Shown: piece by piece, positions 1-64,000 of the stretch
Position numbering within the stretch: position 1 is the first letter of the stretch
How the letters are laid out: each line of letters opens with the position of its first letter
Source of the DNA: Methanomassiliicoccales archaeon
GTDB lineage: Archaea > Thermoplasmatota > Thermoplasmata > Methanomassiliicoccales > UBA472
Assembly: GCA_026394395.1 (NCBI GenBank)
Contig: JAPKYK010000003.1
Location: forward strand, 76,547 to 140,546
Length of the DNA: 64,000 nucleotides
Direction of reading: 5' to 3'
Position numbers and translations under genes: made by a program
Notes under the pieces: model-generated
Told to the model about the DNA's origin: nothing
The model's input: only the letters and a program-made list of their open reading frames with translations
Database searches by the model: none

Positions 1-1
1 G

Positions 2-130
2 GTCATCGCCCCGTTGCTGTTCCTGCTCGCGGCCCTTTTAATAGAACCGAACATCTGGGTAATGATGTTCGCCATGATATGGTTGGGCGTGGGGCTTATG
101 ATGCTCTACATACCCCGGGCCGAGGATTGA
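2..130 (+). CDS. C-terminal end of a membrane protein (partial)
   Basis: The window opens inside a reading frame that runs without a stop to TGA at 128-130. The 42 visible residues form two hydrophobic stretches around a short polar loop with Glu, Pro and Asn, and end in an acidic tail. This is what the last two membrane helices of an integral membrane protein look like. No family can be named from so short a piece. It converges on the TRAM-domain gene on the other strand, whose stop begins at the next base. Confidence 0.5.
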   Translation, partial: VIAPLLFLLAALLIEPNIWVMMFAMIWLGVGLMMLYIPRAED

Positions 131-340
131 TCAGGCCTTTCGACCGAAAGCGACCTTTCTTTCTAGGCGGGTTATCCGCACCTTGACCGTCTCACCGGGC
201 GTGGCGTCCGGAACGATTATCACCAATCCGTCAATTTTGCCGATGCCATCACCCCTCTCCCCGATATCGGTGATGTTCACCTCCACGATCTGGCCTTCGG
301 TGACCGGCCTCCTCCCGGCAACGCCACGCTCATCCCGCAT
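131..340 (-). CDS. TRAM domain small RNA-binding protein
   Basis: A 69-residue protein that is almost entirely one TRAM domain, a small beta-barrel OB-like RNA-binding fold. The motifs are an EGQIVEV strand, the DIGERGDGIGKIDG loop, the IIVPDATPGETVKV strand pair and a basic KVAFGRK end. Free-standing TRAM proteins of 60-70 residues are common in euryarchaea and are thought to act as RNA chaperones. I chose ATG 340. A start at 388 would add 16 residues not typical of the family and would leave only 14 bp before the divergent FEN1 gene. A TATA-like stretch near 357-370 fits a short-leader start at 340. Confidence 0.85.
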   Translation of the reverse strand: MRDERGVAGRRPVTEGQIVEVNITDIGERGDGIGKIDGLVIIVPDATPGETVKVRITRLERKVAFGRKA

Positions 341-402
341 GGAATTATCATTGGTCGCTTGGACAATAACTTTATGGCCGGGCGCCATAAAGGTACGGGA
401 AC

Positions 403-1413
403 ATGGGAGTCAACCTATCTGACCTGGTGGTGGCCAAGGACCTGGAGCCGAGCGAGCTCATGGGCCGCACCGTGGCCATCGACGCCTACAACGCCATATA
501 CCAATTCCTGTCGGTGATCCGTCAGCCGGACGGCACTCCGCTGATGGACCCCCGGGGGCGTGTCACCTCCCACCTCGAGGGGTTGCTGAACCGGAACGCC
601 AACTTGGTGGAGATGGGCATCCGCCCTTCCTATGTCTTCGATGGGATCTCCCCGGAGAAGAAGGAGGCCACCATCAGGGAGAGGAGGGAGCGCCGGGAAT
701 CGGCCAAGAAGGAGTGGGAACAGGCCAAGGCCGAGGGCGACGTTCGAAAGGCCTATTCCAAGGCCACGCAATCATCGCGCATCACCAATGAGATCGTGCA
801 GTCCTCCCGGATATTGCTCACCCACTTGGGCATCCCGGTCATCCAGGCGCCCGAGGAGGGGGAGGCGCAGGCCGCCTACATGTGCGCCAAGGGCGATGTA
901 TGGGCCTCGGCCTCCCAAGACTTCGATTCCCTGCTCTTCGGCGCCCCCCGCCTGATACGCAACCTGACCCTTTCCGGCCGAAGGAAGATGCCGGGGCGGG
1001 AAGAATATCGTGATGTGCGCATGCAGATGGTGGACCGCCAGATCACCTTGGACTCCCTGGGCCTGGACGGACGGCAATTGGTAGCCCTCTGTATTTTGGT
1101 AGGAACGGACTTCAACCCCGGGGTCATGGGCGTGGGCCCCAAGAAGGCCCTCAAGCTCATCAAGCAGTATGGCACCTTGGCTGGATCGTTAAAATCCATG
1201 GGCATGGACATGGAAGACCTGGATAAAGTGGAGAGCATCTTCCTCGATTATGAACGGACCGACGACTACCGTTTGCAATGGGCGCAGCCGGACCGGGCCA
1301 AGGTCATGGACATGCTATGCGGGGAGTACGGTTTTTCAGAGAAAAGGGTGACCGGCGCACTGGACAAGTTCTCATCTGGCAAGAAGGACCAACGCCGCCT
1401 CGACATGTTCTAA
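403..1413 (+). CDS. fen: Flap endonuclease 1 (FEN1)
   Basis: Structure-specific 5' flap nuclease of Okazaki fragment maturation and long-patch repair, 336 residues, the usual archaeal length. The N domain starts MGVNLSDLV and has acidic metal ligands at D27, D80 (FDG), the EEGEAQ motif near 151-155, D173/D175 (QDFDS) and D236 (GTDFNPG). The helical arch near residues 88-130 is rich in Arg, Lys and Glu. A helix-hairpin-helix (GVGPKKALKL) follows the catalytic core. The protein ends in QRRLDMF, a classical C-terminal PCNA-interacting motif. A TATA-like AACTTTATGG near 366-375 lies about 30 bp upstream, so the transcript has little or no leader. Confidence 0.97.
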   Translation: MGVNLSDLVVAKDLEPSELMGRTVAIDAYNAIYQFLSVIRQPDGTPLMDPRGRVTSHLEGLLNRNANLVEMGIRPSYVFDGISPEKKEATIRERRERRESAKKEWEQAKAEGDVRKAYSKATQSSRITNEIVQSSRILLTHLGIPVIQAPEEGEAQAAYMCAKGDVWASASQDFDSLLFGAPRLIRNLTLSGRRKMPGREEYRDVRMQMVDRQITLDSLGLDGRQLVALCILVGTDFNPGVMGVGPKKALKLIKQYGTLAGSLKSMGMDMEDLDKVESIFLDYERTDDYRLQWAQPDRAKVMDMLCGEYGFSEKRVTGALDKFSSGKKDQRRLDMF

Positions 1414-1508
1414 GCATCACAATCTAGTGATAATCCGAAGTGATGGCCAGGACCAAGACATTTAAATGGGTGACCGCTTATAGAGGTGAGATAGGTCAGG
1501 GGACGGCG

Positions 1509-4500
1509 ATGATAAAGCAGGTCCAAGGTAGTTATAATCCAATTGAGCTTGAGAATGCGGTGCGAGCCCGTTGGGCCGAGACCGAGGCATATAAGAAGAC
1601 CAAAGAGCTGAGGGCTGGTGGTCCGGACTTCTATTTCGTGGACGGACCACCGTACACCACTGGTTACATTCACATGGGCACGGCCATGAACAAGACCATC
1701 AAGGATCTGATGGTCCGGTTCAAACGGATGCAGAAGTTCAATGTTACCGATACTCCGGGCTACGACATGCACGGGCTGCCCATCGAGGTCAAGGTGGAGA
1801 AGTCCATCGGGGTCAAGAACAAGAAGGAGATCGAGGAGTACGGCATAGACCGGTTCGTTGGCATATGCAAGAACTTCGCCCTGGACTTCCAGAAGCAGAT
1901 GAACGCCGACTTCAAGGAACTGGGCGTGTGGTTCGACTGGGACAAGCCGTACCTTACCATCACCCCGGGGTACATCGAGGCCGCCTGGTGGACGCTCAAG
2001 AGGGCCTACGACAAGGGACTGCTGGTCAGAGCCAGCCGCGTTCTTCCCGGATGCCCGCGCTGCGAGACGGCCCTGGCCGAAGCGGAGATCGATTACTGGG
2101 ACGAGAAGGACCCCTCGATCTACGTCAAGTTCAAACTAAAGGACGACCCCAAGGTCTCGTTGCTCATCTGGACCACCACGCCCTGGACCCTGCCGGCCAA
2201 TCTGGCCGTGGCCGCCCATCCCGACTTCGAATATGTCAAGGTGCGCTATCGTAGGATAGGGGAGACGGACACCGTCATCCTGCTCAAGGGAAGGGAGGAG
2301 GAAATCAAGGACCTGGGCGGCTGGGAGAAATACGAGCTGCTGCAGGTCATCCAGGGCGACGACCTGGTGGGCGTTGAGTACATCACTCCTTTCATCGATG
2401 AGGTGCCCTATCAGAATTCGGCCAGCGGCAAGTGGTTGCACAAGGTCATCCCCTCCAAGACGGTCGAGGCCACCAACACTGGCCTGGTGCACATAGCCCC
2501 GGGGCATGGCCCCGAGGACTTCGACCTGGGAAAGGAGTTCGGCCTGGAACCCTTCTGTCCAGTGGACGAGGCCGGGAACTTCACCCAATTGGTCGGGGAG
2601 AAGTACCAGGGAATGAACATCAAGAAGGCGAACCCCGAACTGCTCAAGGACCTGGAGGAGAAGGACCGCCTGTTCTTCAACGGGCTGATCGAGCACCGCT
2701 TCGGTCACTGCTGGAGATGCAAATCTCCAGTGCTCTTCCGCACTACCAGCCAATGGTTCCTGCGAGTGACGCAGGTCAAGAACCAGATGCTGGAGGAGAT
2801 AGAAAAGGTTCGTTGGACCCCAGACTGGGCCGGGTCGTCCCGAGAGTACGACTGGACCGTCAACGCCCGGGACTGGTGCATATCCCGCCAGAGGTACTGG
2901 GGCATACCCATCCCCGTATGGTTGTGCCACTGCGGGGAGATGAAGGTCATCGGGATGGTGGACGAGCTCAAGGGGGCCGAAGGCTTCCGCGAGGACATGG
3001 AGCTCCACCGCCCCTGGATAGACGCGGTGAAGCTCACCTGCCCTAAATGCGGCGGGCAGATGAGCCGCGTGCCGGACGTCCTGGACGTCTGGTTCGATTC
3101 GGCGGTGGCCTCCTGGGCCCAGCTAGGGTTCCCGGGAAGAACGGACGCCTTCGAGAGGCTGTGGCCGGCCAAGTTCATCGTGGAGGCGCACGATCAGACC
3201 CGCGGCTGGTTCTATTCGCAGCTCGCCGCGGGCGTTATCGCCTTCGGACGCGCCCCTTACGAGTCAGTGCTAATGCACGGATGGATGCTGGACAGCCACG
3301 GGCTGCCCATGTCCAAGAGCCGGGGCAACGTGGTGGAGCCGGGCAAGGTCATCAAAGAGCACGGAGCCGACGCCCTGCGCTTCTACCTGATCAAGACCTC
3401 CGCCCCCTGGGACGACATACCCTTCCAGTTAGAAGGTGTCAAGAACGCCCGGAAGACCCTCAACGTGTTCTGGAATGTGGTCAACTTCGCCACCACCTAC
3501 ATGGCCATCGATAAGTTCGACCCCAAAATCGTAAGCCGGGAGGGAGTGCACGCCCATCTGCGCCAGGAGGACGTATGGCTGATCTCGCGCACCGAGAAGC
3601 TGAAGAACGAGGTCACCCGCCAGGTGAACGCCCTCGAGCTGCATAAGGCCGGAAGGGCCATCGAGGATTACATCCTGGACGACCTCTCCCGCTGGTACGT
3701 GAGGCTGATACGCGACCGCATGTGGAGCGAGGAAGGCGACTCCGGCAAACTGGCCGCCTACCGCACCTTGTACGATGCCATAATGGACACCACCCTGTTG
3801 CTGGCGCCGATCTGCCCCCATCTGGCCGAAGAGATCTACCAGTATATGGACGGCAGCAAGGTCAGCGTGCACATGATGGATTGGCCAGGCAGTGACCTGA
3901 CCCGAGTGGACGAGCGGCTGGAGAAGACCATGTCCATGGTCCAGGAGATCGTGGACACGGTCACCCGCGAACGCCAGCTCAAGAACGTTAAGCTGCGCTG
4001 GCCCATGAAGAGGATCATAATCAAAGTGAACAACAACGACAGCCTGGCCGCCCTGCGGTCCATGGAGGACATACTCCTTTCCCAGTCCAACGTCAAGAAG
4101 GTGGAGTACGTGTCCGCGGGCGAGGAATGGTCCGAAACGGTCTTGAACGTCGTCCCCAACCCCCTGGCCATCGGCAAGGTCTATCGCCAGTGGGCCTCCA
4201 AGATAGCCGTGCTGCTGCAGAGCCGCCCGGCAACTATGATCAAGGAGAGCATGCAGCGCGGAGAGTACTCCCTCGGGATTGAGGGGCAGCTCATCAAGAT
4301 CGAGCCGAACATGGTCTCCTTCAACATTTCATTGCCGAAGAACGTCTACGCCGCCACCTTCAGCGGGGGCGAGCTATACCTGGACTTCGAGGTCACCAGG
4401 GAGATAGAGGCCGAGGGCTTCGCCCGGGAGATAATCCGCCGGGTGCAGCAGACCCGCAAGGACATGAAGCTGGACGTAGAGGAGTTCGTCAAGGTGGAGG

Positions 4501-5669
4501 TCACCGCCGAGTCCAAGGTCTCCGAGTACCTGAAGATATGGAAGGCCCACATCATGAGCGAGGTGCGCTCCAAGTCCATGGAGATAGTACCAGAGGTCCA
4601 CGGGGAGATGGTGGGCAAGTGGGAGATCGAAGGGGAGAAGGTGGACATCGGGGTCAGCTCCCTGAACCTGAAGGATGCGATAAAGGAGCTGACTATGATC
4701 CCGGGCATATCCTCAAAGGCCGCCGAGGCGCTGGTGGATGCCGGCGTGCGCAACGCTTCCGACCTCAAGCTGCTGACCGAGGAGCAGATAGAGGAACGAA
4801 CCAAGCTGAGCAAGCCCGATGTGCGCAAGGTGTTGCATTACTTCGACCGTTCCACGGAGACCTGCAAGGCCGTTCCGGAAGCGGTGGGAAAGGTCCTGAG
4901 CAAACCGGAGCTGATGCCCTATCTCATGCGCATACCGCGCATGAACGAGCTGAAGGCCGAGATGCTCTACGATGCTGGCTACGATTCCATAGAAAAGCTG
5001 GAGAACGCCAACAAGGACGCTCTGAAGGGCGTGCCGGGCTTAGGCACCAAGACCATCGAGGAGATCACCAAGTACATCGGCGAGGGCGGTTTCCATCGCT
5101 GTTCCGTCTGCCCTAAGTGCGGAAGCGCCGTCACGGCGGCCGACCTGATCTGCCCATCATGTAATACCTCGCTGGTGGGCGAGGCAGAGGAAGAGACCGA
5201 GGCTACGACCAAAGTGCAGGGGCTCCAGGACGGATACAGCTACCTCATAAAGGACGACCGCTCCGACCGATCCTACCAGCTGTTCATGGACCAGGTCAAG
5301 AAGGGCAGCAAAGGTTACTGCGTGACCAGGAACTATCCCCTCAAGATACGAGGGAAATACGAGCTGGGCGACACGCCCATCATCTGGCTGAGCAACGTGG
5401 GCAAGGAGGACAGCCTGCGGCCCAAGGACCTCGAGAAGCTCAGCTATTCGTTAGAGCAGTTCCTGAGCAAGGGCAAGGGGGTGGTGTTGCTGGACGGGTT
5501 GGAGTACCTGATCACCAACAACAACTTCCTGACCGTGCTACGCTTCGTGCAATCTCTGCGGGACCAGGTGGCCATAAATAGCTCCATCATGCTGATGGTG
5601 CTGAACCCCTCCACCCTGGACGCCAACGAGCTGAACCTGCTGGAGAAAGAGGTGGACGGGACCTTATAG
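1509..5669 (+). CDS. ileS: Isoleucyl-tRNA synthetase with C-terminal HhH, zinc-ribbon and DUF835 domains
   Basis: Charges tRNA-Ile. The class I HIGH-type motif appears as HMGT at residues 55-58 and KMSKS as MSKS at about 601-604, both in the archaeal form. The ordinary synthetase ends near residue 1050. Then come two helix-hairpin-helix repeats (about 1055-1110 and 1135-1190, with IPGISSKAAEAL and VPGLGTKTIEEI), a four-Cys zinc ribbon (about 1197-1225) and a DUF835-like domain (about 1241-1386). The total is 1386 residues against roughly 1050 for the family. ATG 1509 precedes the conserved synthetase N-terminus; the frame is open upstream to 1440 but that part is not family-like. The stop is TAG and overlaps the convergent Nudix-fusion gene by 6 bp. 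Confidence 0.95.
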   Translation: MIKQVQGSYNPIELENAVRARWAETEAYKKTKELRAGGPDFYFVDGPPYTTGYIHMGTAMNKTIKDLMVRFKRMQKFNVTDTPGYDMHGLPIEVKVEKSIGVKNKKEIEEYGIDRFVGICKNFALDFQKQMNADFKELGVWFDWDKPYLTITPGYIEAAWWTLKRAYDKGLLVRASRVLPGCPRCETALAEAEIDYWDEKDPSIYVKFKLKDDPKVSLLIWTTTPWTLPANLAVAAHPDFEYVKVRYRRIGETDTVILLKGREEEIKDLGGWEKYELLQVIQGDDLVGVEYITPFIDEVPYQNSASGKWLHKVIPSKTVEATNTGLVHIAPGHGPEDFDLGKEFGLEPFCPVDEAGNFTQLVGEKYQGMNIKKANPELLKDLEEKDRLFFNGLIEHRFGHCWRCKSPVLFRTTSQWFLRVTQVKNQMLEEIEKVRWTPDWAGSSREYDWTVNARDWCISRQRYWGIPIPVWLCHCGEMKVIGMVDELKGAEGFREDMELHRPWIDAVKLTCPKCGGQMSRVPDVLDVWFDSAVASWAQLGFPGRTDAFERLWPAKFIVEAHDQTRGWFYSQLAAGVIAFGRAPYESVLMHGWMLDSHGLPMSKSRGNVVEPGKVIKEHGADALRFYLIKTSAPWDDIPFQLEGVKNARKTLNVFWNVVNFATTYMAIDKFDPKIVSREGVHAHLRQEDVWLISRTEKLKNEVTRQVNALELHKAGRAIEDYILDDLSRWYVRLIRDRMWSEEGDSGKLAAYRTLYDAIMDTTLLLAPICPHLAEEIYQYMDGSKVSVHMMDWPGSDLTRVDERLEKTMSMVQEIVDTVTRERQLKNVKLRWPMKRIIIKVNNNDSLAALRSMEDILLSQSNVKKVEYVSAGEEWSETVLNVVPNPLAIGKVYRQWASKIAVLLQSRPATMIKESMQRGEYSLGIEGQLIKIEPNMVSFNISLPKNVYAATFSGGELYLDFEVTREIEAEGFAREIIRRVQQTRKDMKLDVEEFVKVEVTAESKVSEYLKIWKAHIMSEVRSKSMEIVPEVHGEMVGKWEIEGEKVDIGVSSLNLKDAIKELTMIPGISSKAAEALVDAGVRNASDLKLLTEEQIEERTKLSKPDVRKVLHYFDRSTETCKAVPEAVGKVLSKPELMPYLMRIPRMNELKAEMLYDAGYDSIEKLENANKDALKGVPGLGTKTIEEITKYIGEGGFHRCSVCPKCGSAVTAADLICPSCNTSLVGEAEEETEATTKVQGLQDGYSYLIKDDRSDRSYQLFMDQVKKGSKGYCVTRNYPLKIRGKYELGDTPIIWLSNVGKEDSLRPKDLEKLSYSLEQFLSKGKGVVLLDGLEYLITNNNFLTVLRFVQSLRDQVAINSSIMLMVLNPSTLDANELNLLEKEVDGTL

Positions 5670-6437
5670 GCCGAGCGCTTCCAGCACCTTGCGGAAGCCG
5701 GGTACCGTGTCGTACTGCGGGAGCTGGTCCAGGTTCGCCCAGGTGCACTCGGTGTGCTCCCAGTCGAGGGTGACCTTCTCGTCCTCTACTTCGAATAGGA
5801 AAGGATATATGGTCCACAGATAGGCCCCGTCGCGCACGCGCAGCGCCTCCGTCCTCTTCTCGATGCGGGCGGTAGTGATGCATGTCTCTTCCATAACCTC
5901 TTTTAAGGCGGTCTCTTCCGGCTTCTCGCCGCGCTCGATATAACCGCTGACCGCGGCCCACTTCCCCTTGTTCGTGCCTACCTTCTGGCTGCGCTTTAGG
6001 ATCAATATCTTCCCTTTACACCGAAGTACACAGGTGACCACCTTCTTCTCCACCAGGTCCATCATGTCCAAGGAATCTCCGTTGACCACGGCGCGGTCGC
6101 CCTCCCTGAGAATGGATATGTCCAATAAATCGATCATCGGGATGCCGGCCATGACCGCCCCGGTAGACACGATCGTCTCCGCCTGGGCATTGATTATCGC
6201 CGCGGGCAGGTGCCCGTTCTTCTTCAGGTCCATTATGGTATAGGAACCGACGGTCGAGCCTTTTCCGCAGGGGAACACAAGTATGCGTCCGTCGATGTTC
6301 TCCCCTTCCCGCCCGGAGGCGACGGTGAACAGACCGGTCACGGGGTCCACTCCTCCCAGGAAGCTGAACGGTTCGTTCATTACCATCATTCTTCCGATCG
6401 CTTTGCCGCTGAATATCACACGACCTTTAATCTTCAC
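5664..6437 (-). CDS. Phosphomevalonate dehydratase small subunit (aconitase X swivel, DUF126) fused to a Nudix hydrolase domain
   Basis: Residues 1 to about 128 are the DUF126 swivel domain, the small subunit of aconitase-X enzymes. In archaea this subunit belongs to mevalonate 5-phosphate dehydratase of the archaeal mevalonate pathway; GKGSTVGSY near residue 58-66 and the ETIVSTGAVMAGIPMID segment are typical. Residues about 130-257 are a Nudix domain. Its box runs 165-187 as G-x5-E-x7-K-E-V-M-E-E, with Lys in place of the usual Arg and Cys in place of the last Gly; the metal-binding Glu residues are kept. The small subunit is usually a free protein of about 130 residues. The gene starts inside the large subunit's stop (ATGA overlap, 6434-6437), so the two are translationally coupled. 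Confidence 0.85.
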   Translation of the reverse strand: MKIKGRVIFSGKAIGRMMVMNEPFSFLGGVDPVTGLFTVASGREGENIDGRILVFPCGKGSTVGSYTIMDLKKNGHLPAAIINAQAETIVSTGAVMAGIPMIDLLDISILREGDRAVVNGDSLDMMDLVEKKVVTCVLRCKGKILILKRSQKVGTNKGKWAAVSGYIERGEKPEETALKEVMEETCITTARIEKRTEALRVRDGAYLWTIYPFLFEVEDEKVTLDWEHTECTWANLDQLPQYDTVPGFRKVLEALGL

Positions 6438-7615
6438 AAAATCATCTCCAGTAGTTCACGCTGAGAACCGCAGAAAACCTTCTGCGAGCATAGTCCGGGC
6501 AAGTAGGCACAGGCCTTCGCCGAATCGCTGGCGGTGACCTTATGCAGTCCTTCGATGGGCGCCACCACCATGCAGGTGTCGCACAGCACCTTCCCGAAAC
6601 GCTCCAGGACCGCCCGTTCCTTCGGGCATCTTAGCCACACGCCTTTGGAGGTGCAGAACCACACCTCTACGTCGCCCTTCTTGACCTTCCCGTCCAGCTT
6701 GGCCGCCAGTTCCTTCATCTCTCTCTCCGAGAGGTGGGGGCAGCCTATGGCTATCAGGTCCGGTTTCGTTCCGGTGCGGAGCCGCTTTACCGTATCCTCC
6801 AGGTCCTGGCGGGTTACGCTGAGCGTGGGCAGCCCTGCCAGGGAGGCGGGCTGCTCGGGGGTGACCCCTTCCACCATGAACATGGCCACGGAACCGGAGG
6901 CGGCCATGGCCGCCGCCAGCGACTTCAGCCCATTGACGTCGTGGCCCAGGCCGCGGAAGAAAGGCACGCAGGCTCCGAGCTTCCTTCCCACGGTGTGCCC
7001 TACTATAGACCATTCGTCCTGGCCTATACCTTCCTCCACCTGCACCACGTGCGTGGCCTTCCGGTTCTGCTCCAAGTGCAGACCGTAGTTAGGCGTGCGA
7101 CCGGTGATGGCCGCGGCCAGCGCTCCCGGCCCCCCTTCCCGGTTGGTACGAGCCCCGAGGACGGAGTTGGCAAAGGAGAGGGCGGAGGACTCCGCCCAGG
7201 CGATATGGTCGCCCACCTTGGGGCGATTGGTCAGCAGATAAGGGGTGCAGGTGCAGTTGATCTCCACTCCCATCTTCTCGTATAAGCTGATGATGTGCAG
7301 CTGCCTTTTGGCGAAATGCTCGCTGACCCCCATCTCTTTCCAGCGTTCCGTGTCCATTCCCATGGGATTGAGGGTGGTGGGCACGCATACCTTGGAATCC
7401 TTGGCCATCTCTTCAAGGAAATCGATCCCGCCCTCGCCTATGGTCTTGTACGAAACGCCAGAAAGATGCGCGGAGGTGATGGGGATGAGCCGGTCTGCCC
7501 TGTAGATCTTGCCGAGGGCCGCCAGCAGCTCCATGGCCTTCTGCTTGCCGCGCCCTTCCTTGCCGGCAAGCATGGACGTCTCTTCGGGGGTCAGTTGCAT
7601 GATTTCCGAAAACAA
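6434..7615 (-). CDS. Phosphomevalonate dehydratase large subunit (aconitase X, DUF521)
   Basis: Catalytic Fe-S subunit of the aconitase X family, 393 residues, full length. Family-typical segments include the LIPITSAHLSGVSYKTIGEGG N-terminal region, NPMGMD, CTPYLL and AWAESSALSFANSVLGARTNREGGP. Archaeal members dehydrate (R)-5-phosphomevalonate to trans-anhydromevalonate 5-phosphate on the way to isopentenyl diphosphate and the ether lipids. The homologous bacterial proteins act on hydroxyproline derivatives, but the archaeal context favours the mevalonate role. It is followed with a 4-bp overlap by its small subunit. A tRNA-Arg gene lies just upstream. Confidence 0.9.
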   Translation of the reverse strand: MFSEIMQLTPEETSMLAGKEGRGKQKAMELLAALGKIYRADRLIPITSAHLSGVSYKTIGEGGIDFLEEMAKDSKVCVPTTLNPMGMDTERWKEMGVSEHFAKRQLHIISLYEKMGVEINCTCTPYLLTNRPKVGDHIAWAESSALSFANSVLGARTNREGGPGALAAAITGRTPNYGLHLEQNRKATHVVQVEEGIGQDEWSIVGHTVGRKLGACVPFFRGLGHDVNGLKSLAAAMAASGSVAMFMVEGVTPEQPASLAGLPTLSVTRQDLEDTVKRLRTGTKPDLIAIGCPHLSEREMKELAAKLDGKVKKGDVEVWFCTSKGVWLRCPKERAVLERFGKVLCDTCMVVAPIEGLHKVTASDSAKACAYLPGLCSQKVFCGSQRELLEMIL

Positions 7616-7657
7616 GCTCGATGGATAAGTATGTAGTGGAAAATAGTAAAGGAAAGG

Positions 7658-7731
7658 CGGGCCTGTGGGGATTTGAACCCCAGTTCGAGGCTCCGGAGGC
7701 CTCAGTGATATCCAAGCTACACTACAGGCCC
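7658..7731 (-). tRNA. tRNA-Arg (anticodon CCG)
   Basis: Read on the minus strand from 7731, the acceptor GGGCCTG pairs with CAGGCCC, and the discriminator is G. The anticodon stem GAGGC/GCCTC encloses loop CTCCGGA, giving anticodon CCG for the arginine codon CGG. The T arm is TGGGG-TTCAAAT-CCCCA and the D arm is of the GTGTAGC type. It is 74 nt with no intron, and CCA is not encoded. Confidence 0.95.
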
Positions 7732-7803
7732 GTGGTCATTGGGAAGGTCCCACGACCTATCAACCTGTGACCCTCTTGGAGAGGGGAAGATCGAGGCTGA
7801 CGT

Positions 7804-7995
7804 TCACTTCTTCTTGAACTCGGTGTAGCCGCACTTGCCGCAGGAGGTGCGGTCCTTGTGCTCGGCCAGGAATACACCCGGCCCGCATTTGGGGCAGCTC
7901 TTCTTGACCCGTTCCAGCTTGTCTCCCTTGATCTGGTAATAGTCCTTCTTGGCCGAGGGGGCACCCTTCTTGACTTCCTTCTTCTTCGCAGCCAT
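7804..7995 (-). CDS. rps27ae: 30S ribosomal protein S27ae
   Basis: Small zinc-ribbon ribosomal protein of 63 residues. A lysine-rich N-terminus ([10 protein letters not shown]) is followed by [20 protein letters not shown], and a second Cys pair lies in [12 protein letters not shown], so four Cys bind one zinc. It sits directly after S24e (3 bp apart) at the end of the rpoE operon, the conserved archaeal order. I chose the ATG at 7995; an ATG six bases upstream is also possible. Confidence 0.95.
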
Positions 7996-8004
7996 GGTCA
8001 CACC

Positions 8005-8313
8005 TTACTTCTTCTTGGCGGCTTTCTTCGGTTCCGCCAGCCCGTTACGGGCCTGGATGTAGTTCTTCTCGAACTTCTTGGCCGACTCGGCGCTGCCGTA
8101 CACCTTGGCGTAGCCGACGCTCACGCTCAATCCGAACTCGGTCTCCATGTGGTCGATGACGACCTTGTCCTTGCTGACCGCAAGCGCTTCCGCCAGCTTG
8201 GCCTTCACATCGGCCCTCTTGGGGGAGCCCTCTCCGCGGTGGTCGGCCTTGAAGGACACTTCGGTGCGGTCCAGCAGGGCGTTGGGCTTCTTGCTCTCTA
8301 TCTCGATCTTCAC
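8005..8313 (-). CDS. rps24e: 30S ribosomal protein S24e
   Basis: A 102-residue ribosomal protein, normal archaeal length. It starts MKIEIESKKPNALLDRTEV and contains the DHRGEGSPKRADVKAKLAEAL segment, the most conserved part of S24e. It ends in a Lys/Ala-rich tail. Its start overlaps the stop of the dephospho-CoA kinase gene (8310-8313, ATGA), so the two are coupled. Next is S27ae. Confidence 0.96.
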   Translation of the reverse strand: MKIEIESKKPNALLDRTEVSFKADHRGEGSPKRADVKAKLAEALAVSKDKVVIDHMETEFGLSVSVGYAKVYGSAESAKKFEKNYIQARNGLAEPKKAAKKK

Positions 8314-8867
8314 TTCAATTCCTCCATTGAGCGTATCAGTTCTTGCGCCGTGCGGTTCACTTTTTCGTTGGTGCGAACCAGCACCACTCCTTTTCTCGGG
8401 AGCCCGTATATCAGGCAGAAGCCGGCCGGGGCGATCGCGGCGCAGATCAGCGCGGCCAGGTCCTCCTCCCCGTTCACCAGGACCTTGACCTTCTCCTTGC
8501 TCTCAAGACCGTCCTTCATGGCCTTGACCAGCTGGGGGGTCATCAATCCTGGCGGGTTGTTCACCATTATCTCCGGTATCGACAGATGGTCGGCGGGGTG
8601 CTCGCCAGCATCCAGCTCCTTTCTCTCGTTGCGCCGGTCGTAAACGGTCAGATGGGGGATGACACCCTTGTTTATAAGGGTGGTGGAAACGACGTCCCCC
8701 ACGCAGATTATCTTGCTGCATCCGGAAAGCCCGTCCAGGACATCCTCGCCCTGGAAAAGCTCCCCGAAAGGCATGCTAAGCTCCCTTCTCAGGTGGTCCG
8801 GCAACCTCCACCCCTTAGGAGGGACGGTCAGCTTAACGCACTTTGAGGGCGAACTTGCCGTTGACAT
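8310..8867 (-). CDS. GTP-dependent dephospho-CoA kinase (DUF359)
   Basis: Last step of coenzyme A synthesis in many archaea: phosphorylation of dephospho-CoA with GTP as donor. The protein has 185 residues with the family's CVGDVVSTTLINKGVIPHL segment, VYDRR, NPPGLMTPQL and VNGEEDLAALICAAIAP motifs; conserved Asp and Glu residues in these bind metal and nucleotide. The ATG at 8867 lies 35 bp inside the upstream spt4 gene. The N-terminal dozen residues may not be native, but I see no better start codon. Its place between spt4 and rps24e is the usual one in euryarchaea. Confidence 0.92.
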   Translation of the reverse strand: MSTASSPSKCVKLTVPPKGWRLPDHLRRELSMPFGELFQGEDVLDGLSGCSKIICVGDVVSTTLINKGVIPHLTVYDRRNERKELDAGEHPADHLSIPEIMVNNPPGLMTPQLVKAMKDGLESKEKVKVLVNGEEDLAALICAAIAPAGFCLIYGLPRKGVVLVRTNEKVNRTAQELIRSMEELK

Positions 8868-9018
8868 TAATGCCCATCCTCTTGGCTATCTTGGACTTGG
8901 TGTGGTCGATTATGACCACGTAGCCCTGCCACTCCTTGGAGGTCTCCCCGCCGCAGAGCGGGCACTTGTCCTCCTCGGTGATGGCGGAGCAGGTTTTACA
9001 TGCCTTGGTTACCTTCAT
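8833..9018 (-). CDS. spt4: Transcription elongation factor Spt4 (RNA polymerase subunit E'')
   Basis: A 61-residue zinc-ribbon protein with CKTC and CPLCGG Cys pairs, followed by the EWQGYVVIIDHTKSKIAKRMGI core typical of Spt4/RpoE''. It partners Spt5 (NusG) as the processivity clamp of archaeal RNA polymerase. The start is MKVTKAC at 9018, which overlaps the rpoE stop by 4 bp; longer starts are not family-like. Confidence 0.95.
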   Translation of the reverse strand: MKVTKACKTCSAITEEDKCPLCGGETSKEWQGYVVIIDHTKSKIAKRMGINVNGKFALKVR

Positions 9019-9578
9019 TTCTCGGCCCCCTTCTTGGCCCGTTCCTCGGCTATCCATTCCAGCTTGCCCAGTCCGGGCTGCCTCATGGTCAGGCCGATCT
9101 TGCTCTCCCGCGGGTTCCTTTCATTGAACGAAAGGGTAACAATCCTTGTCCGCACCACGTCGCCGTTCTTCAGGTCGCGCTTGGTGTCCTTGCCAATCAG
9201 GCGCTGGCTGTTCTCGTCGATGTCGATGCGGTCATCCATGACCTGGCTGATGTGCAGCAGACCGTCGAGGGGGCCGAAGCGCACGAACGCCCCGAACTTG
9301 AGCACTTCGCAGACTGTGCCTTCCACGACCTCCTGGACCATGGGCCGGAAGATCAATGAGTCGAATTTGACCGTCTGGTACACCGCGCCGTCACCGTGCA
9401 CGATGCGGCCTTCGCCGACGGTCTTGATATTCTTGATGATAACGGTGAGCGAGTCGTTGTTCTCGATGCGGCCTTCGTAAGCCTCCCTGGCCAGAACATT
9501 GACCACCTGGTTGACATCGTCCCCGAGCCGGTCCGGGGGGATGCGAACGACTCTCTCCCTCTGGGTCATCAGATACAT
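9015..9578 (-). CDS. rpoE: DNA-directed RNA polymerase subunit E' (Rpo7)
   Basis: Stalk subunit of RNA polymerase, Rpb7-like, 187 residues. It starts MYLMTQRERVVRIPPD and has an S1-type OB domain in the second half (EVVEGTVCEVLKFGAFVRFGPLDGLLHISQV). With Rpo4 it binds emerging RNA and helps open complex formation. It heads a five-gene operon: rpoE, spt4, dephospho-CoA kinase, S24e, S27ae. A TATA box at 9615-9628 lies 37-50 bp upstream of the ATG. Confidence 0.96.
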   Translation of the reverse strand: MYLMTQRERVVRIPPDRLGDDVNQVVNVLAREAYEGRIENNDSLTVIIKNIKTVGEGRIVHGDGAVYQTVKFDSLIFRPMVQEVVEGTVCEVLKFGAFVRFGPLDGLLHISQVMDDRIDIDENSQRLIGKDTKRDLKNGDVVRTRIVTLSFNERNPRESKIGLTMRQPGLGKLEWIAEERAKKGAEK

Positions 9579-9614
9579 GTTTAGTCCTCTTAACTACCTT
9601 GGCATAATAAAACT

Positions 9615-9628
9615 GTTATATAAAGATT
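9615..9628 (-). promoter_or_regulatory. TATA box of the rpoE operon
   Basis: Minus-strand AATCTTTATATAAC, 37-50 bp upstream of the rpoE start. This predicts a transcript start near 9590 and a short leader. It is called on sequence match and spacing only. Confidence 0.55.
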
Positions 9629-9663
9629 GAGCCCCGAGCATATAAGCGTTGGGTATGCTGGAT

Positions 9664-9669
9664 AAAAAA
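9664..9669 (-). terminator. Oligo-T terminator after hppA
   Basis: A run of six T on the minus strand, within a longer T-rich stretch, 25 bp past the pyrophosphatase stop. Archaeal RNA polymerase terminates at such runs without needing a hairpin. Confidence 0.4.
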
Positions 9670-9693
9670 GAAAGGGATGGAAAAGGGTTTGTT

Positions 9694-11820
9694 TTAGGCC
9701 ACGAACATGGTGGCGAACACCAGGGTTATGGTGGACAGCAGCTTAACCAGCACGTGCAGGGAAGGTCCGGCGGTGTCCTTGAACGGATCTCCGACGGTAT
9801 CTCCGACCACACCTGCCGCATGCTGCGGAGTGCCCTTCAGGCCCTTGGCCTCGATGAACTTCTTGGCGTTGTCCCAGGCCCCTCCTCCGTTGTTGAAGAA
9901 GAGGGCCATGAGCACACCGGTGATGGTGGCGACCATCAGGAAGGCCCCAATGCCCATAATCGCCATGTCGCTTCCGAAGACGAACCTGTAGGTCAGCCCC
10001 AGAGCGACCGGCACGACCACCGGCAGGATGCCCGGGAGGATCATGGCCTTCAGGGCGCCCTTGGTGCTGATGTCCACGCACAAAGCGTAGTCCGGCTTCT
10101 CAGTTCCTGCCAGAATGCCGGGCCTCTCCCTGAACTGACGGCGCACTTCAGAGATCATATCTTGTGCGGCCTTGCCCACGGCGCTAATGGCCAGGGAGGA
10201 AAAGAGGAAGACTAGCATAGCACCTATCATGGCGGCGACGAACACGGCCGGCTGCATCAGGTCAACGTGGAAGTTTTGATAGAAGTCGACTATGTCCACA
10301 CCCTGCAGGTTGGCGACCTTCTCGAAGAAGGCGCCGAACAGCAGGTAGGCGGCCAATGCGGCGGCTCCCATGGCGTATCCCTTGGTCAGGGCTTTGGTAG
10401 TGTTGCCGATGGCGTCCAAACGGTCGGTCCTCTCGCGTACCTCCTCAGGCTGGTGGGACATCTCGACGATGCCGCCGGCGTTGTCAGTGATCGGGCCGAA
10501 GGTGTCCTCGGCCAGAATGAAGGCGCATGTGGTCAGCATACCCATTGTGGCAGCGGCGGTCCCGTAGAGGCCGTAGATGAACTCATAGCTTCCTGTTGGA
10601 GCTATGCTCGCCCCCAGCTCGTAAGAGCTTATCAGGGCGACCGCGATAGCGATTATGGAGGCCGCGGTGGTCTCTAGACCGATGGAGATACCGGCGATGA
10701 TGTTGGTAGCGGCGCCGGTCTCGGAGGCCTTGGCGATCTTCTTGACCGGGCGGTAATCTCCAGCAGTGTAGTACTGGGTGATGTAGACGATCACAATGCT
10801 GAGAGCGATACCAATCATTCCGCAATAGAAGAACACTATTTCCCCGCCCAGAAGCTGGTCTACGGCAACGTAGAACAATATCGCAGCAAGGACGCACGTG
10901 ATGTAGTATCCGCGGTTGAGGGCCTTCATGGGCTCCTCGTCCTCGCTGCGCAGGCGAACGGTCATGATGCCGACAAGGCCGGCAAGCAGACCGAAGGCGC
11001 GAACGACCAGCGGGAACATGAACCAACCGACATTACCAGTGTAGGCAAAGATGGCCAGACCGAGTATCATGGCACCGATGTTCTCGGCTGCGGTGCTTTC
11101 GAACAGGTCAGCTCCACGACCGGCGCAGTCACCTACGTTATCGCCGACCAGGTCAGCGATGACGGCAGGGTTGCGGGGATCGTCCTCGGGTATGCCAGCT
11201 TCGACCTTACCCACAAGGTCGGCGCCCACATCAGCGGCCTTGGTATAAATACCGCCGCCTAGCTGGGCGAATAGCGCGGCGAAGGAAGCGCCAAAGGCGT
11301 ATCCAACACCGAGGAATAACGCCTGGCTATAAGCGTCATAGGTCCCGGGGATCGCATCTACCAGATATCCCTGATAGAGATAGAAGACGCCGGCGACGCC
11401 CAACAGGCTCAAGGACACCACAGCGATGCCGGAGACGGCGCCGCCGCGAAAGGAGGTTGACAGCGCCTCGTTCATGGATCGCCTCGCGGCGCTCGCGGTC
11501 CTGATGTTCGCGTTCACAGACACGTACATTCCGATGTATCCAGACAGGGCAGAGAAGAAAGCCCCCATCAAGAACGCCATACCGGTCAACCAGTTTATCC
11601 CGATGGCGATCAGGACACCGAGGATGACACTGAATATGGCGATCGTCTTGTACTGTCTGGCCAAGTAAGCCATGGCACCCTCGCGGATAGCGTCACTTAT
11701 GGCCTTCATCTCAGGAGTTCCTGTGTCCTTCTTGAGAATCGTCCACGTGAGATACCCGGCGAAGAGCAGACCTATCAGCCCTGCAATCGGTATCGTTAGG
11801 TACAGAGGATCGTCTAACAT
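9694..11820 (-). CDS. hppA: Membrane-bound proton-translocating pyrophosphatase
   Basis: Couples hydrolysis of pyrophosphate to ion pumping across the cell membrane. It has 708 residues and about 16 membrane helices, the usual length. The substrate site includes DVGADLVGKVE (about 197-207) and the DLVGDNVGDCAGRGADLFES stretch, with repeated Asp at the other end (DNAGG, DTVGDPFKDTAGPS). The sequence GNTTKALTKG near residue 472 carries Lys where potassium-dependent enzymes have Ala. By family rules that means a potassium-independent, proton-pumping enzyme. It is monocistronic, with its own TATA box and a downstream T run. Confidence 0.96.
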   Translation of the reverse strand: MLDDPLYLTIPIAGLIGLLFAGYLTWTILKKDTGTPEMKAISDAIREGAMAYLARQYKTIAIFSVILGVLIAIGINWLTGMAFLMGAFFSALSGYIGMYVSVNANIRTASAARRSMNEALSTSFRGGAVSGIAVVSLSLLGVAGVFYLYQGYLVDAIPGTYDAYSQALFLGVGYAFGASFAALFAQLGGGIYTKAADVGADLVGKVEAGIPEDDPRNPAVIADLVGDNVGDCAGRGADLFESTAAENIGAMILGLAIFAYTGNVGWFMFPLVVRAFGLLAGLVGIMTVRLRSEDEEPMKALNRGYYITCVLAAILFYVAVDQLLGGEIVFFYCGMIGIALSIVIVYITQYYTAGDYRPVKKIAKASETGAATNIIAGISIGLETTAASIIAIAVALISSYELGASIAPTGSYEFIYGLYGTAAATMGMLTTCAFILAEDTFGPITDNAGGIVEMSHQPEEVRERTDRLDAIGNTTKALTKGYAMGAAALAAYLLFGAFFEKVANLQGVDIVDFYQNFHVDLMQPAVFVAAMIGAMLVFLFSSLAISAVGKAAQDMISEVRRQFRERPGILAGTEKPDYALCVDISTKGALKAMILPGILPVVVPVALGLTYRFVFGSDMAIMGIGAFLMVATITGVLMALFFNNGGGAWDNAKKFIEAKGLKGTPQHAAGVVGDTVGDPFKDTAGPSLHVLVKLLSTITLVFATMFVA

Positions 11821-11857
11821 TACAAAGCCTCTTTAAATTCCAGCCTAAATACGGCTA

Positions 11858-11870
11858 CCTATATAAATCG
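11858..11870 (-). promoter_or_regulatory. TATA box of hppA
   Basis: Minus-strand CGATTTATATAGG, 38-50 bp upstream of the hppA start codon. This places the transcript start near 11838 and leaves a leader of about 20 nt. Confidence 0.5.
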
Positions 11871-11974
11871 TTTAGGTAAAAATGCCCCACGAAAAACGCA
11901 GTCTGGCATCGAATATCTGCCATAAACGGCATATATATGCGTTTTCGATGGATTGCGTGATAATGGCTTCGATT

Positions 11975-12676
11975 TCAGAACCTCGCCTTTAGCACCACTA
12001 TACCCTCCTTGCGGGAGATGTCGATGGAGTGCTTTCCGGTCAGGTGGTTCGTCCCGCGCATCTTCAGGACCTCCAGGTATTTGCGCCTGGCGCCTAGTTC
12101 CTCGGACAAGTGCAGAAGGACGATCCCGTCGACGGCGTAGGAGATCTCCGGAGGATAGAGCTCCCCGGGACGCACCTCACCGGTGACCACGGTGGTAGCG
12201 TTCCAGTTCTTCAGCCTATTGATCAAGTCGAAGAGGAACTGGCGATAACCGTCCTTGAACATCTCACCGACCACGGTGATGGGATCGATGACTATGCGCT
12301 GGGGCACGACCTCGGCGATGCGTGATTCGATGGCGTCCAGCAGCTTGCCGGAATCACCATCCCGTAAGATGTTGCCTAGGTCCTCATAAATAATCTGGTT
12401 GTCGAAATATTCCGGTCGCATGAACTCGAACTGGGAGGAGAATCGTAACATCCATTGAGTCGGTTCGCTGAGGGTGGTGAAGTATAGCCCCTGCTCTCCC
12501 CGCACCGCCCCTTCACAGAGGAAACGTAGGGCGAAGGTGGTCTTCCCAGTGCCGGCGGTGCCGGAGACCAGAATGACCGAAGGGAATGGAAAGCCTCCTT
12601 CGATCATCTCATCCAAGCCGGGTATGCCGGCAGGTATGCGCATCAGGTCCGTCCGCTCGAGCTTGATCTCTTCCAT
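11975..12676 (-). CDS. KaiC-like RecA-superfamily ATPase
   Basis: Single-domain KaiC/RadA-like ATPase of 233 residues. It opens with the family phrase IPAGIPGLDEMIEGGFP, then Walker A GTAGTGKTT at 39-47. A hydrophobic strand ending in IVIDPITVV serves as Walker B, and VTGEVRPGE follows near residue 155. Archaeal genomes encode many such proteins, usually in signalling or motility contexts, and most lack a known function. It lies 2 bp downstream of a KaiC-like protein without Walker A (12679-13338). The two are probably co-translated and may form a mixed complex. Confidence 0.85.
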   Translation of the reverse strand: MEEIKLERTDLMRIPAGIPGLDEMIEGGFPFPSVILVSGTAGTGKTTFALRFLCEGAVRGEQGLYFTTLSEPTQWMLRFSSQFEFMRPEYFDNQIIYEDLGNILRDGDSGKLLDAIESRIAEVVPQRIVIDPITVVGEMFKDGYRQFLFDLINRLKNWNATTVVTGEVRPGELYPPEISYAVDGIVLLHLSEELGARRKYLEVLKMRGTNHLTGKHSIDISRKEGIVVLKARF

Positions 12677-12678
12677 GG

Positions 12679-13338
12679 TCAGTAATCTCCTTTGATATTG
12701 TCGTTGGATATTTTCAAACGCGCCCTGTCCGAGGACATTGGAATATGCTCAGGGACCAACGCGATCTCCCTTCCCCCTAAGTCCTTGATCATATGAAACA
12801 GGGTGGGATTCCTTTCGTGGTCCACCAACAACGGTACCGTGACCTTCCCGCCGAGGGCGGAGATGAAATCGTTCAGGAATGATCGGACCGCTTGCTGGCT
12901 GTTGTAGGTTAAAAAAGTGGATAGGTTATCGATGACCGCGAAACCGCACTCCCCGAGGTCAATGCCCGGGCCTCCATCGGCTACAGACCAGTCCTTCAGG
13001 GCTTCGGGCAAGGTGTCAATGTTACGCGGCCCCCGGAAGAATCCCACCTTCACCGAAGCAGATTTGGAGTCGGCACTGAAACGGGCCACCGCATCCACGA
13101 AGGTGAGGCTGCGGCAATCGATCCCATGCATAGTGAGAAGATGCACCATGTACTGATGGGGGCGGTCCACGGAAATGAACAGCCCGGGTCGTCCCTCCTC
13201 CATAAGGGCCTTCAAGAGCACCAGCTCCACCTTGACGAACTGGGTGGTTGGGACGTCCATCACCATCAGGCCAGGGCTGAGGGGGGCGCCCAGCTGGGCC
13301 TTGATCTGCTCGAAGAGCAGCAGGTCCTTATCATTCAT
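12679..13338 (-). CDS. Degenerate KaiC-like protein without Walker A
   Basis: A 219-residue protein with the strand order of a RecA/KaiC domain: LSPGLMVMDVPTTQFVKVELVLLKALMEEGRPGLFISVDRP at the start, then FAVIDNLSTFLTYN at the Walker B position, then VPLLVDHERNP. There is no GxxGxGK[T/S] loop; the equivalent position reads DVPTTQFVKVEL. It is therefore unlikely to bind ATP in the normal way. It is the first gene of a two-gene unit with an intact KaiC-like ATPase. A regulatory or sensor partner role is inference. Confidence 0.65.
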   Translation of the reverse strand: MNDKDLLLFEQIKAQLGAPLSPGLMVMDVPTTQFVKVELVLLKALMEEGRPGLFISVDRPHQYMVHLLTMHGIDCRSLTFVDAVARFSADSKSASVKVGFFRGPRNIDTLPEALKDWSVADGGPGIDLGECGFAVIDNLSTFLTYNSQQAVRSFLNDFISALGGKVTVPLLVDHERNPTLFHMIKDLGGREIALVPEHIPMSSDRARLKISNDNIKGDY

Positions 13339-13479
13339 GTCCGGCCGATTCGGCTGGTAGCGTATTTAAGAGCTTGTCGCTGGATATCCTGAACGATATT
13401 GACAACGGTCAGACCGGTGCAGGTCTGGAGGACCCCTTTGGATTTTTATATGATTTAAGGCCATAAGGGACGGATTGCT

Positions 13480-14202
13480 TTGATTGGCGGTGACGCCCTC
13501 GGTCTGCTCCTGGTCTATGTCTATGTGGGCATCATGGTGGTTATAGCTACCAAATGGAAGTTCCTCAAGCGCAGGTCGTTCCACCGGAAGTTCATTCATA
13601 TCATGATCGGGAACATCGCCCTGTTCTGGTGGGTGTTCGACACCAACTACGTCATGGCGTTGCTGGCCGCGGCCCCTTTCATACCTTTGCTCATACTGTT
13701 CTCGCGATACGACGACCGCAAGGAGCAGAAAGGCCTCGCCTCCAACCTGAAGGGCTCGGTGCTCTATTCGGCCTCCCACGACGGGCTCAGGTACGGACTG
13801 GTCTACTATGCCATATCCTGGACGCTGCTGGCGTTCTTCGCCTTCAACGACCTGGTCATCGCTTCGGTGGGCATCGTGTGCATGGCCTACGGGGACGGCA
13901 TGGGCGGGCTGGTCGGAAGGACCTATGGAAAGCGCAAGATATACGGGAACAAGACCCTGGAAGGTACGGTCGCGGTATTCAGCTTCGCCACACTGACCAT
14001 CTTCCTCATCATAAACTATTATAATTTCCTGTTCTCCGCCGGGCTCTACGGCACCAGGACCATAGCTCTGCCCCTCTCCGCCCTGGCCGCCTTAGGGCTT
14101 GGGGCGTATGTGGCGGTCGTAGAGCTTTACACCCCGGGGGAGTATGATAATATAGTGATCCCGCTGTCGACCGCATTGATATTGGCATTATCTGGGCTAT
14201 GA
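13480..14202 (+). CDS. Phytol/dolichol kinase-like integral membrane protein
   Basis: A 240-residue membrane protein with about seven hydrophobic helices. It contains the CTP-dependent polyprenol kinase motifs: RSFHRKFIHI near the N-terminus, AYGDGMGGLVGRTYGKRKIYGNKTLEG in the middle, and E-LYTPGEYDNIVIPL at the end. The family phosphorylates phytol, dolichol or diacylglycerol; here an archaeal isoprenoid alcohol is the likely substrate, by inference. The start is TTG at 13480. A TATA-like TTTTTATATGA at about 13444-13454 makes a nearly leaderless transcript likely. The stop TGA is in the same frame as the following dTMP kinase-like gene. Confidence 0.78.
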   Translation: MIGGDALGLLLVYVYVGIMVVIATKWKFLKRRSFHRKFIHIMIGNIALFWWVFDTNYVMALLAAAPFIPLLILFSRYDDRKEQKGLASNLKGSVLYSASHDGLRYGLVYYAISWTLLAFFAFNDLVIASVGIVCMAYGDGMGGLVGRTYGKRKIYGNKTLEGTVAVFSFATLTIFLIINYYNFLFSAGLYGTRTIALPLSALAALGLGAYVAVVELYTPGEYDNIVIPLSTALILALSGL

Positions 14203-14223
14203 GGTGAGCAGCTGGAACTGATC

Positions 14224-14790
14224 GTGGTGGACGGGATCGATGGCTCGGGAAAGAGCACCGTGGCCGGCTGGATAGCCGATCATTACCGGTCCAAAGGCGA
14301 GAAGGTGCTGGTCCGGACCCATCCTTCCGACACCTGGATAGGCCGCATGAGCCGCAGATCGCTCACCGCCGAGGGGAAGCTAATGCAGACCGTGGCCACG
14401 GTATTTTTCGTGTTTGACGTGCTGGACTCGGTCCGCAGATTGCGGCGCTATGGCGATCAGGACAAGGTTATCTTCGTGCGCTACGTCATGGCCACGGCCT
14501 ATCTGCCTAAGGGATTGCACCGACCGGGCTACGACTTCTTCGTCAGGATCCTGCCCATGCCCCCACGCCTATTGTTGGTGGACGCAAAGCCCGAATGCGC
14601 CCTCCAGAGGATCGAGGAAAGGGAACATGAGAGGGAGATGTTCGAGAACCTCGCTTCGCTCACTAAGGTGCGGGGGAAGGTCTTGGAGCTGGCCAAGGGG
14701 GGCTGGTCCGTGCTGGACAACTCCTACAGCGTGGAGGAGGCCCGGTCTCAGCTCGACCGTATCCTCAGAGCCTGGGAAGCTTTGAGCTGA
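14224..14790 (+). CDS. Thymidylate kinase-like P-loop protein
   Basis: About 190 residues with Walker A GIDGSGKST at the very N-terminus, an Arg-containing LID-type segment (ERE-HEREMFENL) and a C-terminal helix, as in the dTMP kinase family. The usual DR(Y/F) motif is weak (FVRYVMATAYL), so the substrate may not be dTMP. The coordinates use GTG 14224, the first standard start, but this would cut the first beta strand short. A Shine-Dalgarno GAGGTGA at 14201-14207 lies 4 bp before CTG 14212, which would give M-E-L-I-V-V-D-G-I-D-G-S-G. The frame is shared with the upstream membrane kinase across its TGA. The end overlaps the convergent MFS gene by 43 bp. Confidence 0.72.
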   Translation: MVDGIDGSGKSTVAGWIADHYRSKGEKVLVRTHPSDTWIGRMSRRSLTAEGKLMQTVATVFFVFDVLDSVRRLRRYGDQDKVIFVRYVMATAYLPKGLHRPGYDFFVRILPMPPRLLLVDAKPECALQRIEEREHEREMFENLASLTKVRGKVLELAKGGWSVLDNSYSVEEARSQLDRILRAWEALS

Positions 14791-15923
14791 AGGCCCAGGA
14801 CGTATATCGTTGGCAAGGCCAACAACGTCAGCGCGAAGCCGACCAGGAGCAATGCGCCGAAACCCCATCCCGCGTATATGGGGGCGAAGAGCATCGGGGC
14901 TATCGAGTAACCAAGGAATCGAATGCTGTTGAAGACCGAGGACGCCGTGCCTTTCAGGTCCGGAACGATCTCCACCGTCAACGTCAGCAGCGAGGCCCAT
15001 ATAAAGGCCGTACCCGTACCGAGTACCAACAGGGAAAGGGCGAACCCCATCGTGTCACTCGAGATGGAGAGCAGGAGCATGGCCGCGGCGACAATACCAA
15101 AACCGATGGCGGCGGTTATCGTCCTTCCTTTGGCGTCCACCAGGCGCCCGCCGATCGGTGCGGCGACCATTCCAGCCACACCGCTCATCCCCACCAGCAC
15201 ACCTATGGTGGTCTCGTTCAGGGACAACGGTTCCAGGGACAGATGGTCGGACAGGAATCCGAGGACCCCCATGTAGCACAGGAAGGCCAAGAACCCCAGG
15301 AGGCATAGGGTGGCCACGCCTCTGGTCTTCACTGTCCGAACCACGTTCCGTTTCAGATGATGAAGGGCGTCCGGGTCCCGTCTCACCATCGGACAGGCGG
15401 TCCTTATCCAAAGGCCGACCGACATGGCCATGATGGCCACCAGCACGAACATCCACCTCCAGCTGTAGGGGGTGAGGAACCCGGCGATCATCGGACCACT
15501 GGCTATGCCGGCGGTGGTGAACGCCCCAAAATATCCCATGACCTTCCCCCTCTCGTTGTCGGGGGTCAGATCTCCCAGGATGGCCAGCAGCACCGGGTTG
15601 ACGAAAGCGTACCCGAACCCCTGTATGGCCCGCCCCAGGTAGAAGGACGACAGGTCCTGGCAGAGGGCGCAGACGAGGCCCCCCACGGCGTATATGACGA
15701 AGCCGATGGTGAGCAGCCTTCGGCGCCCGTAGACATCGGACACGGTCCCGGAGAAGAGGTTGAAGAAGGCGAAGGGCAGCATGAAGAAGGTGATGGACAG
15801 CAGTACCTCCTCCGCCCCGGCACCGAACTCGGTCTTGAGGACGGGGATCATGGCGAGGACGGCGTTCCCCGAGAGGGGACCGACGAACCCGCCGCTCAAT
15901 ATCGCCAATCTTCTGCCGTCCAT
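14748..15923 (-). CDS. MFS transporter (drug:H+ antiporter 1 type)
   Basis: A 391-residue protein with 12 hydrophobic segments. The MFS signature GTVSDVYGRRRLL sits in the loop between helices 2 and 3, and GGRLVDAKGRT is its counterpart in the second half. RAIQGFGYAFVNP in helix 4 is typical of DHA1 efflux pumps. The substrate is unknown. The gene is divergent from deoxyhypusine synthase, and its 3' end overlaps the P-loop kinase gene. Confidence 0.88.
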   Translation of the reverse strand: MDGRRLAILSGGFVGPLSGNAVLAMIPVLKTEFGAGAEEVLLSITFFMLPFAFFNLFSGTVSDVYGRRRLLTIGFVIYAVGGLVCALCQDLSSFYLGRAIQGFGYAFVNPVLLAILGDLTPDNERGKVMGYFGAFTTAGIASGPMIAGFLTPYSWRWMFVLVAIMAMSVGLWIRTACPMVRRDPDALHHLKRNVVRTVKTRGVATLCLLGFLAFLCYMGVLGFLSDHLSLEPLSLNETTIGVLVGMSGVAGMVAAPIGGRLVDAKGRTITAAIGFGIVAAAMLLLSISSDTMGFALSLLVLGTGTAFIWASLLTLTVEIVPDLKGTASSVFNSIRFLGYSIAPMLFAPIYAGWGFGALLLVGFALTLLALPTIYVLGLQLKASQALRIRSS

Positions 15924-16065
15924 TATGAAGATGAGGAACGTGTCAAGATAAATATAAGGAACTTCCCGACCTTTCGTCCGCTTCGGAAAAAGTTACTTTA
16001 CATCATCGCCATTTCACAGTAGGTAAGATATTTCTATGGCCCGACGATAGGTGAGGACGATCGAT

Positions 16066-16998
16066 ATGGAAGAAAGAAAGGTGCGCGACATCAAGGTCGA
16101 GGGCGGCATGAGCGTGGACCAACTGGTCCGTTCCATGTCTGAGTCCGGAGGGTTCACCGCCAAGAAGCTTGCCGATGCCATTGACATAGTGGAGAAGATG
16201 GTCCGCGACGAAAAATGCCTCACCTTCCTGTCCTTCCCGGCCTGCATCATGGCTACGGGGACCAGAGGGGTCATCGTGGAGCTGGTCAAGCGCAGGCTGG
16301 TGGACGTGGTCATAACCACCTGCGGAACGCTGGACCACGACCTGGCCCGGACCTGGAAGGACTACTATCATGGCGACTTCATGATGGACGACGCCCAGCT
16401 CCGGGAGCAGGGCATGAACCGCCTGGGCAACGTGCTCGTACCGGACGAAAGCTACGGACTGGTGCTGGAAGAGCGCCTCATACCGATGTTCGAGGAGATA
16501 TTGGCCGGACGCGATTCCATATCCACCCATGAACTGATAGATGAGGTGGGCGCCCGCCTGGACAACGAGGATTCGCTCCTATACTGGGCGCATAAGAACC
16601 AGATACCGATAGTCGTTCCCGGCATTACCGACGGTTCTTTCGGCAGCCAGCTATGGATGTACTGGCAGACGCACCGGGACCTCAAGATCGACCTGTTCCA
16701 GGACGAGCAGGAGCTTTCCCAGATGGTGTTCCGGGCTGAGAGCAGCGGGGCGCTGATCATAGGCGGGGGCATATCCAAGCACCATGTCATCTGGTGGAAC
16801 CAGTTCCGCGGCGGGCTGGACTACGCGGTCTACATGACCACAGCCGCGGAGTTCGACGGTTCGCTCAGCGGGGCGCAGGTGCGCGAGGCCATCTCCTGGG
16901 GCAAGGTGCGCGAGGACGCTTGGCAGGTGAACGTGGAAGGGGACGCCACCATCACCCTTCCCATCATGGTCGCGGCATTGATCGAGAGATTGGGATGA
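16066..16998 (+). CDS. dys: Deoxyhypusine synthase
   Basis: Transfers the aminobutyl group of spermidine to a lysine of initiation factor aIF5A. It has about 310 residues. Motifs seen are FLSFPACIMATGTRGVI, TCGTLDHDLARTW, the PIVVPGITDGSFGSQLW segment and GGGISKHH with the catalytic Lys. ATG 16066 is chosen because GGTGAGG at 16050-16056 is well spaced before it; a GTG at 16051 overlaps that site. The stop overlaps the start of the following dehydrogenase (ATGA). Confidence 0.95.
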   Translation: MEERKVRDIKVEGGMSVDQLVRSMSESGGFTAKKLADAIDIVEKMVRDEKCLTFLSFPACIMATGTRGVIVELVKRRLVDVVITTCGTLDHDLARTWKDYYHGDFMMDDAQLREQGMNRLGNVLVPDESYGLVLEERLIPMFEEILAGRDSISTHELIDEVGARLDNEDSLLYWAHKNQIPIVVPGITDGSFGSQLWMYWQTHRDLKIDLFQDEQELSQMVFRAESSGALIIGGGISKHHVIWWNQFRGGLDYAVYMTTAAEFDGSLSGAQVREAISWGKVREDAWQVNVEGDATITLPIMVAALIERLG

Positions 16999-17993
16999 CG
17001 AGAGTAGCGGTTATCGAGGGCGACGGCATCGGCCCGGAGGTCGTGGGGGCCACCATGGGCATATTGAAGGATATGGACCTTGGCCTGGAGTTTGTGCCGG
17101 CGGAAATGGGGCTGGCCTGCTTTGAGAGGACCGGGGAATACCTGCCGCAGAGAACGCTCACCACCTTGGAAGGTACCAAGGCAGTGCTCTTCGGGGCCAT
17201 AACCTCCCCGGTGACACCGGACCCATGCTACAAGTCGCCGCTTCTGCAGCTGCGCAGGCACTTCGACCTGTACGCCAACATCCGCCCTTGCTTCCCCATC
17301 CTTCCCGAGTTCAAGCTGGTGGACCTCAACACCGTCATTGTCCGCGAGAACACCGAGGGCATGTACACTGGGCGGGAGAGGGAGGAGGGGGACACTATCA
17401 TCTTGGAACGGGTGGTGAGCGAGAAGGGCTGCCGGCGCATCGTGGAGAAGGCCATCAAGGTCTCCCGGGTCATGGGCTTCAACAAGATCACCTGCGTGCA
17501 CAAGGCCAACGTGCTGCGCAAGTCCGACGGCCTTTTCCGCCGGGTGTTCTACGAGGTGATGCAGAACACGGGCCTTGAAGCGAACGACATGATCGTGGAC
17601 GCCGTCGCGGCCGCCTTGATAACTAAGCCCAAGTGCTTCCAGTGCATCGTCACGCTGAACCTTTACGGCGACATTCTGTCCGACGAGGCCGCGGCGTTGA
17701 CCGGAGGAATGGGAATGGCACCTTCGGCAAACATCGGCGACCGCTTCGGCCTTTTCGAACCAGTGCACGGTAGCGCCCCGGACATCGCCGGAAAAGGGAT
17801 AGCGAACCCCTCGGCGACGATACTGTCGGCCTGCCTGATGCTGGAGTTCTTGAAGAAGATGGACGCGGCCAGCCGGCTGCAGTCCGCGCTGGTGCAGACC
17901 TTGACCGAGGGCGATCGGACCAGGGACCTCGGAGGAAAACTGGGGACCGCGAAGTTCGCCGAAAAGGTCGCGGATCGCCTGTCCCGGAATTGA
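16995..17993 (+). CDS. Isocitrate/3-isopropylmalate dehydrogenase family protein
   Basis: A beta-decarboxylating dehydrogenase of 332 residues. It begins MTRVAVIEGDGIGPEV, has the substrate loop around SPLLQLRRHFDLYANIRP and VRENTEGMYTG, and the metal-site Asp residues in LYGDILSDEAAALTGGMGMAPSANIG. The Arg pattern and length are closest to archaeal isopropylmalate, homoisocitrate or methylmalate dehydrogenases. Which 2-hydroxyacid it uses cannot be decided from the sequence alone. It starts within the stop of deoxyhypusine synthase. Confidence 0.88.
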   Translation: MTRVAVIEGDGIGPEVVGATMGILKDMDLGLEFVPAEMGLACFERTGEYLPQRTLTTLEGTKAVLFGAITSPVTPDPCYKSPLLQLRRHFDLYANIRPCFPILPEFKLVDLNTVIVRENTEGMYTGREREEGDTIILERVVSEKGCRRIVEKAIKVSRVMGFNKITCVHKANVLRKSDGLFRRVFYEVMQNTGLEANDMIVDAVAAALITKPKCFQCIVTLNLYGDILSDEAAALTGGMGMAPSANIGDRFGLFEPVHGSAPDIAGKGIANPSATILSACLMLEFLKKMDAASRLQSALVQTLTEGDRTRDLGGKLGTAKFAEKVADRLSRN

Positions 17994-18033
17994 ACGGGCT
18001 TAGAGTTATTACCACCGCCGCAGATTAACGTCC

Positions 18034-18837
18034 ATGACCAATCAGTTGAAGCGGGGCATATTGGACCTCTGCAAGGATTGGGGCATCGGGATCGTAGGGT
18101 TCGCCTCCGCCGACGCCTGGGATGACCCCCCTTTCACCCCTTGGCCGCCGAAGGAGTTTCACCCTAAGTCCATATTCCCTGGTTGCCGCACGGTGATCGT
18201 CCTCGGCCTTCCGGTCACTCTGCCGATACTGGAGACCTCTCCTTCTATCTGGTACAAGGAGCTGTACCAGAACCTCAACTCTCAACTGGACGAAAGGGCC
18301 TATCAGCTGTCGAACTACCTGAACGGCGAAGGATATGCATCCGCCTACATCCCGCGCGACGGCTACGGGAGCGTGGAACTGCTGATGGAAAATCCGTACG
18401 CCTTCTTCTCCCACCGTCACGCCGCCTACCTGGCCGGCCTGGGGACGTTCGGCCTGAACAACATGCTGCTGACCAAGGAGTACGGTCCGAGGGTCCGCTT
18501 CGTCTCCGTCTTCACCACGGCCAAGGTGCCTTCCGGCCGCCGCATGAAGAAGGGGCTGTGCATCCGTTGTCATCGATGTCAAAAAGCCTGCCCGGTACAG
18601 GCCATTGGCGACGTTGACTATCCGGAGGCGTCCATCGACAAGAGGAAGTGCACCGGGAGGAGCGTGGACCTGAAGAAGAAGTACCGCTCCCCCTGCGGCA
18701 TCTGCATCAAGGTCTGCCCAGTGGGCGAGGACCGAAAGCTGTACGCCCGGAAGGACATGGGACTGTACGACGGTCCAGAGAAGGACGAGGCTCTGTACAA
18801 GGCTGCTGAGCACGTGCGCAAGTACGGCAGCTTTTGA
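18034..18837 (+). CDS. 4Fe-4S protein related to epoxyqueuosine reductase (QueG-like)
   Basis: A 267-residue protein. The first 170 residues resemble the QueG/reductive dehalogenase-like fold ([45 protein letters not shown]). Two 4Fe-4S motifs follow: [12 protein letters not shown] and CGICIKVCP. True QueG is longer and reduces epoxyqueuosine, which archaea do not make. The archaeal homologues are of unknown function, possibly corrinoid-linked redox. It is the gene before the 2-oxoacid oxidoreductase operon but is separated by a likely promoter. Confidence 0.75.
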
Positions 18838-18907
18838 CCTAGGCCATACGTACAGAATGGAGTTCATTGAAGTAACTTTAAGTATCATCCTTCTTTCCAG
18901 AGGAGGG

Positions 18908-19144
18908 ATGAGCACAACCGAGAGTGCGATTCCCCATCCGGTGTTCGACGAGAACGAGTGCAAGGGATGCGGCCGTTGCGTGGCCGCCTGCCCGCAGAAG
19001 GTACTTAGGTTGTCCGGGCGCATCAACCGCCGCGGATACAACGCCGTCGAGTACATCGGGTCGGGATGCGTGGGCTGCGCTATATGCTTCTACAATTGTC
19101 CTGAGCCTTACGCCATCATGGTGCAGGAAAAGGGGAGGAAGTGA
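18908..19144 (+). CDS. vorD: 2-oxoacid:ferredoxin oxidoreductase ferredoxin subunit (delta)
   Basis: A 78-residue ferredoxin with two 4Fe-4S motifs, [12 protein letters not shown] and [12 protein letters not shown]. It is the electron-accepting delta subunit of a KOR/VOR-type complex. The start at ATG 18908 is preceded by AGGAGGG only two bases upstream, too close for normal use. A TATA-like CTTTAAGTA at about 18876-18884 suggests a leaderless transcript instead. The alpha subunit starts 4 bp after its stop. Confidence 0.85.
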
Positions 19145-19148
19145 CCTC

Positions 19149-20201
19149 ATGCGGAAGTTCGTGAAGGGCAACGAGGCCGTGGCCATTGGCGCCGTCTACG
19201 CCGGCTGCGATGTTTACTTCGGATATCCTATCACCCCGACCAGCGACATAGCGCACGCCGTGGCGGAGTACTTTCCCCAGCTCGGCCGGGTGCATCTGCA
19301 GGCCGAGTGCGAGACCGGGGCCATAAACATGATCTTCGGGGCGGCCTCCGCCGGACGCCTGGCCATGACCGCCTCGTCCGGACCGGGGATCTCCTTGATG
19401 CAGGAGGGCCTGTCCTACCTGGCCGGGGCCCAGCTGCCGGCGGTCATCGTCAACGTCATGCGCGTGGGACCCGGACTGGGCAACATCGGCCCGGAGCAGG
19501 GCGACTACAACCAGGCGGTGAAGGGCGGCGGGCACGGCAACTACCATAGCATAGTGCTCGCTCCCGCTTCCGTGCAGGAGATGTGCGACCTGACCATGAA
19601 GGCCTTCGAGCTGGCCTTCAAGTACCGAAGCCCGGCCATCGTACTGGCCGACGCTGTTCTGGGACAGATGATGGAGTTCCTTTCTTTCCCAGAGAAAGAG
19701 GCCGCTCGGCCGGAGGTCTCCGCTTGGGCGGTGCAAGGCGATGCCAAGACCCGAGGGAACCTCGTGTCCTCTATCTACCTGGATAACGCCCTGCAGGAGA
19801 AGCACAACTGGATGCTGCAGGACAAGTACGCCTCCATGACCGTGGACGCTATGGCCGAATGCTATCGGATGGAGGACGCGGAGATCCTGCTCACTGGATA
19901 CGGGGTATGCGCCCGCATCGCCCGCTCGGCGGTGGACCGGCTGAGGGACGAGGGCGTGAAGGCCGGGCTGTTCCGGCCGATGACCCTCTTCCCCTTCCCC
20001 GAATCGCAATTGCGAAAGGCCGCCAAGGAAAAGGTCCTGGTGGTGGAACTGAGCAACGGCCAGTACCGCGACGACCTGCTGCTGCACCTGGACCGCAAGA
20101 AGGAGTGCCAGGTGGAGCTCATCAACCGCATGGGCGGGAACATGATGTCGGTGGAGGACGTGGTCGACAAGGCCAGGAAGATGTTGGAGGGAGAGCGATG
20201 A
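19149..20201 (+). CDS. vorB: 2-oxoacid:ferredoxin oxidoreductase alpha subunit (VorB type)
   Basis: A 350-residue pyrimidine-binding subunit. It begins [19 protein letters not shown] with the [12 protein letters not shown] motif, then [29 protein letters not shown] and [22 protein letters not shown]. These match the 2-oxoisovalerate oxidoreductase (VorB) group more than KorA or PorA, suggesting branched-chain 2-oxoacids as substrates. The reaction links oxidative decarboxylation to reduced ferredoxin and acyl-CoA. Its stop overlaps the ATG of the next subunit. Confidence 0.88.
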
Positions 20202-21592
20202 AGAAGGCCACCGGTTTCTACGAGACGTTCGACCGCAAGGAGAAGGGGACCAGGGCCACACACTACTGCCCCGGATGCGGGCACGGCATCATCCACAAGC
20301 TCATCGCCGAGGCCATGGCCGACCTGGGGATACAGGACCGCACCGTGTTCGTATCGCCGGTGGGCTGCGCCGCCTTCTGTTTCCACTACTTCGACTGCGG
20401 CAACGTGGCCGGACCGCACGGACGCGCATCCGCCATAGCGACCGGCATTTCCCGGGCCTTGCCTAACAGCGCCGTCATCTCCTATCAGGGGGACGGCGAT
20501 CTGGGCGCCATCGGCTTCAATAACGCCTTCCAGGCAGCCAATCGCGGGGATCACTTCGCCTGCTTCTTCATCAACAACTCCATCTACGCCATGACCGGGG
20601 GGCAGATGGCCCCCACGACCATGCTGGGGCAGAAGACGACCACCACACCGTTCGGCAGGGACGCGGCCAAGGAAGGATATCCACTCAAGGTCTGCGAGGT
20701 GCTGGACCAGTTGCAGGCCCCGGTGTTTATCGAGCGCGTCTCGGTCGCCGACACCAAGTGCATCATGCAGGCCAAGAAGGCCGTGCGGAAAGCGCTCGAG
20801 ATCCAGCGGGACGGAAAAGGTTATGCGTTCGTGGAGTTCCTCTCCCCCTGCCCCACCAACTGGCACATGGACCCGGTCGCATCCGCCCAATACGTCACCG
20901 ACGTGATGGAGAAGGTGTTCCCCCTCGGATGCCTCCGGGACCGCAGCTCTGAGGCGGCGCTGGTCCCCTTCCCCGTTCCCCAAGTGACGGTCGCCCAGCT
21001 TTTCGACGGCGGCCATGAAGGGGACGCCGCCCAAATCGACCCCTCGTTCAAGGAGCGCAAGTTCAAGTTCTCCGGCTTTGGCGGGCAGGGCGTGCTCTCC
21101 CTTGGACTAGTCATCGCCGAGGCCGCCGGGCGCGCCGGACGCTTCGTCTCCTGGCTACCGAGCTATGGGCCGGAACAGAGGGGCGGGTACGCCTCCTGTT
21201 CCGTGGTGGTCAGCGGCCGCGAGGTGGGCTCGCCCACCGTGGACGCCCCTGACATTCTGGTCGCCTTGAGCCAGCCGGCCCTGGACAAGTTCTTCGGCAC
21301 CGTGGCGAAGAACGGGACCGTGATCTACGAAGCTTCCCTGACCAGGCCGGAAGGGCGTGACGACCTTCGCGTGATGGCCTTCCCCGCTTTCAAGGTGGCA
21401 GCGGATGCCGGCACTCCCAAGGCGGCCAACACCGCGTTCCTGGGGGCGCTTACCGCCCTTGGCGCGCACGGTCTGCCTGAGGAAGATGTGCTATCTGCAT
21501 TGGACGACAGCTTCTCGGCCAAGCCGGCGTTGGTGGAACGGAACCGCAAGGTGTACCGAGCGGCGCACGATTGGGTCAATGGCAAACCGTAA
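20198..21592 (+). CDS. 2-oxoacid:ferredoxin oxidoreductase, fused beta (TPP) and gamma subunits
   Basis: A 464-residue fusion. Residues 1 to about 265 are the thiamine-diphosphate beta subunit, with [15 protein letters not shown], the [22 protein letters not shown] motif and [16 protein letters not shown]. Residues about 287-464 are the gamma subunit, starting [20 protein letters not shown] and containing [22 protein letters not shown]. In many methanogens these are separate VorA and VorC proteins. With vorD and vorB it completes a three-gene operon of the four activities, with ATGA coupling to vorB. Confidence 0.9.
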
Positions 21593-21737
21593 CGCATTTT
21601 TCTGACAACTTGCCAGTTCCAAACCCCTTTCATTGCCATTTCTTCGACGGACGGTAAGTTTCATAAACGGACCTTGGATTAGGTTAAGGCATTGCCGAAC
21701 GCCGACGCACGGTGGGCCAGGCAACGAGGATGATCAA

Positions 21738-22301
21738 TTGACCTCTACTGTAAAGATCGGGACGCGCATAAGGACATATCGCGAACGGCTCAACATGAGC
21801 GTAGAGGACCTGGCCAAGAACGCCGGTGTGGACGCGAACCTCATCAGGGAGGCCGAGGCCGGCGAGGTGTACCCGCCCATCGGCGTCATGGTCAAGATCT
21901 CCCGGGCTCTGGGCCAGCGCCTGGGGACCTTCATGGACGACCAGGTGAGGGAGGACCCGGTCATCGTCCGCTCCTCCGATCGCAAGGAAGAGACGTCCGC
22001 CCACAAGGACGGCGCCAACGGAGGTTACCATTATTACCCCCTGGGCAAGGGAAAGACCGACCGGCACATGGAGCCCCTGTTCATCGTCGTCCAGCCTAAC
22101 GAGGACCACACCTGCTCCTCCCACGAAGGCGAGGAACTGGTCATCGTCGTCAAAGGTGAGGTCAAGCTGCATTACGGCCAGAGCAACTACCATCTGAAGG
22201 CTGGCGATTCCATGTACTACAACTCCGTGGTCCCTCACCACCTGGGAGCGGCCAACGGGGATAGCGCCGAGATCTACGCGGTGATATACACTCCCTTCTG
22301 A
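21738..22301 (+). CDS. XRE-family transcriptional regulator with cupin domain
   Basis: A 187-residue protein. Residues 1-65 form a helix-turn-helix (IGTRIRTYRERLNMSVEDLAKNAGVDANLIREAEAG), and residues about 110-187 form a cupin (SSHEGEELVIVVKGEVKLHYGQSNYHLKAGDSMYYNS-PHH). The cupin probably senses a small ligand. TTG 21738 is preceded by GAGG at 21726-21729; no ATG fits in frame near the conserved N-terminus. It lies 9 bp upstream of an acyl-CoA ligase, a pairing common in anaerobic archaea and bacteria, so it likely controls that gene. Confidence 0.87.
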   Translation: MTSTVKIGTRIRTYRERLNMSVEDLAKNAGVDANLIREAEAGEVYPPIGVMVKISRALGQRLGTFMDDQVREDPVIVRSSDRKEETSAHKDGANGGYHYYPLGKGKTDRHMEPLFIVVQPNEDHTCSSHEGEELVIVVKGEVKLHYGQSNYHLKAGDSMYYNSVVPHHLGAANGDSAEIYAVIYTPF

Positions 22302-22310
22302 GGTGCGCTC

Positions 22311-23963
22311 ATGGTCAGAGATAACATTACTCGGAACGCCACCATCGGCCAGATCCTGGACGAGATGACGGAGCGCATACCGGACCAGGACGCGGTGGTC
22401 TACGTCGACCGGGATTACCGGCAGACCTGGGCGGAGTTCCGGGATACCGTGGACAAGGCGGCCAAAGGCCTGATGGCCCTCGGAGTGAAGCGCGGGGACA
22501 AGGTGGCACTGTGGGCAACCAACGTCCCACACTGGGTCACCCTGCAGTTCGCCACGGCCAAGATCGGCGCGATATTGCTCACCATCAACATCAACTACCG
22601 CACGGCCGAGATAGACTACGTGCTCAGGCAGTCCGATTGCGAGTACGTGTTCGTCATCGACGGCTATCGGGACACTGATTATGTCCAAACGCTGTACGAA
22701 CTGATACCCGAGCTCAAGGAGCAGCCCCGTGACCATTTGCATTCCGATCGTTTCCCGTCCCTGCGCAAGGTCTTCTTCCTGGGGCCGGAGAAGCACCGCG
22801 GCATGTACTCCTGGAACGAGCTGCTGGCCATGAGCGTGCAGGTCAGCGGCGAGGAGTTCTCGGAACGGCAGAGATCGCTTTCACCCCACGACGTGGTGAA
22901 CATGCAGTACACTTCCGGCACCACCGGCTTCCCCAAAGGGGTCATGCTCACCCATCACAACATTGCCAACAATGGCTACTGGGTCGGGGTGAACGAGAAC
23001 TTTACCACGAAGGACCGGGTGTGCATTCCCGTTCCGCTCTTCCATTGTTTCGGCTGCGTCCTGGGAATCATGGCCTGCCTGAACCACGGCGCTACCATGG
23101 TAATACTCGAGAAGTACGACCCGGTCAACGTCATGATGTCCGTGGTGCAGGAGAGATGCACCGCGGTGTACGGCGTACCCACCATGTTTATCTCTATTCT
23201 GGAGCACAAGCTGTTCAGCAAGTTCGATTTCTCCACCCTGCGCACGGGCATCATGGCCGGGTCGCCCTGCCCGGTCAAGACCATGAAGGAGTGCGTGGAA
23301 CGCATGAACATGAACGAGGTGACCATCGTCTACGGCCTCACGGAGACCAGCCCGGGGATGACCCAGACACGGTTCGACGAGAAGAACCTGGACAAGAAGT
23401 GCTCCACCGTCGGCCAGGCCATGCCCGGGGTGGAGATAGCGGTCCTTGACCCGGAGACCGGCCGGATCATGGGCCCGGGGGAGCACGGGGAGCTGTGCTG
23501 CCGCGGCTACAACGTGATGAAAGGTTACTACAAGATGCCCGAGGAGACGGCCAAGGCCATAGACCAGGAGGGCTGGTTGCATTCCGGGGACATCGGCATA
23601 CGGGACGAGGACGGGTACTACGCGGTCACTGGACGCCTTAAGGACATGATCATCCGCGGCGGGGAGAACATCTACCCCAAGGAGGTGGAGGACTTCCTCC
23701 ATCACATCGAGGGGGTGAAGGACGTGCAGGTGGTCGGCGTGCCCTCCAAGAAGTACGGGGAGCTGCCAGCGGCCTTCATCATCCTGAAGCCCGGGGCGTC
23801 CCTCGCCGCGGAGGATGTGCAGGACCACTGCCGGGGGCAGATAGCCTTCTACAAGACTCCCAAATACGTGCACTTCCTGGACGAGTACCCCATGACGGCC
23901 AGCGGCAAGATAATGAAGTTCAAGCTGCGGGAGCTGTCGGCGCAGCTGTGGCCGGAGGCCTGA
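22311..23963 (+). CDS. AMP-forming acyl-CoA synthetase (fatty acid-CoA ligase)
   Basis: A 550-residue ANL-superfamily ligase that adenylates a carboxylic acid and transfers it to CoA. Motifs seen are YTSGTTGFPKGVMLTHHN (A3), VYGLTETSPG (A5), GWLHSGDIGIRDEDGYYAVTGRLKDMIIRGGENIYP (A7/A8) and the catalytic Lys in TASGKIMKFK (A10). The pattern matches medium/long-chain fatty acid ligases. The preceding XRE-cupin regulator is 9 bp away, forming one unit. Confidence 0.93.
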   Translation: MVRDNITRNATIGQILDEMTERIPDQDAVVYVDRDYRQTWAEFRDTVDKAAKGLMALGVKRGDKVALWATNVPHWVTLQFATAKIGAILLTININYRTAEIDYVLRQSDCEYVFVIDGYRDTDYVQTLYELIPELKEQPRDHLHSDRFPSLRKVFFLGPEKHRGMYSWNELLAMSVQVSGEEFSERQRSLSPHDVVNMQYTSGTTGFPKGVMLTHHNIANNGYWVGVNENFTTKDRVCIPVPLFHCFGCVLGIMACLNHGATMVILEKYDPVNVMMSVVQERCTAVYGVPTMFISILEHKLFSKFDFSTLRTGIMAGSPCPVKTMKECVERMNMNEVTIVYGLTETSPGMTQTRFDEKNLDKKCSTVGQAMPGVEIAVLDPETGRIMGPGEHGELCCRGYNVMKGYYKMPEETAKAIDQEGWLHSGDIGIRDEDGYYAVTGRLKDMIIRGGENIYPKEVEDFLHHIEGVKDVQVVGVPSKKYGELPAAFIILKPGASLAAEDVQDHCRGQIAFYKTPKYVHFLDEYPMTASGKIMKFKLRELSAQLWPEA

Positions 23964-24018
23964 CCCCTAACGTTTATTTAGGTCGGGCTGCCATAGTTAC
24001 GGCACAGGTGTCTGACAC

Positions 24019-24195
24019 ATGCCCGAGAAGGACGTTACGGTTGTTCTGAACGAGAAAGGCCAAGAATTGAAGAAGCTGCTGAAGGACTTCGACGCCAACA
24101 TCGAGCAGTGGAAGTTCTCGGTGGAGGAGTCCAAGGAAGGCGTCCGCGTGGAGTTCGCCGCCAAAGCCCTGCTGAAGAGAAAGCCCAAGGAGTGA
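24019..24195 (+). CDS. Small protein A, paralogue of 25697-25897
   Basis: A 58-residue acidic/basic protein starting MPEKDVTVVLN. It has a predicted amphipathic helix (GQELKKLLKDFDANIEQ), then WKFSVEESKEGVRVEFAAKALLK. The second half aligns without gaps to the small protein at 25697-25897: both have A-x2-x-E-x-WK-x-S-x-EE-x3-G-x-R and end in L-x-K, about 11 identities in 37. I know no family for it. It ends 3 bp before the convergent kinase-like gene. The start codon and TGA stop are clear. Confidence 0.7.
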   Translation: MPEKDVTVVLNEKGQELKKLLKDFDANIEQWKFSVEESKEGVRVEFAAKALLKRKPKE

Positions 24196-24197
24196 GC

Positions 24198-25013
24198 TCA
24201 GGCCATCAACTTGGCCAATCTTTCCTTTTTTTCCGCCGTCAGCTTGAAGTCCGGGCGGCGGTCGATCAGCTCGAGATAGCCAGCGGCCCGCTTCAGGTCC
24301 CTCGCGGAATAATGGTCGCGGGCCAGCTCCACCACCTTTTCCGGGGAGGCGTGCTCGGTGAACGAGGCGGCCAGACAAGCTAGGTCGTAGGCCAGTTTTT
24401 CCCGGTCCGGGGCATTGTCCAGGAAATGCCCTACGTCCATTATGTACACCCTGTCGGCGAAGAGGAAGTTGTCCGGTTTGATGTCCCCGTGGAAGATGCC
24501 GTTCCTGTGCATCAGTCGCAGGTGCCCGAAGGCCTCGTCCAGCTGCGCCTCCGTCACCTTCTTGGAGGAGGCCGAGGCCGCCTCGAGGAACTCGGAGACG
24601 AAGAGCCACAAACCTCCGGGCAGGGCGAAGGTGCCTAGCGGTTTCGCCGTGGGTATGCCCAGGTCGTATATGCGGGTCATGACGTCGTACTGGTGCTTGG
24701 CCAGGTCCCGGGCCGAACGGGTGAAGTTGAACAGGGGCTGCCACCCTTCCATCTGCAGGTAGACGTTCTTGAAGAACTGGATGGTCTTCTCGGTCATGAT
24801 GTCGCTGCCGCCGACGATCTTGCCGAAGTAGCGCACCGGAGACCCGTTGAGGTCCACTCCCTCTACCTTGATGGGTATGGAAAGGCGCGAGCCTTCAGTC
24901 CCCAGCGGCACCACCTTGACCTTGCGCATTTTGAACGATTCTACCATGATGAGATGGATGGAACGAAGCACGTCGCGGAACTGGTCCTTCTGCTCTTCGA
25001 GCACCGGCGTCAT
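24198..25013 (-). CDS. Protein-kinase-fold protein (RIO/WaaP-like)
   Basis: A 271-residue protein with a kinase catalytic core. A likely ATP-binding Lys is K65 in RYFGKIVGG. The catalytic loop is HGDIKPDN at 175-182 with D177, and the metal site is D193 in MDVG, where canonical kinases have DFG. The HGDxKxxN form is shared with RIO, WaaP/Kdo and AMP-dependent small kinases rather than eukaryotic Ser/Thr kinases. No clear glycine-rich loop is visible. It overlaps the upstream 228-residue gene by 4 bp. The substrate is unknown. Confidence 0.75.
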   Translation of the reverse strand: MTPVLEEQKDQFRDVLRSIHLIMVESFKMRKVKVVPLGTEGSRLSIPIKVEGVDLNGSPVRYFGKIVGGSDIMTEKTIQFFKNVYLQMEGWQPLFNFTRSARDLAKHQYDVMTRIYDLGIPTAKPLGTFALPGGLWLFVSEFLEAASASSKKVTEAQLDEAFGHLRLMHRNGIFHGDIKPDNFLFADRVYIMDVGHFLDNAPDREKLAYDLACLAASFTEHASPEKVVELARDHYSARDLKRAAGYLELIDRRPDFKLTAEKKERLAKLMA

Positions 25014-25696
25014 TCCTTCGCCTCCGCACTCTCTTCAGTCTTCCCCGCCTTGGCCTTGGCCGCCTTGCGGGACTGGGACCACAGGGTCAGGAAGAGCTTC
25101 AGGGCCCGGAGGCGGTACACCTTCATGCCCTTCTTCACTCCCCGCCCGAACTCTACGATGGGCTGGCCCTGATGGGAGTAGATGACCTTCCAGACCACCA
25201 GGTCCGGGACCATGAGATAGAACTCGTGCGTATCTATGGTCACGTCCCGTCCCTTTATTGTGACGTCCATGTTGACCACGCCCTCCTTCTTTATGGGGAT
25301 GTTCACCCCATAACCGAATACCGCCCGGAATAGGGCGTAGGTCAGCAGTTCCGCGGTGCCCAGGTCTATGGTGCGGTTGAAGGTGAGGGGGGACCGCTTG
25401 GGGCGTTCCTCCTGTCCGGGTGTCGGAACGTGATCGCCCAGGCCATACTTCTCCAGGTTCGGAGCGCCCTCCTTGTGGTATTCGCTGACGAACTTGGCCG
25501 GCCCCTTGTCCCCCCAGGCCTTCTCGAAGCCTGCCAGGTCCTGGTCCACCTCCAATATCTCCGAGCCCAGGCCGTCCTTGTGGAACTCATCGATGATAGT
25601 CCTGCAATCGGGGTCCTTCCAGTCGGCGGCGCACATCAGCACCCTTTCCCGGGGACCTTCCTCCTTGACTTCCGTGTCGTCGGTCAGGGACCTCAC
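25010..25696 (-). CDS. Protein of unknown function in the kinase operon
   Basis: Up to 228 residues, no recognised family. The N-terminal third is acidic and polar (CAADWKDPDCRTIIDEFHKDG), the middle (about 105-195) looks like a compact alpha/beta domain (LGTAELLTYALFRAVFGYGVNIPIKKEGVVNMDVTIKGRDVTIDTHEFYLMV), and the tail is Lys/Ala/Glu-rich. The first possible start, GTG 25696, is the codon directly after the TAG stop of the small gene upstream and in the same frame. ATG 25636 (MCAADWKD) is the first ATG. It overlaps the kinase gene by 4 bp (ATGA). Confidence 0.55.
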   Translation of the reverse strand: MRSLTDDTEVKEEGPRERVLMCAADWKDPDCRTIIDEFHKDGLGSEILEVDQDLAGFEKAWGDKGPAKFVSEYHKEGAPNLEKYGLGDHVPTPGQEERPKRSPLTFNRTIDLGTAELLTYALFRAVFGYGVNIPIKKEGVVNMDVTIKGRDVTIDTHEFYLMVPDLVVWKVIYSHQGQPIVEFGRGVKKGMKVYRLRALKLFLTLWSQSRKAAKAKAGKTEESAEAKE

Positions 25697-25897
25697 CTAC
25701 TTTTTGACCAGCACCTGGAAGCGGGCGTATATCCTGGTGCCGTCGGGGAACTCCTCCATGGAGACCTTCCAATCCTCCAGCTCGGCGTTCAGATTGTCGA
25801 AGAAGGTGTCGATCTCGTTCACGATCTTCTCCACGTTCTCCGGCTTTCCGCCTACCAGGTTCAGGACCGAGGCCATCTTCTCTTTCTTGCCCAACAA
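25697..25897 (-). CDS. Small protein B, paralogue of 24019-24195
   Basis: Up to 66 residues (TTG 25897; ATG 25876 is an alternative and gives 59). It has a helix (ENVEKIVNEIDTFFDNLNAELED) followed by WKVSMEEFPDGTRIYARFQVLVKK. This matches small protein A around the WKxSxEE and GxR positions. It stops at TAG (25697-25699), and the next codon in the same frame is the GTG proposed as start of the 228-residue gene. It heads the run small protein B, unknown gene, kinase-like gene on the minus strand. Confidence 0.7.
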   Translation of the reverse strand: MLGKKEKMASVLNLVGGKPENVEKIVNEIDTFFDNLNAELEDWKVSMEEFPDGTRIYARFQVLVKK

Positions 25898-25984
25898 AAC
25901 ACCCAGGTCGATTAACCCAACACGGATTAGATATCCTTTTCTATGGCCAAAAAGGGAAGGATATATTTCAAAGCCGCCCAGCCC

Positions 25985-26365
25985 CTACCGTTCGGTCTCC
26001 CTCAGCGCCTCCACCCATTCCGGATGGAACTTGGCCCGAGGGCGACCCTTGCGCACAATCTCGAAAGCTTCCTCGTAGCCAATCCCCAGTTTCTTGCTCA
26101 GGTATACCATGGCCAGGAAGGGAGAGCGGTCCCGCCCGTGGAAGCAGTGCACCATGACCTTGACCTCCCGGTTCGAGAGGTCGAGCAACAGGTCCGCCGC
26201 CTTCATCGTCCTCTCCAGGTTCGGCCGCCGACCAATCCATAGAAAACTCTCGTCGAAGACGGAACGGGCGTTCATGCTGACGTCTATGCCCAGGCGGCGC
26301 TGCAACCTGTGCCTCCGGATGTCCTTCCAATCGCCGATGACCACCGTTCCGTCGACCCACTCCAT
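25985..26365 (-). CDS. Dual-specificity-type protein phosphatase (CX5R)
   Basis: A 126-residue cysteine phosphatase. The signature HCFHGRDRS at 73-81 gives catalytic C74 and phosphate-binding R80. The upstream IGDWKDI and the VYLSKKLGIGYEEAFEIVRKGRP helix after the loop are typical of small archaeal dual-specificity phosphatases. It lies about 90 bp upstream of small protein B on the same strand, so a phosphatase and a kinase-like gene share the locus. Confidence 0.88.
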   Translation of the reverse strand: MEWVDGTVVIGDWKDIRRHRLQRRLGIDVSMNARSVFDESFLWIGRRPNLERTMKAADLLLDLSNREVKVMVHCFHGRDRSPFLAMVYLSKKLGIGYEEAFEIVRKGRPRAKFHPEWVEALRETER

Positions 26366-26525
26366 GTCTAAGAACTAAGGAACATGGGGATAATCATCCT
26401 TCTGGTCAGCAGAGGGGTTGGGATCCGTTCCCTCGGGCTTTTGTTCGGGACTTTTCGCCCCTAAATAAAAGGATTAACTGACCAAATTATATTAGATGGG
26501 GCTCATCATGTCGCCATAGAACTCC

Positions 26526-27632
26526 ATGGCCTGCCCTTCACAATCTTTATCCGACCGGGTACTGACATTTTCCATGGAAGCCTCCGCGGAGCTTTCCAAC
26601 CAGCAGGCCCTTTTGAATAAGATACGGAAGGAGGACGCACACCAGTTCCGAAGGCTCCTGATACCGCTGGCGTTTCTGCTCCTGATGACCGCCATCATCC
26701 TGATCTATCCGAAGGCCCTCTTCATCTGGTTCGTCGTCAGCCTGTTCCTTTACTCCTACAATTTCCTTTTCCTGCTGTTGCCTACCACCTCCAAGGAATC
26801 CCGCTCGAAAAGGAGAGGCTCCATGATGAGGCCAGGCCCGGACCATAAGTGGCTGGGGTTCAAGCTCTTGCTGAAGAAACGCAAACTGGCGGTGGAGATG
26901 GGGCTCACCCTGTTCCTGGGCCGCATGGTGCCATTGACCATCAGCTTCACCATCATCATGGGCCTGGGAATGTCCATCCTGGTCTATTTCTTGCTCACCG
27001 CCTATACAGCGGCCAGCGGTCTGACCTGGCTGATCACGGGGCAGGTCGTCCTCATCCTCCTCTTCTATATCCTGGTTAACGTCCTGCGCCCCCAGGCCCA
27101 GGGAATCTCTACCCTGGAAAAATCCTGGAAGCTGCGTTTGGGTAAGGCACATTCCCGGGGCCGGGCGGCTATCTTCCTGGTCAGGTTGACGGTAGTCGGG
27201 ATGATCACGATATCGGCCACCCTTTTCATCGGAGCGTTGATATTGCCGGGGGTGACCTTCGTCACGCTGCTGTCCAGTTTGGGCGACTTTACCAATTACG
27301 ATCTGCTTCTGGCCATCGGAGTGTTCGCGGTTCAGATGTGGGTGATGAGAAGCTTCCAGAGCATAATGAGCCGGCGCATGGCCATCAAGTTGCTCTACGT
27401 CCGCATCGACAAGTTGCAGGAGTTGTTGCAGGGTGCGGAAAAGATAAGTTCCATCATTGGCGAGGAGTTCGAGATATGGGAGGGATTTGAGACCATCCTG
27501 TCCGAATACTACTCCATGATGGTATACGACATCTTTCGCCTGGACTTCTTCGGGCGGGCACCGGTGTACCTGGTCGGCCCAAGGCTGGTTTACATACTGG
27601 ACGATCGGGCGCTGTCGCACATCCCTGACTGA
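26526..27632 (+). CDS. Multi-pass membrane protein of unknown function
   Basis: A 368-residue protein with six to seven hydrophobic helices. The first pair (about 44-85) is followed by a basic loop (SKESRSKRRGS), then helices near 130-185 and 215-280. A soluble C-terminal part (about 285-368, starting MSRRMAIKLLYVRIDKLQELLQ) looks like a helical cytoplasmic domain. I do not recognise a family. The start may be ATG 26526 or 26574 (MEASAELSNQ). A TATA-like AATTATATTAG at about 26484-26494 precedes both. Confidence 0.6.
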   Translation: MACPSQSLSDRVLTFSMEASAELSNQQALLNKIRKEDAHQFRRLLIPLAFLLLMTAIILIYPKALFIWFVVSLFLYSYNFLFLLLPTTSKESRSKRRGSMMRPGPDHKWLGFKLLLKKRKLAVEMGLTLFLGRMVPLTISFTIIMGLGMSILVYFLLTAYTAASGLTWLITGQVVLILLFYILVNVLRPQAQGISTLEKSWKLRLGKAHSRGRAAIFLVRLTVVGMITISATLFIGALILPGVTFVTLLSSLGDFTNYDLLLAIGVFAVQMWVMRSFQSIMSRRMAIKLLYVRIDKLQELLQGAEKISSIIGEEFEIWEGFETILSEYYSMMVYDIFRLDFFGRAPVYLVGPRLVYILDDRALSHIPD

Positions 27633-27743
27633 CCGATGGTCTGTATGGACTGGCTCTGCCCCGGGTTTGCCCTGATAAAATAATGGTTGCGGCATCCATA
27701 TGGTCCCATTGACCCGGACGCCGCCGGAGTCCTTGGAATAGAG

Positions 27744-27753
27744 AAATATATAG
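27744..27753 (+). promoter_or_regulatory. TATA box of the alpha/beta hydrolase gene
   Basis: AAATATATAG centred about 26 bp before ATG 27775. This predicts transcription starting at or next to the start codon, a leaderless message. Confidence 0.5.
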
Positions 27754-27774
27754 GGATTCCAATCCCGCCGTCCG

Positions 27775-28566
27775 ATGCCTAAGGCCGACCTAGGGGACGT
27801 TCGCCTCAATTACGAGGTTCACGGGGAAGGGGACCCGCTGGTCCTCATCACCGGGCTGGGGGGCGAGATATCCTTCTGGAAGAAGTACGTCCCGCAGCTG
27901 AGCCGGAAGCACCAGATCATCGTCCTGGACAACCGCGGGGCTGGGGAGACGGAATATCCTTCCTCGCTCTTTACCATGAGCACCCTGGCCGACGACATCG
28001 TACAGCTCTTGGACTCCTTGAACGTGGAACGTTCCCATGTTCTGGGATGGTCCATGGGCGGCAACGTGGCCCAGGAGATTGCCATAAATCACCGTGACAG
28101 GGTCGGCTCTCTAGTGCTCATGTCCACCTACGCCCGCCGGCCGGAGCGCTCGGCCTTCGCCATCGACACCATGATCCGTACCGTGGACGAAGGGGCCACC
28201 TTCGACTCGCTGATGGAGCTAATGCAGTCCTGGTGCCTGCCAGAGGACTATTTTCGCCGGTTGGCCTTGGCCAAACCGGCCCAGCGCCGCCAGAACGGCA
28301 ACGGAAAAAGGGCTGCGGAGGGATTCAGGGCCCAGAAACTGGCCTTGGACCTTTTCGACAGTCACGAACGTCTTTGCGGCATCACTTCTCCCACCCTGAT
28401 ATTGCACGGGGACGAGGACATCATGGTGGCGCCGCACTTCGCGGTCGAACTTATGAACAGGATCGAAGGGGCAGAGGTCGAATGGGTGCCCGGGGCAGGT
28501 CACATCCTGCCCGCGGACAAGTGCTGCCCGCAGGTCCTCGGGTTCCTGGACCGACACCCGCTCTGA
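27775..28566 (+). CDS. Alpha/beta hydrolase
   Basis: A 263-residue hydrolase with a full catalytic triad: Ser93 in GWSMGG, an Asp at 213 or 215 in HGDEDIMV, and His243 in GAGHILP. The oxyanion part is TGLGGEISFW and the RGAGETEYP loop follows. It resembles the 3-oxoadipate enol-lactonase/BioH-type esterases, but the substrate cannot be told. No operon partner: Taw1 on the other strand converges 2 bp away. Confidence 0.88.
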   Translation: MPKADLGDVRLNYEVHGEGDPLVLITGLGGEISFWKKYVPQLSRKHQIIVLDNRGAGETEYPSSLFTMSTLADDIVQLLDSLNVERSHVLGWSMGGNVAQEIAINHRDRVGSLVLMSTYARRPERSAFAIDTMIRTVDEGATFDSLMELMQSWCLPEDYFRRLALAKPAQRRQNGNGKRAAEGFRAQKLALDLFDSHERLCGITSPTLILHGDEDIMVAPHFAVELMNRIEGAEVEWVPGAGHILPADKCCPQVLGFLDRHPL

Positions 28567-28568
28567 CC

Positions 28569-29501
28569 CTAATCCAAGCCTGGTATCTTAGTGTCCGTCC
28601 CCGCCTCGCCGAACACGGCCACGCGGCTGTCAGACTTCTCTTTCAATAGAACGATGCCCAGCTCCTCGGCCACCCGCCTTCCGAACTCCAGTACTTCGGC
28701 GTGCGAGGGCATGTTGTCCATGGACATGCGTCGGCGGGAGTCTCCTACGAAAACAAAGCCCTTGGGTTCCACGAAGGTCGGGTCGGCCAGGCGGTCCAGC
28801 TGGGCGTATTCCTTCTCCCAGCCCAGGTTCCAGTCCTTGACCAGGGTGTGCCTGATCACCGTCCTGGTGCTCAGGGACGGCAGTAGCTCGAGCGTTCTTC
28901 TAAGCCGCTGCCATCCGTCCGGGATGCGCGGAACGCACAGGTTCCGGTAGATGTCCTCGTTGGGGGCGGCTAAGGTGACGTACAGCTGGGTAGGCAGCGT
29001 GCTCAAGTTCTCCAGCACCTCCGGGAACGTCCCGTTGGTGACCAGGAAGGTGGTCATGCCCCGCCGGTGGCAGAGCTCGATGAAGTCGCCCAGGTATGGG
29101 TACATGGTAGGTTCGCCGGCCAAAGAGATCGCTACCTGCTTAGGCTGTCTGGCCTCCTCCCACATAACCGGCGAGCAGCGAGGGTCCCCCTTGAACCCGG
29201 TGACCAGCTGCCTTTGCCCTTCGATGCAGGTGTCCAGCACCACCTCTGGTTCTTGCCATTTGCTCACCGACGATTCGAAGCCGCGCACCCGCCAGCAGAA
29301 GAGGCAGTTGTGCGTGCAATCGTTCACCACCGGGGTCATCTGCAGGCAGCGATGCGAACGAATGCCATAGAAGTCCTGCTTGTAGCAGGTGCGCCCCTTC
29401 AGCAGGCTCTGCTTCATCCAGTGGCACAGCTTGACCCCGGCATGGTCCCCGCACAGTCGGTACTGCTGCTTCTGCAGTATCTCCCGCAGGTCGTCCTTCA
29501 T
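28569..29501 (-). CDS. taw1: 4-demethylwyosine synthase (Taw1)
   Basis: Radical-SAM enzyme that condenses pyruvate carbons with m1G37 of tRNA-Phe to form 4-demethylwyosine. It has 310 residues. The SAM cluster Cys are C62, C66 and C69 (CTHNCLFC). C26, C39 and C52 fit the second cluster of the family. ISLAGEPTMYPYLGDFIELCHRRGMTTFLVTNG is characteristic. ATG 29501 is chosen; the open frame upstream runs into the rfcL coding region. It lies 4 bp after the rfcL stop. Confidence 0.95.
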   Translation of the reverse strand: MKDDLREILQKQQYRLCGDHAGVKLCHWMKQSLLKGRTCYKQDFYGIRSHRCLQMTPVVNDCTHNCLFCWRVRGFESSVSKWQEPEVVLDTCIEGQRQLVTGFKGDPRCSPVMWEEARQPKQVAISLAGEPTMYPYLGDFIELCHRRGMTTFLVTNGTFPEVLENLSTLPTQLYVTLAAPNEDIYRNLCVPRIPDGWQRLRRTLELLPSLSTRTVIRHTLVKDWNLGWEKEYAQLDRLADPTFVEPKGFVFVGDSRRRMSMDNMPSHAEVLEFGRRVAEELGIVLLKEKSDSRVAVFGEAGTDTKIPGLD

Positions 29502-29505
29502 GCGC

Positions 29506-30936
29506 TCACCCGCTGTATTCGAAAAGGGAGCTCTGCTTGCCCTTAGGCTCCGGCCGTTTTTCCGGTTTCTTCTCCTCTTCGGGAGGCTCGGCCGTTGTGG
29601 CCTTTCCTGTTGCTGGTTCACTTACCCCACGGAGCTTTTCCGCCTCGGCCATCAGGTGCTTGACCTCGGCCGAGTCCACCTTCTTGTCCAGTATGAAGGC
29701 GACCTCTTCCGTGTCTAGCTTCATCTCCTTGATCATGGCCAATCGATACTCTTTATCGGCCCGGAAGATGGCGGTGAAGTATGGAAGCACGTCCTGGGCC
29801 GAGCGGCGGGTGGAGGTGTGGGTGCATTCGGATATCTTGCGGGCGATGCCGGTCTTCATTCCGCGCGTGGCCTTGCTGCGGGACATCTTCATTATGTACA
29901 TGGGGAAGCGGTACTGCACCCAGCTCCGGCTGGGGCGGGACTTGGAAGAGGTGACGCCCACGGACAGGTGATCGCTGGCGTAGGCCCACAGACGATAGTA
30001 TTGGCGCCGGCCGGTCCATTTAAGGAAGATGTCGGCCCGGGACAAGTGCCTGTAGGCCCGTTCCAGGTCCTCGGGCTGCTTGTACTCCTGCGGTACGTTC
30101 TCGTCCAGCCACATCATGACATGTTCAGGCGTCTCGTCCACGTCCATAATGGTGCGCTTTGCTCGGTTGACGTCCCCCTCGTGAAGGATGTCCCGCATCA
30201 GGTCGTACATGCTCTTGACCGACATGCGGCTCTGCAGCACGAAGGCGTCGTCGTCGCCGATGTTGAGGTTGCCTTCGGCCACGGCCTGCAGGTCCCGCAC
30301 CGCCGCCCGCATGTCCCCATTGGAATTCTCGATGATGGTCTCGAAGACCCGCTGCGGCACCTCGATCCCCTGGTCCAGGGCGATCTTGCGTAGCACGTTG
30401 CGCATTGTGTTTCCTTGCACCTTACTGACCTTCAGCTGCAGGGTGTTATTCTTGATCGCCGCGCTCTTCCGGCTCAGCTCGTAGAAATCATTGACGATCA
30501 GGATGACCGGCTGCCTGGTGTTGGCCACCAGGTCAGCTATGGCCGGCACTCCCCCGGTGTCCACCCCGCCGAAGATGCTGTCCGCTTCGTCCAGTATGAT
30601 CAGCTTGAGATGACCGTCCTTGCTGGAAAGGAACTCGCCGTCGTCGTTGAACGTTTCCGAACGGGAGCCGCGTCCGGCTATCTTCTTTATGGCCTCGGCG
30701 TTCCTTTGGTCGGAGGCGTTCATCTCTACCACCCCCCAGCTGAAGTCGTTGGCCAGGGCCAGGGCCGCGCTGGTCTTGCCAACGCCAGGTGGTCCCATTA
30801 GCACCGCGGCCTTCTGCGAAGGGTGACCTTCCTCCCAGGATATGGCCCACTGCTGCAGCTCCTTGATCACCTTGGGATTGCCGACCACTTCCGACAGCTT
30901 TTTCGGCCGGTACAGCTCGGTCCAATCGTCACCCAT
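29506..30936 (-). CDS. rfcL: Replication factor C large subunit
   Basis: Clamp-loader AAA+ ATPase of 476 residues that loads PCNA with the small RFC subunits. Walker A GPPGVGKT lies at 48-55, and Walker B LIILDEADSIFGG follows. The C-terminal half holds the collar domain, then a Glu/Lys/Pro-rich linker (EPPEEEKKPEKRPEPKGK) and a terminal QSSLFEY PCNA-binding motif. The start at 30936 (MGDDWTELYRPK) is the conserved one. A TATA box near 30960-30968 makes it leaderless. Confidence 0.95.
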   Translation of the reverse strand: MGDDWTELYRPKKLSEVVGNPKVIKELQQWAISWEEGHPSQKAAVLMGPPGVGKTSAALALANDFSWGVVEMNASDQRNAEAIKKIAGRGSRSETFNDDGEFLSSKDGHLKLIILDEADSIFGGVDTGGVPAIADLVANTRQPVILIVNDFYELSRKSAAIKNNTLQLKVSKVQGNTMRNVLRKIALDQGIEVPQRVFETIIENSNGDMRAAVRDLQAVAEGNLNIGDDDAFVLQSRMSVKSMYDLMRDILHEGDVNRAKRTIMDVDETPEHVMMWLDENVPQEYKQPEDLERAYRHLSRADIFLKWTGRRQYYRLWAYASDHLSVGVTSSKSRPSRSWVQYRFPMYIMKMSRSKATRGMKTGIARKISECTHTSTRRSAQDVLPYFTAIFRADKEYRLAMIKEMKLDTEEVAFILDKKVDSAEVKHLMAEAEKLRGVSEPATGKATTAEPPEEEKKPEKRPEPKGKQSSLFEYSG

Positions 30937-30995
30937 CAAGCTTCTCAATGACCACTTGGCTTATAAAAGTGAGGTATAGAGGATTAAAAATAAAG

Positions 30996-31003
30996 AAAAA
31001 AAA
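30996..31003 (-). terminator. Oligo-T terminator after the propeller/FnIII surface protein
   Basis: Eight T in a row on the minus strand, followed by more T-rich sequence, 23 bp past the stop of the 912-residue gene. It also separates that gene from the leaderless rfcL promoter. Confidence 0.45.
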
Positions 31004-31025
31004 GGGAGGGTGGGAACCCTCGTTC

Positions 31026-33764
31026 TTAGGCCTTGGGCCTCCTCTTGTACAGTATGAAGGCTCCGACCCCGACGGCGGCGATCACGATGACGACCACGAT
31101 TATCATAATCATCAGATCGTTGCTGGGGTTGGCTGTGGCGGTGGCCGCGTTGCTTTCCGGGCCCTCTCCGGCCGGATTGACCGCGGTGACCTTGTAGGAA
31201 TACTCCACACCGTTCTCCAGTCCAGTGTCGGTGTACTCGGTCTCATTGCCGTCGACGGTGGCGATCAGGATCCAATACCCGGTGGCGTTCTTGCGGTATA
31301 TGTTGTAATGGTCTATCGCCGCTCCACCGTTGCTGGGTTCGTCCCAGCTGAGCTTCACCGACTTGTCGCGCCCGGAAGCTCCCAGGTCAGGCGCTCCTGG
31401 CAGAGTGCAAGGAGTTCCGGTCACCGAGGCGTATTGGCTGCTTCCTTCGGAGTTGACCGCCCTGATGCGGTAATCGAAGGAAACGCCGTTGGTCAGCCCT
31501 GAGTCAACATAGAACGCGCTGTCTGCGCTGACCGTGGCCAGCAGTTCGAAGTCAGAGGTGCCGGCAGGGGCCCGGAATATCCGGTACTCGGTTATGTTGG
31601 AACCGCCGTCGCTCTGCGGGGGCAGCCAGTTCAGGGTCAGCAATCCGTCGTCCACATCGACCGTGAAGTTCTGCGGGGCGGTTGGCACGACCAGCGAGGA
31701 TGCGTACTTCAGCTCCATGGTGTCTGGATCATAGTAGCTTATGTGAACGCGATTCTGTTGGTCCATGACCATGGATATCTGGTCTCCACAGCCGCTCAGG
31801 TCGACCTTCTGGAACATCCAGATACCGTTCCTCATTTCCGCAAGCTTGAGGATTCCGTTGTTGTCTACGTAGGCGATATGCTCATCACCGTTCTCATCTA
31901 CGGCTATAGCACTGTCTACGCCTGCGCTGACCTCGATGAAGGTAGCGTTCCAAGTGCCATTGACATTGTTCACGTATTTCAGAGCTTTAGAGAAGGTGTT
32001 GTAGTAAGTTATGTACACCTTGTCCTGCCCATCGATGAACATGGATATACCCCTGCCCAGCTGATTGGACGATTCGATTTCCTCAGGGTTCCAGAGAGTA
32101 CCGGTAAGTACACTATGGACGAGCGCGCCGTTGCGATAGTAAGCCACATGCACTCTGTCATTGGAGTCGAGCGACATGGATATCTGAGTCATGGCGGTGA
32201 GCCCTGAATCGATGGTACCTATGTTTAAATCACCACTTGTGTAGTTGACGTACTTCAGAGCACCAGAGCCTTCGTTTGTGTAGGCGATGAACAGTGATCC
32301 GTTCGAATCGATCACCATCGCACTAAACATGCCGACGTCACCGGACTCGACCAGGGTCTCGTTTATCCAGTTCCCGTTTTCGTTCGTGGCATACTTCAGG
32401 TTCTTTGAGGTCGCATCATAATAACAGATATGGGCCTTGCCATTGGAATCTAGCGCCAGATAGGGATTTTGACCCACCATGACCGTCGAATTATCGACTG
32501 TCTCCACAATCCATCCATTTCCGTCGCTGAACGCATAGTTCAATCTCCCATGTGTGGTGTTCTCTTCGAGATATGTGTCATAATAGGCTATGTGGACATT
32601 TCCCTGGGGATCGACAACTATCGAACTCGTCTTTACGGCGCTCCCAGATTCATCAACGGTCTCGGATACCCATATAGCCCCGGAGTTCGTGATATATGTC
32701 AGTTGAGAAGTTGAACCGGCCTGGTCAATATAGACTATGTGTTGCTTATCATTGTAATCAGAGACCATGGCGCTGGACATACCACCACTATCATCCAAGA
32801 TCGAGCAGTTCCAATCACCGTCTAGAACGGCATAGCAAAGATACCCGTTGACAAAATCATAGTAGCTTATATGGACGACACCATTGGAATCGACATCTAG
32901 TGAAGGTCCGTTCCGAACATCGGTGGTGTTATCGACAATTTCATCAGCCCATATTCCAGTCGTTCCGCGAACAGCGAACTTGAGCTCGTGGGACACATCG
33001 TCATAATAGGCCACGCAGGATTTTCCATCAACGACGTCGATAGCCATATCGCTCCCGAATAATGAACTGTCGTCAACGGTTTCTGTCGACCAATCCGTCC
33101 CGTTTCCATAAGCATACATTAATTTATGGTCCGAAGAGGTGAACACAACTCCGAGAACACCACTATTCATTACCAGGCTGCTACCGAAACCTACGGATTC
33201 TGCCACTACGGCAGTGTTCCATCCGTCCCCGGTGTTAATTGCGACTTTCAGATCGTGGTTCGAATAGTCCAGATACGTTATGAATATATCACCGGAGCTA
33301 CAGACTATCGAGTTGTATTCACCAACGACACCAATGGAGTCGACGATGGATATGACCCACGAATCGCCATCCCAGGTAGCATAATTAAGATTCTGGTTGG
33401 TCCAGTCGTAATAGCTGATGTGAACGCCACCTGATTCGTCGACGGCGATAGAATTGAATCTGCCAACGTTGCCAACATCATCGACGATCTTGGTCTCCCA
33501 TTCGCCGTTGCTGTTAGTAGCGTACATGAGATCCGTTCCCACGGTATTATAATAGCTCACGTGGAGATAACCGTTCGAATCGATTGCTTGGCTCAAATCG
33601 TAACTGACATCTGAATCACTGTCGATGACCCCTTTTGTCCATGAGGTCTCATCCAATGTAAGAGTCGGCGCCGCAGCGACTCCTCCGACAAAGAACAGAC
33701 TTATGAAGATGGGCATCAATAGTAACAATGCTACTGCTGATGCTATCAGCTGTTTCTTTTGCAT
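31026..33764 (-). CDS. Large cell-surface protein: propeller-like repeats, two fibronectin III domains, C-terminal membrane anchor
   Basis: A 912-residue exported protein. It has a signal peptide (basic start, LIASAVALLLLMPIFISLFF, cleavage near VAAA). About residues 35-690 hold a dozen or more copies of a 45-55 residue unit of the form VDSNGxxHISYYD-x-LKYA-W-VD-VG. Repeats of this kind build beta-propellers. Two FnIII domains follow (about 695-785 and 790-880, with LTLNWLPPQSDGG and VKLSWDEPSNGGA), and the end is a single membrane helix plus KRRPKA. It probably acts in adhesion or binding of a polymer. Base composition shifts within the gene, AT-rich in the repeat part. Confidence 0.8.
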   Translation of the reverse strand: MQKKQLIASAVALLLLMPIFISLFFVGGVAAAPTLTLDETSWTKGVIDSDSDVSYDLSQAIDSNGYLHVSYYNTVGTDLMYATNSNGEWETKIVDDVGNVGRFNSIAVDESGGVHISYYDWTNQNLNYATWDGDSWVISIVDSIGVVGEYNSIVCSSGDIFITYLDYSNHDLKVAINTGDGWNTAVVAESVGFGSSLVMNSGVLGVVFTSSDHKLMYAYGNGTDWSTETVDDSSLFGSDMAIDVVDGKSCVAYYDDVSHELKFAVRGTTGIWADEIVDNTTDVRNGPSLDVDSNGVVHISYYDFVNGYLCYAVLDGDWNCSILDDSGGMSSAMVSDYNDKQHIVYIDQAGSTSQLTYITNSGAIWVSETVDESGSAVKTSSIVVDPQGNVHIAYYDTYLEENTTHGRLNYAFSDGNGWIVETVDNSTVMVGQNPYLALDSNGKAHICYYDATSKNLKYATNENGNWINETLVESGDVGMFSAMVIDSNGSLFIAYTNEGSGALKYVNYTSGDLNIGTIDSGLTAMTQISMSLDSNDRVHVAYYRNGALVHSVLTGTLWNPEEIESSNQLGRGISMFIDGQDKVYITYYNTFSKALKYVNNVNGTWNATFIEVSAGVDSAIAVDENGDEHIAYVDNNGILKLAEMRNGIWMFQKVDLSGCGDQISMVMDQQNRVHISYYDPDTMELKYASSLVVPTAPQNFTVDVDDGLLTLNWLPPQSDGGSNITEYRIFRAPAGTSDFELLATVSADSAFYVDSGLTNGVSFDYRIRAVNSEGSSQYASVTGTPCTLPGAPDLGASGRDKSVKLSWDEPSNGGAAIDHYNIYRKNATGYWILIATVDGNETEYTDTGLENGVEYSYKVTAVNPAGEGPESNAATATANPSNDLMIMIIVVVIVIAAVGVGAFILYKRRPKA

Positions 33765-34103
33765 CCCATTTCCCTCCGTTTAATAAAGTTGACAAATATA
33801 TCGTCATTAACATATTTGAATTGAATGATGGATTTTCTATTATTATATCTGATTACGATATTATTCATTTATAATTACATATTATATTTTATGTAGTTGC
33901 GTATATTACTTTACTAATTAATAAGAATACATTTCATTATGTTTTGGGTCGAATATTGGAACTCCGGTTTCCGCCTTCTATATATATTTATTGTGATTTG
34001 ATAAAATGTTGTTGGTCGACCCACATTTAAATTTATATAACTTAATTTTTATGGATTGCTTTTTCTAATGTTAATAGTATGGTTTTATTAAGGCAGAAGT
34101 TAA
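33765..34103 (+). other. AT-rich divergent intergenic region
   Basis: About 340 bp between the surface-protein gene and the fasciclin gene, very AT-rich. No reading frame of note. TATA-like stretches are frequent; the one at about 34023-34041 (AAATTTATATAAC) is best placed for the fasciclin gene. A GGTCGACC palindrome lies near 34013. I see no RNA gene. Confidence 0.5.
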
Positions 34104-34577
34104 ATGCGGTCCAGGGATTTTATGGGATTCTTCGACATATTCAAGAAAAAAGGTTCCTGGGTAGCAGATCCGAACCTGAAAACGATCGCAGAAACATTAG
34201 CAGCCGACGACGACTACAAGACCTTGGTCGCGGCAGCCAAAGCAGCAGGCCTGGTTGATGTTCTGGGTAAGAAAGGTCCGTTCACCGTTTTCGCCCCGAA
34301 CAACTCCGCGTTCATCGACCTTCCTGATGGAACTGTCGAGGGGTTGCTGAAGGACAAGGAGAAGCTGAAGGCCGTTCTGGCTCACCACATCGTGGATGGA
34401 ACAGGTCTATCCTATGATGAGATAGCTGCTAAGCCTACGGTGGCGATGAAGGACCAGAAGGAGCTGGCCGTCGATGTAAAAGGCTTATTGAAGGTCGGAG
34501 GTGCCAGGATCATTCGCGGCAATATAAAATGCCGGAACGGCTACATCCAGGTAATCGATAAAGTACTAGTTCCTTAA
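34104..34577 (+). CDS. Fasciclin (FAS1) domain protein
   Basis: Up to 157 residues; ATG 34122 (MGFFDIFKKKGS) is an equally good start. One FAS1 domain spans nearly the whole protein: TIAETLAADDDYKTLVAAAKAAGLVDVL, then FTVFAPNNSAF, LKAVLAHHIVDG and GYIQVIDKVLVP. FAS1 domains are adhesion or scaffold modules. There is no signal peptide, which is unusual, so the protein may be cytoplasmic or leave by another route. A strong terminator follows. Confidence 0.92.
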   Translation: MRSRDFMGFFDIFKKKGSWVADPNLKTIAETLAADDDYKTLVAAAKAAGLVDVLGKKGPFTVFAPNNSAFIDLPDGTVEGLLKDKEKLKAVLAHHIVDGTGLSYDEIAAKPTVAMKDQKELAVDVKGLLKVGGARIIRGNIKCRNGYIQVIDKVLVP

Positions 34578-34590
34578 ATAAAATAATTTA

Positions 34591-34624
34591 ATGCAGGGAC
34601 CCCCCTGCATATTTTAGTTTTTTT
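34591..34624 (+). terminator. Hairpin plus T-run terminator between convergent genes
   Basis: A perfect 8-bp stem ATGCAGGG/CCCTGCAT (34591-34598, 34603-34610) with loop ACCC, then a T-rich tail ending in seven T (34618-34624). It sits between the fasciclin gene and the convergent ferritin gene. Such a bacterial-type intrinsic terminator is unusual among the plain T runs seen elsewhere in the window. Confidence 0.75.
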
Positions 34625-35154
34625 CAAGGAGTTCCAACGGTGGTTCCGGGTATTGCTGGGGCAACGAACACCCTAGTTGCCAGTTGACCATCCACCTGCA
34701 TCAATGCGGGCATGTTGTCTCCAATCTTCTTGAGCTTCCTGGTCAGGGTGCTGGTGTTGTCCTCTTCCTCGACCTGCTCGGCCACATACCATTGCAAGAA
34801 CTGGTTGAAAGCGTGGTCCTTCTCCTTGATGGCCAAATCAACCAATTTATGAATCCTTACGGTCACGACCTTAGCTTCGTGGTCGTAGGCGTCGGAGAAG
34901 ACCTCGGCCGCGGACTTCCAATCCTTCTTGGGCATGTCAATTGCCGTCAGTATTACCCTTCCGCCCCGAGCGTTGATGTACTGGATCATGCCCTCGGCGT
35001 GGGCCATCTCCTCCTCTGTCTGAACCTTCATCCAGTTAGCCATGCCCGACAGGTCCACCGAGTGAAAGTACATCTCCATCGCCTTGTAAAGATAGGCGGA
35101 ATACAATTCTGCGTTTATCTGGTCATTTAAAGCTTTTTCAATACTTGCCTTCAT
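34624..35154 (-). CDS. ftn: Ferritin
   Basis: A 176-residue four-helix iron-storage protein of the bacterial-type ferritin class. Ferroxidase ligands are visible as E in NAELYSAYLY, the EEEMAHAEGM motif and the E residues of YVAEQVEEE. Oligomers of 24 oxidise and store iron and protect against oxidants. The C-terminal Pro/Thr-rich end (VAPAIPGTTVGTP) is not part of the fold. It is monocistronic, with AT-rich DNA upstream. Confidence 0.95.
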   Translation of the reverse strand: MKASIEKALNDQINAELYSAYLYKAMEMYFHSVDLSGMANWMKVQTEEEMAHAEGMIQYINARGGRVILTAIDMPKKDWKSAAEVFSDAYDHEAKVVTVRIHKLVDLAIKEKDHAFNQFLQWYVAEQVEEEDNTSTLTRKLKKIGDNMPALMQVDGQLATRVFVAPAIPGTTVGTP

Positions 35155-35321
35155 AGTATATCACTGGAATTTCCATGGAAGCTTCTCATTTATAAAACAT
35201 GCTTCAAAGAACACGACCTCAAACTATGCATGTTATTGTTAGTTATATGTTGATATTAATTTATTAAATATTGTACCTATACTTGTATTATTTTTTTATC
35301 ATTATGTATTAATTAATGATT

Positions 35322-35483
35322 TTAGTCCTCACTGGAGCTGTTTTTCTCTCGTTCTTCGAATAAATCACATAGCTCGTTCAGGAATTGATCATACGTTTGA
35401 CGGAACTTCAATTTGTAGAGCCGGTCTCGCGTCGCTTCGGTCACTTGAATCGTGGTCTTGCTATCTGACAAGTCAATCACCAT
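35322..35483 (-). CDS. Small ribbon-helix-helix or antitoxin-like protein
   Basis: A 53-residue protein, ATG 35483 to TAA 35322. The pattern is a short beta strand (TIQVTEATRDRLYKLK) followed by a helix (TYDQFLNELCDLFEER) and a polar tail ending SSED. This matches the short archaeal VapB/RHH-like proteins in which a T-x-x-T-x-x-x-L strand-helix module repeats. No toxin gene lies beside it: ferritin is on one side, 400 bp of AT-rich DNA on the other. It may be a remnant of a lost toxin-antitoxin pair. Confidence 0.62.
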   Translation of the reverse strand: MVIDLSDSKTTIQVTEATRDRLYKLKFRQTYDQFLNELCDLFEEREKNSSSED

Positions 35484-35899
35484 AATACTATTGCTATAGA
35501 TAATCTTAATAATTTATATCATATTAATATTTTACATATTTTTAATGATAGATATAACATTATTTATTTTATTAATTTTAACACTATTATGAATTATAAT
35601 AATTTTAATAGTTTATTGTACAAACCCATCCATATTTGTAAGCGACGGACTCCCTAACATCAACTTGGATATGGTCTAAAACCGGTTTTACTCCCTCAAT
35701 CCTCATCGAAAAACAGTATTATCGAAAACACGAACCTTGATGCGCATTTTCATTAGGTTAGTGCTGTGCGTTGCGCCATGAAAAAGATTCGATATCGATC
35801 GCTCTCGATTGGAACTTGATTAAACGAGATTATAATATTTTGATTTTTTAAAAATAGATAAGAAGGAAAGGGTTTGAGATGTTTGGTCGCTTGTCCCGC
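35484..35899 (-). other. AT-rich intergenic region with a 14-bp palindrome
   Basis: About 415 bp with no supported gene. The part nearest the antitoxin-like gene is almost pure A/T. A perfect palindrome TAAAACCGGTTTTA lies at 35677-35690, and a shorter one, TCGATATCGA, at 35789-35798. The 35640-35830 part is less AT-rich than its flanks and could be an eroded gene remnant. Confidence 0.4.
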
Positions 35900-36460
35900 T
35901 TAGGCCTTTATGAGCAGCGGCAGGACCGGCTTGCCCTTGACCACCAGGAAGGCGATCGCAGTTGCCATGTAGAGCGCCATAAGGCTGGCGACGGTCCATA
36001 GGATTCCAACGATAGCCCTCATGTCATCGGCCATGTCCGGGTCGAACCACAGCCCCAGGCATATGAATGCCAGGGCAGCGATGACCAGGAATATGGGCAG
36101 TATCTTGACCGGCTGGGCGAAGGCTACGATACCGACCATCAACAGGCCGAGCCCGAAGAAGATCGTGTATATCTCCGCTGCCATGGCATCTCCACCGCTG
36201 GCCATTCCGACAAATCCCAACAGGAATATTGAGAAAAGACCAAAGGCGGATGATACCAGTATGTTCTCGTTCAGGTAGGCAACGATGGTGCAAAGGAATA
36301 GACCCGTGCCGACGACTGCCGCGACACCCAGGATCACCCCCAAACCATCGAATACGCTTAACCCATACATGCCGACCAAGATAGCGATCATACTGACCAG
36401 GAACAAACCCAGTACCTCAGCTCCCGCTAGCTTGATGTGTACGTTGCTTTCTTCTGCCAT
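35900..36460 (-). CDS. Six-helix membrane protein, GPR1/FUN34/YaaH (acetate transporter)-like
   Basis: A 186-residue protein with six evenly spaced hydrophobic helices and a charged N-terminus (MAEESNVHIK). Length, helix count and the polar/Gly pattern resemble the acetate/succinate permease family. The family's NPAPLGL motif after helix 1 is not present, so the assignment is tentative. The start at 36460 is preferred; the frame is open to 36484. It sits alone in AT-rich DNA. Confidence 0.55.
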   Translation of the reverse strand: MAEESNVHIKLAGAEVLGLFLVSMIAILVGMYGLSVFDGLGVILGVAAVVGTGLFLCTIVAYLNENILVSSAFGLFSIFLLGFVGMASGGDAMAAEIYTIFFGLGLLMVGIVAFAQPVKILPIFLVIAALAFICLGLWFDPDMADDMRAIVGILWTVASLMALYMATAIAFLVVKGKPVLPLLIKA

Positions 36461-36879
36461 TTTTATTTCTCCATTTATGGACATAAGAAAGGGTGAGGCT
36501 TATTGCTTGCTGGAATGAACGTTCTAAGAGAACGACGGTCAATTCCAAGGCAACGCACTAACTCTCCCATTTCGATCCCCTCTCCCCTCTGTGTTGTCCC
36601 TTGGATTGATTCAACAATCCTGTTATAGTATCTGCGGGAGTCGATAATATATACTTTATTCGTTTAGGACTGTTTACTTGAATTACTATAGGCCGTTAAG
36701 AACAATATGGCCATTCATCGAGTCAACTGGATTAAGACTACATAATTATTAAATATATGTAAGCACCATTACTACTTCCTAATAATTTGAGTAGCATTTA
36801 TTTTATATTTTATAATATTGGCGATATCTGGCTAATCAATTTTATTTAAAATTTTTAAGATTTCAGACATCGAAGACGA
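36461..36879 (-). other. Intergenic region next to the serine recombinases
   Basis: About 420 bp with no gene that I can support. Sequence close to the membrane-protein gene is mixed; from about 36700 it is strongly AT-rich. It holds one copy of a 19-bp repeat (36746-36764) that recurs beyond the recombinase pair. Confidence 0.4.
36746..36764 (+). repeat. 19-bp direct repeat, copy 1 (possible recombination site)
   Basis: TTATTAAATATATGTAAGC, preceded by CATAA. It matches copy 2 at 38613-38631 in 18 of 19 positions and the same orientation. The two copies bracket the serine recombinase genes. The AT-rich, TATA-like nature means a promoter is the competing explanation. Confidence 0.4.
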
Positions 36880-37734
36880 TTAAGACGCCTCGACGGTTTC
36901 GTCTTTTCCCAGCAAATCATCTGGCAGTAGACAGACCGTCCTATGTCTCTTATCTTTTACCCTTGAGGCAATCTTCTCTTGTACTTGATTGAATGTGAAA
37001 CTGGATATTATGGGGGCGTGCATCGAACGGACCACCAGATCATCCCATCTGCGATGCCCGGCATACACCGGATTGTGCAAGATACGACTAATCGACCAGA
37101 CCGTCCAGTGATTGTCGCTCTTAGTTCCGATATCGTCCTTGTTCAAGCCCCAGGCGATCAGGTCCATGGTCCGCCCAGATAGATATTGATCGTAAATTGA
37201 ACGTACAACTGGAGCCTCTTCCTCATTCTGGACCAGCTCACCATTCTGCAAATGATAACCGTAAGGTACGCGGAAACCAAGAAGTCCCTGGCCAGATTCG
37301 GCCTTCTGCCTCATTCCCATGTACGTTCGTTCACCGATCTGTTCGCTCTCCAGCTGGGCGATGCGTTGGATGATATCAACTACGAAACGACCGACCGCGT
37401 TCGAGGTGTCCAGGGATTCGTTCATGCTGCTGAACTTCTTCCCCCACTTCTCGAGGTTCTCCATCATGGTCATGAAGTTCTTGGAATTGCGGTGGATACG
37501 GTCCATCTTAAGGACCAGGATTATGTCCCACTTCTCCCGCTCTTCCATCATCCTATGATATGCTGGTCGGCGGGTATTGCGGCCAGAGTGACCATCGTCG
37601 ATATAATATCCAGCGATGTCCCAGCCTTGCGCTTCGCAATATGCTTCCAGCCTCTCCTTCTGGGCAGCCAGGGAATAACCTTCTTTGGCCTGGTCCTCGG
37701 TGGAGACCCTGGTATAGATGGCCACCCTAGGCAT
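36880..37734 (-). CDS. Serine recombinase (resolvase/invertase type), second of a pair
   Basis: A 284-residue site-specific recombinase. The resolvase catalytic domain has the nucleophile Ser11 in YTRVSTEDQ and LKMDRIHRN with the catalytic Arg residues. The recombinase domain (PYGYHLQNGELVQNEEEAPVVRSIYDQYLSG, SISRILHNPVYAGHRRW) follows. There is no Cys-rich zinc ribbon or long coiled-coil end, so it is shorter than the 450-600 residue large serine integrases. ATG 37734 overlaps the stop of the upstream recombinase by 8 bp, and the two proteins are clearly related. Confidence 0.92.
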   Translation of the reverse strand: MPRVAIYTRVSTEDQAKEGYSLAAQKERLEAYCEAQGWDIAGYYIDDGHSGRNTRRPAYHRMMEEREKWDIILVLKMDRIHRNSKNFMTMMENLEKWGKKFSSMNESLDTSNAVGRFVVDIIQRIAQLESEQIGERTYMGMRQKAESGQGLLGFRVPYGYHLQNGELVQNEEEAPVVRSIYDQYLSGRTMDLIAWGLNKDDIGTKSDNHWTVWSISRILHNPVYAGHRRWDDLVVRSMHAPIISSFTFNQVQEKIASRVKDKRHRTVCLLPDDLLGKDETVEAS

Positions 37735-38584
37735 GGGCCTCGCTCCTGAACAGGGTTTTAGGAGAGATCCTCTTAGGACCTTTCTTCGATTTGATGCGAG
37801 AGGCGATGAGCTCCTGAACTTCATCGTAGAGCTCTGGCTCGATGATCTTCAATTGAGGGGCGGCCTGTTCGAATCCTTCCCATATCAGTTTTCCAAGGTA
37901 GATGCGATTGGTGAGGATGCCATGGACCGTGGCCCTTTGCCAGATGCCACCGTTCTTTGTCTCCACGCCTTGAGAATCTAAGGCTTCGCATATCTGATTG
38001 AGCGAAGATAGGCCAGTAGCCATCCTGAACATACTAACGACGGCCTGAGCCTCCTGTTCTTCGATCACCAGTTCACCATTCTGATAGTGATATCCATATG
38101 GTTCTGGGCTGCCTAGATGGCCCTTCCCTTCTTTGGCCTTCTGGGTCATGCCCACCTTGACTCTCTCACCGATCTGCTCGCTCTCCAGCTGGGCGATGCG
38201 CTGGATGATGTCCATTACGAACCTGCCAATGGCGGTAGTAGTATCGAAGCTCTCCTGCATGGAGTTGAATTCCTTGTTCCAGGATCGCAGGAAATCCATC
38301 ATCATGGCGAAATTCCGACTGTTGCGGTGGATACGGTCCATCTTAAGGACCACCAGAACGTCCCAGTGATCCTTTTCATGCATCATTTTCTTGTAGTTAG
38401 GGCGCTCAGCGCTCCTACCGCTGTATCCATCGTCAACATACTCATAGAATACCGTCCATCCCCTGGCCAGGCAGTAGGAGCGAAGCCGTTTGAGCTGAGC
38501 AGGGATGCTGTAGCCTTCTCTGGCCTGGTCCTCCGTTGAAACACGGACATAGATCGCTGCCCTGAGATGCTCATTGTCTGACAT
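37727..38584 (-). CDS. Serine recombinase (resolvase/invertase type), first of a pair
   Basis: A 285-residue recombinase very like its downstream neighbour: Ser16 in YVRVSTEDQAREGYS, LKMDRIHRNSRNFAMMMDFL, and the shared IQRIAQLESEQIGER helix. The recombinase domain is GYHYQNGELVIEEQEAQAVVSMF and ILTNRIYLGKLIWEGF. It too lacks a zinc ribbon. It ends in TAG. The start region carries TTGTCTGACA (38574-38583), repeated upstream at 38638-38647. Two half-size recombinases encoded with an overlap suggest they work together. Confidence 0.92.
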   Translation of the reverse strand: MSDNEHLRAAIYVRVSTEDQAREGYSIPAQLKRLRSYCLARGWTVFYEYVDDGYSGRSAERPNYKKMMHEKDHWDVLVVLKMDRIHRNSRNFAMMMDFLRSWNKEFNSMQESFDTTTAIGRFVMDIIQRIAQLESEQIGERVKVGMTQKAKEGKGHLGSPEPYGYHYQNGELVIEEQEAQAVVSMFRMATGLSSLNQICEALDSQGVETKNGGIWQRATVHGILTNRIYLGKLIWEGFEQAAPQLKIIEPELYDEVQELIASRIKSKKGPKRISPKTLFRSEAHA

Positions 38585-38612
38585 TTGACCGCGGAATCAC
38601 ATCATAATAGCT

Positions 38613-38631
38613 TTATTAAATATATATAAGC
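38613..38631 (+). repeat. 19-bp direct repeat, copy 2 (possible recombination site)
   Basis: TTATTAAATATATATAAGC, one mismatch from copy 1. It also has CATAAT upstream, separated by five extra bases compared with copy 1. On the minus strand it reads as a good TATA element for the recombinase operon, so both roles are possible. Confidence 0.4.
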
Positions 38632-38636
38632 CGACA

Positions 38637-38649
38637 TTTGTCTGACAAA
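38637..38649 (-). promoter_or_regulatory. Candidate operator of the recombinase operon
   Basis: TTTGTCTGACAAA is a 13-bp inverted repeat around a central T. Its core TTGTCTGACA occurs again at 38574-38583 over the recombinase start codon, 64 bp away. Two copies flanking the promoter fit binding by a dimeric protein, perhaps the recombinase itself. Confidence 0.35.
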
Positions 38650-38977
38650 AACTAATACACATCGTTATTCATTTATTTAATTAAACATATAGCTATACAT
38701 GATAAAATAGTTAAGAATTATTAAAACAAGATCGTTCGAATTGCTTTCTTGAAAAATTATTATTAAATTATTATCATATGTTAAACAACATACTAAACTA
38801 ATTGCATATATTTATATTATTATATGCATTATATTTATTATATTTTATGTATATATTATATCCAAAATCTAATAATGATTATCTTGTTGCTAAATCATTA
38901 GAATAAATATAGCATTATAATCAATTTTTATTATTAAAATCGAAAATACTAAATTACTTCGAGGCATTCAATCCTAC

Positions 38978-39445
38978 ATGGCAAAGGTCGAAGGTATTAC
39001 GGGATTGACCAAACTATTTCGGGAATCCATAACCGCAGCGCCGAATGGTGGTCTGGTCGTTTTCCTAGGCTCGGAGGCGGTCTGCTCTCCGTTCGCGCAA
39101 TTGCTTGCCTATGCTGTAAGGGACAGGAAGATGTCCTTCTGCTTTAGCCCTAAGGCGATATGGGACAAATGCAGCCCGATGACATGGGTGGAAGGCGTGG
39201 GTTACCAGGTCAGTAAAGGAAAGGTCGATCTTTCTGTAACGAGCGTCATTGTGGTGCTTGGAGGACTGGCGATTCCAAAGTTCGGATGCCCGGTTGAGGA
39301 GGTCAATTCCTTCATATCTAAGGTCCTTAGAAAACCCTTGATAGTGGGAGTGGGGTTTATGGATGTCTTCCAGCATTCTGGGTGGGACAGTAAGATCAGC
39401 TTTGACGCGATGATCAATGTTTACATGTCCGCGGAGATGGTTTGA
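38978..39445 (+). CDS. DUF2124 family protein
   Basis: A 155-residue protein. The GLTKLFRE start, the VVFLGSEAVCSPFAQLLAYAVRDRKM segment and SVIVVLGGLAIPKFGCPVEEV resemble DUF2124, a family I know mainly from methanogenic archaea. The fold looks Rossmann-like. The function is unknown. The single conserved Cys in EAVCSPF is worth noting. It is the first GC-rich gene after the AT-rich stretch and has no clear operon partner. Confidence 0.68.
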   Translation: MAKVEGITGLTKLFRESITAAPNGGLVVFLGSEAVCSPFAQLLAYAVRDRKMSFCFSPKAIWDKCSPMTWVEGVGYQVSKGKVDLSVTSVIVVLGGLAIPKFGCPVEEVNSFISKVLRKPLIVGVGFMDVFQHSGWDSKISFDAMINVYMSAEMV

Positions 39446-39503
39446 CCGATTTTATCAGGGGTCGGATCATTGTCCCTGCGTTCAACATTTTTTCTGATAA
39501 ACC

Positions 39504-40886
39504 CTAAGTAAACCAGTGGGCTCGGGCCTGCGTCGACCGATGGTCCACGATCGTCCTCTTCTTCATGAACATGGTTATGCGACGGTTCGTGCTAGCTATG
39601 CCACTGCATTTCCATCCCTGGAAAAGTTCCCCGCAATTGATGGTGCGCCCATACTCATTTATCCAGACGTTGCCGGCCTCCAATCTACGAGCCAACGCCT
39701 CTCCTTTGACCAGATCGGACGTCCAGATAGTGGCGCCAAGGCCATAATCACTGTCGTTCGCCAGCCTGATGGCCTCTTCCTCATCCTTGACCACCCGTAT
39801 CGGGAGCACCGGACCAAAGGTCTCTTCCCTAATTATTTCCAATGAATCGTCGGTGACCTTGAGCACGGTAGGTTCGAAGTAGTATCCCAGGCCGGGAATG
39901 TTCTCCCCTCCGGTCAATAGCTCGCAGCCGTTCATGACCGCACGATGCACCTTCTCATGTACTCTGGCCCTGGCCTCCTCCCTGATGAGCGGCCCTATCT
40001 GCTGCTTTGGGTCGACCCGCGCTACCACTCTAAGCAGCTCGATGATGAATCTGTTAGCGATGCTTTGGACCACATATAGCCTCTTTATTCTGATGCATAC
40101 CTGACCTCCATGGGAGAACGCTCCGCTGGCCACTCCTCTGGCGGTGCTCTTCACATCAGCGTCGGCGCATACGATACCGGCATCGTTCCCGGAGAGTTCC
40201 ATTATCATGGGCTTGATCCCAGCATTGTGCATTATGTCCAATCCAGTGGAGCGTCCCCCGGTGAAGACCAGGGCGTCAAAGGGAGCAGCGACCATGGCCT
40301 TGCCCACCTCGGGTCCGCCGATCAGCGTTTGGAATAGATCACCGGGCATAGAAGTTCGGTCAAAGGCCTCCTTGACCTTCAGACCGGTCATGGTGGTTAG
40401 TTCCGAGGGTTTAAAGACCACGGCGTTGCCAGCCAGCAATGCTGGTATTACCGTGATCATGGTCTGCCACAGAGGATAGTTCCAGATACCAATCTGCCCG
40501 ACGATACCATGAGGGACGAGGTTTATGGTGGCCTTGGTGTCCGGCCAACCGGCCGGGTCCAGAGGGAAGTCGTAGTCCCCAACGCTGCGAAGCTCGGAGA
40601 CATAATGGTCGAACCCCTTGATGACGCCGTTGTAGGTGCCGATGACGTCCTTCTGCGGAAAGCCGCCTTCCAGCACCTCGGTGGCGATGAGGTCGTCCTT
40701 CATGGACAGCATGGCAGAGCGCAGTTCCAGTACTGCCTCAATCCTCTCCTCCTTGGACCATTTGGCCATCCAATTTCGCTGCGCCTCACGTCCGCGAACG
40801 ATGCTGGAAAGTACGTCCTCGGGACTGCTCGCGGTGAACTCCTTGATGACCTCACCGGTGCGGGGATTGATCGAACGGACGGCCAT
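39504..40886 (-). CDS. Aldehyde dehydrogenase family protein (succinate-semialdehyde type)
   Basis: NAD(P)-dependent oxidation of an aldehyde to an acid. It has 460 residues. Catalytic Cys264 is in GGQVCIR, the general base Glu230 is in MELSGNDA, and Asn136 is in GIWNYPLW. The start (SINPRTGEVIKEF) and length match the SSADH/GabD-like group. Which aldehyde is used cannot be decided. It stands alone, 90 bp from the flavodoxin gene on the same strand. Confidence 0.9.
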   Translation of the reverse strand: MAVRSINPRTGEVIKEFTASSPEDVLSSIVRGREAQRNWMAKWSKEERIEAVLELRSAMLSMKDDLIATEVLEGGFPQKDVIGTYNGVIKGFDHYVSELRSVGDYDFPLDPAGWPDTKATINLVPHGIVGQIGIWNYPLWQTMITVIPALLAGNAVVFKPSELTTMTGLKVKEAFDRTSMPGDLFQTLIGGPEVGKAMVAAPFDALVFTGGRSTGLDIMHNAGIKPMIMELSGNDAGIVCADADVKSTARGVASGAFSHGGQVCIRIKRLYVVQSIANRFIIELLRVVARVDPKQQIGPLIREEARARVHEKVHRAVMNGCELLTGGENIPGLGYYFEPTVLKVTDDSLEIIREETFGPVLPIRVVKDEEEAIRLANDSDYGLGATIWTSDLVKGEALARRLEAGNVWINEYGRTINCGELFQGWKCSGIASTNRRITMFMKKRTIVDHRSTQARAHWFT

Positions 40887-40976
40887 GTATTATCTATTGT
40901 TGTCCAGGGTTTAATCCTTGCGTAACGATGTCTGGACGGTCACCGACAACCGACGTAGAGCTATGCGGGTCGGTTC

Positions 40977-41444
40977 TCAAACCTTGGCGGTCAATTTCAT
41001 GGCTAGTTCCTTCCCCCAAGAGGCGGCCTTATCCAGCTCCCCTTCGGAGAACTCGTAGGCGTCCTTTTTCCCTTTGATGTAGACCTGCAACGCCGGCTGA
41101 GCGATGTTCATCCCGAGGTCCTTAAGCTTGGACTCCAAGGCCTTGTTGGCGTTCCCGCTGATCACCGATTTGAGCTGGGTATCGAAGCTGGCTGCGGACC
41201 GTCCTGACAATGGTTTCCCCTTCAGTCCGTCCAAGAACTCCATGGTCGCCTTGGTCGGGGCCCAGGCCATGGTCGGAGAGCCTACTATCAGGCAGTCGAA
41301 CTCCTGTGCGGTCTGTTTGGCGTCCCCCACCGGAAGCAACGTTGCGTCCAGCCCTCCGTCCTTCAAAGAGCTGACGATGACCTGGGCCACCTTGGCCGTC
41401 ATCTTTACCGCCGACACTGAATCGTATACCATTAATGCTTTCAA
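40977..41444 (-). CDS. Flavodoxin
   Basis: A 155-residue FMN-binding electron carrier. It begins MKALMVYDSVSAVKMTAKVA, a diverged form of the phosphate loop (usual T-x-T-G-N-T), and has VGSPTMAWAPT in the isoalloxazine loop. The archaeal flavodoxin or FprA C-terminal domain type fits. The partner is unknown. Confidence 0.85.
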   Translation of the reverse strand: MKALMVYDSVSAVKMTAKVAQVIVSSLKDGGLDATLLPVGDAKQTAQEFDCLIVGSPTMAWAPTKATMEFLDGLKGKPLSGRSAASFDTQLKSVISGNANKALESKLKDLGMNIAQPALQVYIKGKKDAYEFSEGELDKAASWGKELAMKLTAKV

Positions 41445-41582
41445 CGATACACCTCTGAAAAATACTGGGATGTTCTAGAATTTGTTAGTGTATAAACGTT
41501 GCTAATCGAACCCCTCGGCAATCTCTACTGGTTATAAAAAATGAAAATAAGGAAAGGATTTGGAAAGGGGTTTGGACTTGGC

Positions 41583-42902
41583 CTATTTCCTCTTGATCAG
41601 GAACACGGCAGCCCCGGCCACTACCACTATCGCGGCGACTAGTATTATCCCGAGGTACGGGGGGTCCATGAAGAATCCGGCGATACCGTCCTGGCCTTCA
41701 TTGACGTTGGACTGATAATCGGCGATGTCCGCAATGTGCTCCTCGGCCACTGCAGGATCGACCGCTGCCATCGTGGTCAAGTTCCCGTTTATGTACGTAG
41801 CAACGCCATCGTCCATTTCATTCTTGTCTATTTCGAAATAGGACATGAAGCCTACATCGGGGGAGTAGTAGTACTTTACCGGCGAGTCAGATTCTCCCAC
41901 CTGGATCTCGTAGACGCCTATCTGACCTAGGTATGGGTCGTTGAGGATGAAGTAGTCGGTGCATCGCATGTCGAGCTTGAACTCGTCAGTGACATACTCC
42001 TCTATGACGCCCTGATCTATCGGGCTGTTGAGGACCCCATGGATCTCCTCGAAGATTATGGGGAAGTCAGTGAAGCCAGTAATATTGTAGAACTCTTCCG
42101 TGAATAGGTTGTCCTTCATATCGTCGGGCAGTCCCTGGACATCCAGGCTTCCGGTCAGGGTCCCGTTGAGGGTGGCCACCGAGGTCACGTTCCAGATATT
42201 ACCGACGTCCATAGGGAAGTCCCATAGGTTCAGGGCAGGGTCGAAGGCGAGGTCCATGCCCAGGTTGAGCTCGAAATCACCGCTCACGTCGTAGTCATCA
42301 TACGAGTATTCCTGGGTCATGTTGGTCCAGTCCATATCGGAGTTCGGTATGTTGTCAGCTACGAAATCCGCTGAGGCAGTGATCTTGACGTTCGTGACCA
42401 CGGACTTGATGGCCATGGTGTTCTTATCGAACGTTATATCTGCATTGACGACCAGTGCGGCGTCCAAGTTGACATCGGCGCTGATCGTGACCTCTTCCTT
42501 TTCAGGTGTATCGGACATGTTGTACGTTCCAGCCACTTCTTTCAAAGCGCTGAACGACAGGGTCGCGTCGAGGGAGGCCTTGGCAGCCATGTCCATGCTT
42601 AGGACATACGTCGTATCGTTGGCTTCAGTTACCTCGAAAAGTAACCAGAACTCAGTCCCTCCGTTCAAGCTCAGCTCGTTGACCTCTCCAACCACTTCCA
42701 ATAGGTTGGTAAAGTTATCCAGCGTCTCCGCGTATGAGGCGCCGACGTCCGTCTCCGAACCAAAGGCCCATTGGGTCCCCTCGGTCCATACCGGTGCTTG
42801 CGCAGTTGGTGTGATAGTAAATGCCAACGCAGGAACGGCCAGGGAGCTCAAGAGACACAAAAAGGTTAAGGCACATATCAATGGACTTAGCATTTTTTTC
42901 AT
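41583..42902 (-). CDS. Exported, membrane-anchored surface protein of unknown function
   Basis: A 439-residue protein with a signal peptide (MKKMLSPLICALTFLCLLSSLAVPALA) and a C-terminal membrane helix (LGIILVAAIVVVAGAAVFLI) followed by KRK. The extracellular part is acidic and rich in Asn, Asp and Thr, with several N-glycosylation sequons (NMS, NDT, NVT, NGT) and few Cys. It reads as beta-rich. No family is recognised. Its architecture of signal, ectodomain and anchor is like other archaeal surface proteins here. Confidence 0.72.
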   Translation of the reverse strand: MKKMLSPLICALTFLCLLSSLAVPALAFTITPTAQAPVWTEGTQWAFGSETDVGASYAETLDNFTNLLEVVGEVNELSLNGGTEFWLLFEVTEANDTTYVLSMDMAAKASLDATLSFSALKEVAGTYNMSDTPEKEEVTISADVNLDAALVVNADITFDKNTMAIKSVVTNVKITASADFVADNIPNSDMDWTNMTQEYSYDDYDVSGDFELNLGMDLAFDPALNLWDFPMDVGNIWNVTSVATLNGTLTGSLDVQGLPDDMKDNLFTEEFYNITGFTDFPIIFEEIHGVLNSPIDQGVIEEYVTDEFKLDMRCTDYFILNDPYLGQIGVYEIQVGESDSPVKYYYSPDVGFMSYFEIDKNEMDDGVATYINGNLTTMAAVDPAVAEEHIADIADYQSNVNEGQDGIAGFFMDPPYLGIILVAAIVVVAGAAVFLIKRK

Positions 42903-42974
42903 GATTCATCCCATCTATTGAATTAAGAATGTAATTGACTAAATGGATATTAAATTTGTTGAACCTGGAATCAT

Positions 42975-42984
42975 AAAAAAAAAA
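42975..42984 (-). terminator. Oligo-T terminator after the thermosome gene
   Basis: Ten consecutive T on the minus strand, about 50 bp past the thermosome stop, a strong archaeal termination signal. Confidence 0.5.
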
Positions 42985-43034
42985 GAAAAAGGAAAAGAAT
43001 TGCTGGGAAATGGTTTTGGCTGGCGATGGGATGC

Positions 43035-44714
43035 TTACATCATCCCGGGCATGCCACCCATACCGCCCATTCCGCCCATACCGCCCATGTCCATGCCGCC
43101 CGGGGGTGCCGGGGGTCCCTTCTTGGAGGCGATGACGTCGTCGATCCTCAGGATCATGTTGGCCACCTCGGCCGCGGACTTGACGGCCTGGGTCTTGACT
43201 CTCAGGGGCTCGATGACATTGTTCTTCAACATGTCGGCCGGCTTTCCAGCGTTCAGGTCCAGCCCCATGTTCTTGGAGTTGGCGCCCTTCTTCTCGTGGG
43301 CGGACTTCAACTGGATGACCATGTCGATGGCGTCCAGTCCGGCGTTCTCGGCCAGGGCCCAGGGTATGATCTCCATGGCGGTTGCGAAGGCCTCGATGGC
43401 CAGCTGCTCACGTCCACCGACGGTGGAGGCGTAGCTCGCCAGGCGCAGGGACAGCTCTATCTCGGGGGCGCCGGCACCGGGGACGATCTTGCCGTCCTCC
43501 AGGGCCACGCCGACCACGCGCAGGGCGTCGTGCAGGGACCTCTCGACCTCGTCCACCACGTGCTCGGTACCGCCGCGCACGATGATGCTGATGGCCTTCG
43601 GGTTCTTGCAACCGGTGATGAATATCATGTCGTTCTCGCCGACCTTCCTCTGCTCCACGACGGCGGCGACACCCAGGTCCTCCTTGGAGATGTTGTCGAT
43701 CTTGCCGACGATAGTGCCTCCGGTGGCCTTGGCGATCTTTTCCAGGTCAGACTCCTTGAGCCTGCGGGCGGCGAATATTCCGGCCTTGGCCAGGTAGTGC
43801 TGGACCAGGTCGTCCACTCCTTTCTGGCAGAAGACCACGGTGGCGCCAACGGCGGCTATCTGGTCGACCATGGCCTTCAGGACGGCCTCTTCCTCGTCCA
43901 GGAAGCGCTGCATCTGGGAGGGGTCGCGTATCTGGATCTTGGCGTCGACCTCGGTCTTTTTGACCTCCATGGGGACACTGAGCAGGGCGATCTTGGCGTT
44001 CTTTACCTGCAAGGCCATGCGGGGGTGAACCCTTTCCTTGTCAATGACTATGCCTTCGATGATCTCGGTTTCGGCGATGGACCCACCGGTCCTCTTCTCC
44101 ACCTTGATGTTCTCGATGTCGACGGTGTAGCCCTTGCCAGCCTTCTCGGACACGGACTTGACGGCCTTTACCGCGATCTCGGCCAGGAACTTTCCCTGGC
44201 CTCCGACGCTCTTTCCGGTCATGGCGGTCATGGCCACCATCTTCAGCATCTCGGTGTCCGTGGAAGTTATGGGCACAGCTATGGTGTCCAGAATCTTGAT
44301 GGCCTCGGCAGCGGCCATCTTGTAGCCGTTGGCGATGATGGTGGGGTGAATGTTCTGCTCCACCAAGGCCTCGGCCTTCTTCAAAAGCTCCCCGGCGATT
44401 ACTACCGAGGAGGTGGTCCCGTCGCCGCACTCAGTGTCCTGGGTCTTGGCGATCTCGACGACCATCTTTGCCGCCGGGTGCTGAACGTCAATCTCCTTCA
44501 GGATGGTGACGCCGTCGTTGGTGATGACGACGTCGCCCATGGAGTCGACCAGCATCTTGTCCATCCCCTTTGGCCCCAGGGTCGACCTGACAGAGTCAGC
44601 GACCGCGCGGGCGGCGGCGATGTTGTTGAACTGTGCTTCCTTGTTCTTTGATCTATCTGTACCTTCGCGAAGAATTATGATAGGCTGATTTCCTTGTCCC
44701 ATTCCGTAAGCCAT
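43035..44714 (-). CDS. thsA: Thermosome subunit (group II chaperonin)
   Basis: A 559-residue ATP-driven protein-folding chaperonin of the archaeal cytosol. It has [23 protein letters not shown] near the start, the ATP motif [15 protein letters not shown] and [17 protein letters not shown]. The C-terminus is a Gly-Gly-Met-rich tail ([16 protein letters not shown]) that fills the cage. A Shine-Dalgarno AAGGAGG (44721-44727) and a TATA box lie upstream. Confidence 0.98.
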
Positions 44715-44745
44715 TATGAGCCTCCTTACGGTCGGTATTTTATCG

Positions 44746-44760
44746 CTTCTATATAAGATT
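44746..44760 (-). promoter_or_regulatory. TATA box of the thermosome gene
   Basis: Minus-strand AATCTTATATAGAAG, 32-46 bp upstream of the start codon. This gives a leader of about 15 nt that contains the Shine-Dalgarno sequence. Confidence 0.55.
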
Positions 44761-44837
44761 GTCGGATTCAGCGCTCCCTAAAACAGTATGCTGACACCTT
44801 CGAGAATGATTACACCATATAAAAGATTAGCCCCTCA

Positions 44838-45173
44838 GTGGAACTAGTAACATATTTCAGGGCGCCACCCTTAGTAGATAATGTGGAAGAGGATCTGGAT
44901 GCCTATCGCATTGACGAGGGTTATTGCAGAGCCTGTCTGGACCTGCAAGGAGGAAGGGAGCAGCGCGTTTACCGCTTCCCTAACGGCTACGGGGCGTCCC
45001 TGATATCTACTCCAAAACTGGGAAGTGCGCCTTCCTGGACCGTCGTGGCCTTGAGATTCGAGGGGGACGAGTACGAAGCAATCGAACTGCCGGGGGTAAC
45101 CAACGGCTCTTCCGGGGATTGGCGAAGGTCGATCGAGGCCCTGCTCATCATCAAGGACCGCCCACACTTTTAA
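44838..45173 (+). CDS. Hypothetical protein
   Basis: A 111-residue protein starting at GTG 44838. A TATA-like CATATAAAAGA at about 44815-44825 is so close that the transcript must be leaderless. The sequence is mixed alpha/beta (LVTYFRAPPLVDNVEEDLDAYRIDEGYCRACLDL; GYGASLISTPKLG; WTVVALRFEGDEYEAIELPG) with two Cys in YCRACL. No family is recognised. It lies divergent from the thermosome and 28 bp before nre. Confidence 0.6.
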   Translation: MELVTYFRAPPLVDNVEEDLDAYRIDEGYCRACLDLQGGREQRVYRFPNGYGASLISTPKLGSAPSWTVVALRFEGDEYEAIELPGVTNGSSGDWRRSIEALLIIKDRPHF

Positions 45174-45201
45174 AGTGCTGTGGAAAACGGTCAAATAGGC
45201 T

Positions 45202-46500
45202 GTGTTCGGTAGAACGGTCGGAATGAACGCCCTGGGGCCGTCCTTCGCCACCGCCTCGTTTCCGGAGGTGAACACCGTCAGCTCCAGCCCTTGCCATATC
45301 TGCAAGGGCAGCAAGAACCTGTGCGGGAAGGACCGCTGCCCTCTGATGATCAAGTTCTACTCGCATTCCCGGACCAAGAAGCTAATCGACAGCCAGGACC
45401 TGCACGGCAGCTCGCCTCCAGGGGTCTTCGTCGGCCGTTACGGCTATCCCAAGGTGGACATCGGGCCGTTGGTGCCGCCGGACCTGGGGGACACCATGAT
45501 CATGGACACCCCGGAGCAGTGGGTGGGCAAGTCCATCGAGGAGATCGTGGACTTCCGCTTCCGTCTGGTGCGGGGAAAACATCTCGTAGACGTGAAGGAG
45601 TTCCAGAACGCCGGGCGCATCGTCGATTACACCCGGGAGCTGGCGCTCTCCATCAACTCCGTGGACGTGGAGGCCAGCTTCTCCAAGAAACCTTCCGGGC
45701 GCATCGTTCTGGACGACAACATACAGCCTTTCGGGCCCTCGGCCAAGCTGGAACGCCTGAGCATCACCAACCCCAAGTACGACCACAGGGTGGAGAAGGC
45801 GTATTACGACACGGACCTCAAGGCGGCCGAGGCGGTCAAGGGGCTGTACAAGAACGAGGTGCTCATCTCCCGCATCCAGAAGGCCTTCAGCGTAGGGGCC
45901 TTCGGCATAGAGGACAACCGTCGCCTGGTGCCTACCAGGTGGAGCATCACCGCCATCGATGATATTCTCGGCAAGGACCTGCTCAAGAGCACCAAGACCT
46001 ACCCTCTGATAAACGAGTTCAGGGTGTACGACTGGGACCAGCTGGACAATCGCTGGAGCGTGCTCCTCACGCCCACGTCCTGGCGCTACGAGCTCATCGA
46101 GGCCTGGTACCCCAACACCGTCTGGAACCCCTTGGGCAGGCAGGTGGAGATCATCTCCTCCCATGAGTTCTACGATGGCCGGAAGGACTACGCCGAGATT
46201 GGCGGATGCTACTACGCCGCCCGCCTGGCGGTGAATGAGCTATTGCAGAGGGAGAGGCACCAGTCGGGGGCGGTCATCTTCCGCGAAGCACACCCCGGTT
46301 ACCTTCTGCCGGTGGGAGTTTGGAACGTCCGGGAGAACGTGCGCATGGCCTTAACACTGAAACCGAGGAAGTTCAACACCCTGGACCAATCTCTAGAACA
46401 TGTGCAGACCCGCATGGACATACCGATCCCCACCTGGGTCGGTCACAGCGAGGTGCTGAAGGACATCAAGCACCAGCGGAGGCTGGACGAATATGTCTGA
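45202..46500 (+). CDS. nreA: Archaeal DNA repair protein Nre (DUF650/DUF651)
   Basis: A 432-residue protein of the archaeal Nre family, linked to repair of alkylated or crosslinked DNA with PCNA. The N-terminal zinc site is CHICKGSKNLCGKDRCPL, and then SPPGVFVGRYGYPKVDIGPLVPP is the family hallmark. IQPFGPSAKLE and WLG-type GRQVEIISSHEFYDGRKDYAEIGGCYYA follow. It ends in QRRLDEYV, a PCNA-binding motif like that of FEN1 here. The start is GTG 45202 or ATG 45223. It overlaps the radical-SAM gene by 8 bp. Confidence 0.92.
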   Translation: MFGRTVGMNALGPSFATASFPEVNTVSSSPCHICKGSKNLCGKDRCPLMIKFYSHSRTKKLIDSQDLHGSSPPGVFVGRYGYPKVDIGPLVPPDLGDTMIMDTPEQWVGKSIEEIVDFRFRLVRGKHLVDVKEFQNAGRIVDYTRELALSINSVDVEASFSKKPSGRIVLDDNIQPFGPSAKLERLSITNPKYDHRVEKAYYDTDLKAAEAVKGLYKNEVLISRIQKAFSVGAFGIEDNRRLVPTRWSITAIDDILGKDLLKSTKTYPLINEFRVYDWDQLDNRWSVLLTPTSWRYELIEAWYPNTVWNPLGRQVEIISSHEFYDGRKDYAEIGGCYYAARLAVNELLQRERHQSGAVIFREAHPGYLLPVGVWNVRENVRMALTLKPRKFNTLDQSLEHVQTRMDIPIPTWVGHSEVLKDIKHQRRLDEYV

Positions 46501-47329
46501 CCTGGACCTCTTTCTGGCCATGGAGGAGGGGTACCCGATACCCAAGGCGTGCAGGGTCGCCGAGGTCCGCACCCGCGTGGCCCTCCCGCCCTCGCGCCTG
46601 CCCGGACTGGACTATGCTCTCAATCCCTATGTAGGATGCGAGCACGATTGCCTGTACTGTTACGCGCCGTATGTGACGAAGAGATTGCGCTCCGAATGGA
46701 CCAAGGTGCAGGCTCGCACAGACCTGCCCCAAGTGCTGGCCAAGGAGATCAAGGGAAAGACCGGGACGATTGGGCTGGGGACGGTCACCGATCCCTACCA
46801 GGAGGCGGAGAGGCACCTGCTGATAACCAGGCGCTGCCTCATGGAGATCATACCTCATGGGCTCAAGGTCTCCACCCTCACCAAGTCGGACCTGATACTG
46901 CGCGACCTTGACCTGTTCCAGGATCTCAAGGGAGAGGTCGGGCTGACCGTCACTTCGGTGAGCGACCAACTGAGCCGGGAGTTCGAGCCCGGCGCCCCCC
47001 TGCCAGGCAAGCGCCTGGAAGCGTTGAGGCAACTGGCCGAGGCTGGCGTCAACGCCTACGCCCTGGTGGGCCCGTTGCTACCGGTCCTGGAAGAGAAGGA
47101 CGCCGCCGAGCTCCTGGACGCCCTGAAGGGAACTGGGATAAGATGGATAATGCTGGATCGCTTCCGCCCGCGGCCGGGAATGTACCAGGACATACGGGCC
47201 AGGCAGGGCATGGAGGGCACAGCGGACCGCTTGGAACGGGCGCACCGCCTTAAGGACTACCAGGGGCTGGAGGCCTTCATCCGCCGAAAGTGCGCGGAGA
47301 AAGGATTACGCTGCGTGGACGCCTTCTGA
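46493..47329 (+). CDS. Radical SAM protein, SplB-like
   Basis: A 278-residue radical-SAM enzyme with cluster motif CEHDCLYC followed by YAPYV, preceded by LNPYVGC. The layout matches the spore-photoproduct-lyase-related group of archaeal and bacterial proteins with unknown substrate. Gly-rich TIGLGTVTDPYQEAE is the SAM-binding strand. It overlaps nre by 8 bp and is probably co-translated, so a DNA-repair link is an attractive inference. No other conserved Cys cluster is seen. Confidence 0.85.
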   Translation: MSDLDLFLAMEEGYPIPKACRVAEVRTRVALPPSRLPGLDYALNPYVGCEHDCLYCYAPYVTKRLRSEWTKVQARTDLPQVLAKEIKGKTGTIGLGTVTDPYQEAERHLLITRRCLMEIIPHGLKVSTLTKSDLILRDLDLFQDLKGEVGLTVTSVSDQLSREFEPGAPLPGKRLEALRQLAEAGVNAYALVGPLLPVLEEKDAAELLDALKGTGIRWIMLDRFRPRPGMYQDIRARQGMEGTADRLERAHRLKDYQGLEAFIRRKCAEKGLRCVDAF

Positions 47330-47773
47330 TCATGGTTCCAGCAGCTTGAACCCGGTTCGCGGATCGGTAACGCGCCTGGAACCCAGGCCCAGCAGCTCGA
47401 TGATAATTACTTCCTGAACCAACCATGTCTTGACCCCGGCGCGGACGCAGCCGGTGATGCTTCGACCCTTGCGTCCGCAAGAGCCGTGCATGTGCAGCGA
47501 TGGATGGCCGTCCTCATCCGGGAATATCGTTCCCACCGCGGCGATCTCCGATTCCCCGGCCAGTTGCGCCTGCATAGGTTCAATCTTCTCGGCTCGACCG
47601 TCCTTCGGCCCAACAATCAGCCTACTGCCCTTGTCGGCCCCTCCGATGGCGATAACGGTGGCTCGTAGCACGCCCTTCTCCGCGGCCGCCCTTTCCACGC
47701 ACTCGTGGAGTATCTCGCCCTCCTCCAAGCGCAGGACCAGAACCCTGCCTACCTTGCCTTCGGAGAGCTTCAT
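47330..47773 (-). CDS. PPC domain (DUF296) protein
   Basis: A 147-residue protein with one PPC fold, known from plant AT-hook proteins and free-standing in prokaryotes. The metal-binding motif is in PSLHMHGSCGR near residue 91-101. AIGGADKGSRL and LLGLGSRRVTDPRTGFKLLEP are typical. The prokaryotic members form trimers of unknown role. Its start overlaps the stop of the AhpD-like gene (47770-47773). Confidence 0.87.
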   Translation of the reverse strand: MKLSEGKVGRVLVLRLEEGEILHECVERAAAEKGVLRATVIAIGGADKGSRLIVGPKDGRAEKIEPMQAQLAGESEIAAVGTIFPDEDGHPSLHMHGSCGRKGRSITGCVRAGVKTWLVQEVIIIELLGLGSRRVTDPRTGFKLLEP

Positions 47774-48159
47774 TCCTTCCCTTCCTTGGCGTTCTTGAGG
47801 CAGCGGAAGGCGATGGAGTTGCTGCGGTTCATGCTCATGAAAGCCCCGATGAGCATCGCTTCCAATATAGCCTCCTCGTTCACCCCCAATTTCATGGCTT
47901 GCGGTATGTGTACGCCCAGGCAGTTCTCGCTGCCGAGGGAGGCCCCGGCGGAGATGGCCGCCAGTTCCGCCGTGCGCCGGTCTATGTGCTTGGGTTTGAA
48001 GAACAGGTTGCTGGATATCTCGGAATAGGGCAGGTAGATGTCCGGACGCTCCGACATCACCTCGGACACCAGGGGAATGAAACCGTACTCCTCCTTCACC
48101 CTGGCCAGCACCCGGCGCAACCGCTCCTCCTGTTCAGCCTCGTCGTTCATGAGCGGCAT
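47770..48159 (-). CDS. Carboxymuconolactone decarboxylase family (AhpD-like) protein
   Basis: A 129-residue all-helical protein of the AhpD/CMD fold. The usual C-x-x-C-x3-H site reads S-E-N-C-L-G-V-H. The first Cys is replaced by Ser, so a disulfide-based peroxidase function is unlikely and a plain proton-relay role is more likely. ATG 48159 is chosen; the frame is open to 48210. It is coupled to the PPC-domain gene by a 4-bp overlap. Confidence 0.85.
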   Translation of the reverse strand: MPLMNDEAEQEERLRRVLARVKEEYGFIPLVSEVMSERPDIYLPYSEISSNLFFKPKHIDRRTAELAAISAGASLGSENCLGVHIPQAMKLGVNEEAILEAMLIGAFMSMNRSNSIAFRCLKNAKEGKE

Positions 48160-48287
48160 AATGGAACTGGTTCTTAATGAGCTATCGCCCATGCAAGGAG
48201 TTTTGACCATGCTCAGGACCGTCGTATCCGAGAATTGAATAAAGGATGACCTGCAGCGTATTGGCCGTGGTGATGACTAAAAAACCC

Positions 48288-49157
48288 TTAACCTGACCAG
48301 GAAATGATGGAGCAGTTGTGAGAGGTGTTGAAACTGCCCTTCATCATGCGTACGTCGACACCTTTGGGGCGGTACCCGCCGCGGAGGAGATAGGGCAGAA
48401 GCTCGCTATCCGTGGATATTATGGTAAATATCGACCGGGCCCCGGACCACAGCGCCTCCCTTTCCGCCCTCTGCACCAGGTCCAGGGACTCGTTCAAACG
48501 CTGATAGCTTTCGGACAGCAGGGTACGCAGGTAGGCCTTGCCCGAGCCGGATATAGGGTCGGTGAGTAGCAGGGCGACCGCGCCCTCGGAACTGAGCGTC
48601 TTGCCCGCTTTGGTCTCTTCGCTGATCAGGAACTCCTTGGAGGGATCGAACCCTGGGAATATGGTGCCGGCGAGCCGCCGGACCTCCTTGGCATCGGTCT
48701 GCCCTTCTTCCGGCCTTCCGGCGTCCTGACCTTCGAGCCAGTCCTTCTCTATGTAGAGCATGTCGTTCTTCTCGGCGTACCCGCCCTGGGCGTAGAAGGA
48801 GACGTTCCTCGCGATATCCTTCATGGTCTCCAGGCCCACGACCTTGCATCCCTTGCTTGCCAGGTAGGTCTCGAGAGACAGCAGCAGCTCGCTGCCGTAC
48901 CCCCGTCCCTGGTAGGAGGGATGTACCTCCATGGGACCGATCCAACCGACCGTGCCGCAGCTGAGGCAGAACCCGGTGGCCACGATTCGTCCGTCCTCCT
49001 CTATGCACAGGCATCCTCCGGGCTCGTGCGCCATGCGCGCCGAGTACCAGACGGCCGGACGCACGGGATAGGCGATATCCATGCCCGTCTGCATCTTCAA
49101 CAGATGGGACCAGGTGTTGGCCATCAAGGCCTGCGCCGCCAGGACGTCCCTGGGCAT
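48288..49157 (-). CDS. GNAT-family N-acetyltransferase (two-domain)
   Basis: A 289-residue protein. The first half is a full GNAT domain with the acetyl-CoA loop HPSYQGRGYGSELLLSLETYL and the ARNVSFYAQGGYAEKN segment. The second half (about 150-289) is a diverged GNAT-like half ending IISTDSELLPYLLRGGYRPKGVDVRMMKGSF. The frame remains open upstream of the ATG into larB (reading E-I-T-E-V-P-R-P-L), but there is no standard start codon there. The substrate is unknown. Confidence 0.8.
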   Translation of the reverse strand: MPRDVLAAQALMANTWSHLLKMQTGMDIAYPVRPAVWYSARMAHEPGGCLCIEEDGRIVATGFCLSCGTVGWIGPMEVHPSYQGRGYGSELLLSLETYLASKGCKVVGLETMKDIARNVSFYAQGGYAEKNDMLYIEKDWLEGQDAGRPEEGQTDAKEVRRLAGTIFPGFDPSKEFLISEETKAGKTLSSEGAVALLLTDPISGSGKAYLRTLLSESYQRLNESLDLVQRAEREALWSGARSIFTIISTDSELLPYLLRGGYRPKGVDVRMMKGSFNTSHNCSIISWSG

Positions 49158-49182
49158 GAGCGGGCGAGGGACCTCCGTGATT

Positions 49183-49950
49183 TCACCTCTGACGCTGGCA
49201 ACGCAGGCTGATGAGGGCGGCCGTGGCCCCGGCGGCGATCCCGTTGTCGATGTTGACCACCACCAGTCCGGGAGAACAGGTCTGCAGCATGCCCATGAGG
49301 GCCGCCTCCCCCTTCCCTCCGTAACCGTAACCTACGGACGTGGGCACGCCGATTATTGGAACGTCGACCAGGCCGGAGACGACGGTGGGCAGCGCCCCTT
49401 CCATCCCGGCGACTACGACCAGAGCGTCCACGCCCTGGTCCAGCATCTTGGACAACGGCTCGAGGAATCGGTGCAGGGCGGCCACGCCAACGTCGTATTC
49501 TGTCAGCACCTCGCAGCCCATGACCTCGGCCATGGCCTTGGCCTCCTCGGCCACGGCGATGTCCGAGCTGCCGGCGGTCAGTATCCCTATCTTGCCTATC
49601 TTCTCGCGGTCGGGCTTGCGGTCCACCACGATCATCCGGGAGCCTTCGATGTAGTGAAGGTGCTGCGGACCGACCGCCGCCTGTAAGGCTTTTAGGTGCT
49701 CAGGAGAGGCTCGGGAGACCAGGACGGCGTCGCGGTCCTGCAGGGCGACCTGCACTATCTCGGCCACCATCTGTGGGGATTTGTTCTCTCCCCAGATCAC
49801 TTCGGGGATGCCCCGGCGGGCCTCGCGGGCGTGATCGAAGAGAGTGTGCTCTCCCACCCTCTCCAGGAAGTCCATGCGCAGCAGCTGCTCCGCCCTGCGC
49901 AGGTCGATCTTTCCCTGGCGATATTCTTCCAAGACGTCCCGGACGTTCAT
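49183..49950 (-). CDS. larB: Nickel-pincer cofactor biosynthesis protein LarB
   Basis: A 255-residue protein that carboxylates and hydrolyses nicotinate adenine dinucleotide to start the synthesis of the nickel-pincer cofactor. The PurE-like C-terminal half is clear: ILTAGSSDIAVAEEAKAMAEVMG, GVAALHRFLEPL, VVVAGMEGALPTVVSGLVDVPIIGVPTSVGYG and NIDNGIAAGATAALI. The cofactor's sulfur donor LarE is encoded 3.3 kb away (53221-54003). LarC and the racemase LarA are not in the window. Confidence 0.93.
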   Translation of the reverse strand: MNVRDVLEEYRQGKIDLRRAEQLLRMDFLERVGEHTLFDHAREARRGIPEVIWGENKSPQMVAEIVQVALQDRDAVLVSRASPEHLKALQAAVGPQHLHYIEGSRMIVVDRKPDREKIGKIGILTAGSSDIAVAEEAKAMAEVMGCEVLTEYDVGVAALHRFLEPLSKMLDQGVDALVVVAGMEGALPTVVSGLVDVPIIGVPTSVGYGYGGKGEAALMGMLQTCSPGLVVVNIDNGIAAGATAALISLRCQRQR

Positions 49951-50056
49951 CGTTACCTGGGAGGTGCGGGGGCGTATTTTACCGTTATGCGGGACGGTCA
50001 GGGATTAGCTTTAAGTCCGGGCACCTTATGAACGGCGTTTAGATAGAGGTCAAATC

Positions 50057-50416
50057 ATGAAAGTATCTGTTCCAGTCATGGACCGTTTGGGCATGTCAGC
50101 AATGGTCGGAGCGCATTTCGGAAAGGTGCCGGCCTACGCCATCGTGGACACCGAGAGCGGCGATCTGCGTTTCGTGGACAACACTAGTGAGCATCTTGGC
50201 GGGGTCGGCATGCCCCCTGAGCTGCTGGCCAAGGAAGGGGTGCAGGTCGTTCTGTGCTCGGGCCTCGGCCCTAAGGCCGTGGACATGCTGGCCTCCCTGG
50301 GGATGAAGGTCCATGTGGGCGCCCAAGGCACGGTCAAGGACACCCTCGAGGCCTGGAAGGCCGGCAAGCTGCCGCGGGCGGACCACGACAACGCCTGCCA
50401 GGAACACAGCCATTAA
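50057..50416 (+). CDS. NifX/NifB-type dinitrogenase iron-molybdenum cofactor family protein
   Basis: A 119-residue protein with the NifX fold: MKVSVPVMDRLGMSAMVGAHFGKVPAYAIVDTE, then GVQVVLCSGLGPKAVDMLASLGMKVHVG. The His/Cys-rich end (DHDNACQEHSH) could bind metal. Family members carry or shuttle metal clusters, and there are no nitrogenase genes here. A GAGGTCA site precedes the ATG. It is the first of three co-directional genes with two Mrp-type ATPases. Confidence 0.88.
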   Translation: MKVSVPVMDRLGMSAMVGAHFGKVPAYAIVDTESGDLRFVDNTSEHLGGVGMPPELLAKEGVQVVLCSGLGPKAVDMLASLGMKVHVGAQGTVKDTLEAWKAGKLPRADHDNACQEHSH

Positions 50417-50426
50417 GGAGAGTTTG

Positions 50427-51257
50427 ATGATCATAGCGGTGGCCAGCGGTAAGGGGGGCACGGGAAAGACGTCCGTGGCCTGCGCCTTGGCACTGGCCTT
50501 GGACCGCCCGCTGACGTTCCTGGACTGCGACGTGGAGGGGGCGAACGCCCATCTGTTCCTGCGGCCGGAATACCGCTTCCGAGAGGAGGTCCTGGTGCCC
50601 TATCCGGTGGTGGACATTGGTAAATGTAATGTCTGCGGAAAATGTGTTGAGAGCTGCCAGTTCGGGGCCATGGTGCGTCTGGGCAAGAAGGTCAAGCTGA
50701 TGCCCAACCTCTGCCACGGCTGCGGGGTCTGCCGCCTGGTCTGCCCGCAGGATGCTATCACTATGTCCGGAAGACCGGTGGGGACGGTTCATCTGGGTAC
50801 GGCCAAGCTCATGCGTTTCTGTTCGGGCGAGCTTTTGACCGGGGAAGCGTTGGCGGTCCCTATCATCCGCCGGATCAAACAGGAGAAGGACGACCTGGTC
50901 ATCATCGATTGCCCACCTGGCACCAGCTGCCCGGCGGTGGAATCCATTGAAGGGGCGGACTTCGCTCTGCTCGTAACGGAACCGACCCCCTTTGGCGAGC
51001 ACGACCTGCGGGCCATGATCACCGTCTGCCGACGACTGGGGGTACCCTGCGGGGTGCTCATCAACCGCTCATTCGAAGACGATGGCCTGATAGAACGATT
51101 ATGCAAGGAAACCGGAGTGCCGATACTCATGAGGATTCCGTTCGAGCGCCGAGTGGCCGAGTGCTACGCCAACGGTGGCACGTTGCTCGATGCCTTGCCT
51201 GACATAAAAGGAAGGTTGATAGACCTTTTCCTGGACATCAAGGGGCGGCGCCGATGA
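50427..51257 (+). CDS. Mrp/MinD-type ATPase with ferredoxin insert, copy 1
   Basis: A 276-residue SIMIBI-class ATPase. The deviant Walker A is ASGKGGTGKTS at residue 6-16, DCDVEGAN is next, and VIIDCPPGTSCPAVE is the switch region. An inserted two-cluster ferredoxin domain (CNVCGKCVESCQF, CHGCGVCRLVCP) lies at about 68-115. Such proteins come in pairs beside NifX-like proteins in anaerobes and are thought to assemble or move Fe-S clusters. It overlaps copy 2 by 4 bp. Confidence 0.92.
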   Translation: MIIAVASGKGGTGKTSVACALALALDRPLTFLDCDVEGANAHLFLRPEYRFREEVLVPYPVVDIGKCNVCGKCVESCQFGAMVRLGKKVKLMPNLCHGCGVCRLVCPQDAITMSGRPVGTVHLGTAKLMRFCSGELLTGEALAVPIIRRIKQEKDDLVIIDCPPGTSCPAVESIEGADFALLVTEPTPFGEHDLRAMITVCRRLGVPCGVLINRSFEDDGLIERLCKETGVPILMRIPFERRVAECYANGGTLLDALPDIKGRLIDLFLDIKGRRR

Positions 51258-52150
51258 TCCGGATAGCGGTCCTGAGCGGGAAGGGAGGCACGGGAAAGAC
51301 CACCGCGGTGGCTTCCATGGCCTGGTACTCAAAGGAACTGGTGCTGGTCGACACCGACGTCGACGCGGCCAACCTGGCCCTGACCATGAAGGGAAGGCTG
51401 CTTAAAAAGAGCGATTACCGTGGGGGGTTGAAGGCGCGCATCGATTCCGAGCTGTGCATCGAATGCGGGCGCTGCCAGGACAGCTGCATGTTCGGGGCCA
51501 TATCCGATTTCCACGTTAATGATATTCACTGCGAGGGATGCGGGGCCTGCAAGGTGGTCTGCCCGGAAGGGGCGGTGGAGCTCTTCCGCCAGAAGTCCGG
51601 GGAGATATTCATACTGGACACTGAGAAGGGGCCCATGGTATACGCCGAGCTTCAACCAGGCGAGTCCAACAGCGGGAAACTGGTCACCGAGGTGCGCCAT
51701 CTGGCCGATAACATTGCGGAGTCGGATGGTTTGGATATGGTGCTCATCGACGGCCCGCCAGGCACAGGGTGCCCTGCAATCGCCAGCATCGCTGGGGTCG
51801 ATCTGATCCTGGCCATAACCGAACCGAGCCAGTCCGGGGAGCATGACCTATTGCGGCTCGTAGAACTAGCCCATCACTTCTCCATTCCGATATGCGTGGC
51901 TATAAACAAGTGGGACCTCCATCCAGGAATGACCAAGCGCATCGAGGAGAGCTGCCATGCGCACGAGGTCACGGTAGTCGGCAGGATACCCTACGATCCT
52001 TCGGTGCTGCAGGCCATCAAGGCCATGCGTCCATTGCCCTCTATGTTCCCCCGCTCCCCCGCGGCTCTGGAGTTCCAGCGCGTGTGGCAGGAGATAAGCA
52101 AGCGTGCGGTTGAGCGCAAGGGCAGCGGAATCTTACTAAAACTGGATTGA
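51254..52150 (+). CDS. Mrp/MinD-type ATPase with ferredoxin insert, copy 2
   Basis: A 298-residue relative of the gene before it. Walker A is LSGKGGTGKTT at 7-17, DTDVDAANLAL follows, and the ferredoxin insert has CIECGRCQDSCMF and CEGCGACKVVCP. VLIDGPPGTGCPAIASI and ITEPSQSGEHDLLRLVELA are near-identical in type to copy 1. The two probably form a heterodimer, like other paired Mrp ATPases. It ends 20 bp from the convergent second NifX-like gene. Confidence 0.92.
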   Translation: MIRIAVLSGKGGTGKTTAVASMAWYSKELVLVDTDVDAANLALTMKGRLLKKSDYRGGLKARIDSELCIECGRCQDSCMFGAISDFHVNDIHCEGCGACKVVCPEGAVELFRQKSGEIFILDTEKGPMVYAELQPGESNSGKLVTEVRHLADNIAESDGLDMVLIDGPPGTGCPAIASIAGVDLILAITEPSQSGEHDLLRLVELAHHFSIPICVAINKWDLHPGMTKRIEESCHAHEVTVVGRIPYDPSVLQAIKAMRPLPSMFPRSPAALEFQRVWQEISKRAVERKGSGILLKLD

Positions 52151-52169
52151 AAAAGAAGTGAAGAAAGAG

Positions 52170-52493
52170 TTAGAGACCCCTCTTCTTTTTGAAATCATCG
52201 AGGACATCCCGGACCTTGCCGGACATGCCGGTGACGGCCTCTAGGTCGGTCTCGTCGAGCATGGCCGTGGCATGCGGCCCTACCCGGCCGGTGATGATGA
52301 CACTGACCCCCTGGTCCACCAGGATCTGCATGGCCTTGGTGCCCGCTCCGCTGGAGGCGTCCGCGGCCGTGTTCTTGATCGATTCCATCTGCCCGTTGAC
52401 CGTGTCCAATATCATGAAGTAAGGGCAGCGTCCCAATCGGTCGTCCATCAGGGAGTCCGGCTCTGGCCCGCTGGAAGTGACAGCGACCTTCAT
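52170..52493 (-). CDS. NifX/NifB-type dinitrogenase iron-molybdenum cofactor family protein, second copy
   Basis: A 107-residue NifX-fold protein (MKVAVTSSGPEPDSLMDDRLGRCPYFMILDT; GVSVIITGRVGPHATAMLDE). Unlike the first copy it has one Cys in GRCPYF, the classical position. The start overlaps the stop of the DUF5320 gene (52490-52493). The frame is open further upstream but not family-like. Confidence 0.9.
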   Translation of the reverse strand: MKVAVTSSGPEPDSLMDDRLGRCPYFMILDTVNGQMESIKNTAADASSGAGTKAMQILVDQGVSVIITGRVGPHATAMLDETDLEAVTGMSGKVRDVLDDFKKKRGL

Positions 52494-52753
52494 GGGGAGT
52501 AGGTCTCCGATCTTGACAGCTGGTCCTTGAGAACCTTCAGGCGGTTCTCCAGCATCTCCATTTCCATTTCGAGCGTCTGGCGCTGGTCGACCTTCAATGT
52601 TCCCGCTGGATAGCATCGACCCCCAAAGCCGCCCCTGCGGCTGCGACCAATTCCAAAGCCCATCCCGGAGGTCCTACCGTCCGCGTAGCAGGGACCCATA
52701 CCCCGGCCGATCGGACCGGCGCCCATCGGGCCAGTTCCATCTTTGTACGGCAT
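52490..52753 (-). CDS. DUF5320 family protein
   Basis: An 87-residue protein. The Gly/Met/Arg-rich first part (GTGPMGAGPIGRGMGPC, GFGIGRSRRGGFGGRCY) has two Cys, and the second part is a coiled-coil helix (LEMEMEMLENRLKVLKDQL). This is the pattern of DUF5320, almost always found beside NifX-like and Mrp-type genes. The function is unknown; metal or cluster handling is inferred from the neighbours. ATG 52753 (MPYKDGTGP) is preferred over 52762. Confidence 0.85.
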   Translation of the reverse strand: MPYKDGTGPMGAGPIGRGMGPCYADGRTSGMGFGIGRSRRGGFGGRCYPAGTLKVDQRQTLEMEMEMLENRLKVLKDQLSRSETYSP

Positions 52754-52833
52754 TTTATACATCTCCTTACACCAATGTCTTAACGGCGTCTATATTGTGC
52801 ATAATCACAATATTATAAGTAATTTAGGGTTAC

Positions 52834-53121
52834 CTAATCGTCTTTCCCTGTTGCATCTTCCGAGTCTCGTCCAACAGTGAGAGGTCGCCCCTCCACCACC
52901 ATGGCCACTAGCTTCCGCCGTCCACTGTCCACGCACCTCCACACCGTTCCGCGAGACACTCCCATGCTGGTCGCGGCCTCTTCCTGGCTAAGACCGAGGT
53001 AGTCGACGAGCCGTACGGCTTCCATTTCGTCCAGCTCAAGTTGTATCGGATCGCGCCCTGTCCCTCCCCGGGGGGCGAAACTTACGAAATCGGAGCTGCC
53101 CTGGATGAAACGAGGTTTCAT
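52834..53121 (-). CDS. DUF134 DNA-binding protein
   Basis: A 95-residue protein of the DUF134/UPF0251 family. The start MKPRFI is typical, although the Cys-rich insert seen in many members is absent here. LELDEMEAVRLVDYLGLSQEEAATSMGVSRGTVWRCVDSGRRKLV is a sigma-type helix-turn-helix. It lies upstream of the DUF5320 and NifX genes on the same strand, so it is a plausible regulator of this Fe-S cluster neighbourhood. Confidence 0.87.
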   Translation of the reverse strand: MKPRFIQGSSDFVSFAPRGGTGRDPIQLELDEMEAVRLVDYLGLSQEEAATSMGVSRGTVWRCVDSGRRKLVAMVVEGRPLTVGRDSEDATGKDD

Positions 53122-53220
53122 CGGCCGCCCCGGCCCCCCGCGCCGACGGCAATGATTTCCGGGCATATGAACATAATAAGGCAAGCTCTTAATAAATAAC
53201 GTCGTTCCCATCACCGGTAG

Positions 53221-54003
53221 ATGGCAATGGGCGAGGCGAGGCAGAAATACGACACGCTGGTCGAATCCATCAAGAAAATGGAGAAGGTAGCGATAGCGTT
53301 CTCGGGAGGAACGGACAGCACCCTTCTGCTGAAGGCCGCCCTTGATTCCAAGGCGGAGGTCACGACCTTCATGGCCATTGGCGAGATATTCTTCCCTATC
53401 GAACAGAGGAAGGCCTTGGAGATAGCCGAAAGCTTGGGGGTGGAGGTGGTCCTCCTCAAGATCGATCCGGTGAACGATGAGCTCTTCAAGCGCAATTGGG
53501 ACGACCGCTGCTATGTCTGCAAGGACACCATCTTCCAAAAGATCAAGAAGGAGAGCCAAAAACTGGGAATAATCCATATATTGGAGGGTAGCCAGATGGA
53601 CGACTTGAAGGAGGTGCGTCCGGGGAGAGCGGCGATCTTGGAGATGAACATTCGCTCACCCCTCGTCGAGGCCAAGCTGAACAAGGAAGAGGTGCGCTCT
53701 TTGCTCAAGGAGCTAGGCCTGCCCAACTGGAACGCCCCGAGCACCACCTGCCTGGCGACACGGGTCCCGCACGACGTGCGCATCACCTCGGAACAGCTGC
53801 GCCGTATCAACAAGGCCGAGGACCTCCTATCCTCGTACCATTTCAAGGACCTCAGGGTCAGGGACCATGAGTATTGGGCGCGGATCGAGGTGGCCCCGGA
53901 GGAGCTGACCCGTTTGTTCGAGGCCCATAACGACATTGCTTCTAAGCTGAAGCCTTTGGGCTACCGGCGCATTGCTATCGACCTGGACGGCTACGGGCAC
54001 TGA
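53221..54003 (+). CDS. larE: ATP-dependent sulfur transferase LarE (nickel-pincer cofactor synthesis)
   Basis: A 260-residue PP-loop enzyme that adds sulfur to the pyridinium dicarboxylate precursor. The PP-loop is SGGTDST at 28-34. Cys residues lie at 97 and 100 (RCYVC) and 177 (TTCLATR). The single-Cys LarE of lactobacilli donates its own sulfur. Three-Cys forms are known to hold a 4Fe-4S cluster and to work catalytically. This one has the three-Cys pattern. It goes with LarB at 49183-49950. Confidence 0.92.
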   Translation: MAMGEARQKYDTLVESIKKMEKVAIAFSGGTDSTLLLKAALDSKAEVTTFMAIGEIFFPIEQRKALEIAESLGVEVVLLKIDPVNDELFKRNWDDRCYVCKDTIFQKIKKESQKLGIIHILEGSQMDDLKEVRPGRAAILEMNIRSPLVEAKLNKEEVRSLLKELGLPNWNAPSTTCLATRVPHDVRITSEQLRRINKAEDLLSSYHFKDLRVRDHEYWARIEVAPEELTRLFEAHNDIASKLKPLGYRRIAIDLDGYGH

Positions 54004-54051
54004 GCGTTCCTGTCAAAATCAATAAAAAGGTAAGAAGACTTTGTTTCCATC

Positions 54052-54606
54052 ATGAGGATCTCCGTCACCATACTGCAATACGAACACGGGATCGTCAGAC
54101 AGGTGCTGGACGTGATGGGCGAGGTAGTGCGCACCCACCGGGTCGCCAAGCATCTGCCTGAGTTCAGGGAGGCCATTTCCTTCCTGGAGCAGTTCCTGGA
54201 CCTCTTTCACCACGCCAAGGAGGAGAAGTTCCTCTTTCCGGCCGCGGCCGAGGAATGTCCCAAGATGACCGAGACCCTGGAGCGCCTGAAGAAGGAGCAC
54301 GCCCAGGCCAGTAAGATGATCCACAAGGCCTTGAAGGCCCTCGACGAGGGCAACGTACCGACCTTGGAGTCGCAGGCTCGGGAGCTGGTCGACCACATGA
54401 CCGTGCACATCAGTGAGGAGGAGAACCAGGTCTTCCCGGTCATCGAGAACTGCCTACAGCTGGAGACCGATGCCCTGGTGCACGCTCAGTACGAGAAGTT
54501 CATGAACAAGGGGTTCGGCAAGAACTATTATCTCGTGTCTGAGGAGTTCGCCAACGACATACAGGAAAGATTGCTCGGCCCCGGTTTCTTCAAAGGCATC
54601 TACTGA
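54052..54606 (+). CDS. Hemerythrin HHE-domain protein
   Basis: A 184-residue four-helix protein with His and Glu residues of the diiron site in ILQYEHGIVRQVL, LFHHAKEEKFLFP, LKKEHAQASKMI and HMTVHISEEENQVFPVIE. Such proteins bind oxygen, NO or iron and help anaerobes against oxidative stress. It comes 48 bp after larE, possibly co-transcribed. The tRNA-Ser gene on the other strand follows. Confidence 0.9.
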   Translation: MRISVTILQYEHGIVRQVLDVMGEVVRTHRVAKHLPEFREAISFLEQFLDLFHHAKEEKFLFPAAAEECPKMTETLERLKKEHAQASKMIHKALKALDEGNVPTLESQARELVDHMTVHISEEENQVFPVIENCLQLETDALVHAQYEKFMNKGFGKNYYLVSEEFANDIQERLLGPGFFKGIY

Positions 54607-54618
54607 GAATTGGAATGG

Positions 54619-54723
54619 CGCCAAGGAGGAGATTTGAACTCCCGAGACGTGAAGTCAGTAGCTGTCCCTTCGGCCCGGGGGCCGATTCGAGGCTACCGCC
54701 TTTCCGGACTAGGCTACCTTGGC
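54619..54723 (-). tRNA. tRNA-Ser (anticodon CGA) with intron
   Basis: Read on the minus strand, acceptor GCCAAGG pairs with CCTTGGC and the discriminator is G. The D arm is GCCT/AGGC, and the anticodon stem is GTAGC/GCTAC. The loop reads C-T-CGA-A, so the anticodon is CGA (codon UCG). A 22-nt insert at 54664-54685 interrupts the loop at position 37/38, the canonical archaeal intron site, and it contains its own 6-bp hairpin. The long variable arm (GAC-TTCAC-GTC) marks a class II tRNA. The T arm is GGGAG-TTCAAAT-CTCCT. No CCA is encoded. Confidence 0.93.
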
Positions 54724-54820
54724 CCGTTTGGGCATTTCCGTACTCGTATTTCAATCTTGACGGTTTTACGATTCCACCGTCAGAAAAGATTAATTCGACG
54801 GAGCGCTTGAGCGGTGACAT

Positions 54821-55030
54821 ATGAGCGAGATCGAGCTCACGGTGGAGATCGGCCGTAAGGAGAGCGTCATGCAGTTGCCGGAAGGGTGCACCGTAGAGGC
54901 GATGCTCGATTCGTTGGGACTATACCCGGATGCGCACATCGTGGTCCGGGGCAAGACCCCGGTGCCGCTGGACGCGCTTGTCTTCCCCGGCGACCGCCTG
55001 CGCATCATCAAAGTGGCCTCGGGCGGTTGA
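54821..55030 (+). CDS. MoaD/ThiS-like ubiquitin-fold protein (SAMP-like)
   Basis: A 69-residue beta-grasp protein. The core is ELTVEIGRKESVMQLPEGCTVEAMLDSLGL, and the end is DRLRIIKVASGG. The terminal Gly-Gly is what E1-like enzymes adenylate, for sulfur transfer or for protein modification by archaeal SAMPs. The E1-like partner is not in the window. Confidence 0.9.
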   Translation: MSEIELTVEIGRKESVMQLPEGCTVEAMLDSLGLYPDAHIVVRGKTPVPLDALVFPGDRLRIIKVASGG

Positions 55031-55103
55031 TGGTTCGGGGACCAGAATTCTCTGTGGGCGGCCGCCACGGCACAAAGTATATAAACATCTGTAATTTTAA
55101 CTG

Positions 55104-55301
55104 ATATGTTAAATCAAGGCCTGGAAAGGACTCCGGGCTCTCCTATATCATGATCACTATAATCATTTCCTTACGTGGCCAGCTGCGGCCGGGATGCGGA
55201 TGGAAACCACTTTCAGGACCGCCCAAGTCATGGTCCTGAGAGTATAGTTGCAATTGGTAAACGAGAGCGGATACTTTTTTCGGCCTAAATGAGGTGACAC
55301 A
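55104..55301 (+). ncRNA. Hairpin-rich leader or small RNA upstream of dnaG
   Basis: A TATA box at about 55075-55085 (AAGTATATAAAC) places the transcript start near 55104, leaving about 200 nt before the dnaG ATG. Three hairpins are visible: GCCTGG/CCGGGC at 55119-55138; TTTCC/GGAAA at 55166-55206 with an inner GGCC/GGCC; and a 12-bp stem at 55209-55243 (core TCAGGACC/GGTCCTGA, one U-G pair, 11-nt loop). Six T at 55275-55280 could end a free RNA. The dnaG Shine-Dalgarno GAGGTGA follows. No known RNA family is recognised. Confidence 0.4.
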
Positions 55302-56825
55302 ATGAACATTGACCCAAGCACCACCAAGTACCTGGTTAAGGCCAAGCTGAACGCTGACGGCATAGTCGAGAAGCCGGACGTGGTGGGAGCGATATTCGGA
55401 CAGACCGAGGGGTTGCTGGGCGACGAGCTCGACCTGAGGGACCTGCAGAAGAGCGGCAGGATCGGCAGGATCGAGGTGGACGTCCACTCCAAGCAGGGCA
55501 AGTCCGAAGGACAGATACTGATACCATCTAGCTTAGATCAAGTCGAGACCGTTATCCTGGCCTCGGCACTGGAGACCATCGACAGGGTGGGCCCGTGCAA
55601 GGCCAAGATAAGCGTGGAGAGCATCGAGGACGTACGCGTGGTAAAGCGCGAGAAGATCATCGAGAGGGCCAGGGAGCTGCTTACCGAACTGATAAAGCAG
55701 TCCAAGACCAGCGGGATCGATCTCACCGAGAGCGTGCGCCAGTCCGTACAGGTAGAGGAAATAACCTACTACGGCAAGGACCATCTGCCGGCCGGCCCCA
55801 ACGTGGCCGAGTCCGACGCCATCATCGTGGTGGAGGGCCGCTCCGACGTGCTCAACCTGCTGAAGTCGGGCATTAAGAACGCCATAGCCGTGGAGGGAAC
55901 GAACGTTCCCAAGACCATCATGGAATTGAGCAAGGAGAGGGTCATAACCGCCTTCGTCGACGGCGATAGGGGCGGAGAGCTAATCCTGCGCGAGCTGTTC
56001 CAGGTGGCCGAAGTTGACTTCGTGGCCCGCGCCCCACGCGCCCATGAGGTCGAGGAGCTGACGCAGAAGCAGATCATGAAGTGCCTGCGCAACAAGATCC
56101 CCGGCGACCAGTTCATGGAGATGTTCGGTGTGGAAGGCGAGGGCAACGGTAAGGACAAGGAGAAGAGGCTGGAGCCGCGCGCGGACAAGGTAGAGAAACT
56201 GGAGCGCTTCGAGAAGGCCGAGAAGGCCGATCGCGATAAGGAGGATAAGGACGAATCCGTATCCAGACCGGAACGCGAGCCTCTGCCCGAGAAGGAGCCG
56301 AGGTTCGAGCAGCCCCGCCAGGAAAGGCAGGAGCGCCGGGAGCGGTCCGACCGCGAGCCCCGGGCCGATCGCCAGGATCGCCGCGAACGCGAGGCGCCTC
56401 GGGCCGAAAGGGAGCCGAGGGCCGAACAACCCCGCCAGGAAAGGGAACCCAGGGCCGATCGCCAGGAAAAGCCCTTCGTAGAAGAGAAGGAGTTGGAAGA
56501 GCGGAAGCCCGTCTCCCGCAAGCAGCTTTCTGCGGCGCAGGAGAAGTTCAAGGGAATGATCAATGAGCTGGCATCTTCCTCCAAGGCTCGCATAATCGAC
56601 GCCACCGGCGGCGTGTCCAAGGAAGTGGCAGTTAAGGAGCTGGTCAACACCCTGAAGGAGGAAAAGGAACCGGTGTCCGCGGTCGTCTTCGACGGCATCA
56701 TAACCCAGAGGATACTGGACCTGGCCTCTGACCTGAAGATCGGGACCATCGTCGGCACCAAGATGGGCAACATAACCAAGCAGCCGACCGGGACCGAGGT
56801 CTGGTCCAAGGACGACCTGAACTGA
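55302..56825 (+). CDS. dnaG: Archaeal DnaG-type primase
   Basis: A 507-residue archaeal DnaG. It has an N-terminal domain, a TOPRIM core with E178 (VVEGRSD) and D220/D222 (FVDGDRGGE), and a C-terminal part with GVSKEVAVKELVNTLKEEK. Archaeal DnaG is also a core partner of the RNA exosome. Between about 280 and 395 is a highly charged tract of Arg, Glu, Asp and Gln (repeats like PRQERE, REPRAD), longer than I would expect. The next gene, a Lon-like ATPase, starts 2 bp after it. Confidence 0.94.
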   Translation: MNIDPSTTKYLVKAKLNADGIVEKPDVVGAIFGQTEGLLGDELDLRDLQKSGRIGRIEVDVHSKQGKSEGQILIPSSLDQVETVILASALETIDRVGPCKAKISVESIEDVRVVKREKIIERARELLTELIKQSKTSGIDLTESVRQSVQVEEITYYGKDHLPAGPNVAESDAIIVVEGRSDVLNLLKSGIKNAIAVEGTNVPKTIMELSKERVITAFVDGDRGGELILRELFQVAEVDFVARAPRAHEVEELTQKQIMKCLRNKIPGDQFMEMFGVEGEGNGKDKEKRLEPRADKVEKLERFEKAEKADRDKEDKDESVSRPEREPLPEKEPRFEQPRQERQERRERSDREPRADRQDRREREAPRAEREPRAEQPRQEREPRADRQEKPFVEEKELEERKPVSRKQLSAAQEKFKGMINELASSSKARIIDATGGVSKEVAVKELVNTLKEEKEPVSAVVFDGIITQRILDLASDLKIGTIVGTKMGNITKQPTGTEVWSKDDLN

Positions 56826-56827
56826 AC

Positions 56828-58339
56828 ATGAGCGAGACGGACAAGGTGGACTGGCGCGGTGTAGAGAGCACCGCCCAGGTGGCCATCCCCGCCGACCCTT
56901 TGCAAAGGGTGATCGGACAGGACGAGGCCGTCACCTTGGCCCGCATCGCTGCAAAGCAGCGCCGGCACCTGTTGCTGGTCGGACCCCCGGGAACGGGCAA
57001 GTCCATGATCGCGCAGGCCTTGGCGCTGCACCTTTCCCGCCCCACCCAGGAGATCAGGGTGGTGCACAACCCGGAGAACCCCGAACGGCCTTTCGTCGAG
57101 GTCAAGAACGAGGACGAGGTCCGCAACGAATCGAAGTCCAAGGAGTTCGCCGAGGGGGAGCTTATCGAACCGAAGAACGCCCCGGTGAACGTGGCCGAGC
57201 GTTTGGGATACAGATGTCGCAACTGCGGCACCTATTCTTCTCCGAAAGAGCGCACCTGCGCCAAATGCCAAAAGCCCAAGGGTACTGATTCCACCCCCAA
57301 CAATCCCTTTGGGGACCTGATGACCGGACTGTTCGAGCAGATGAACGTGACCGGAATGGCCGGATCGGCTGGGAAGGAACGCGTAACTACCACCCGCACT
57401 CGCTTCGGCAAGGAGGAAGTGGTCGTCTTCGAAAGATGCGGGGAGATGATCCGGGTGTTGGACCAAGAGGCCCTCGAGAAGCGTCGGGACTGGGAACGTC
57501 AATCCCCGCGCAAGGTCATCGTCCGCCTGGACCGCAACCCGTTCGTTCTTGCTACCGGGTCGTCCGAGACGGAGCTACTGGGCGATGTTCGCCACGATCC
57601 TTACGGAGGTCATGCCCAACTGGGCACGCAGCCGTATGACAGGGTGGTTCCTGGAGCTATTCACGAGGCACATGAGGGCGTGCTGTTCGTCGACGAGCTG
57701 CCGCACCTCGGCCACATTCAAAGGTTCATTCTAACTGCCATGCAGGAGCGCCGCTTTCCCATCTCCGGACGGAACCCGCAAAGTTCCGGAGCTAGCGTCA
57801 AAGTGGAGAACGTTCCCTGCAATTTCATTTTCGTGGGTGCGTGCAACATTCAGGACCTCGAACAGGTACTGTCTCCTTTGCGCTCCCGGATCTGCGGCAA
57901 CGGCTACGAGGTGCTGGTGAACACTGCCATGCCCGACACGCCAGAGAACCGCGGGAAGCTGGTGCAGTTTATCGCTCAGGAGATCACTTCCGACGGGCGC
58001 ATACCGCACGCCGACGCCTCGGCCATAGAGGCGATAATAAAGGAAGCTCGGGTCAGGGCGGTGAAGGTGGACGGCATCAACAACGCCCTTACCCTCAGGT
58101 TAAGGGAGCTAGGAGGGCTCATCCGCGCCGCCGGCGATCTGGCCGTAGGCGACGGTGCCGAGCTGATGAACGCCGGGCACATCGCTAAGGCGGTGGAGCG
58201 CAGCAAGACCGCTGAAGAGCAGATAAAGGACCGCTACGGCTCCTATACAAAAGGGCTGGGAACGGACATATCCTCGGCCCAAAAGGAGAAATCACCTTAC
58301 TATTTCTGGAACGAGACCAAGGACTCCATGTTCCATTAG
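56828..58339 (+). CDS. Lon-like AAA+ ATPase without protease domain, with zinc ribbon insert
   Basis: A 503-residue ATPase. Walker A VGPPGTGKS lies at 51-59, and VLFVDELPHLGHIQRFIL is Walker B. FIFVGACNIQDLEQVLSPLRSRI and the C-terminal helical lid match LonB-type ATPases. The Ser-Lys Lon protease domain is absent: the protein ends soon after the lid with SPYYFWNETKDSMFH. Where LonB has its membrane helices there is a zinc ribbon (C130, C133, C144, C147). It overlaps the convergent GNAT gene by 4 bp and ends in TAG. It shares a transcript with dnaG. Confidence 0.82.
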   Translation: MSETDKVDWRGVESTAQVAIPADPLQRVIGQDEAVTLARIAAKQRRHLLLVGPPGTGKSMIAQALALHLSRPTQEIRVVHNPENPERPFVEVKNEDEVRNESKSKEFAEGELIEPKNAPVNVAERLGYRCRNCGTYSSPKERTCAKCQKPKGTDSTPNNPFGDLMTGLFEQMNVTGMAGSAGKERVTTTRTRFGKEEVVVFERCGEMIRVLDQEALEKRRDWERQSPRKVIVRLDRNPFVLATGSSETELLGDVRHDPYGGHAQLGTQPYDRVVPGAIHEAHEGVLFVDELPHLGHIQRFILTAMQERRFPISGRNPQSSGASVKVENVPCNFIFVGACNIQDLEQVLSPLRSRICGNGYEVLVNTAMPDTPENRGKLVQFIAQEITSDGRIPHADASAIEAIIKEARVRAVKVDGINNALTLRLRELGGLIRAAGDLAVGDGAELMNAGHIAKAVERSKTAEEQIKDRYGSYTKGLGTDISSAQKEKSPYYFWNETKDSMFH

Positions 58340-58770
58340 AGGTAGCGCATCATGAAGATGCCATCCTCGCCGTCGGAGTAATAGTGCGTGGCCCGGCGCA
58401 CGCTGAAGAACCCCAGGCGTTCGTAGAAATGCATCGCCGAATGATTGCTGACCCGGACCTCGAGCGATATCTGCCTTATCCCCTTTTTCCCGCACTCCCG
58501 GAAGAACTCCTGCGTCAACAATGTACCTAGACCCCCGCCTTGATATGGTTTGGAGATGGCCAGCATGAGCACTCGAGCCTGCTGCTGTCCGCTCATAATC
58601 CCGAAGACGAAGCCGACAATACGTCCCATGTCCTCCATGACGATTAGGCCCTCTGGCCAATAAGGCACCAGCTGCCAGAAGAGGCTGGGGTCGTAACGCT
58701 CCCGCAACGAATCTGCGGCCAGCTGGCAAATGCCGGGCAGGTCCCGGCTTTGATAGTATCGGATCAGCAA
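58336..58770 (-). CDS. GNAT N-acetyltransferase, RimI-like
   Basis: A 144-residue GNAT. The acetyl-CoA loop is MLAISKPYQGGGLGTLLTQEFFRECGKKG, and LEVRVSNHSAMHFYERLGFFSVRRATHYYSDGEDGIFM is the RimI/Ard1 signature. Archaeal homologues acetylate protein N-termini. It is convergent with the Lon-like gene and separated by 22 bp from the PLD gene on the same strand. Confidence 0.9.
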   Translation of the reverse strand: MLIRYYQSRDLPGICQLAADSLRERYDPSLFWQLVPYWPEGLIVMEDMGRIVGFVFGIMSGQQQARVLMLAISKPYQGGGLGTLLTQEFFRECGKKGIRQISLEVRVSNHSAMHFYERLGFFSVRRATHYYSDGEDGIFMMRYL

Positions 58771-58792
58771 CGGCGGCCAATCCTCCTATTCA

Positions 58793-60748
58793 TTACTTAA
58801 CCCTTTTACCTCTGCGGCCGAGCAGAAGGAGCAAACCCAATACCGGTATGGGGAGGTAGAGCAAGGCCGAGGGAATGCCGTCAGCGCCCTTAGCCACGAC
58901 CACGGTCAGCGTGGTGTTGGCCTGATTTCCCAGAGCGTCCGTGACGGTCAAGGTAAGTACATGCTCCCCCTCGGGCAGGGCGATGGCCTGCAGCGGTCCG
59001 TGGACGTCTGGAAGGCCGTCCGCGTCAAGGTCCCAGGCGAAATCCGAGATTCCCGAGGGATCGGAGCAGGACGTCGCATCAAGTATCACCGCCTCGCCAT
59101 CAGAAACCTCAAGATAACGCCAAGGAAGGACAATGTCCGGGGGCAGGGCGTCCCCCAGCCAATCCTCGTGGAACCATTGGGAGAAGGTCTCGGTCAGCTC
59201 TGCGGACGTCAGCATCATGGCCATCTCCCGGTTCTGCCACATGGAGTTGTCCACCCAGTTGGCGCTGCCCACCAGCACCGTGTCGTCGACGATGACCCCT
59301 TTGTTATGCATGCGGTCGAAAGGGGACTGATCGCTGGTCAGGCGGGCCTCCAGATCCCATCCGTTGCTTACCGACAGGGAATTGAGGGCCTCCACCACCT
59401 CCTCGTTGGACTCTTCGGTGCCCATACCGGCATCCAGTAGCACTTTCACTTCCACTCCGCGCTCCGCGGCCAGGAGCAGCGCGTCCATGATGTCGTTCCC
59501 TTCCAGCCAATCCTCGTCGATGCGCATCTGCTGCACGAGTATGCGGTGCTGAGCCCTGATGAACAGATTCTCCATTATCTCCCCTATCTTGTCCGGGGAT
59601 GACATCAGGGAGGCTGAGGCCGGTACGCTCGGTCGGACCTCGCTGTCGTACGACAATGACCTTCCCGGACTTCCTTCCTGATAGGCGACGCTGAGTTCCA
59701 ACGGGAATATGTCCACTCCCGTTCCAGCGGCATCTCTTTGGAAGATCGACAGAGCGTAACATGACAGTTCAGGTGATTCAACGACGACCGCCCAACCTCG
59801 GTTGCTCTCGAAGCTCGAATCGGCCATGTTCTCCGAGCTCACCAGAAGCCGCCTCTCATCGAACACAGCATACTTGGCGTGCAGATAATCGTAACGACGG
59901 AAGCTATCACTGGAGCGCATGACGGCCACCTCCACGCCGGCCTCGTCAAGGTAATAGACCAGAGCTGCCCCGTTGTTGGAGATCCCACCTACTGGCTGCC
60001 CCTCTAACAGCAAGGTGACCTGCACCCCTCGGGCCTCGGCCATGGACAGGTGACGGGCTATGGTCCAGTTCTCAAGGATGTATGCCGTCAGATGCACGGA
60101 CGCCTCGGACCGGTCGATCTCCCTGACCAAGGAGGTGAGCCCGTCGTCCGGGTACAGGATGGGGGTGGCCTCGACGGACACCGTTCCGGTGCTAAGCGAG
60201 TAGACGCCAGGTATGTCGGAGGACCAGGAGTTGCGGTCGATGGCCTCGTCCGTCCGCACCAGCATCTCCCCTTTCTTGCACGGGACCGACGTCCCACGCC
60301 AAGGGGAAGCGGGTTCAGCGCTCCCGTAGTAAACGGAATCGGCGGCAGAACCGGACGGCCCGAATAGCGTCACATCGTCCCCGGCATCGGCCAGCTTGAG
60401 GGTCCCTTTGGTGATGGTGGTGTTCACATCCACATATGATTCCCCGGGGTACAGGGCCGCGAACCTCTCCGGTGATTGACACCATGTAAGGTTAGCATGG
60501 GCAGTTAGAACCAAGGATGAATTGAACGTCACGCTGCCCTCGCCGTCGCTCAGCCTCCACCCTTTCAGGTCTACCGCCGAACCGAAGTTGGTCAAGGTGA
60601 TGAACTCGCCCGGATAGGTGGGGCATACCCGCGTTATTAGCACCTGGCCTGTGGAAGGGGCCGTGTCCGCGGCCGAGGCTGCCGGCAGGGTTGGAAGGCA
60701 GAGGAGGAGGACCATGACCGTTACAATGGTCGCCGAAAAGATGCGCAT
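58793..60748 (-). CDS. Exported LTD-PLD-PKD protein with C-terminal anchor
   Basis: A 651-residue exported protein. The signal peptide is residues 1-26. A lamin-tail-like domain spans about 35-140 (LITRVCPTYPGEFITLTNFGSAVDLKGWRLSD). Two phospholipase D motifs follow: H290-K292-D297 (LHAKYAVFD) and H481-K483-D488 (MHNKGVIVDD), giving a complete HKD active site. A PKD-like beta domain (about 545-625) and a membrane helix (about 628-645) with GRRGKRVK complete it. It may be a surface nuclease or phosphodiesterase. LTD domains often occur in exported nucleases. Confidence 0.85.
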   Translation of the reverse strand: MRIFSATIVTVMVLLLCLPTLPAASAADTAPSTGQVLITRVCPTYPGEFITLTNFGSAVDLKGWRLSDGEGSVTFNSSLVLTAHANLTWCQSPERFAALYPGESYVDVNTTITKGTLKLADAGDDVTLFGPSGSAADSVYYGSAEPASPWRGTSVPCKKGEMLVRTDEAIDRNSWSSDIPGVYSLSTGTVSVEATPILYPDDGLTSLVREIDRSEASVHLTAYILENWTIARHLSMAEARGVQVTLLLEGQPVGGISNNGAALVYYLDEAGVEVAVMRSSDSFRRYDYLHAKYAVFDERRLLVSSENMADSSFESNRGWAVVVESPELSCYALSIFQRDAAGTGVDIFPLELSVAYQEGSPGRSLSYDSEVRPSVPASASLMSSPDKIGEIMENLFIRAQHRILVQQMRIDEDWLEGNDIMDALLLAAERGVEVKVLLDAGMGTEESNEEVVEALNSLSVSNGWDLEARLTSDQSPFDRMHNKGVIVDDTVLVGSANWVDNSMWQNREMAMMLTSAELTETFSQWFHEDWLGDALPPDIVLPWRYLEVSDGEAVILDATSCSDPSGISDFAWDLDADGLPDVHGPLQAIALPEGEHVLTLTVTDALGNQANTTLTVVVAKGADGIPSALLYLPIPVLGLLLLLGRRGKRVK

Positions 60749-60799
60749 GCGGTCGCGATAGAATTGATATGAGAAGAGCGAACGCAGTGCAATCAGGCT

Positions 60800-61477
60800 T
60801 CAGAGGCTAGCGACCAGGTCCATGAGCACGGCCTTGACGTCCTTGGCCTTGACCACTCCTGAGGCCAGGAGCACGCCCGAGGCGCCCAGTTCTATCGCCG
60901 TGACCACGTCCCTGCCGTTCTTGACCCCGGCGCCGCACAACACCTTGACCTTGGGGTCGACGCCCTTCACCGCTGCCACCGTATCGCTGACGATCTTGGG
61001 GTCGGCGGTGGTCACGGAGATGTCGCCGCCGATCAGCTCTGGAGGCTCCACGGCGATGAAGTCCGGAGCGAACCTGGCCACCAACCTGGAGGTCCTGACA
61101 TCCTTGGTGCAGACGATGCTGACCAGGTCGTTCTCCTTGCACATGTTCACCGCTGCCTTGACCTCAGCCAACTTCATGCGGTGCTCGGCGTGGTTGATTA
61201 GCGTTCCTCTCGCCCCCGCGGCCTTCACGCTCTGGGGGGATGCATACCCGGTGATGGAACCAGGCGCTCTCGGGTCGACGTGCTGCGAGAAAACTGGTAT
61301 GGAGACCGAGGAGGCCACTTTGGAAAGCTCCACCATGGGCGGACAGACCACGAAGTTGACCTTCTTTTCCTTGGCCACGGTCTCGCACTCTTTGGCCAGA
61401 CGCAAAGCCCCGGTTCCCTCGACCTCGGAATATACCTTGAAGTTGATGACAATGACCGGAGTCTTGAGCTCAGTCAA
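60800..61477 (-). CDS. tpiA: Triosephosphate isomerase
   Basis: A 225-residue enzyme of the short archaeal type that interconverts glyceraldehyde-3-phosphate and DHAP. Catalytic Lys14 is in INFKVYSE, the His is in LINHAEHR, and the catalytic Glu is in IAVEPPELIGG. The phosphate loops are CGAGVKNG and GVLLASGVVKA. It overlaps the FBP aldolase/phosphatase stop by 8 bp, so triose and hexose phosphate steps are co-expressed. Confidence 0.96.
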   Translation of the reverse strand: MTELKTPVIVINFKVYSEVEGTGALRLAKECETVAKEKKVNFVVCPPMVELSKVASSVSIPVFSQHVDPRAPGSITGYASPQSVKAAGARGTLINHAEHRMKLAEVKAAVNMCKENDLVSIVCTKDVRTSRLVARFAPDFIAVEPPELIGGDISVTTADPKIVSDTVAAVKGVDPKVKVLCGAGVKNGRDVVTAIELGASGVLLASGVVKAKDVKAVLMDLVASL

Positions 61478-62612
61478 TCTTCTCCATCCTGTCCTTCAAC
61501 TTGTTGAGTACGGCCGGGCGGGTGGTGTATTCCATCTCCTCGGGACCGAGGATGGAGGGCATGAATGGTCCGTGCTGGCGCATGTAGATGCTGGCGCGGA
61601 CGGCCTTCCTGCGCGCCTCGTCCCAGACGGTGTCGGCGAAATAATCCACCGGCTCCTTCTTGCCCAGAGGTCCATCGGGGTCCTCGCATCCCTGCAATTT
61701 ACCGTTGCTGATCTGGAACCCGAGAGCGCAGATCCGCGGCGGTCCGTCGAAATAAGTGGGGCTGGAATCCGCCACGGTGCAGGGATACCATGCACCGTAA
61801 TGAGAGCCGCGCATCCAGCCTGCCACGAGCGCGGGGAACATGAAGGGCTGCAATATCTCGCCCACGGCGGGGAAGCCGCTCTGGGCGCGGACCACGGCCA
61901 CGGGGTCGTCCTTTCCGACGTACTTGCCGGCGCAGATGTTCAGCTTCTCCGTGCTGACCACGGCGCTGGTGCCCAGGTTCTTGTCCTTGCTCATGACCCG
62001 CTTGATGGCGTACCTGCTGGTATCGCCCAACAGGCTCAGGATATCATAAGATTCCTCAGGGGCGGACATCACTATCTTCTTGGAGTCCATGACGTCCACT
62101 ATCTCGAAGCGGAAGCCCTCGTGCGCCCGGGGGTCTATTACTAGACCGGTGGTGGTGAAGGGGTCCATGAATATGCGGGACAGCGGCATGGAGTAGGCGG
62201 ACGGCTCGGTCTTGTCGGCCATGAAGAACACCATGGGCTCGGCGCCTCTCTCCACGAACTCGACCTCGGCCGCCCCGGGGCCCATGCCACGGATGTTGCC
62301 GCTGAAGGCGTCCGACAGAATGTCCTGACCGGCGGCGTACATCTTCATCTCCTTGGCCAATTTGGCCGCGGCTTGGAACGCAGACCAGGCCAGGGCGTGA
62401 ACTTCCTTGTTGTTCTCGCCCTTAAAGTGGGTCATGAACAAGTTGATGTCGTCACCCACCCGAGTCACGTAGAAGTCGTTGATGACCCCGGACTTCACTC
62501 CGTCCGCGAGTATCTCCTCGCAAATGCGCATCATCTTCGGGTGCGGCTTGGAGTGTCCGGCGACCGAGCCTACGTCAGCCTTTATGACAGAGACAGTAAC
62601 CTTCTGAGACAT
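61470..62612 (-). CDS. fbp: Fructose-1,6-bisphosphate aldolase/phosphatase
   Basis: A 380-residue bifunctional gluconeogenic enzyme that condenses triose phosphates to FBP and dephosphorylates it to F6P. Typical segments are VSVIKADVGSVAGHSKPHP, the metal ligands in RVGDDINLFMTH, LSDAFSGNIRGMGPG, the YYC-type loop and RGSHYGAWYPC. Its presence signals gluconeogenic carbon flow. A TATA-like TTATATATCC lies near 62650-62660 upstream. It is followed by tpiA. Confidence 0.97.
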   Translation of the reverse strand: MSQKVTVSVIKADVGSVAGHSKPHPKMMRICEEILADGVKSGVINDFYVTRVGDDINLFMTHFKGENNKEVHALAWSAFQAAAKLAKEMKMYAAGQDILSDAFSGNIRGMGPGAAEVEFVERGAEPMVFFMADKTEPSAYSMPLSRIFMDPFTTTGLVIDPRAHEGFRFEIVDVMDSKKIVMSAPEESYDILSLLGDTSRYAIKRVMSKDKNLGTSAVVSTEKLNICAGKYVGKDDPVAVVRAQSGFPAVGEILQPFMFPALVAGWMRGSHYGAWYPCTVADSSPTYFDGPPRICALGFQISNGKLQGCEDPDGPLGKKEPVDYFADTVWDEARRKAVRASIYMRQHGPFMPSILGPEEMEYTTRPAVLNKLKDRMEKID

Positions 62613-62723
62613 GAGATTCCCATACCTTGGTTTCTCAGAATTACTGCATGGATATATAATGTTTGATGCCCAGATTTCGTCGAATGACGGTTAAAAAATC
62701 AGGGAAATGATTTGTGAAGTTGC

Positions 62724-62948
62724 CTACTCCACCTTGATGGACGAGGAGGGGCAGGAAGCCTCGGCGTTCTTGACGCAACTCTTCAAGCTGTCCGGGACCT
62801 CACCGACCGATTTGTCCCCTTTCTGGTACATCTGCTTTATGTTGGAGTTGCCGTCGTCCCCTTCCATGAAGACGTCCGGGCACTCGTCGTTGTAACAGAT
62901 ACCGCAACCGGTGCATTCGCTCTGATCGATGGTGACCTTGACAGGCAT
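62724..62948 (-). CDS. Ferredoxin (single 4Fe-4S)
   Basis: A 74-residue ferredoxin. CTGCGICYNDECP gives three cluster Cys plus one, and the fourth ligand is near the C-terminus in CVKNAEASCPSSSI. This is the monocluster type of archaeal ferredoxins. The Cys spacing CTGCGICYNDECP has one extra residue compared with CxxCxxCxxxCP. The start at 62948 (MPVKVTID) is preferred over an upstream frame extension. Confidence 0.88.
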   Translation of the reverse strand: MPVKVTIDQSECTGCGICYNDECPDVFMEGDDGNSNIKQMYQKGDKSVGEVPDSLKSCVKNAEASCPSSSIKVE

Positions 62949-63078
62949 AGGACGGCATTTTCTCGGACCGGGCTTTAAGCTTTCGATTGGCCCTCCGTGA
63001 TTGGCGATGGAGACCATCGCCGCCAATTCTTATATGTAACGGCGGCGTTATCGAGCCATTCAGTCAAGGATGGTTCAC

Positions 63079-64000
63079 ATGCTCTATGATTCCAGGTCCA
63101 TAACCGCCAACGAGTACGACAAGGAGGTCACTGTTGAAGGCTGGGCCCAGGAGGTGCGCAACCTCGGCGGCATCTCCTTCCTTATCCTGCGCGACCGCTA
63201 CGGCGTGGTGCAGATCACCGCGCCTAAGAAGAAGATCGCCCCGGAGGTCATGCAAGCAATAACATCACTGTCCAGGGAGTCCGTTGTCCGGGTGACCGGA
63301 ACGGTCAAGGCGAGCGCCCAGGTGAAGTCCGGTTACGAGATCGTCCCGTCCTCGGTCACAGTAATTAGCTCCGCCCAGACCCCGCTGCCCATGGGAGTTG
63401 TGGATAAGGTGTACGTGGAGTTCGAGACCCGTTTCAACCACCGTTATATCGACCTTCGGAAACCGGAAGTGCGGGCGGTCTTCGAGATCAAGTCACTCAC
63501 CCTACGCCTCATCGACGAGTACCTGGCCGACAACGGCTTCGTGGAGGTCTTCACCCCCAAGCTGGTGGCGTCCGGGGCCGAGGGTGGCTCTACCCTGTTT
63601 AAGGTGGACTACTTCGGCAAGGTCGCTTACCTGGCGCAATCACCACAGCTCTACAAGCAGATGCTGATGTCCACCGGTCTGGACCGGGTGTTCGAGATCG
63701 GCCCGGCCTTCCGTGCGGAACCATCGGACACCGCCCGGCACGTCTCCGAGTTCATCAGCTTCGACGGGGAGATGGCCCACATAGACTCGCAGAACGACGT
63801 CATGGCCATGATCGAGGGCTGCACCCAGTTCGTCATCTCCGAGGTCAAGGAGAGGGCGGGACGTTCCCTGACCATGCTGGGAAGCGAGGTCGTGGTGCCC
63901 AAGGCGCCCTACCCCATCGTGCCCTACGAGAAGGCCATCGGTATAGTGCAGGACGCCGGCTTCAAGATCGACCTGGGTGAGGACCTCGGTACCGAAGGGG
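63079..64000 (+). CDS. aspS: Aspartyl-tRNA synthetase (5' part, runs off the window)
   Basis: The first 307 residues of a class II synthetase, open to the end of the window. The N-terminal OB anticodon-binding domain is VTVEGWAQEVRNLGGISFLILRDRYGVVQIT. Motif 1 (VFTPKLVASGAEGGSTLF) and motif 2 (FEIGPAFRAEPSDTARHVSEFISFDGEM) follow. The archaeal non-discriminating form also makes Asp-tRNA-Asn; I cannot tell which this is. ATG 63079 is chosen because AAGGA lies 8 bp upstream; ATG 63070 overlaps that site. Confidence 0.95.
   Translation, partial: MLYDSRSITANEYDKEVTVEGWAQEVRNLGGISFLILRDRYGVVQITAPKKKIAPEVMQAITSLSRESVVRVTGTVKASAQVKSGYEIVPSSVTVISSAQTPLPMGVVDKVYVEFETRFNHRYIDLRKPEVRAVFEIKSLTLRLIDEYLADNGFVEVFTPKLVASGAEGGSTLFKVDYFGKVAYLAQSPQLYKQMLMSTGLDRVFEIGPAFRAEPSDTARHVSEFISFDGEMAHIDSQNDVMAMIEGCTQFVISEVKERAGRSLTMLGSEVVVPKAPYPIVPYEKAIGIVQDAGFKIDLGEDLGTEG

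Follow-up and report, generated by a model that had tools for sequence, protein, structure and literature searches.

Across the archaeal class Thermoplasmata, isoleucyl-tRNA synthetase (IleRS) carries a C-terminal tail of helix-hairpin-helix (HhH) units, a putative zinc ribbon and a DUF835 domain, and we report here, as a new observation, tailed copies without HIGH and/or KMSKS in at least seven families, each genome examined having a second IleRS. Because the enzyme part decayed and the tail was kept in several lineages, a second job for this protein is very likely, perhaps that of reporting the amino-acid or translation state of the cell. The reading that we favour, with a probability of roughly 0.55, is a bifunctional IleRS that combines charging with a catalysis-independent function of the tail, the synthetase body sensing and DUF835 being plugged into a KaiC/DUF835 network. 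Direct support extends to the fusion and its depth, the constraint on it, the grouping of its DUF835 domains, the degenerate copies with their second IleRS, the co-losses and the retained fold.

Architecture of the tailed isoleucyl-tRNA synthetase

The gene lies in a window of 64,000 nucleotides, the whole stretch of DNA analysed, in which a single continuous plus-strand frame (1440/1509 to 5669) spans IleRS and tail. ATG 1509 is the most likely start and GTG 1440 an unlikely one, because stop-to-stop frames of the same genus are mostly 1389-1392 aa, and the resulting gene (1509-5669, plus strand), assigned from Pfam, NCBIfam and ortholog frame lengths, encodes 1386 aa plus the stop. On the same strand, Pfam places a class I catalytic domain with an editing insertion (tRNA-synt_1) at 1566-3404 (residues 20-632, 7.7e-125), an anticodon-binding domain (Anticodon_1) at 3570-4016 (residues 688-836) and the IleRS C-terminal domain (DUF5915) at 4068-4658 (residues 854-1050, 2.3e-21); motif reading finds both the HIGH motif, PPYTTGYIHMG (1647-1679), and the KMSKS motif, PMSKSRGN (3306-3329), intact. 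The protein scores 942 bits against NCBIfam ileS (TIGR00392, cut-off 621) and, being the sole IleRS of a genome that is 99.85% complete, presumably charges tRNA-Ile. Its stop overlaps by a few bases the end of a convergent gene (5664-6437, minus strand) in which an aconitase X swivel domain of the phosphomevalonate dehydratase small subunit type is fused to a NUDIX domain, and the AcnX large subunit comes next at 6434-7615.

A sequence-only reading of this DNA had described an IleRS fused to a tail of about 335 residues past residue ~1050, with two HhH repeats, CxxC-CxxC and a "DUF835-like" domain. The fusion is confirmed by the single frame, the Pfam layout and the orthologs; the tail start given there, 4660, falls in the right region but misses the reading frame by one base, as the tail begins at 4659. 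The two HhH repeats and the CxxC pairs are likewise borne out, as is the picture of an essential synthetase that bears a tail of signalling type. HHH_5 exceeds its Pfam cut-off in the tail (52.6 bits versus 27) over two stretches, with unit 1 (IPGISSKA) at 4668-4853 (plus strand; HHH_5, Cdd1 at residues 1056-1094 and AF2 helices) and unit 2, which contains the conserved RIPRMNxxKAExLYDAGY and GLGxKT, at 4902-5081 (plus strand; HHH_5 at residues 1138-1187, ortholog conservation and AF2). A putative zinc ribbon, CPKC-x10-CPSC, occupies 5109-5162 (plus strand); zinc ribbon profiles of Pfam stay below cut-off there (residues 1201-1222, best 22.8 bits versus 27.6), and its CxxC pairs are conserved in an alignment of 30 orthologs.

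The terminal domain (5238-5651, plus strand; Pfam, alignment, AF2 and Foldseek) turned out in a domain search of the tail to be DUF835 proper (PF05763), matching at residues 1251-1381 with 9.7e-34 and 116.5 bits against a gathering cut-off of 33.1 and covering model positions 4-135 of 136. Its core, LLDGLEYLITNNNFLTVLR...LRDQVAI...NPSTLD.HELNLLEKEVD, is near-invariant across the 30 orthologs, in which variable linkers join this core to the two conserved HhH blocks and the CxxC pairs, and an extra zinc ribbon lies between the HhH units in some relatives.

An AF2 model of the tail built from 41 sequences (mean pLDDT 90.3) consists of a pair of HhH bundles, a small zinc module that includes beta structure and a DUF835 domain of beta/alpha type, connected by low-confidence linkers. 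Foldseek searches with the modelled DUF835 returned FlaH (5e-5) and PH0284 (1.5e-4), and the TM scores by target length were 0.51 against 4yds and 0.49 against 2dr3; although these reach only about 0.5, the predicted fold resembles the RecA/KaiC-like fold of the KaiC-family ATPases FlaH (ArlH) and PH0284. It differs from these proteins in spanning ~140 residues and in lacking Walker A, and its sequence hardly marks it as a KaiC-family member: profile matches between DUF835 and the KaiC family are weak (ArlH, E 0.0015; FlaH, E 0.029), and a search for a sequence match between the IleRS-borne DUF835 and the window's own KaiC found none. The Walker A P-loop GxxxxGK[ST] is absent from all 32 aligned DUF835 domains, so ATPase activity would not be expected.

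Like the DUF835/iKaiC signalling proteins (PF05763), the window protein bears the domain C-terminally and with a strong Pfam match; unlike them, it joins DUF835 to an aminoacyl-tRNA synthetase, and the IleRS-borne domains form a group of their own. In the accessible part of PMC5847659, the one open paper that our search found to name DUF835, the fusions given are with REC and PAS, and IleRS is not among the partners mentioned there. Our literature search for an archaeal IleRS with helix-hairpin-helix elements found none, a prior mention being possible in the KaiC-hub work (mBio 2017), and titles and abstracts held nothing relevant on synthetase fusions in Methanomassiliicoccales or C-terminal extensions in Thermoplasmata.

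Distribution, origin and loss of the tail

Our first survey covered 61 genomes: that of the window and those of 60 relatives, which GTDB assigns to Methanomassiliicoccales (UBA472, Methanomassiliicoccus) and other Thermoplasmata. In these, the tail was present in nine of ten genomes of the window's genus, the tenth (79% complete) giving a ValRS-like match only, in most of the window's family and in families f3-f6 of the order; it was absent from most of f2, probably the gut Methanomassiliicoccales. When the class was searched with the IleRS C-terminus plus HhH as query, most other Thermoplasmata families yielded IleRS frames, 1233-2929 aa long, and inspection of representative sequences placed DUF835 at or near the IleRS end in 24 families of the class. 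The survey of IleRS lengths in Thermoplasmatota that had been suggested as a check agrees with long frames across the class Thermoplasmata, and a test of length only listed no IleRS frame above 1206 aa in ~110 genomes of the other classes of the phylum. With the fusion class-wide, an oddity limited to one genus is ruled out, and so is an assembly error or frameshift at the junction, which the sequence-only reading had named as one way in which it might fail, by the same frame in about 30 independent orthologs; the draft genome G051 is an exception, its IleRS frame being split (L111). An IleRS of f13 (L091:2-8788, minus strand) extends to 2929 aa, with repeats of HhH, zinc ribbon and TPR units ahead of the terminal DUF835, and has lost its catalytic motifs.

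In a tree of 81 DUF835 domains, 51 IleRS-borne ones group together on much shorter branches than the others, apart from 27 domains that include REC-linked, membrane-anchored and V4R-linked ones; only three outsiders fall within the group, namely the split IleRS frame L111 and the proteins L182 and L187 of f11 and f10, respectively. This grouping fits a single old fusion, probably early in the class, a single origin being likely rather than proven because branches in the tree are long and its deep forks weak. Two IleRS types emerge from a second tree, built on the anticodon and C-terminal domains: type A, with PPYTTGxIHxG, is usually tailed, and type B, with PPTANGxPHxGH, forms a separate clade at 100/99 and includes no tailed enzyme in this set. 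The tail was lost at least three times with the charging motifs kept, in f2, in parts of f6 and in f22; the tail-less type A enzymes of these families nest in the tailed clade and are therefore losses.

Degenerate tailed copies and a second isoleucyl-tRNA synthetase

We inspected one to three tailed type A copies per family in f9, f10, f13, f15, f18, f26 and f29, and all copies by motif search in f15; these have lost HIGH, KMSKS or both. Every degenerate tailed copy falls in the type A clade. Judged by their motifs, such copies can hardly charge tRNA any more; f31 probably has a pseudo-IleRS too. All 18 genomes examined from the seven families contain a second, tail-less type B IleRS, ~1000 aa long and above the ileS cut-off in 17, the copy in G086 being a fragment with intact KMSKS. 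No second IleRS was found in 21 of 25 genomes with an intact tailed copy, and a degenerate tailed copy is associated with a second IleRS at 1.4e-8 by genome and 2e-4 by family (Fisher). The four exceptions (three from f8, one from f20) combine an intact tailed copy with a second IleRS in which HIGH and/or KMSKS is damaged. Second copies are thus damaged where the tailed one is intact, and vice versa, leaving one intact IleRS per genome examined. Type 1/type 2 pairs such as IleRS1/IleRS2 of Priestia megaterium likewise place two divergent IleRS lineages in one genome; in contrast to these, one copy keeps the signature motifs and the other is degenerate in the genomes examined here. Our first idea, that retention of a dead enzyme was peculiar to tailed copies, was ruled out by the reverse case in three f8 genomes (L320, L321, L322), where the tailed IleRS is intact and the tail-less type B copy lacks KMSKS, a finding that counts against the favoured reading.

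A pseudo-synthetase of ~1010 aa with no HIGH-type motif is kept in all 11 f15 genomes. The one copy scanned has no tRNA-synt_1 match, and the anticodon domain, DUF5915, HhH, zinc ribbon and a diverged DUF835 are present; conservation in f15 is highest in the C-terminal IleRS domain, HhH and zinc ribbon. Its model (pLDDT 79) matches IleRS structures, those of the Priestia megaterium enzymes among them, with a best E of 3.5e-36, and on this model the f15 pseudo-synthetases retain the IleRS fold. Some degenerate copies have a very divergent DUF835, as in f15, or none, as in the f9 copy L086, which also speaks against the favoured reading. The f10 pseudo-IleRS (L088:3087-7958, minus strand) has a C2H2 zinc finger beyond DUF835.

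Comparisons within the window's genus gave dN/dS values of 0.05-0.07 over DUF835, like the 0.04-0.09 of the catalytic part, and ~0.2 over the HhH/zinc region. Between the members of degenerate pairs from f13 and f26, no part is better conserved than DUF835, with 88-98% identity versus 64-87% in the catalytic part; identities are the safer comparison there because many synonymous distances are saturated. By these estimates, constraint on DUF835 equals that on the catalytic domain.

Synthetase domains with a regulatory use are known from Gcn2, in which uncharged tRNA binds to a HisRS-like domain (PMC4335047), and from HisZ, a dead synthetase domain kept as a regulator (PMC7373986). The likeness is one of working principle, a dead synthetase domain kept as a sensor of tRNA or an amino acid; the proteins described here differ in being class I IleRS, not class II HisRS, and in having DUF835 as output, not a kinase or HisG, with a sensing role that we infer. 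A synthetase fold with the catalytic motifs lost is found among the relatives, in f15 and six other families. The window copy is intact by motif, and the window gene itself is therefore not a pseudo-synthetase regulator of the Gcn2/HisZ kind.

Association with KaiC-family and DUF835 genes

The association of DUF835 with KaiC-like proteins, which the sequence-only reading had named, agrees with PMC5847659, which describes DUF835 as an inactivated KaiC-like domain, iKaiC, carried by archaeal response regulators, and with the loss of the tail within the order, which tracks the loss of KaiC/DUF835 genes. DUF835 occurs 11 times in the window genome, including a REC-DUF835 response regulator (L001). 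Eight tailed genomes of the order have 8-13 DUF835 and 10-17 KaiC-family genes, versus 0-5 and 2-6 in thirteen tail-less genomes (Mann-Whitney ~1e-4 with the IleRS-borne copy removed, a statistic that ignores kinship and genome reduction). Exceptions to the co-loss are f22, without the tail yet with 7 DUF835 and 13-15 KaiC genes, and genus g23, tailed yet with few DUF835 or KaiC genes. A KaiC-family ATPase gene beside a degenerate KaiC-like gene (11975-13338, minus strand) lies 6.3 kb from the IleRS gene in the window, and a KaiC gene is found at a similar distance in the congener G009.

Together with the IleRS tail, f2 genomes (for example G042 and G060) have lost nearly all of their DUF835 and KaiC-family genes. 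The f26 genome G131 has 37 DUF835 matches, some of them in open frames of 2000-3800 aa.

Proposed second function and alternatives

We propose that an archaeal IleRS gained the HhH/zinc ribbon/DUF835 tail, probably once and early in Thermoplasmata, that its enzyme part charges tRNA-Ile as usual and that the tail serves a second function independent of catalysis. In the most likely scheme, the body of the synthetase, with its anticodon-binding and C-terminal domains, would read the occupancy of tRNA-Ile or isoleucine; the HhH and zinc modules would hold RNA or another nucleic acid, the tethering suggested by the sequence-only reading being possible from the predicted modules; and DUF835 would dock onto a KaiC-like ATPase/DUF835 signalling network, the output being a report on isoleucine or translation status. 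In lineages whose charging passed to a second, tail-less IleRS, the tailed copy would have become a pseudo-synthetase kept for its tail function. A more specific version is tentative: the class may possess an IleRS-based sensor of starvation or translation that passes the state of tRNA-Ile or isoleucine through the pseudo-KaiC domain to a KaiC-type network. We are equally cautious in suggesting that this sensor, its body active here and dead in at least seven other families, could be an independent archaeal counterpart of Gcn2. To our knowledge, amino-acid starvation sensing in archaea is poorly known, and a class-wide synthetase whose signalling-type tail outlives catalysis is a concrete and testable candidate for it, one that ties DUF835 to translation and offers natural experiments in the tail losses, the dead enzymes and the lineages without most KaiC/DUF835 genes.

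The tail might instead act in cis as a charging aid, strengthening the binding of tRNA-Ile or making the enzyme more stable, with no further role, given that HhH and zinc ribbons are the usual nucleic-acid modules and that tRNA-binding domains are often appended to synthetases. We consider this improbable, since the tail sits on copies without HIGH/KMSKS, the f2, f6 and f22 lineages lost it and kept their IleRS, and DUF835 occurs elsewhere on response regulators and other non-tRNA proteins. Losses on motif-intact enzymes and retention on dead ones together mean that charging does not require the tail and is not the only reason for its retention, and on the same grounds regulation of charging, proposed from the sequence, is not favoured as its sole role. 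Retention on dead enzymes also makes it scarcely credible that the old fusion is neutral baggage preserved by accident: several losses occurred without apparent harm, but DUF835 has a dN/dS of ~0.05 and near-identical motifs across families. That the tail is made or processed as a separate protein seems very improbable as well. Start codons preceded by purine-rich bases do occur in frame within the gene (for example ATG 4608 and ATG 4695), so that part of the sequence-only reading's caveat stands and a short second product is conceivable; as to the internal promoter that it had also considered, a bacterial consensus scan, a weak test for archaea, found no promoter-like site on the plus strand at 4300-5700. 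The frame is moreover unbroken across the junction in dozens of orthologs, with no separate conserved gene start.

The main rival is a pure scaffold or localisation device, in which the tail would hold a live or dead synthetase in a complex, at the ribosome, nucleoid or membrane, without signalling; we regard it as unlikely though far from negligible. Like a scaffold, the tail differs greatly in length and has acquired TPR, HhH and zinc units, the f13 protein reaching 2929 aa, and giant proteins with an IleRS-type C-terminal domain adjoin the tailed IleRS in f16 and f20. Scaffolding alone, however, fails to explain why the same conserved DUF835 is nearly always terminal and why the tail is co-lost with KaiC/DUF835 genes.

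The giant-protein genes of f16 and f20 lie directly upstream of the tailed IleRS. The giants (L104:6514-11499, L106:710-6328, L292:744-6536 and L293:492-6476; ~1900-2400 aa) end in the IleRS-type C-terminal domain (DUF5915), have long helical-looking regions and, in some, an N-terminal zinc ribbon, and CARDB was found in both of those scanned.
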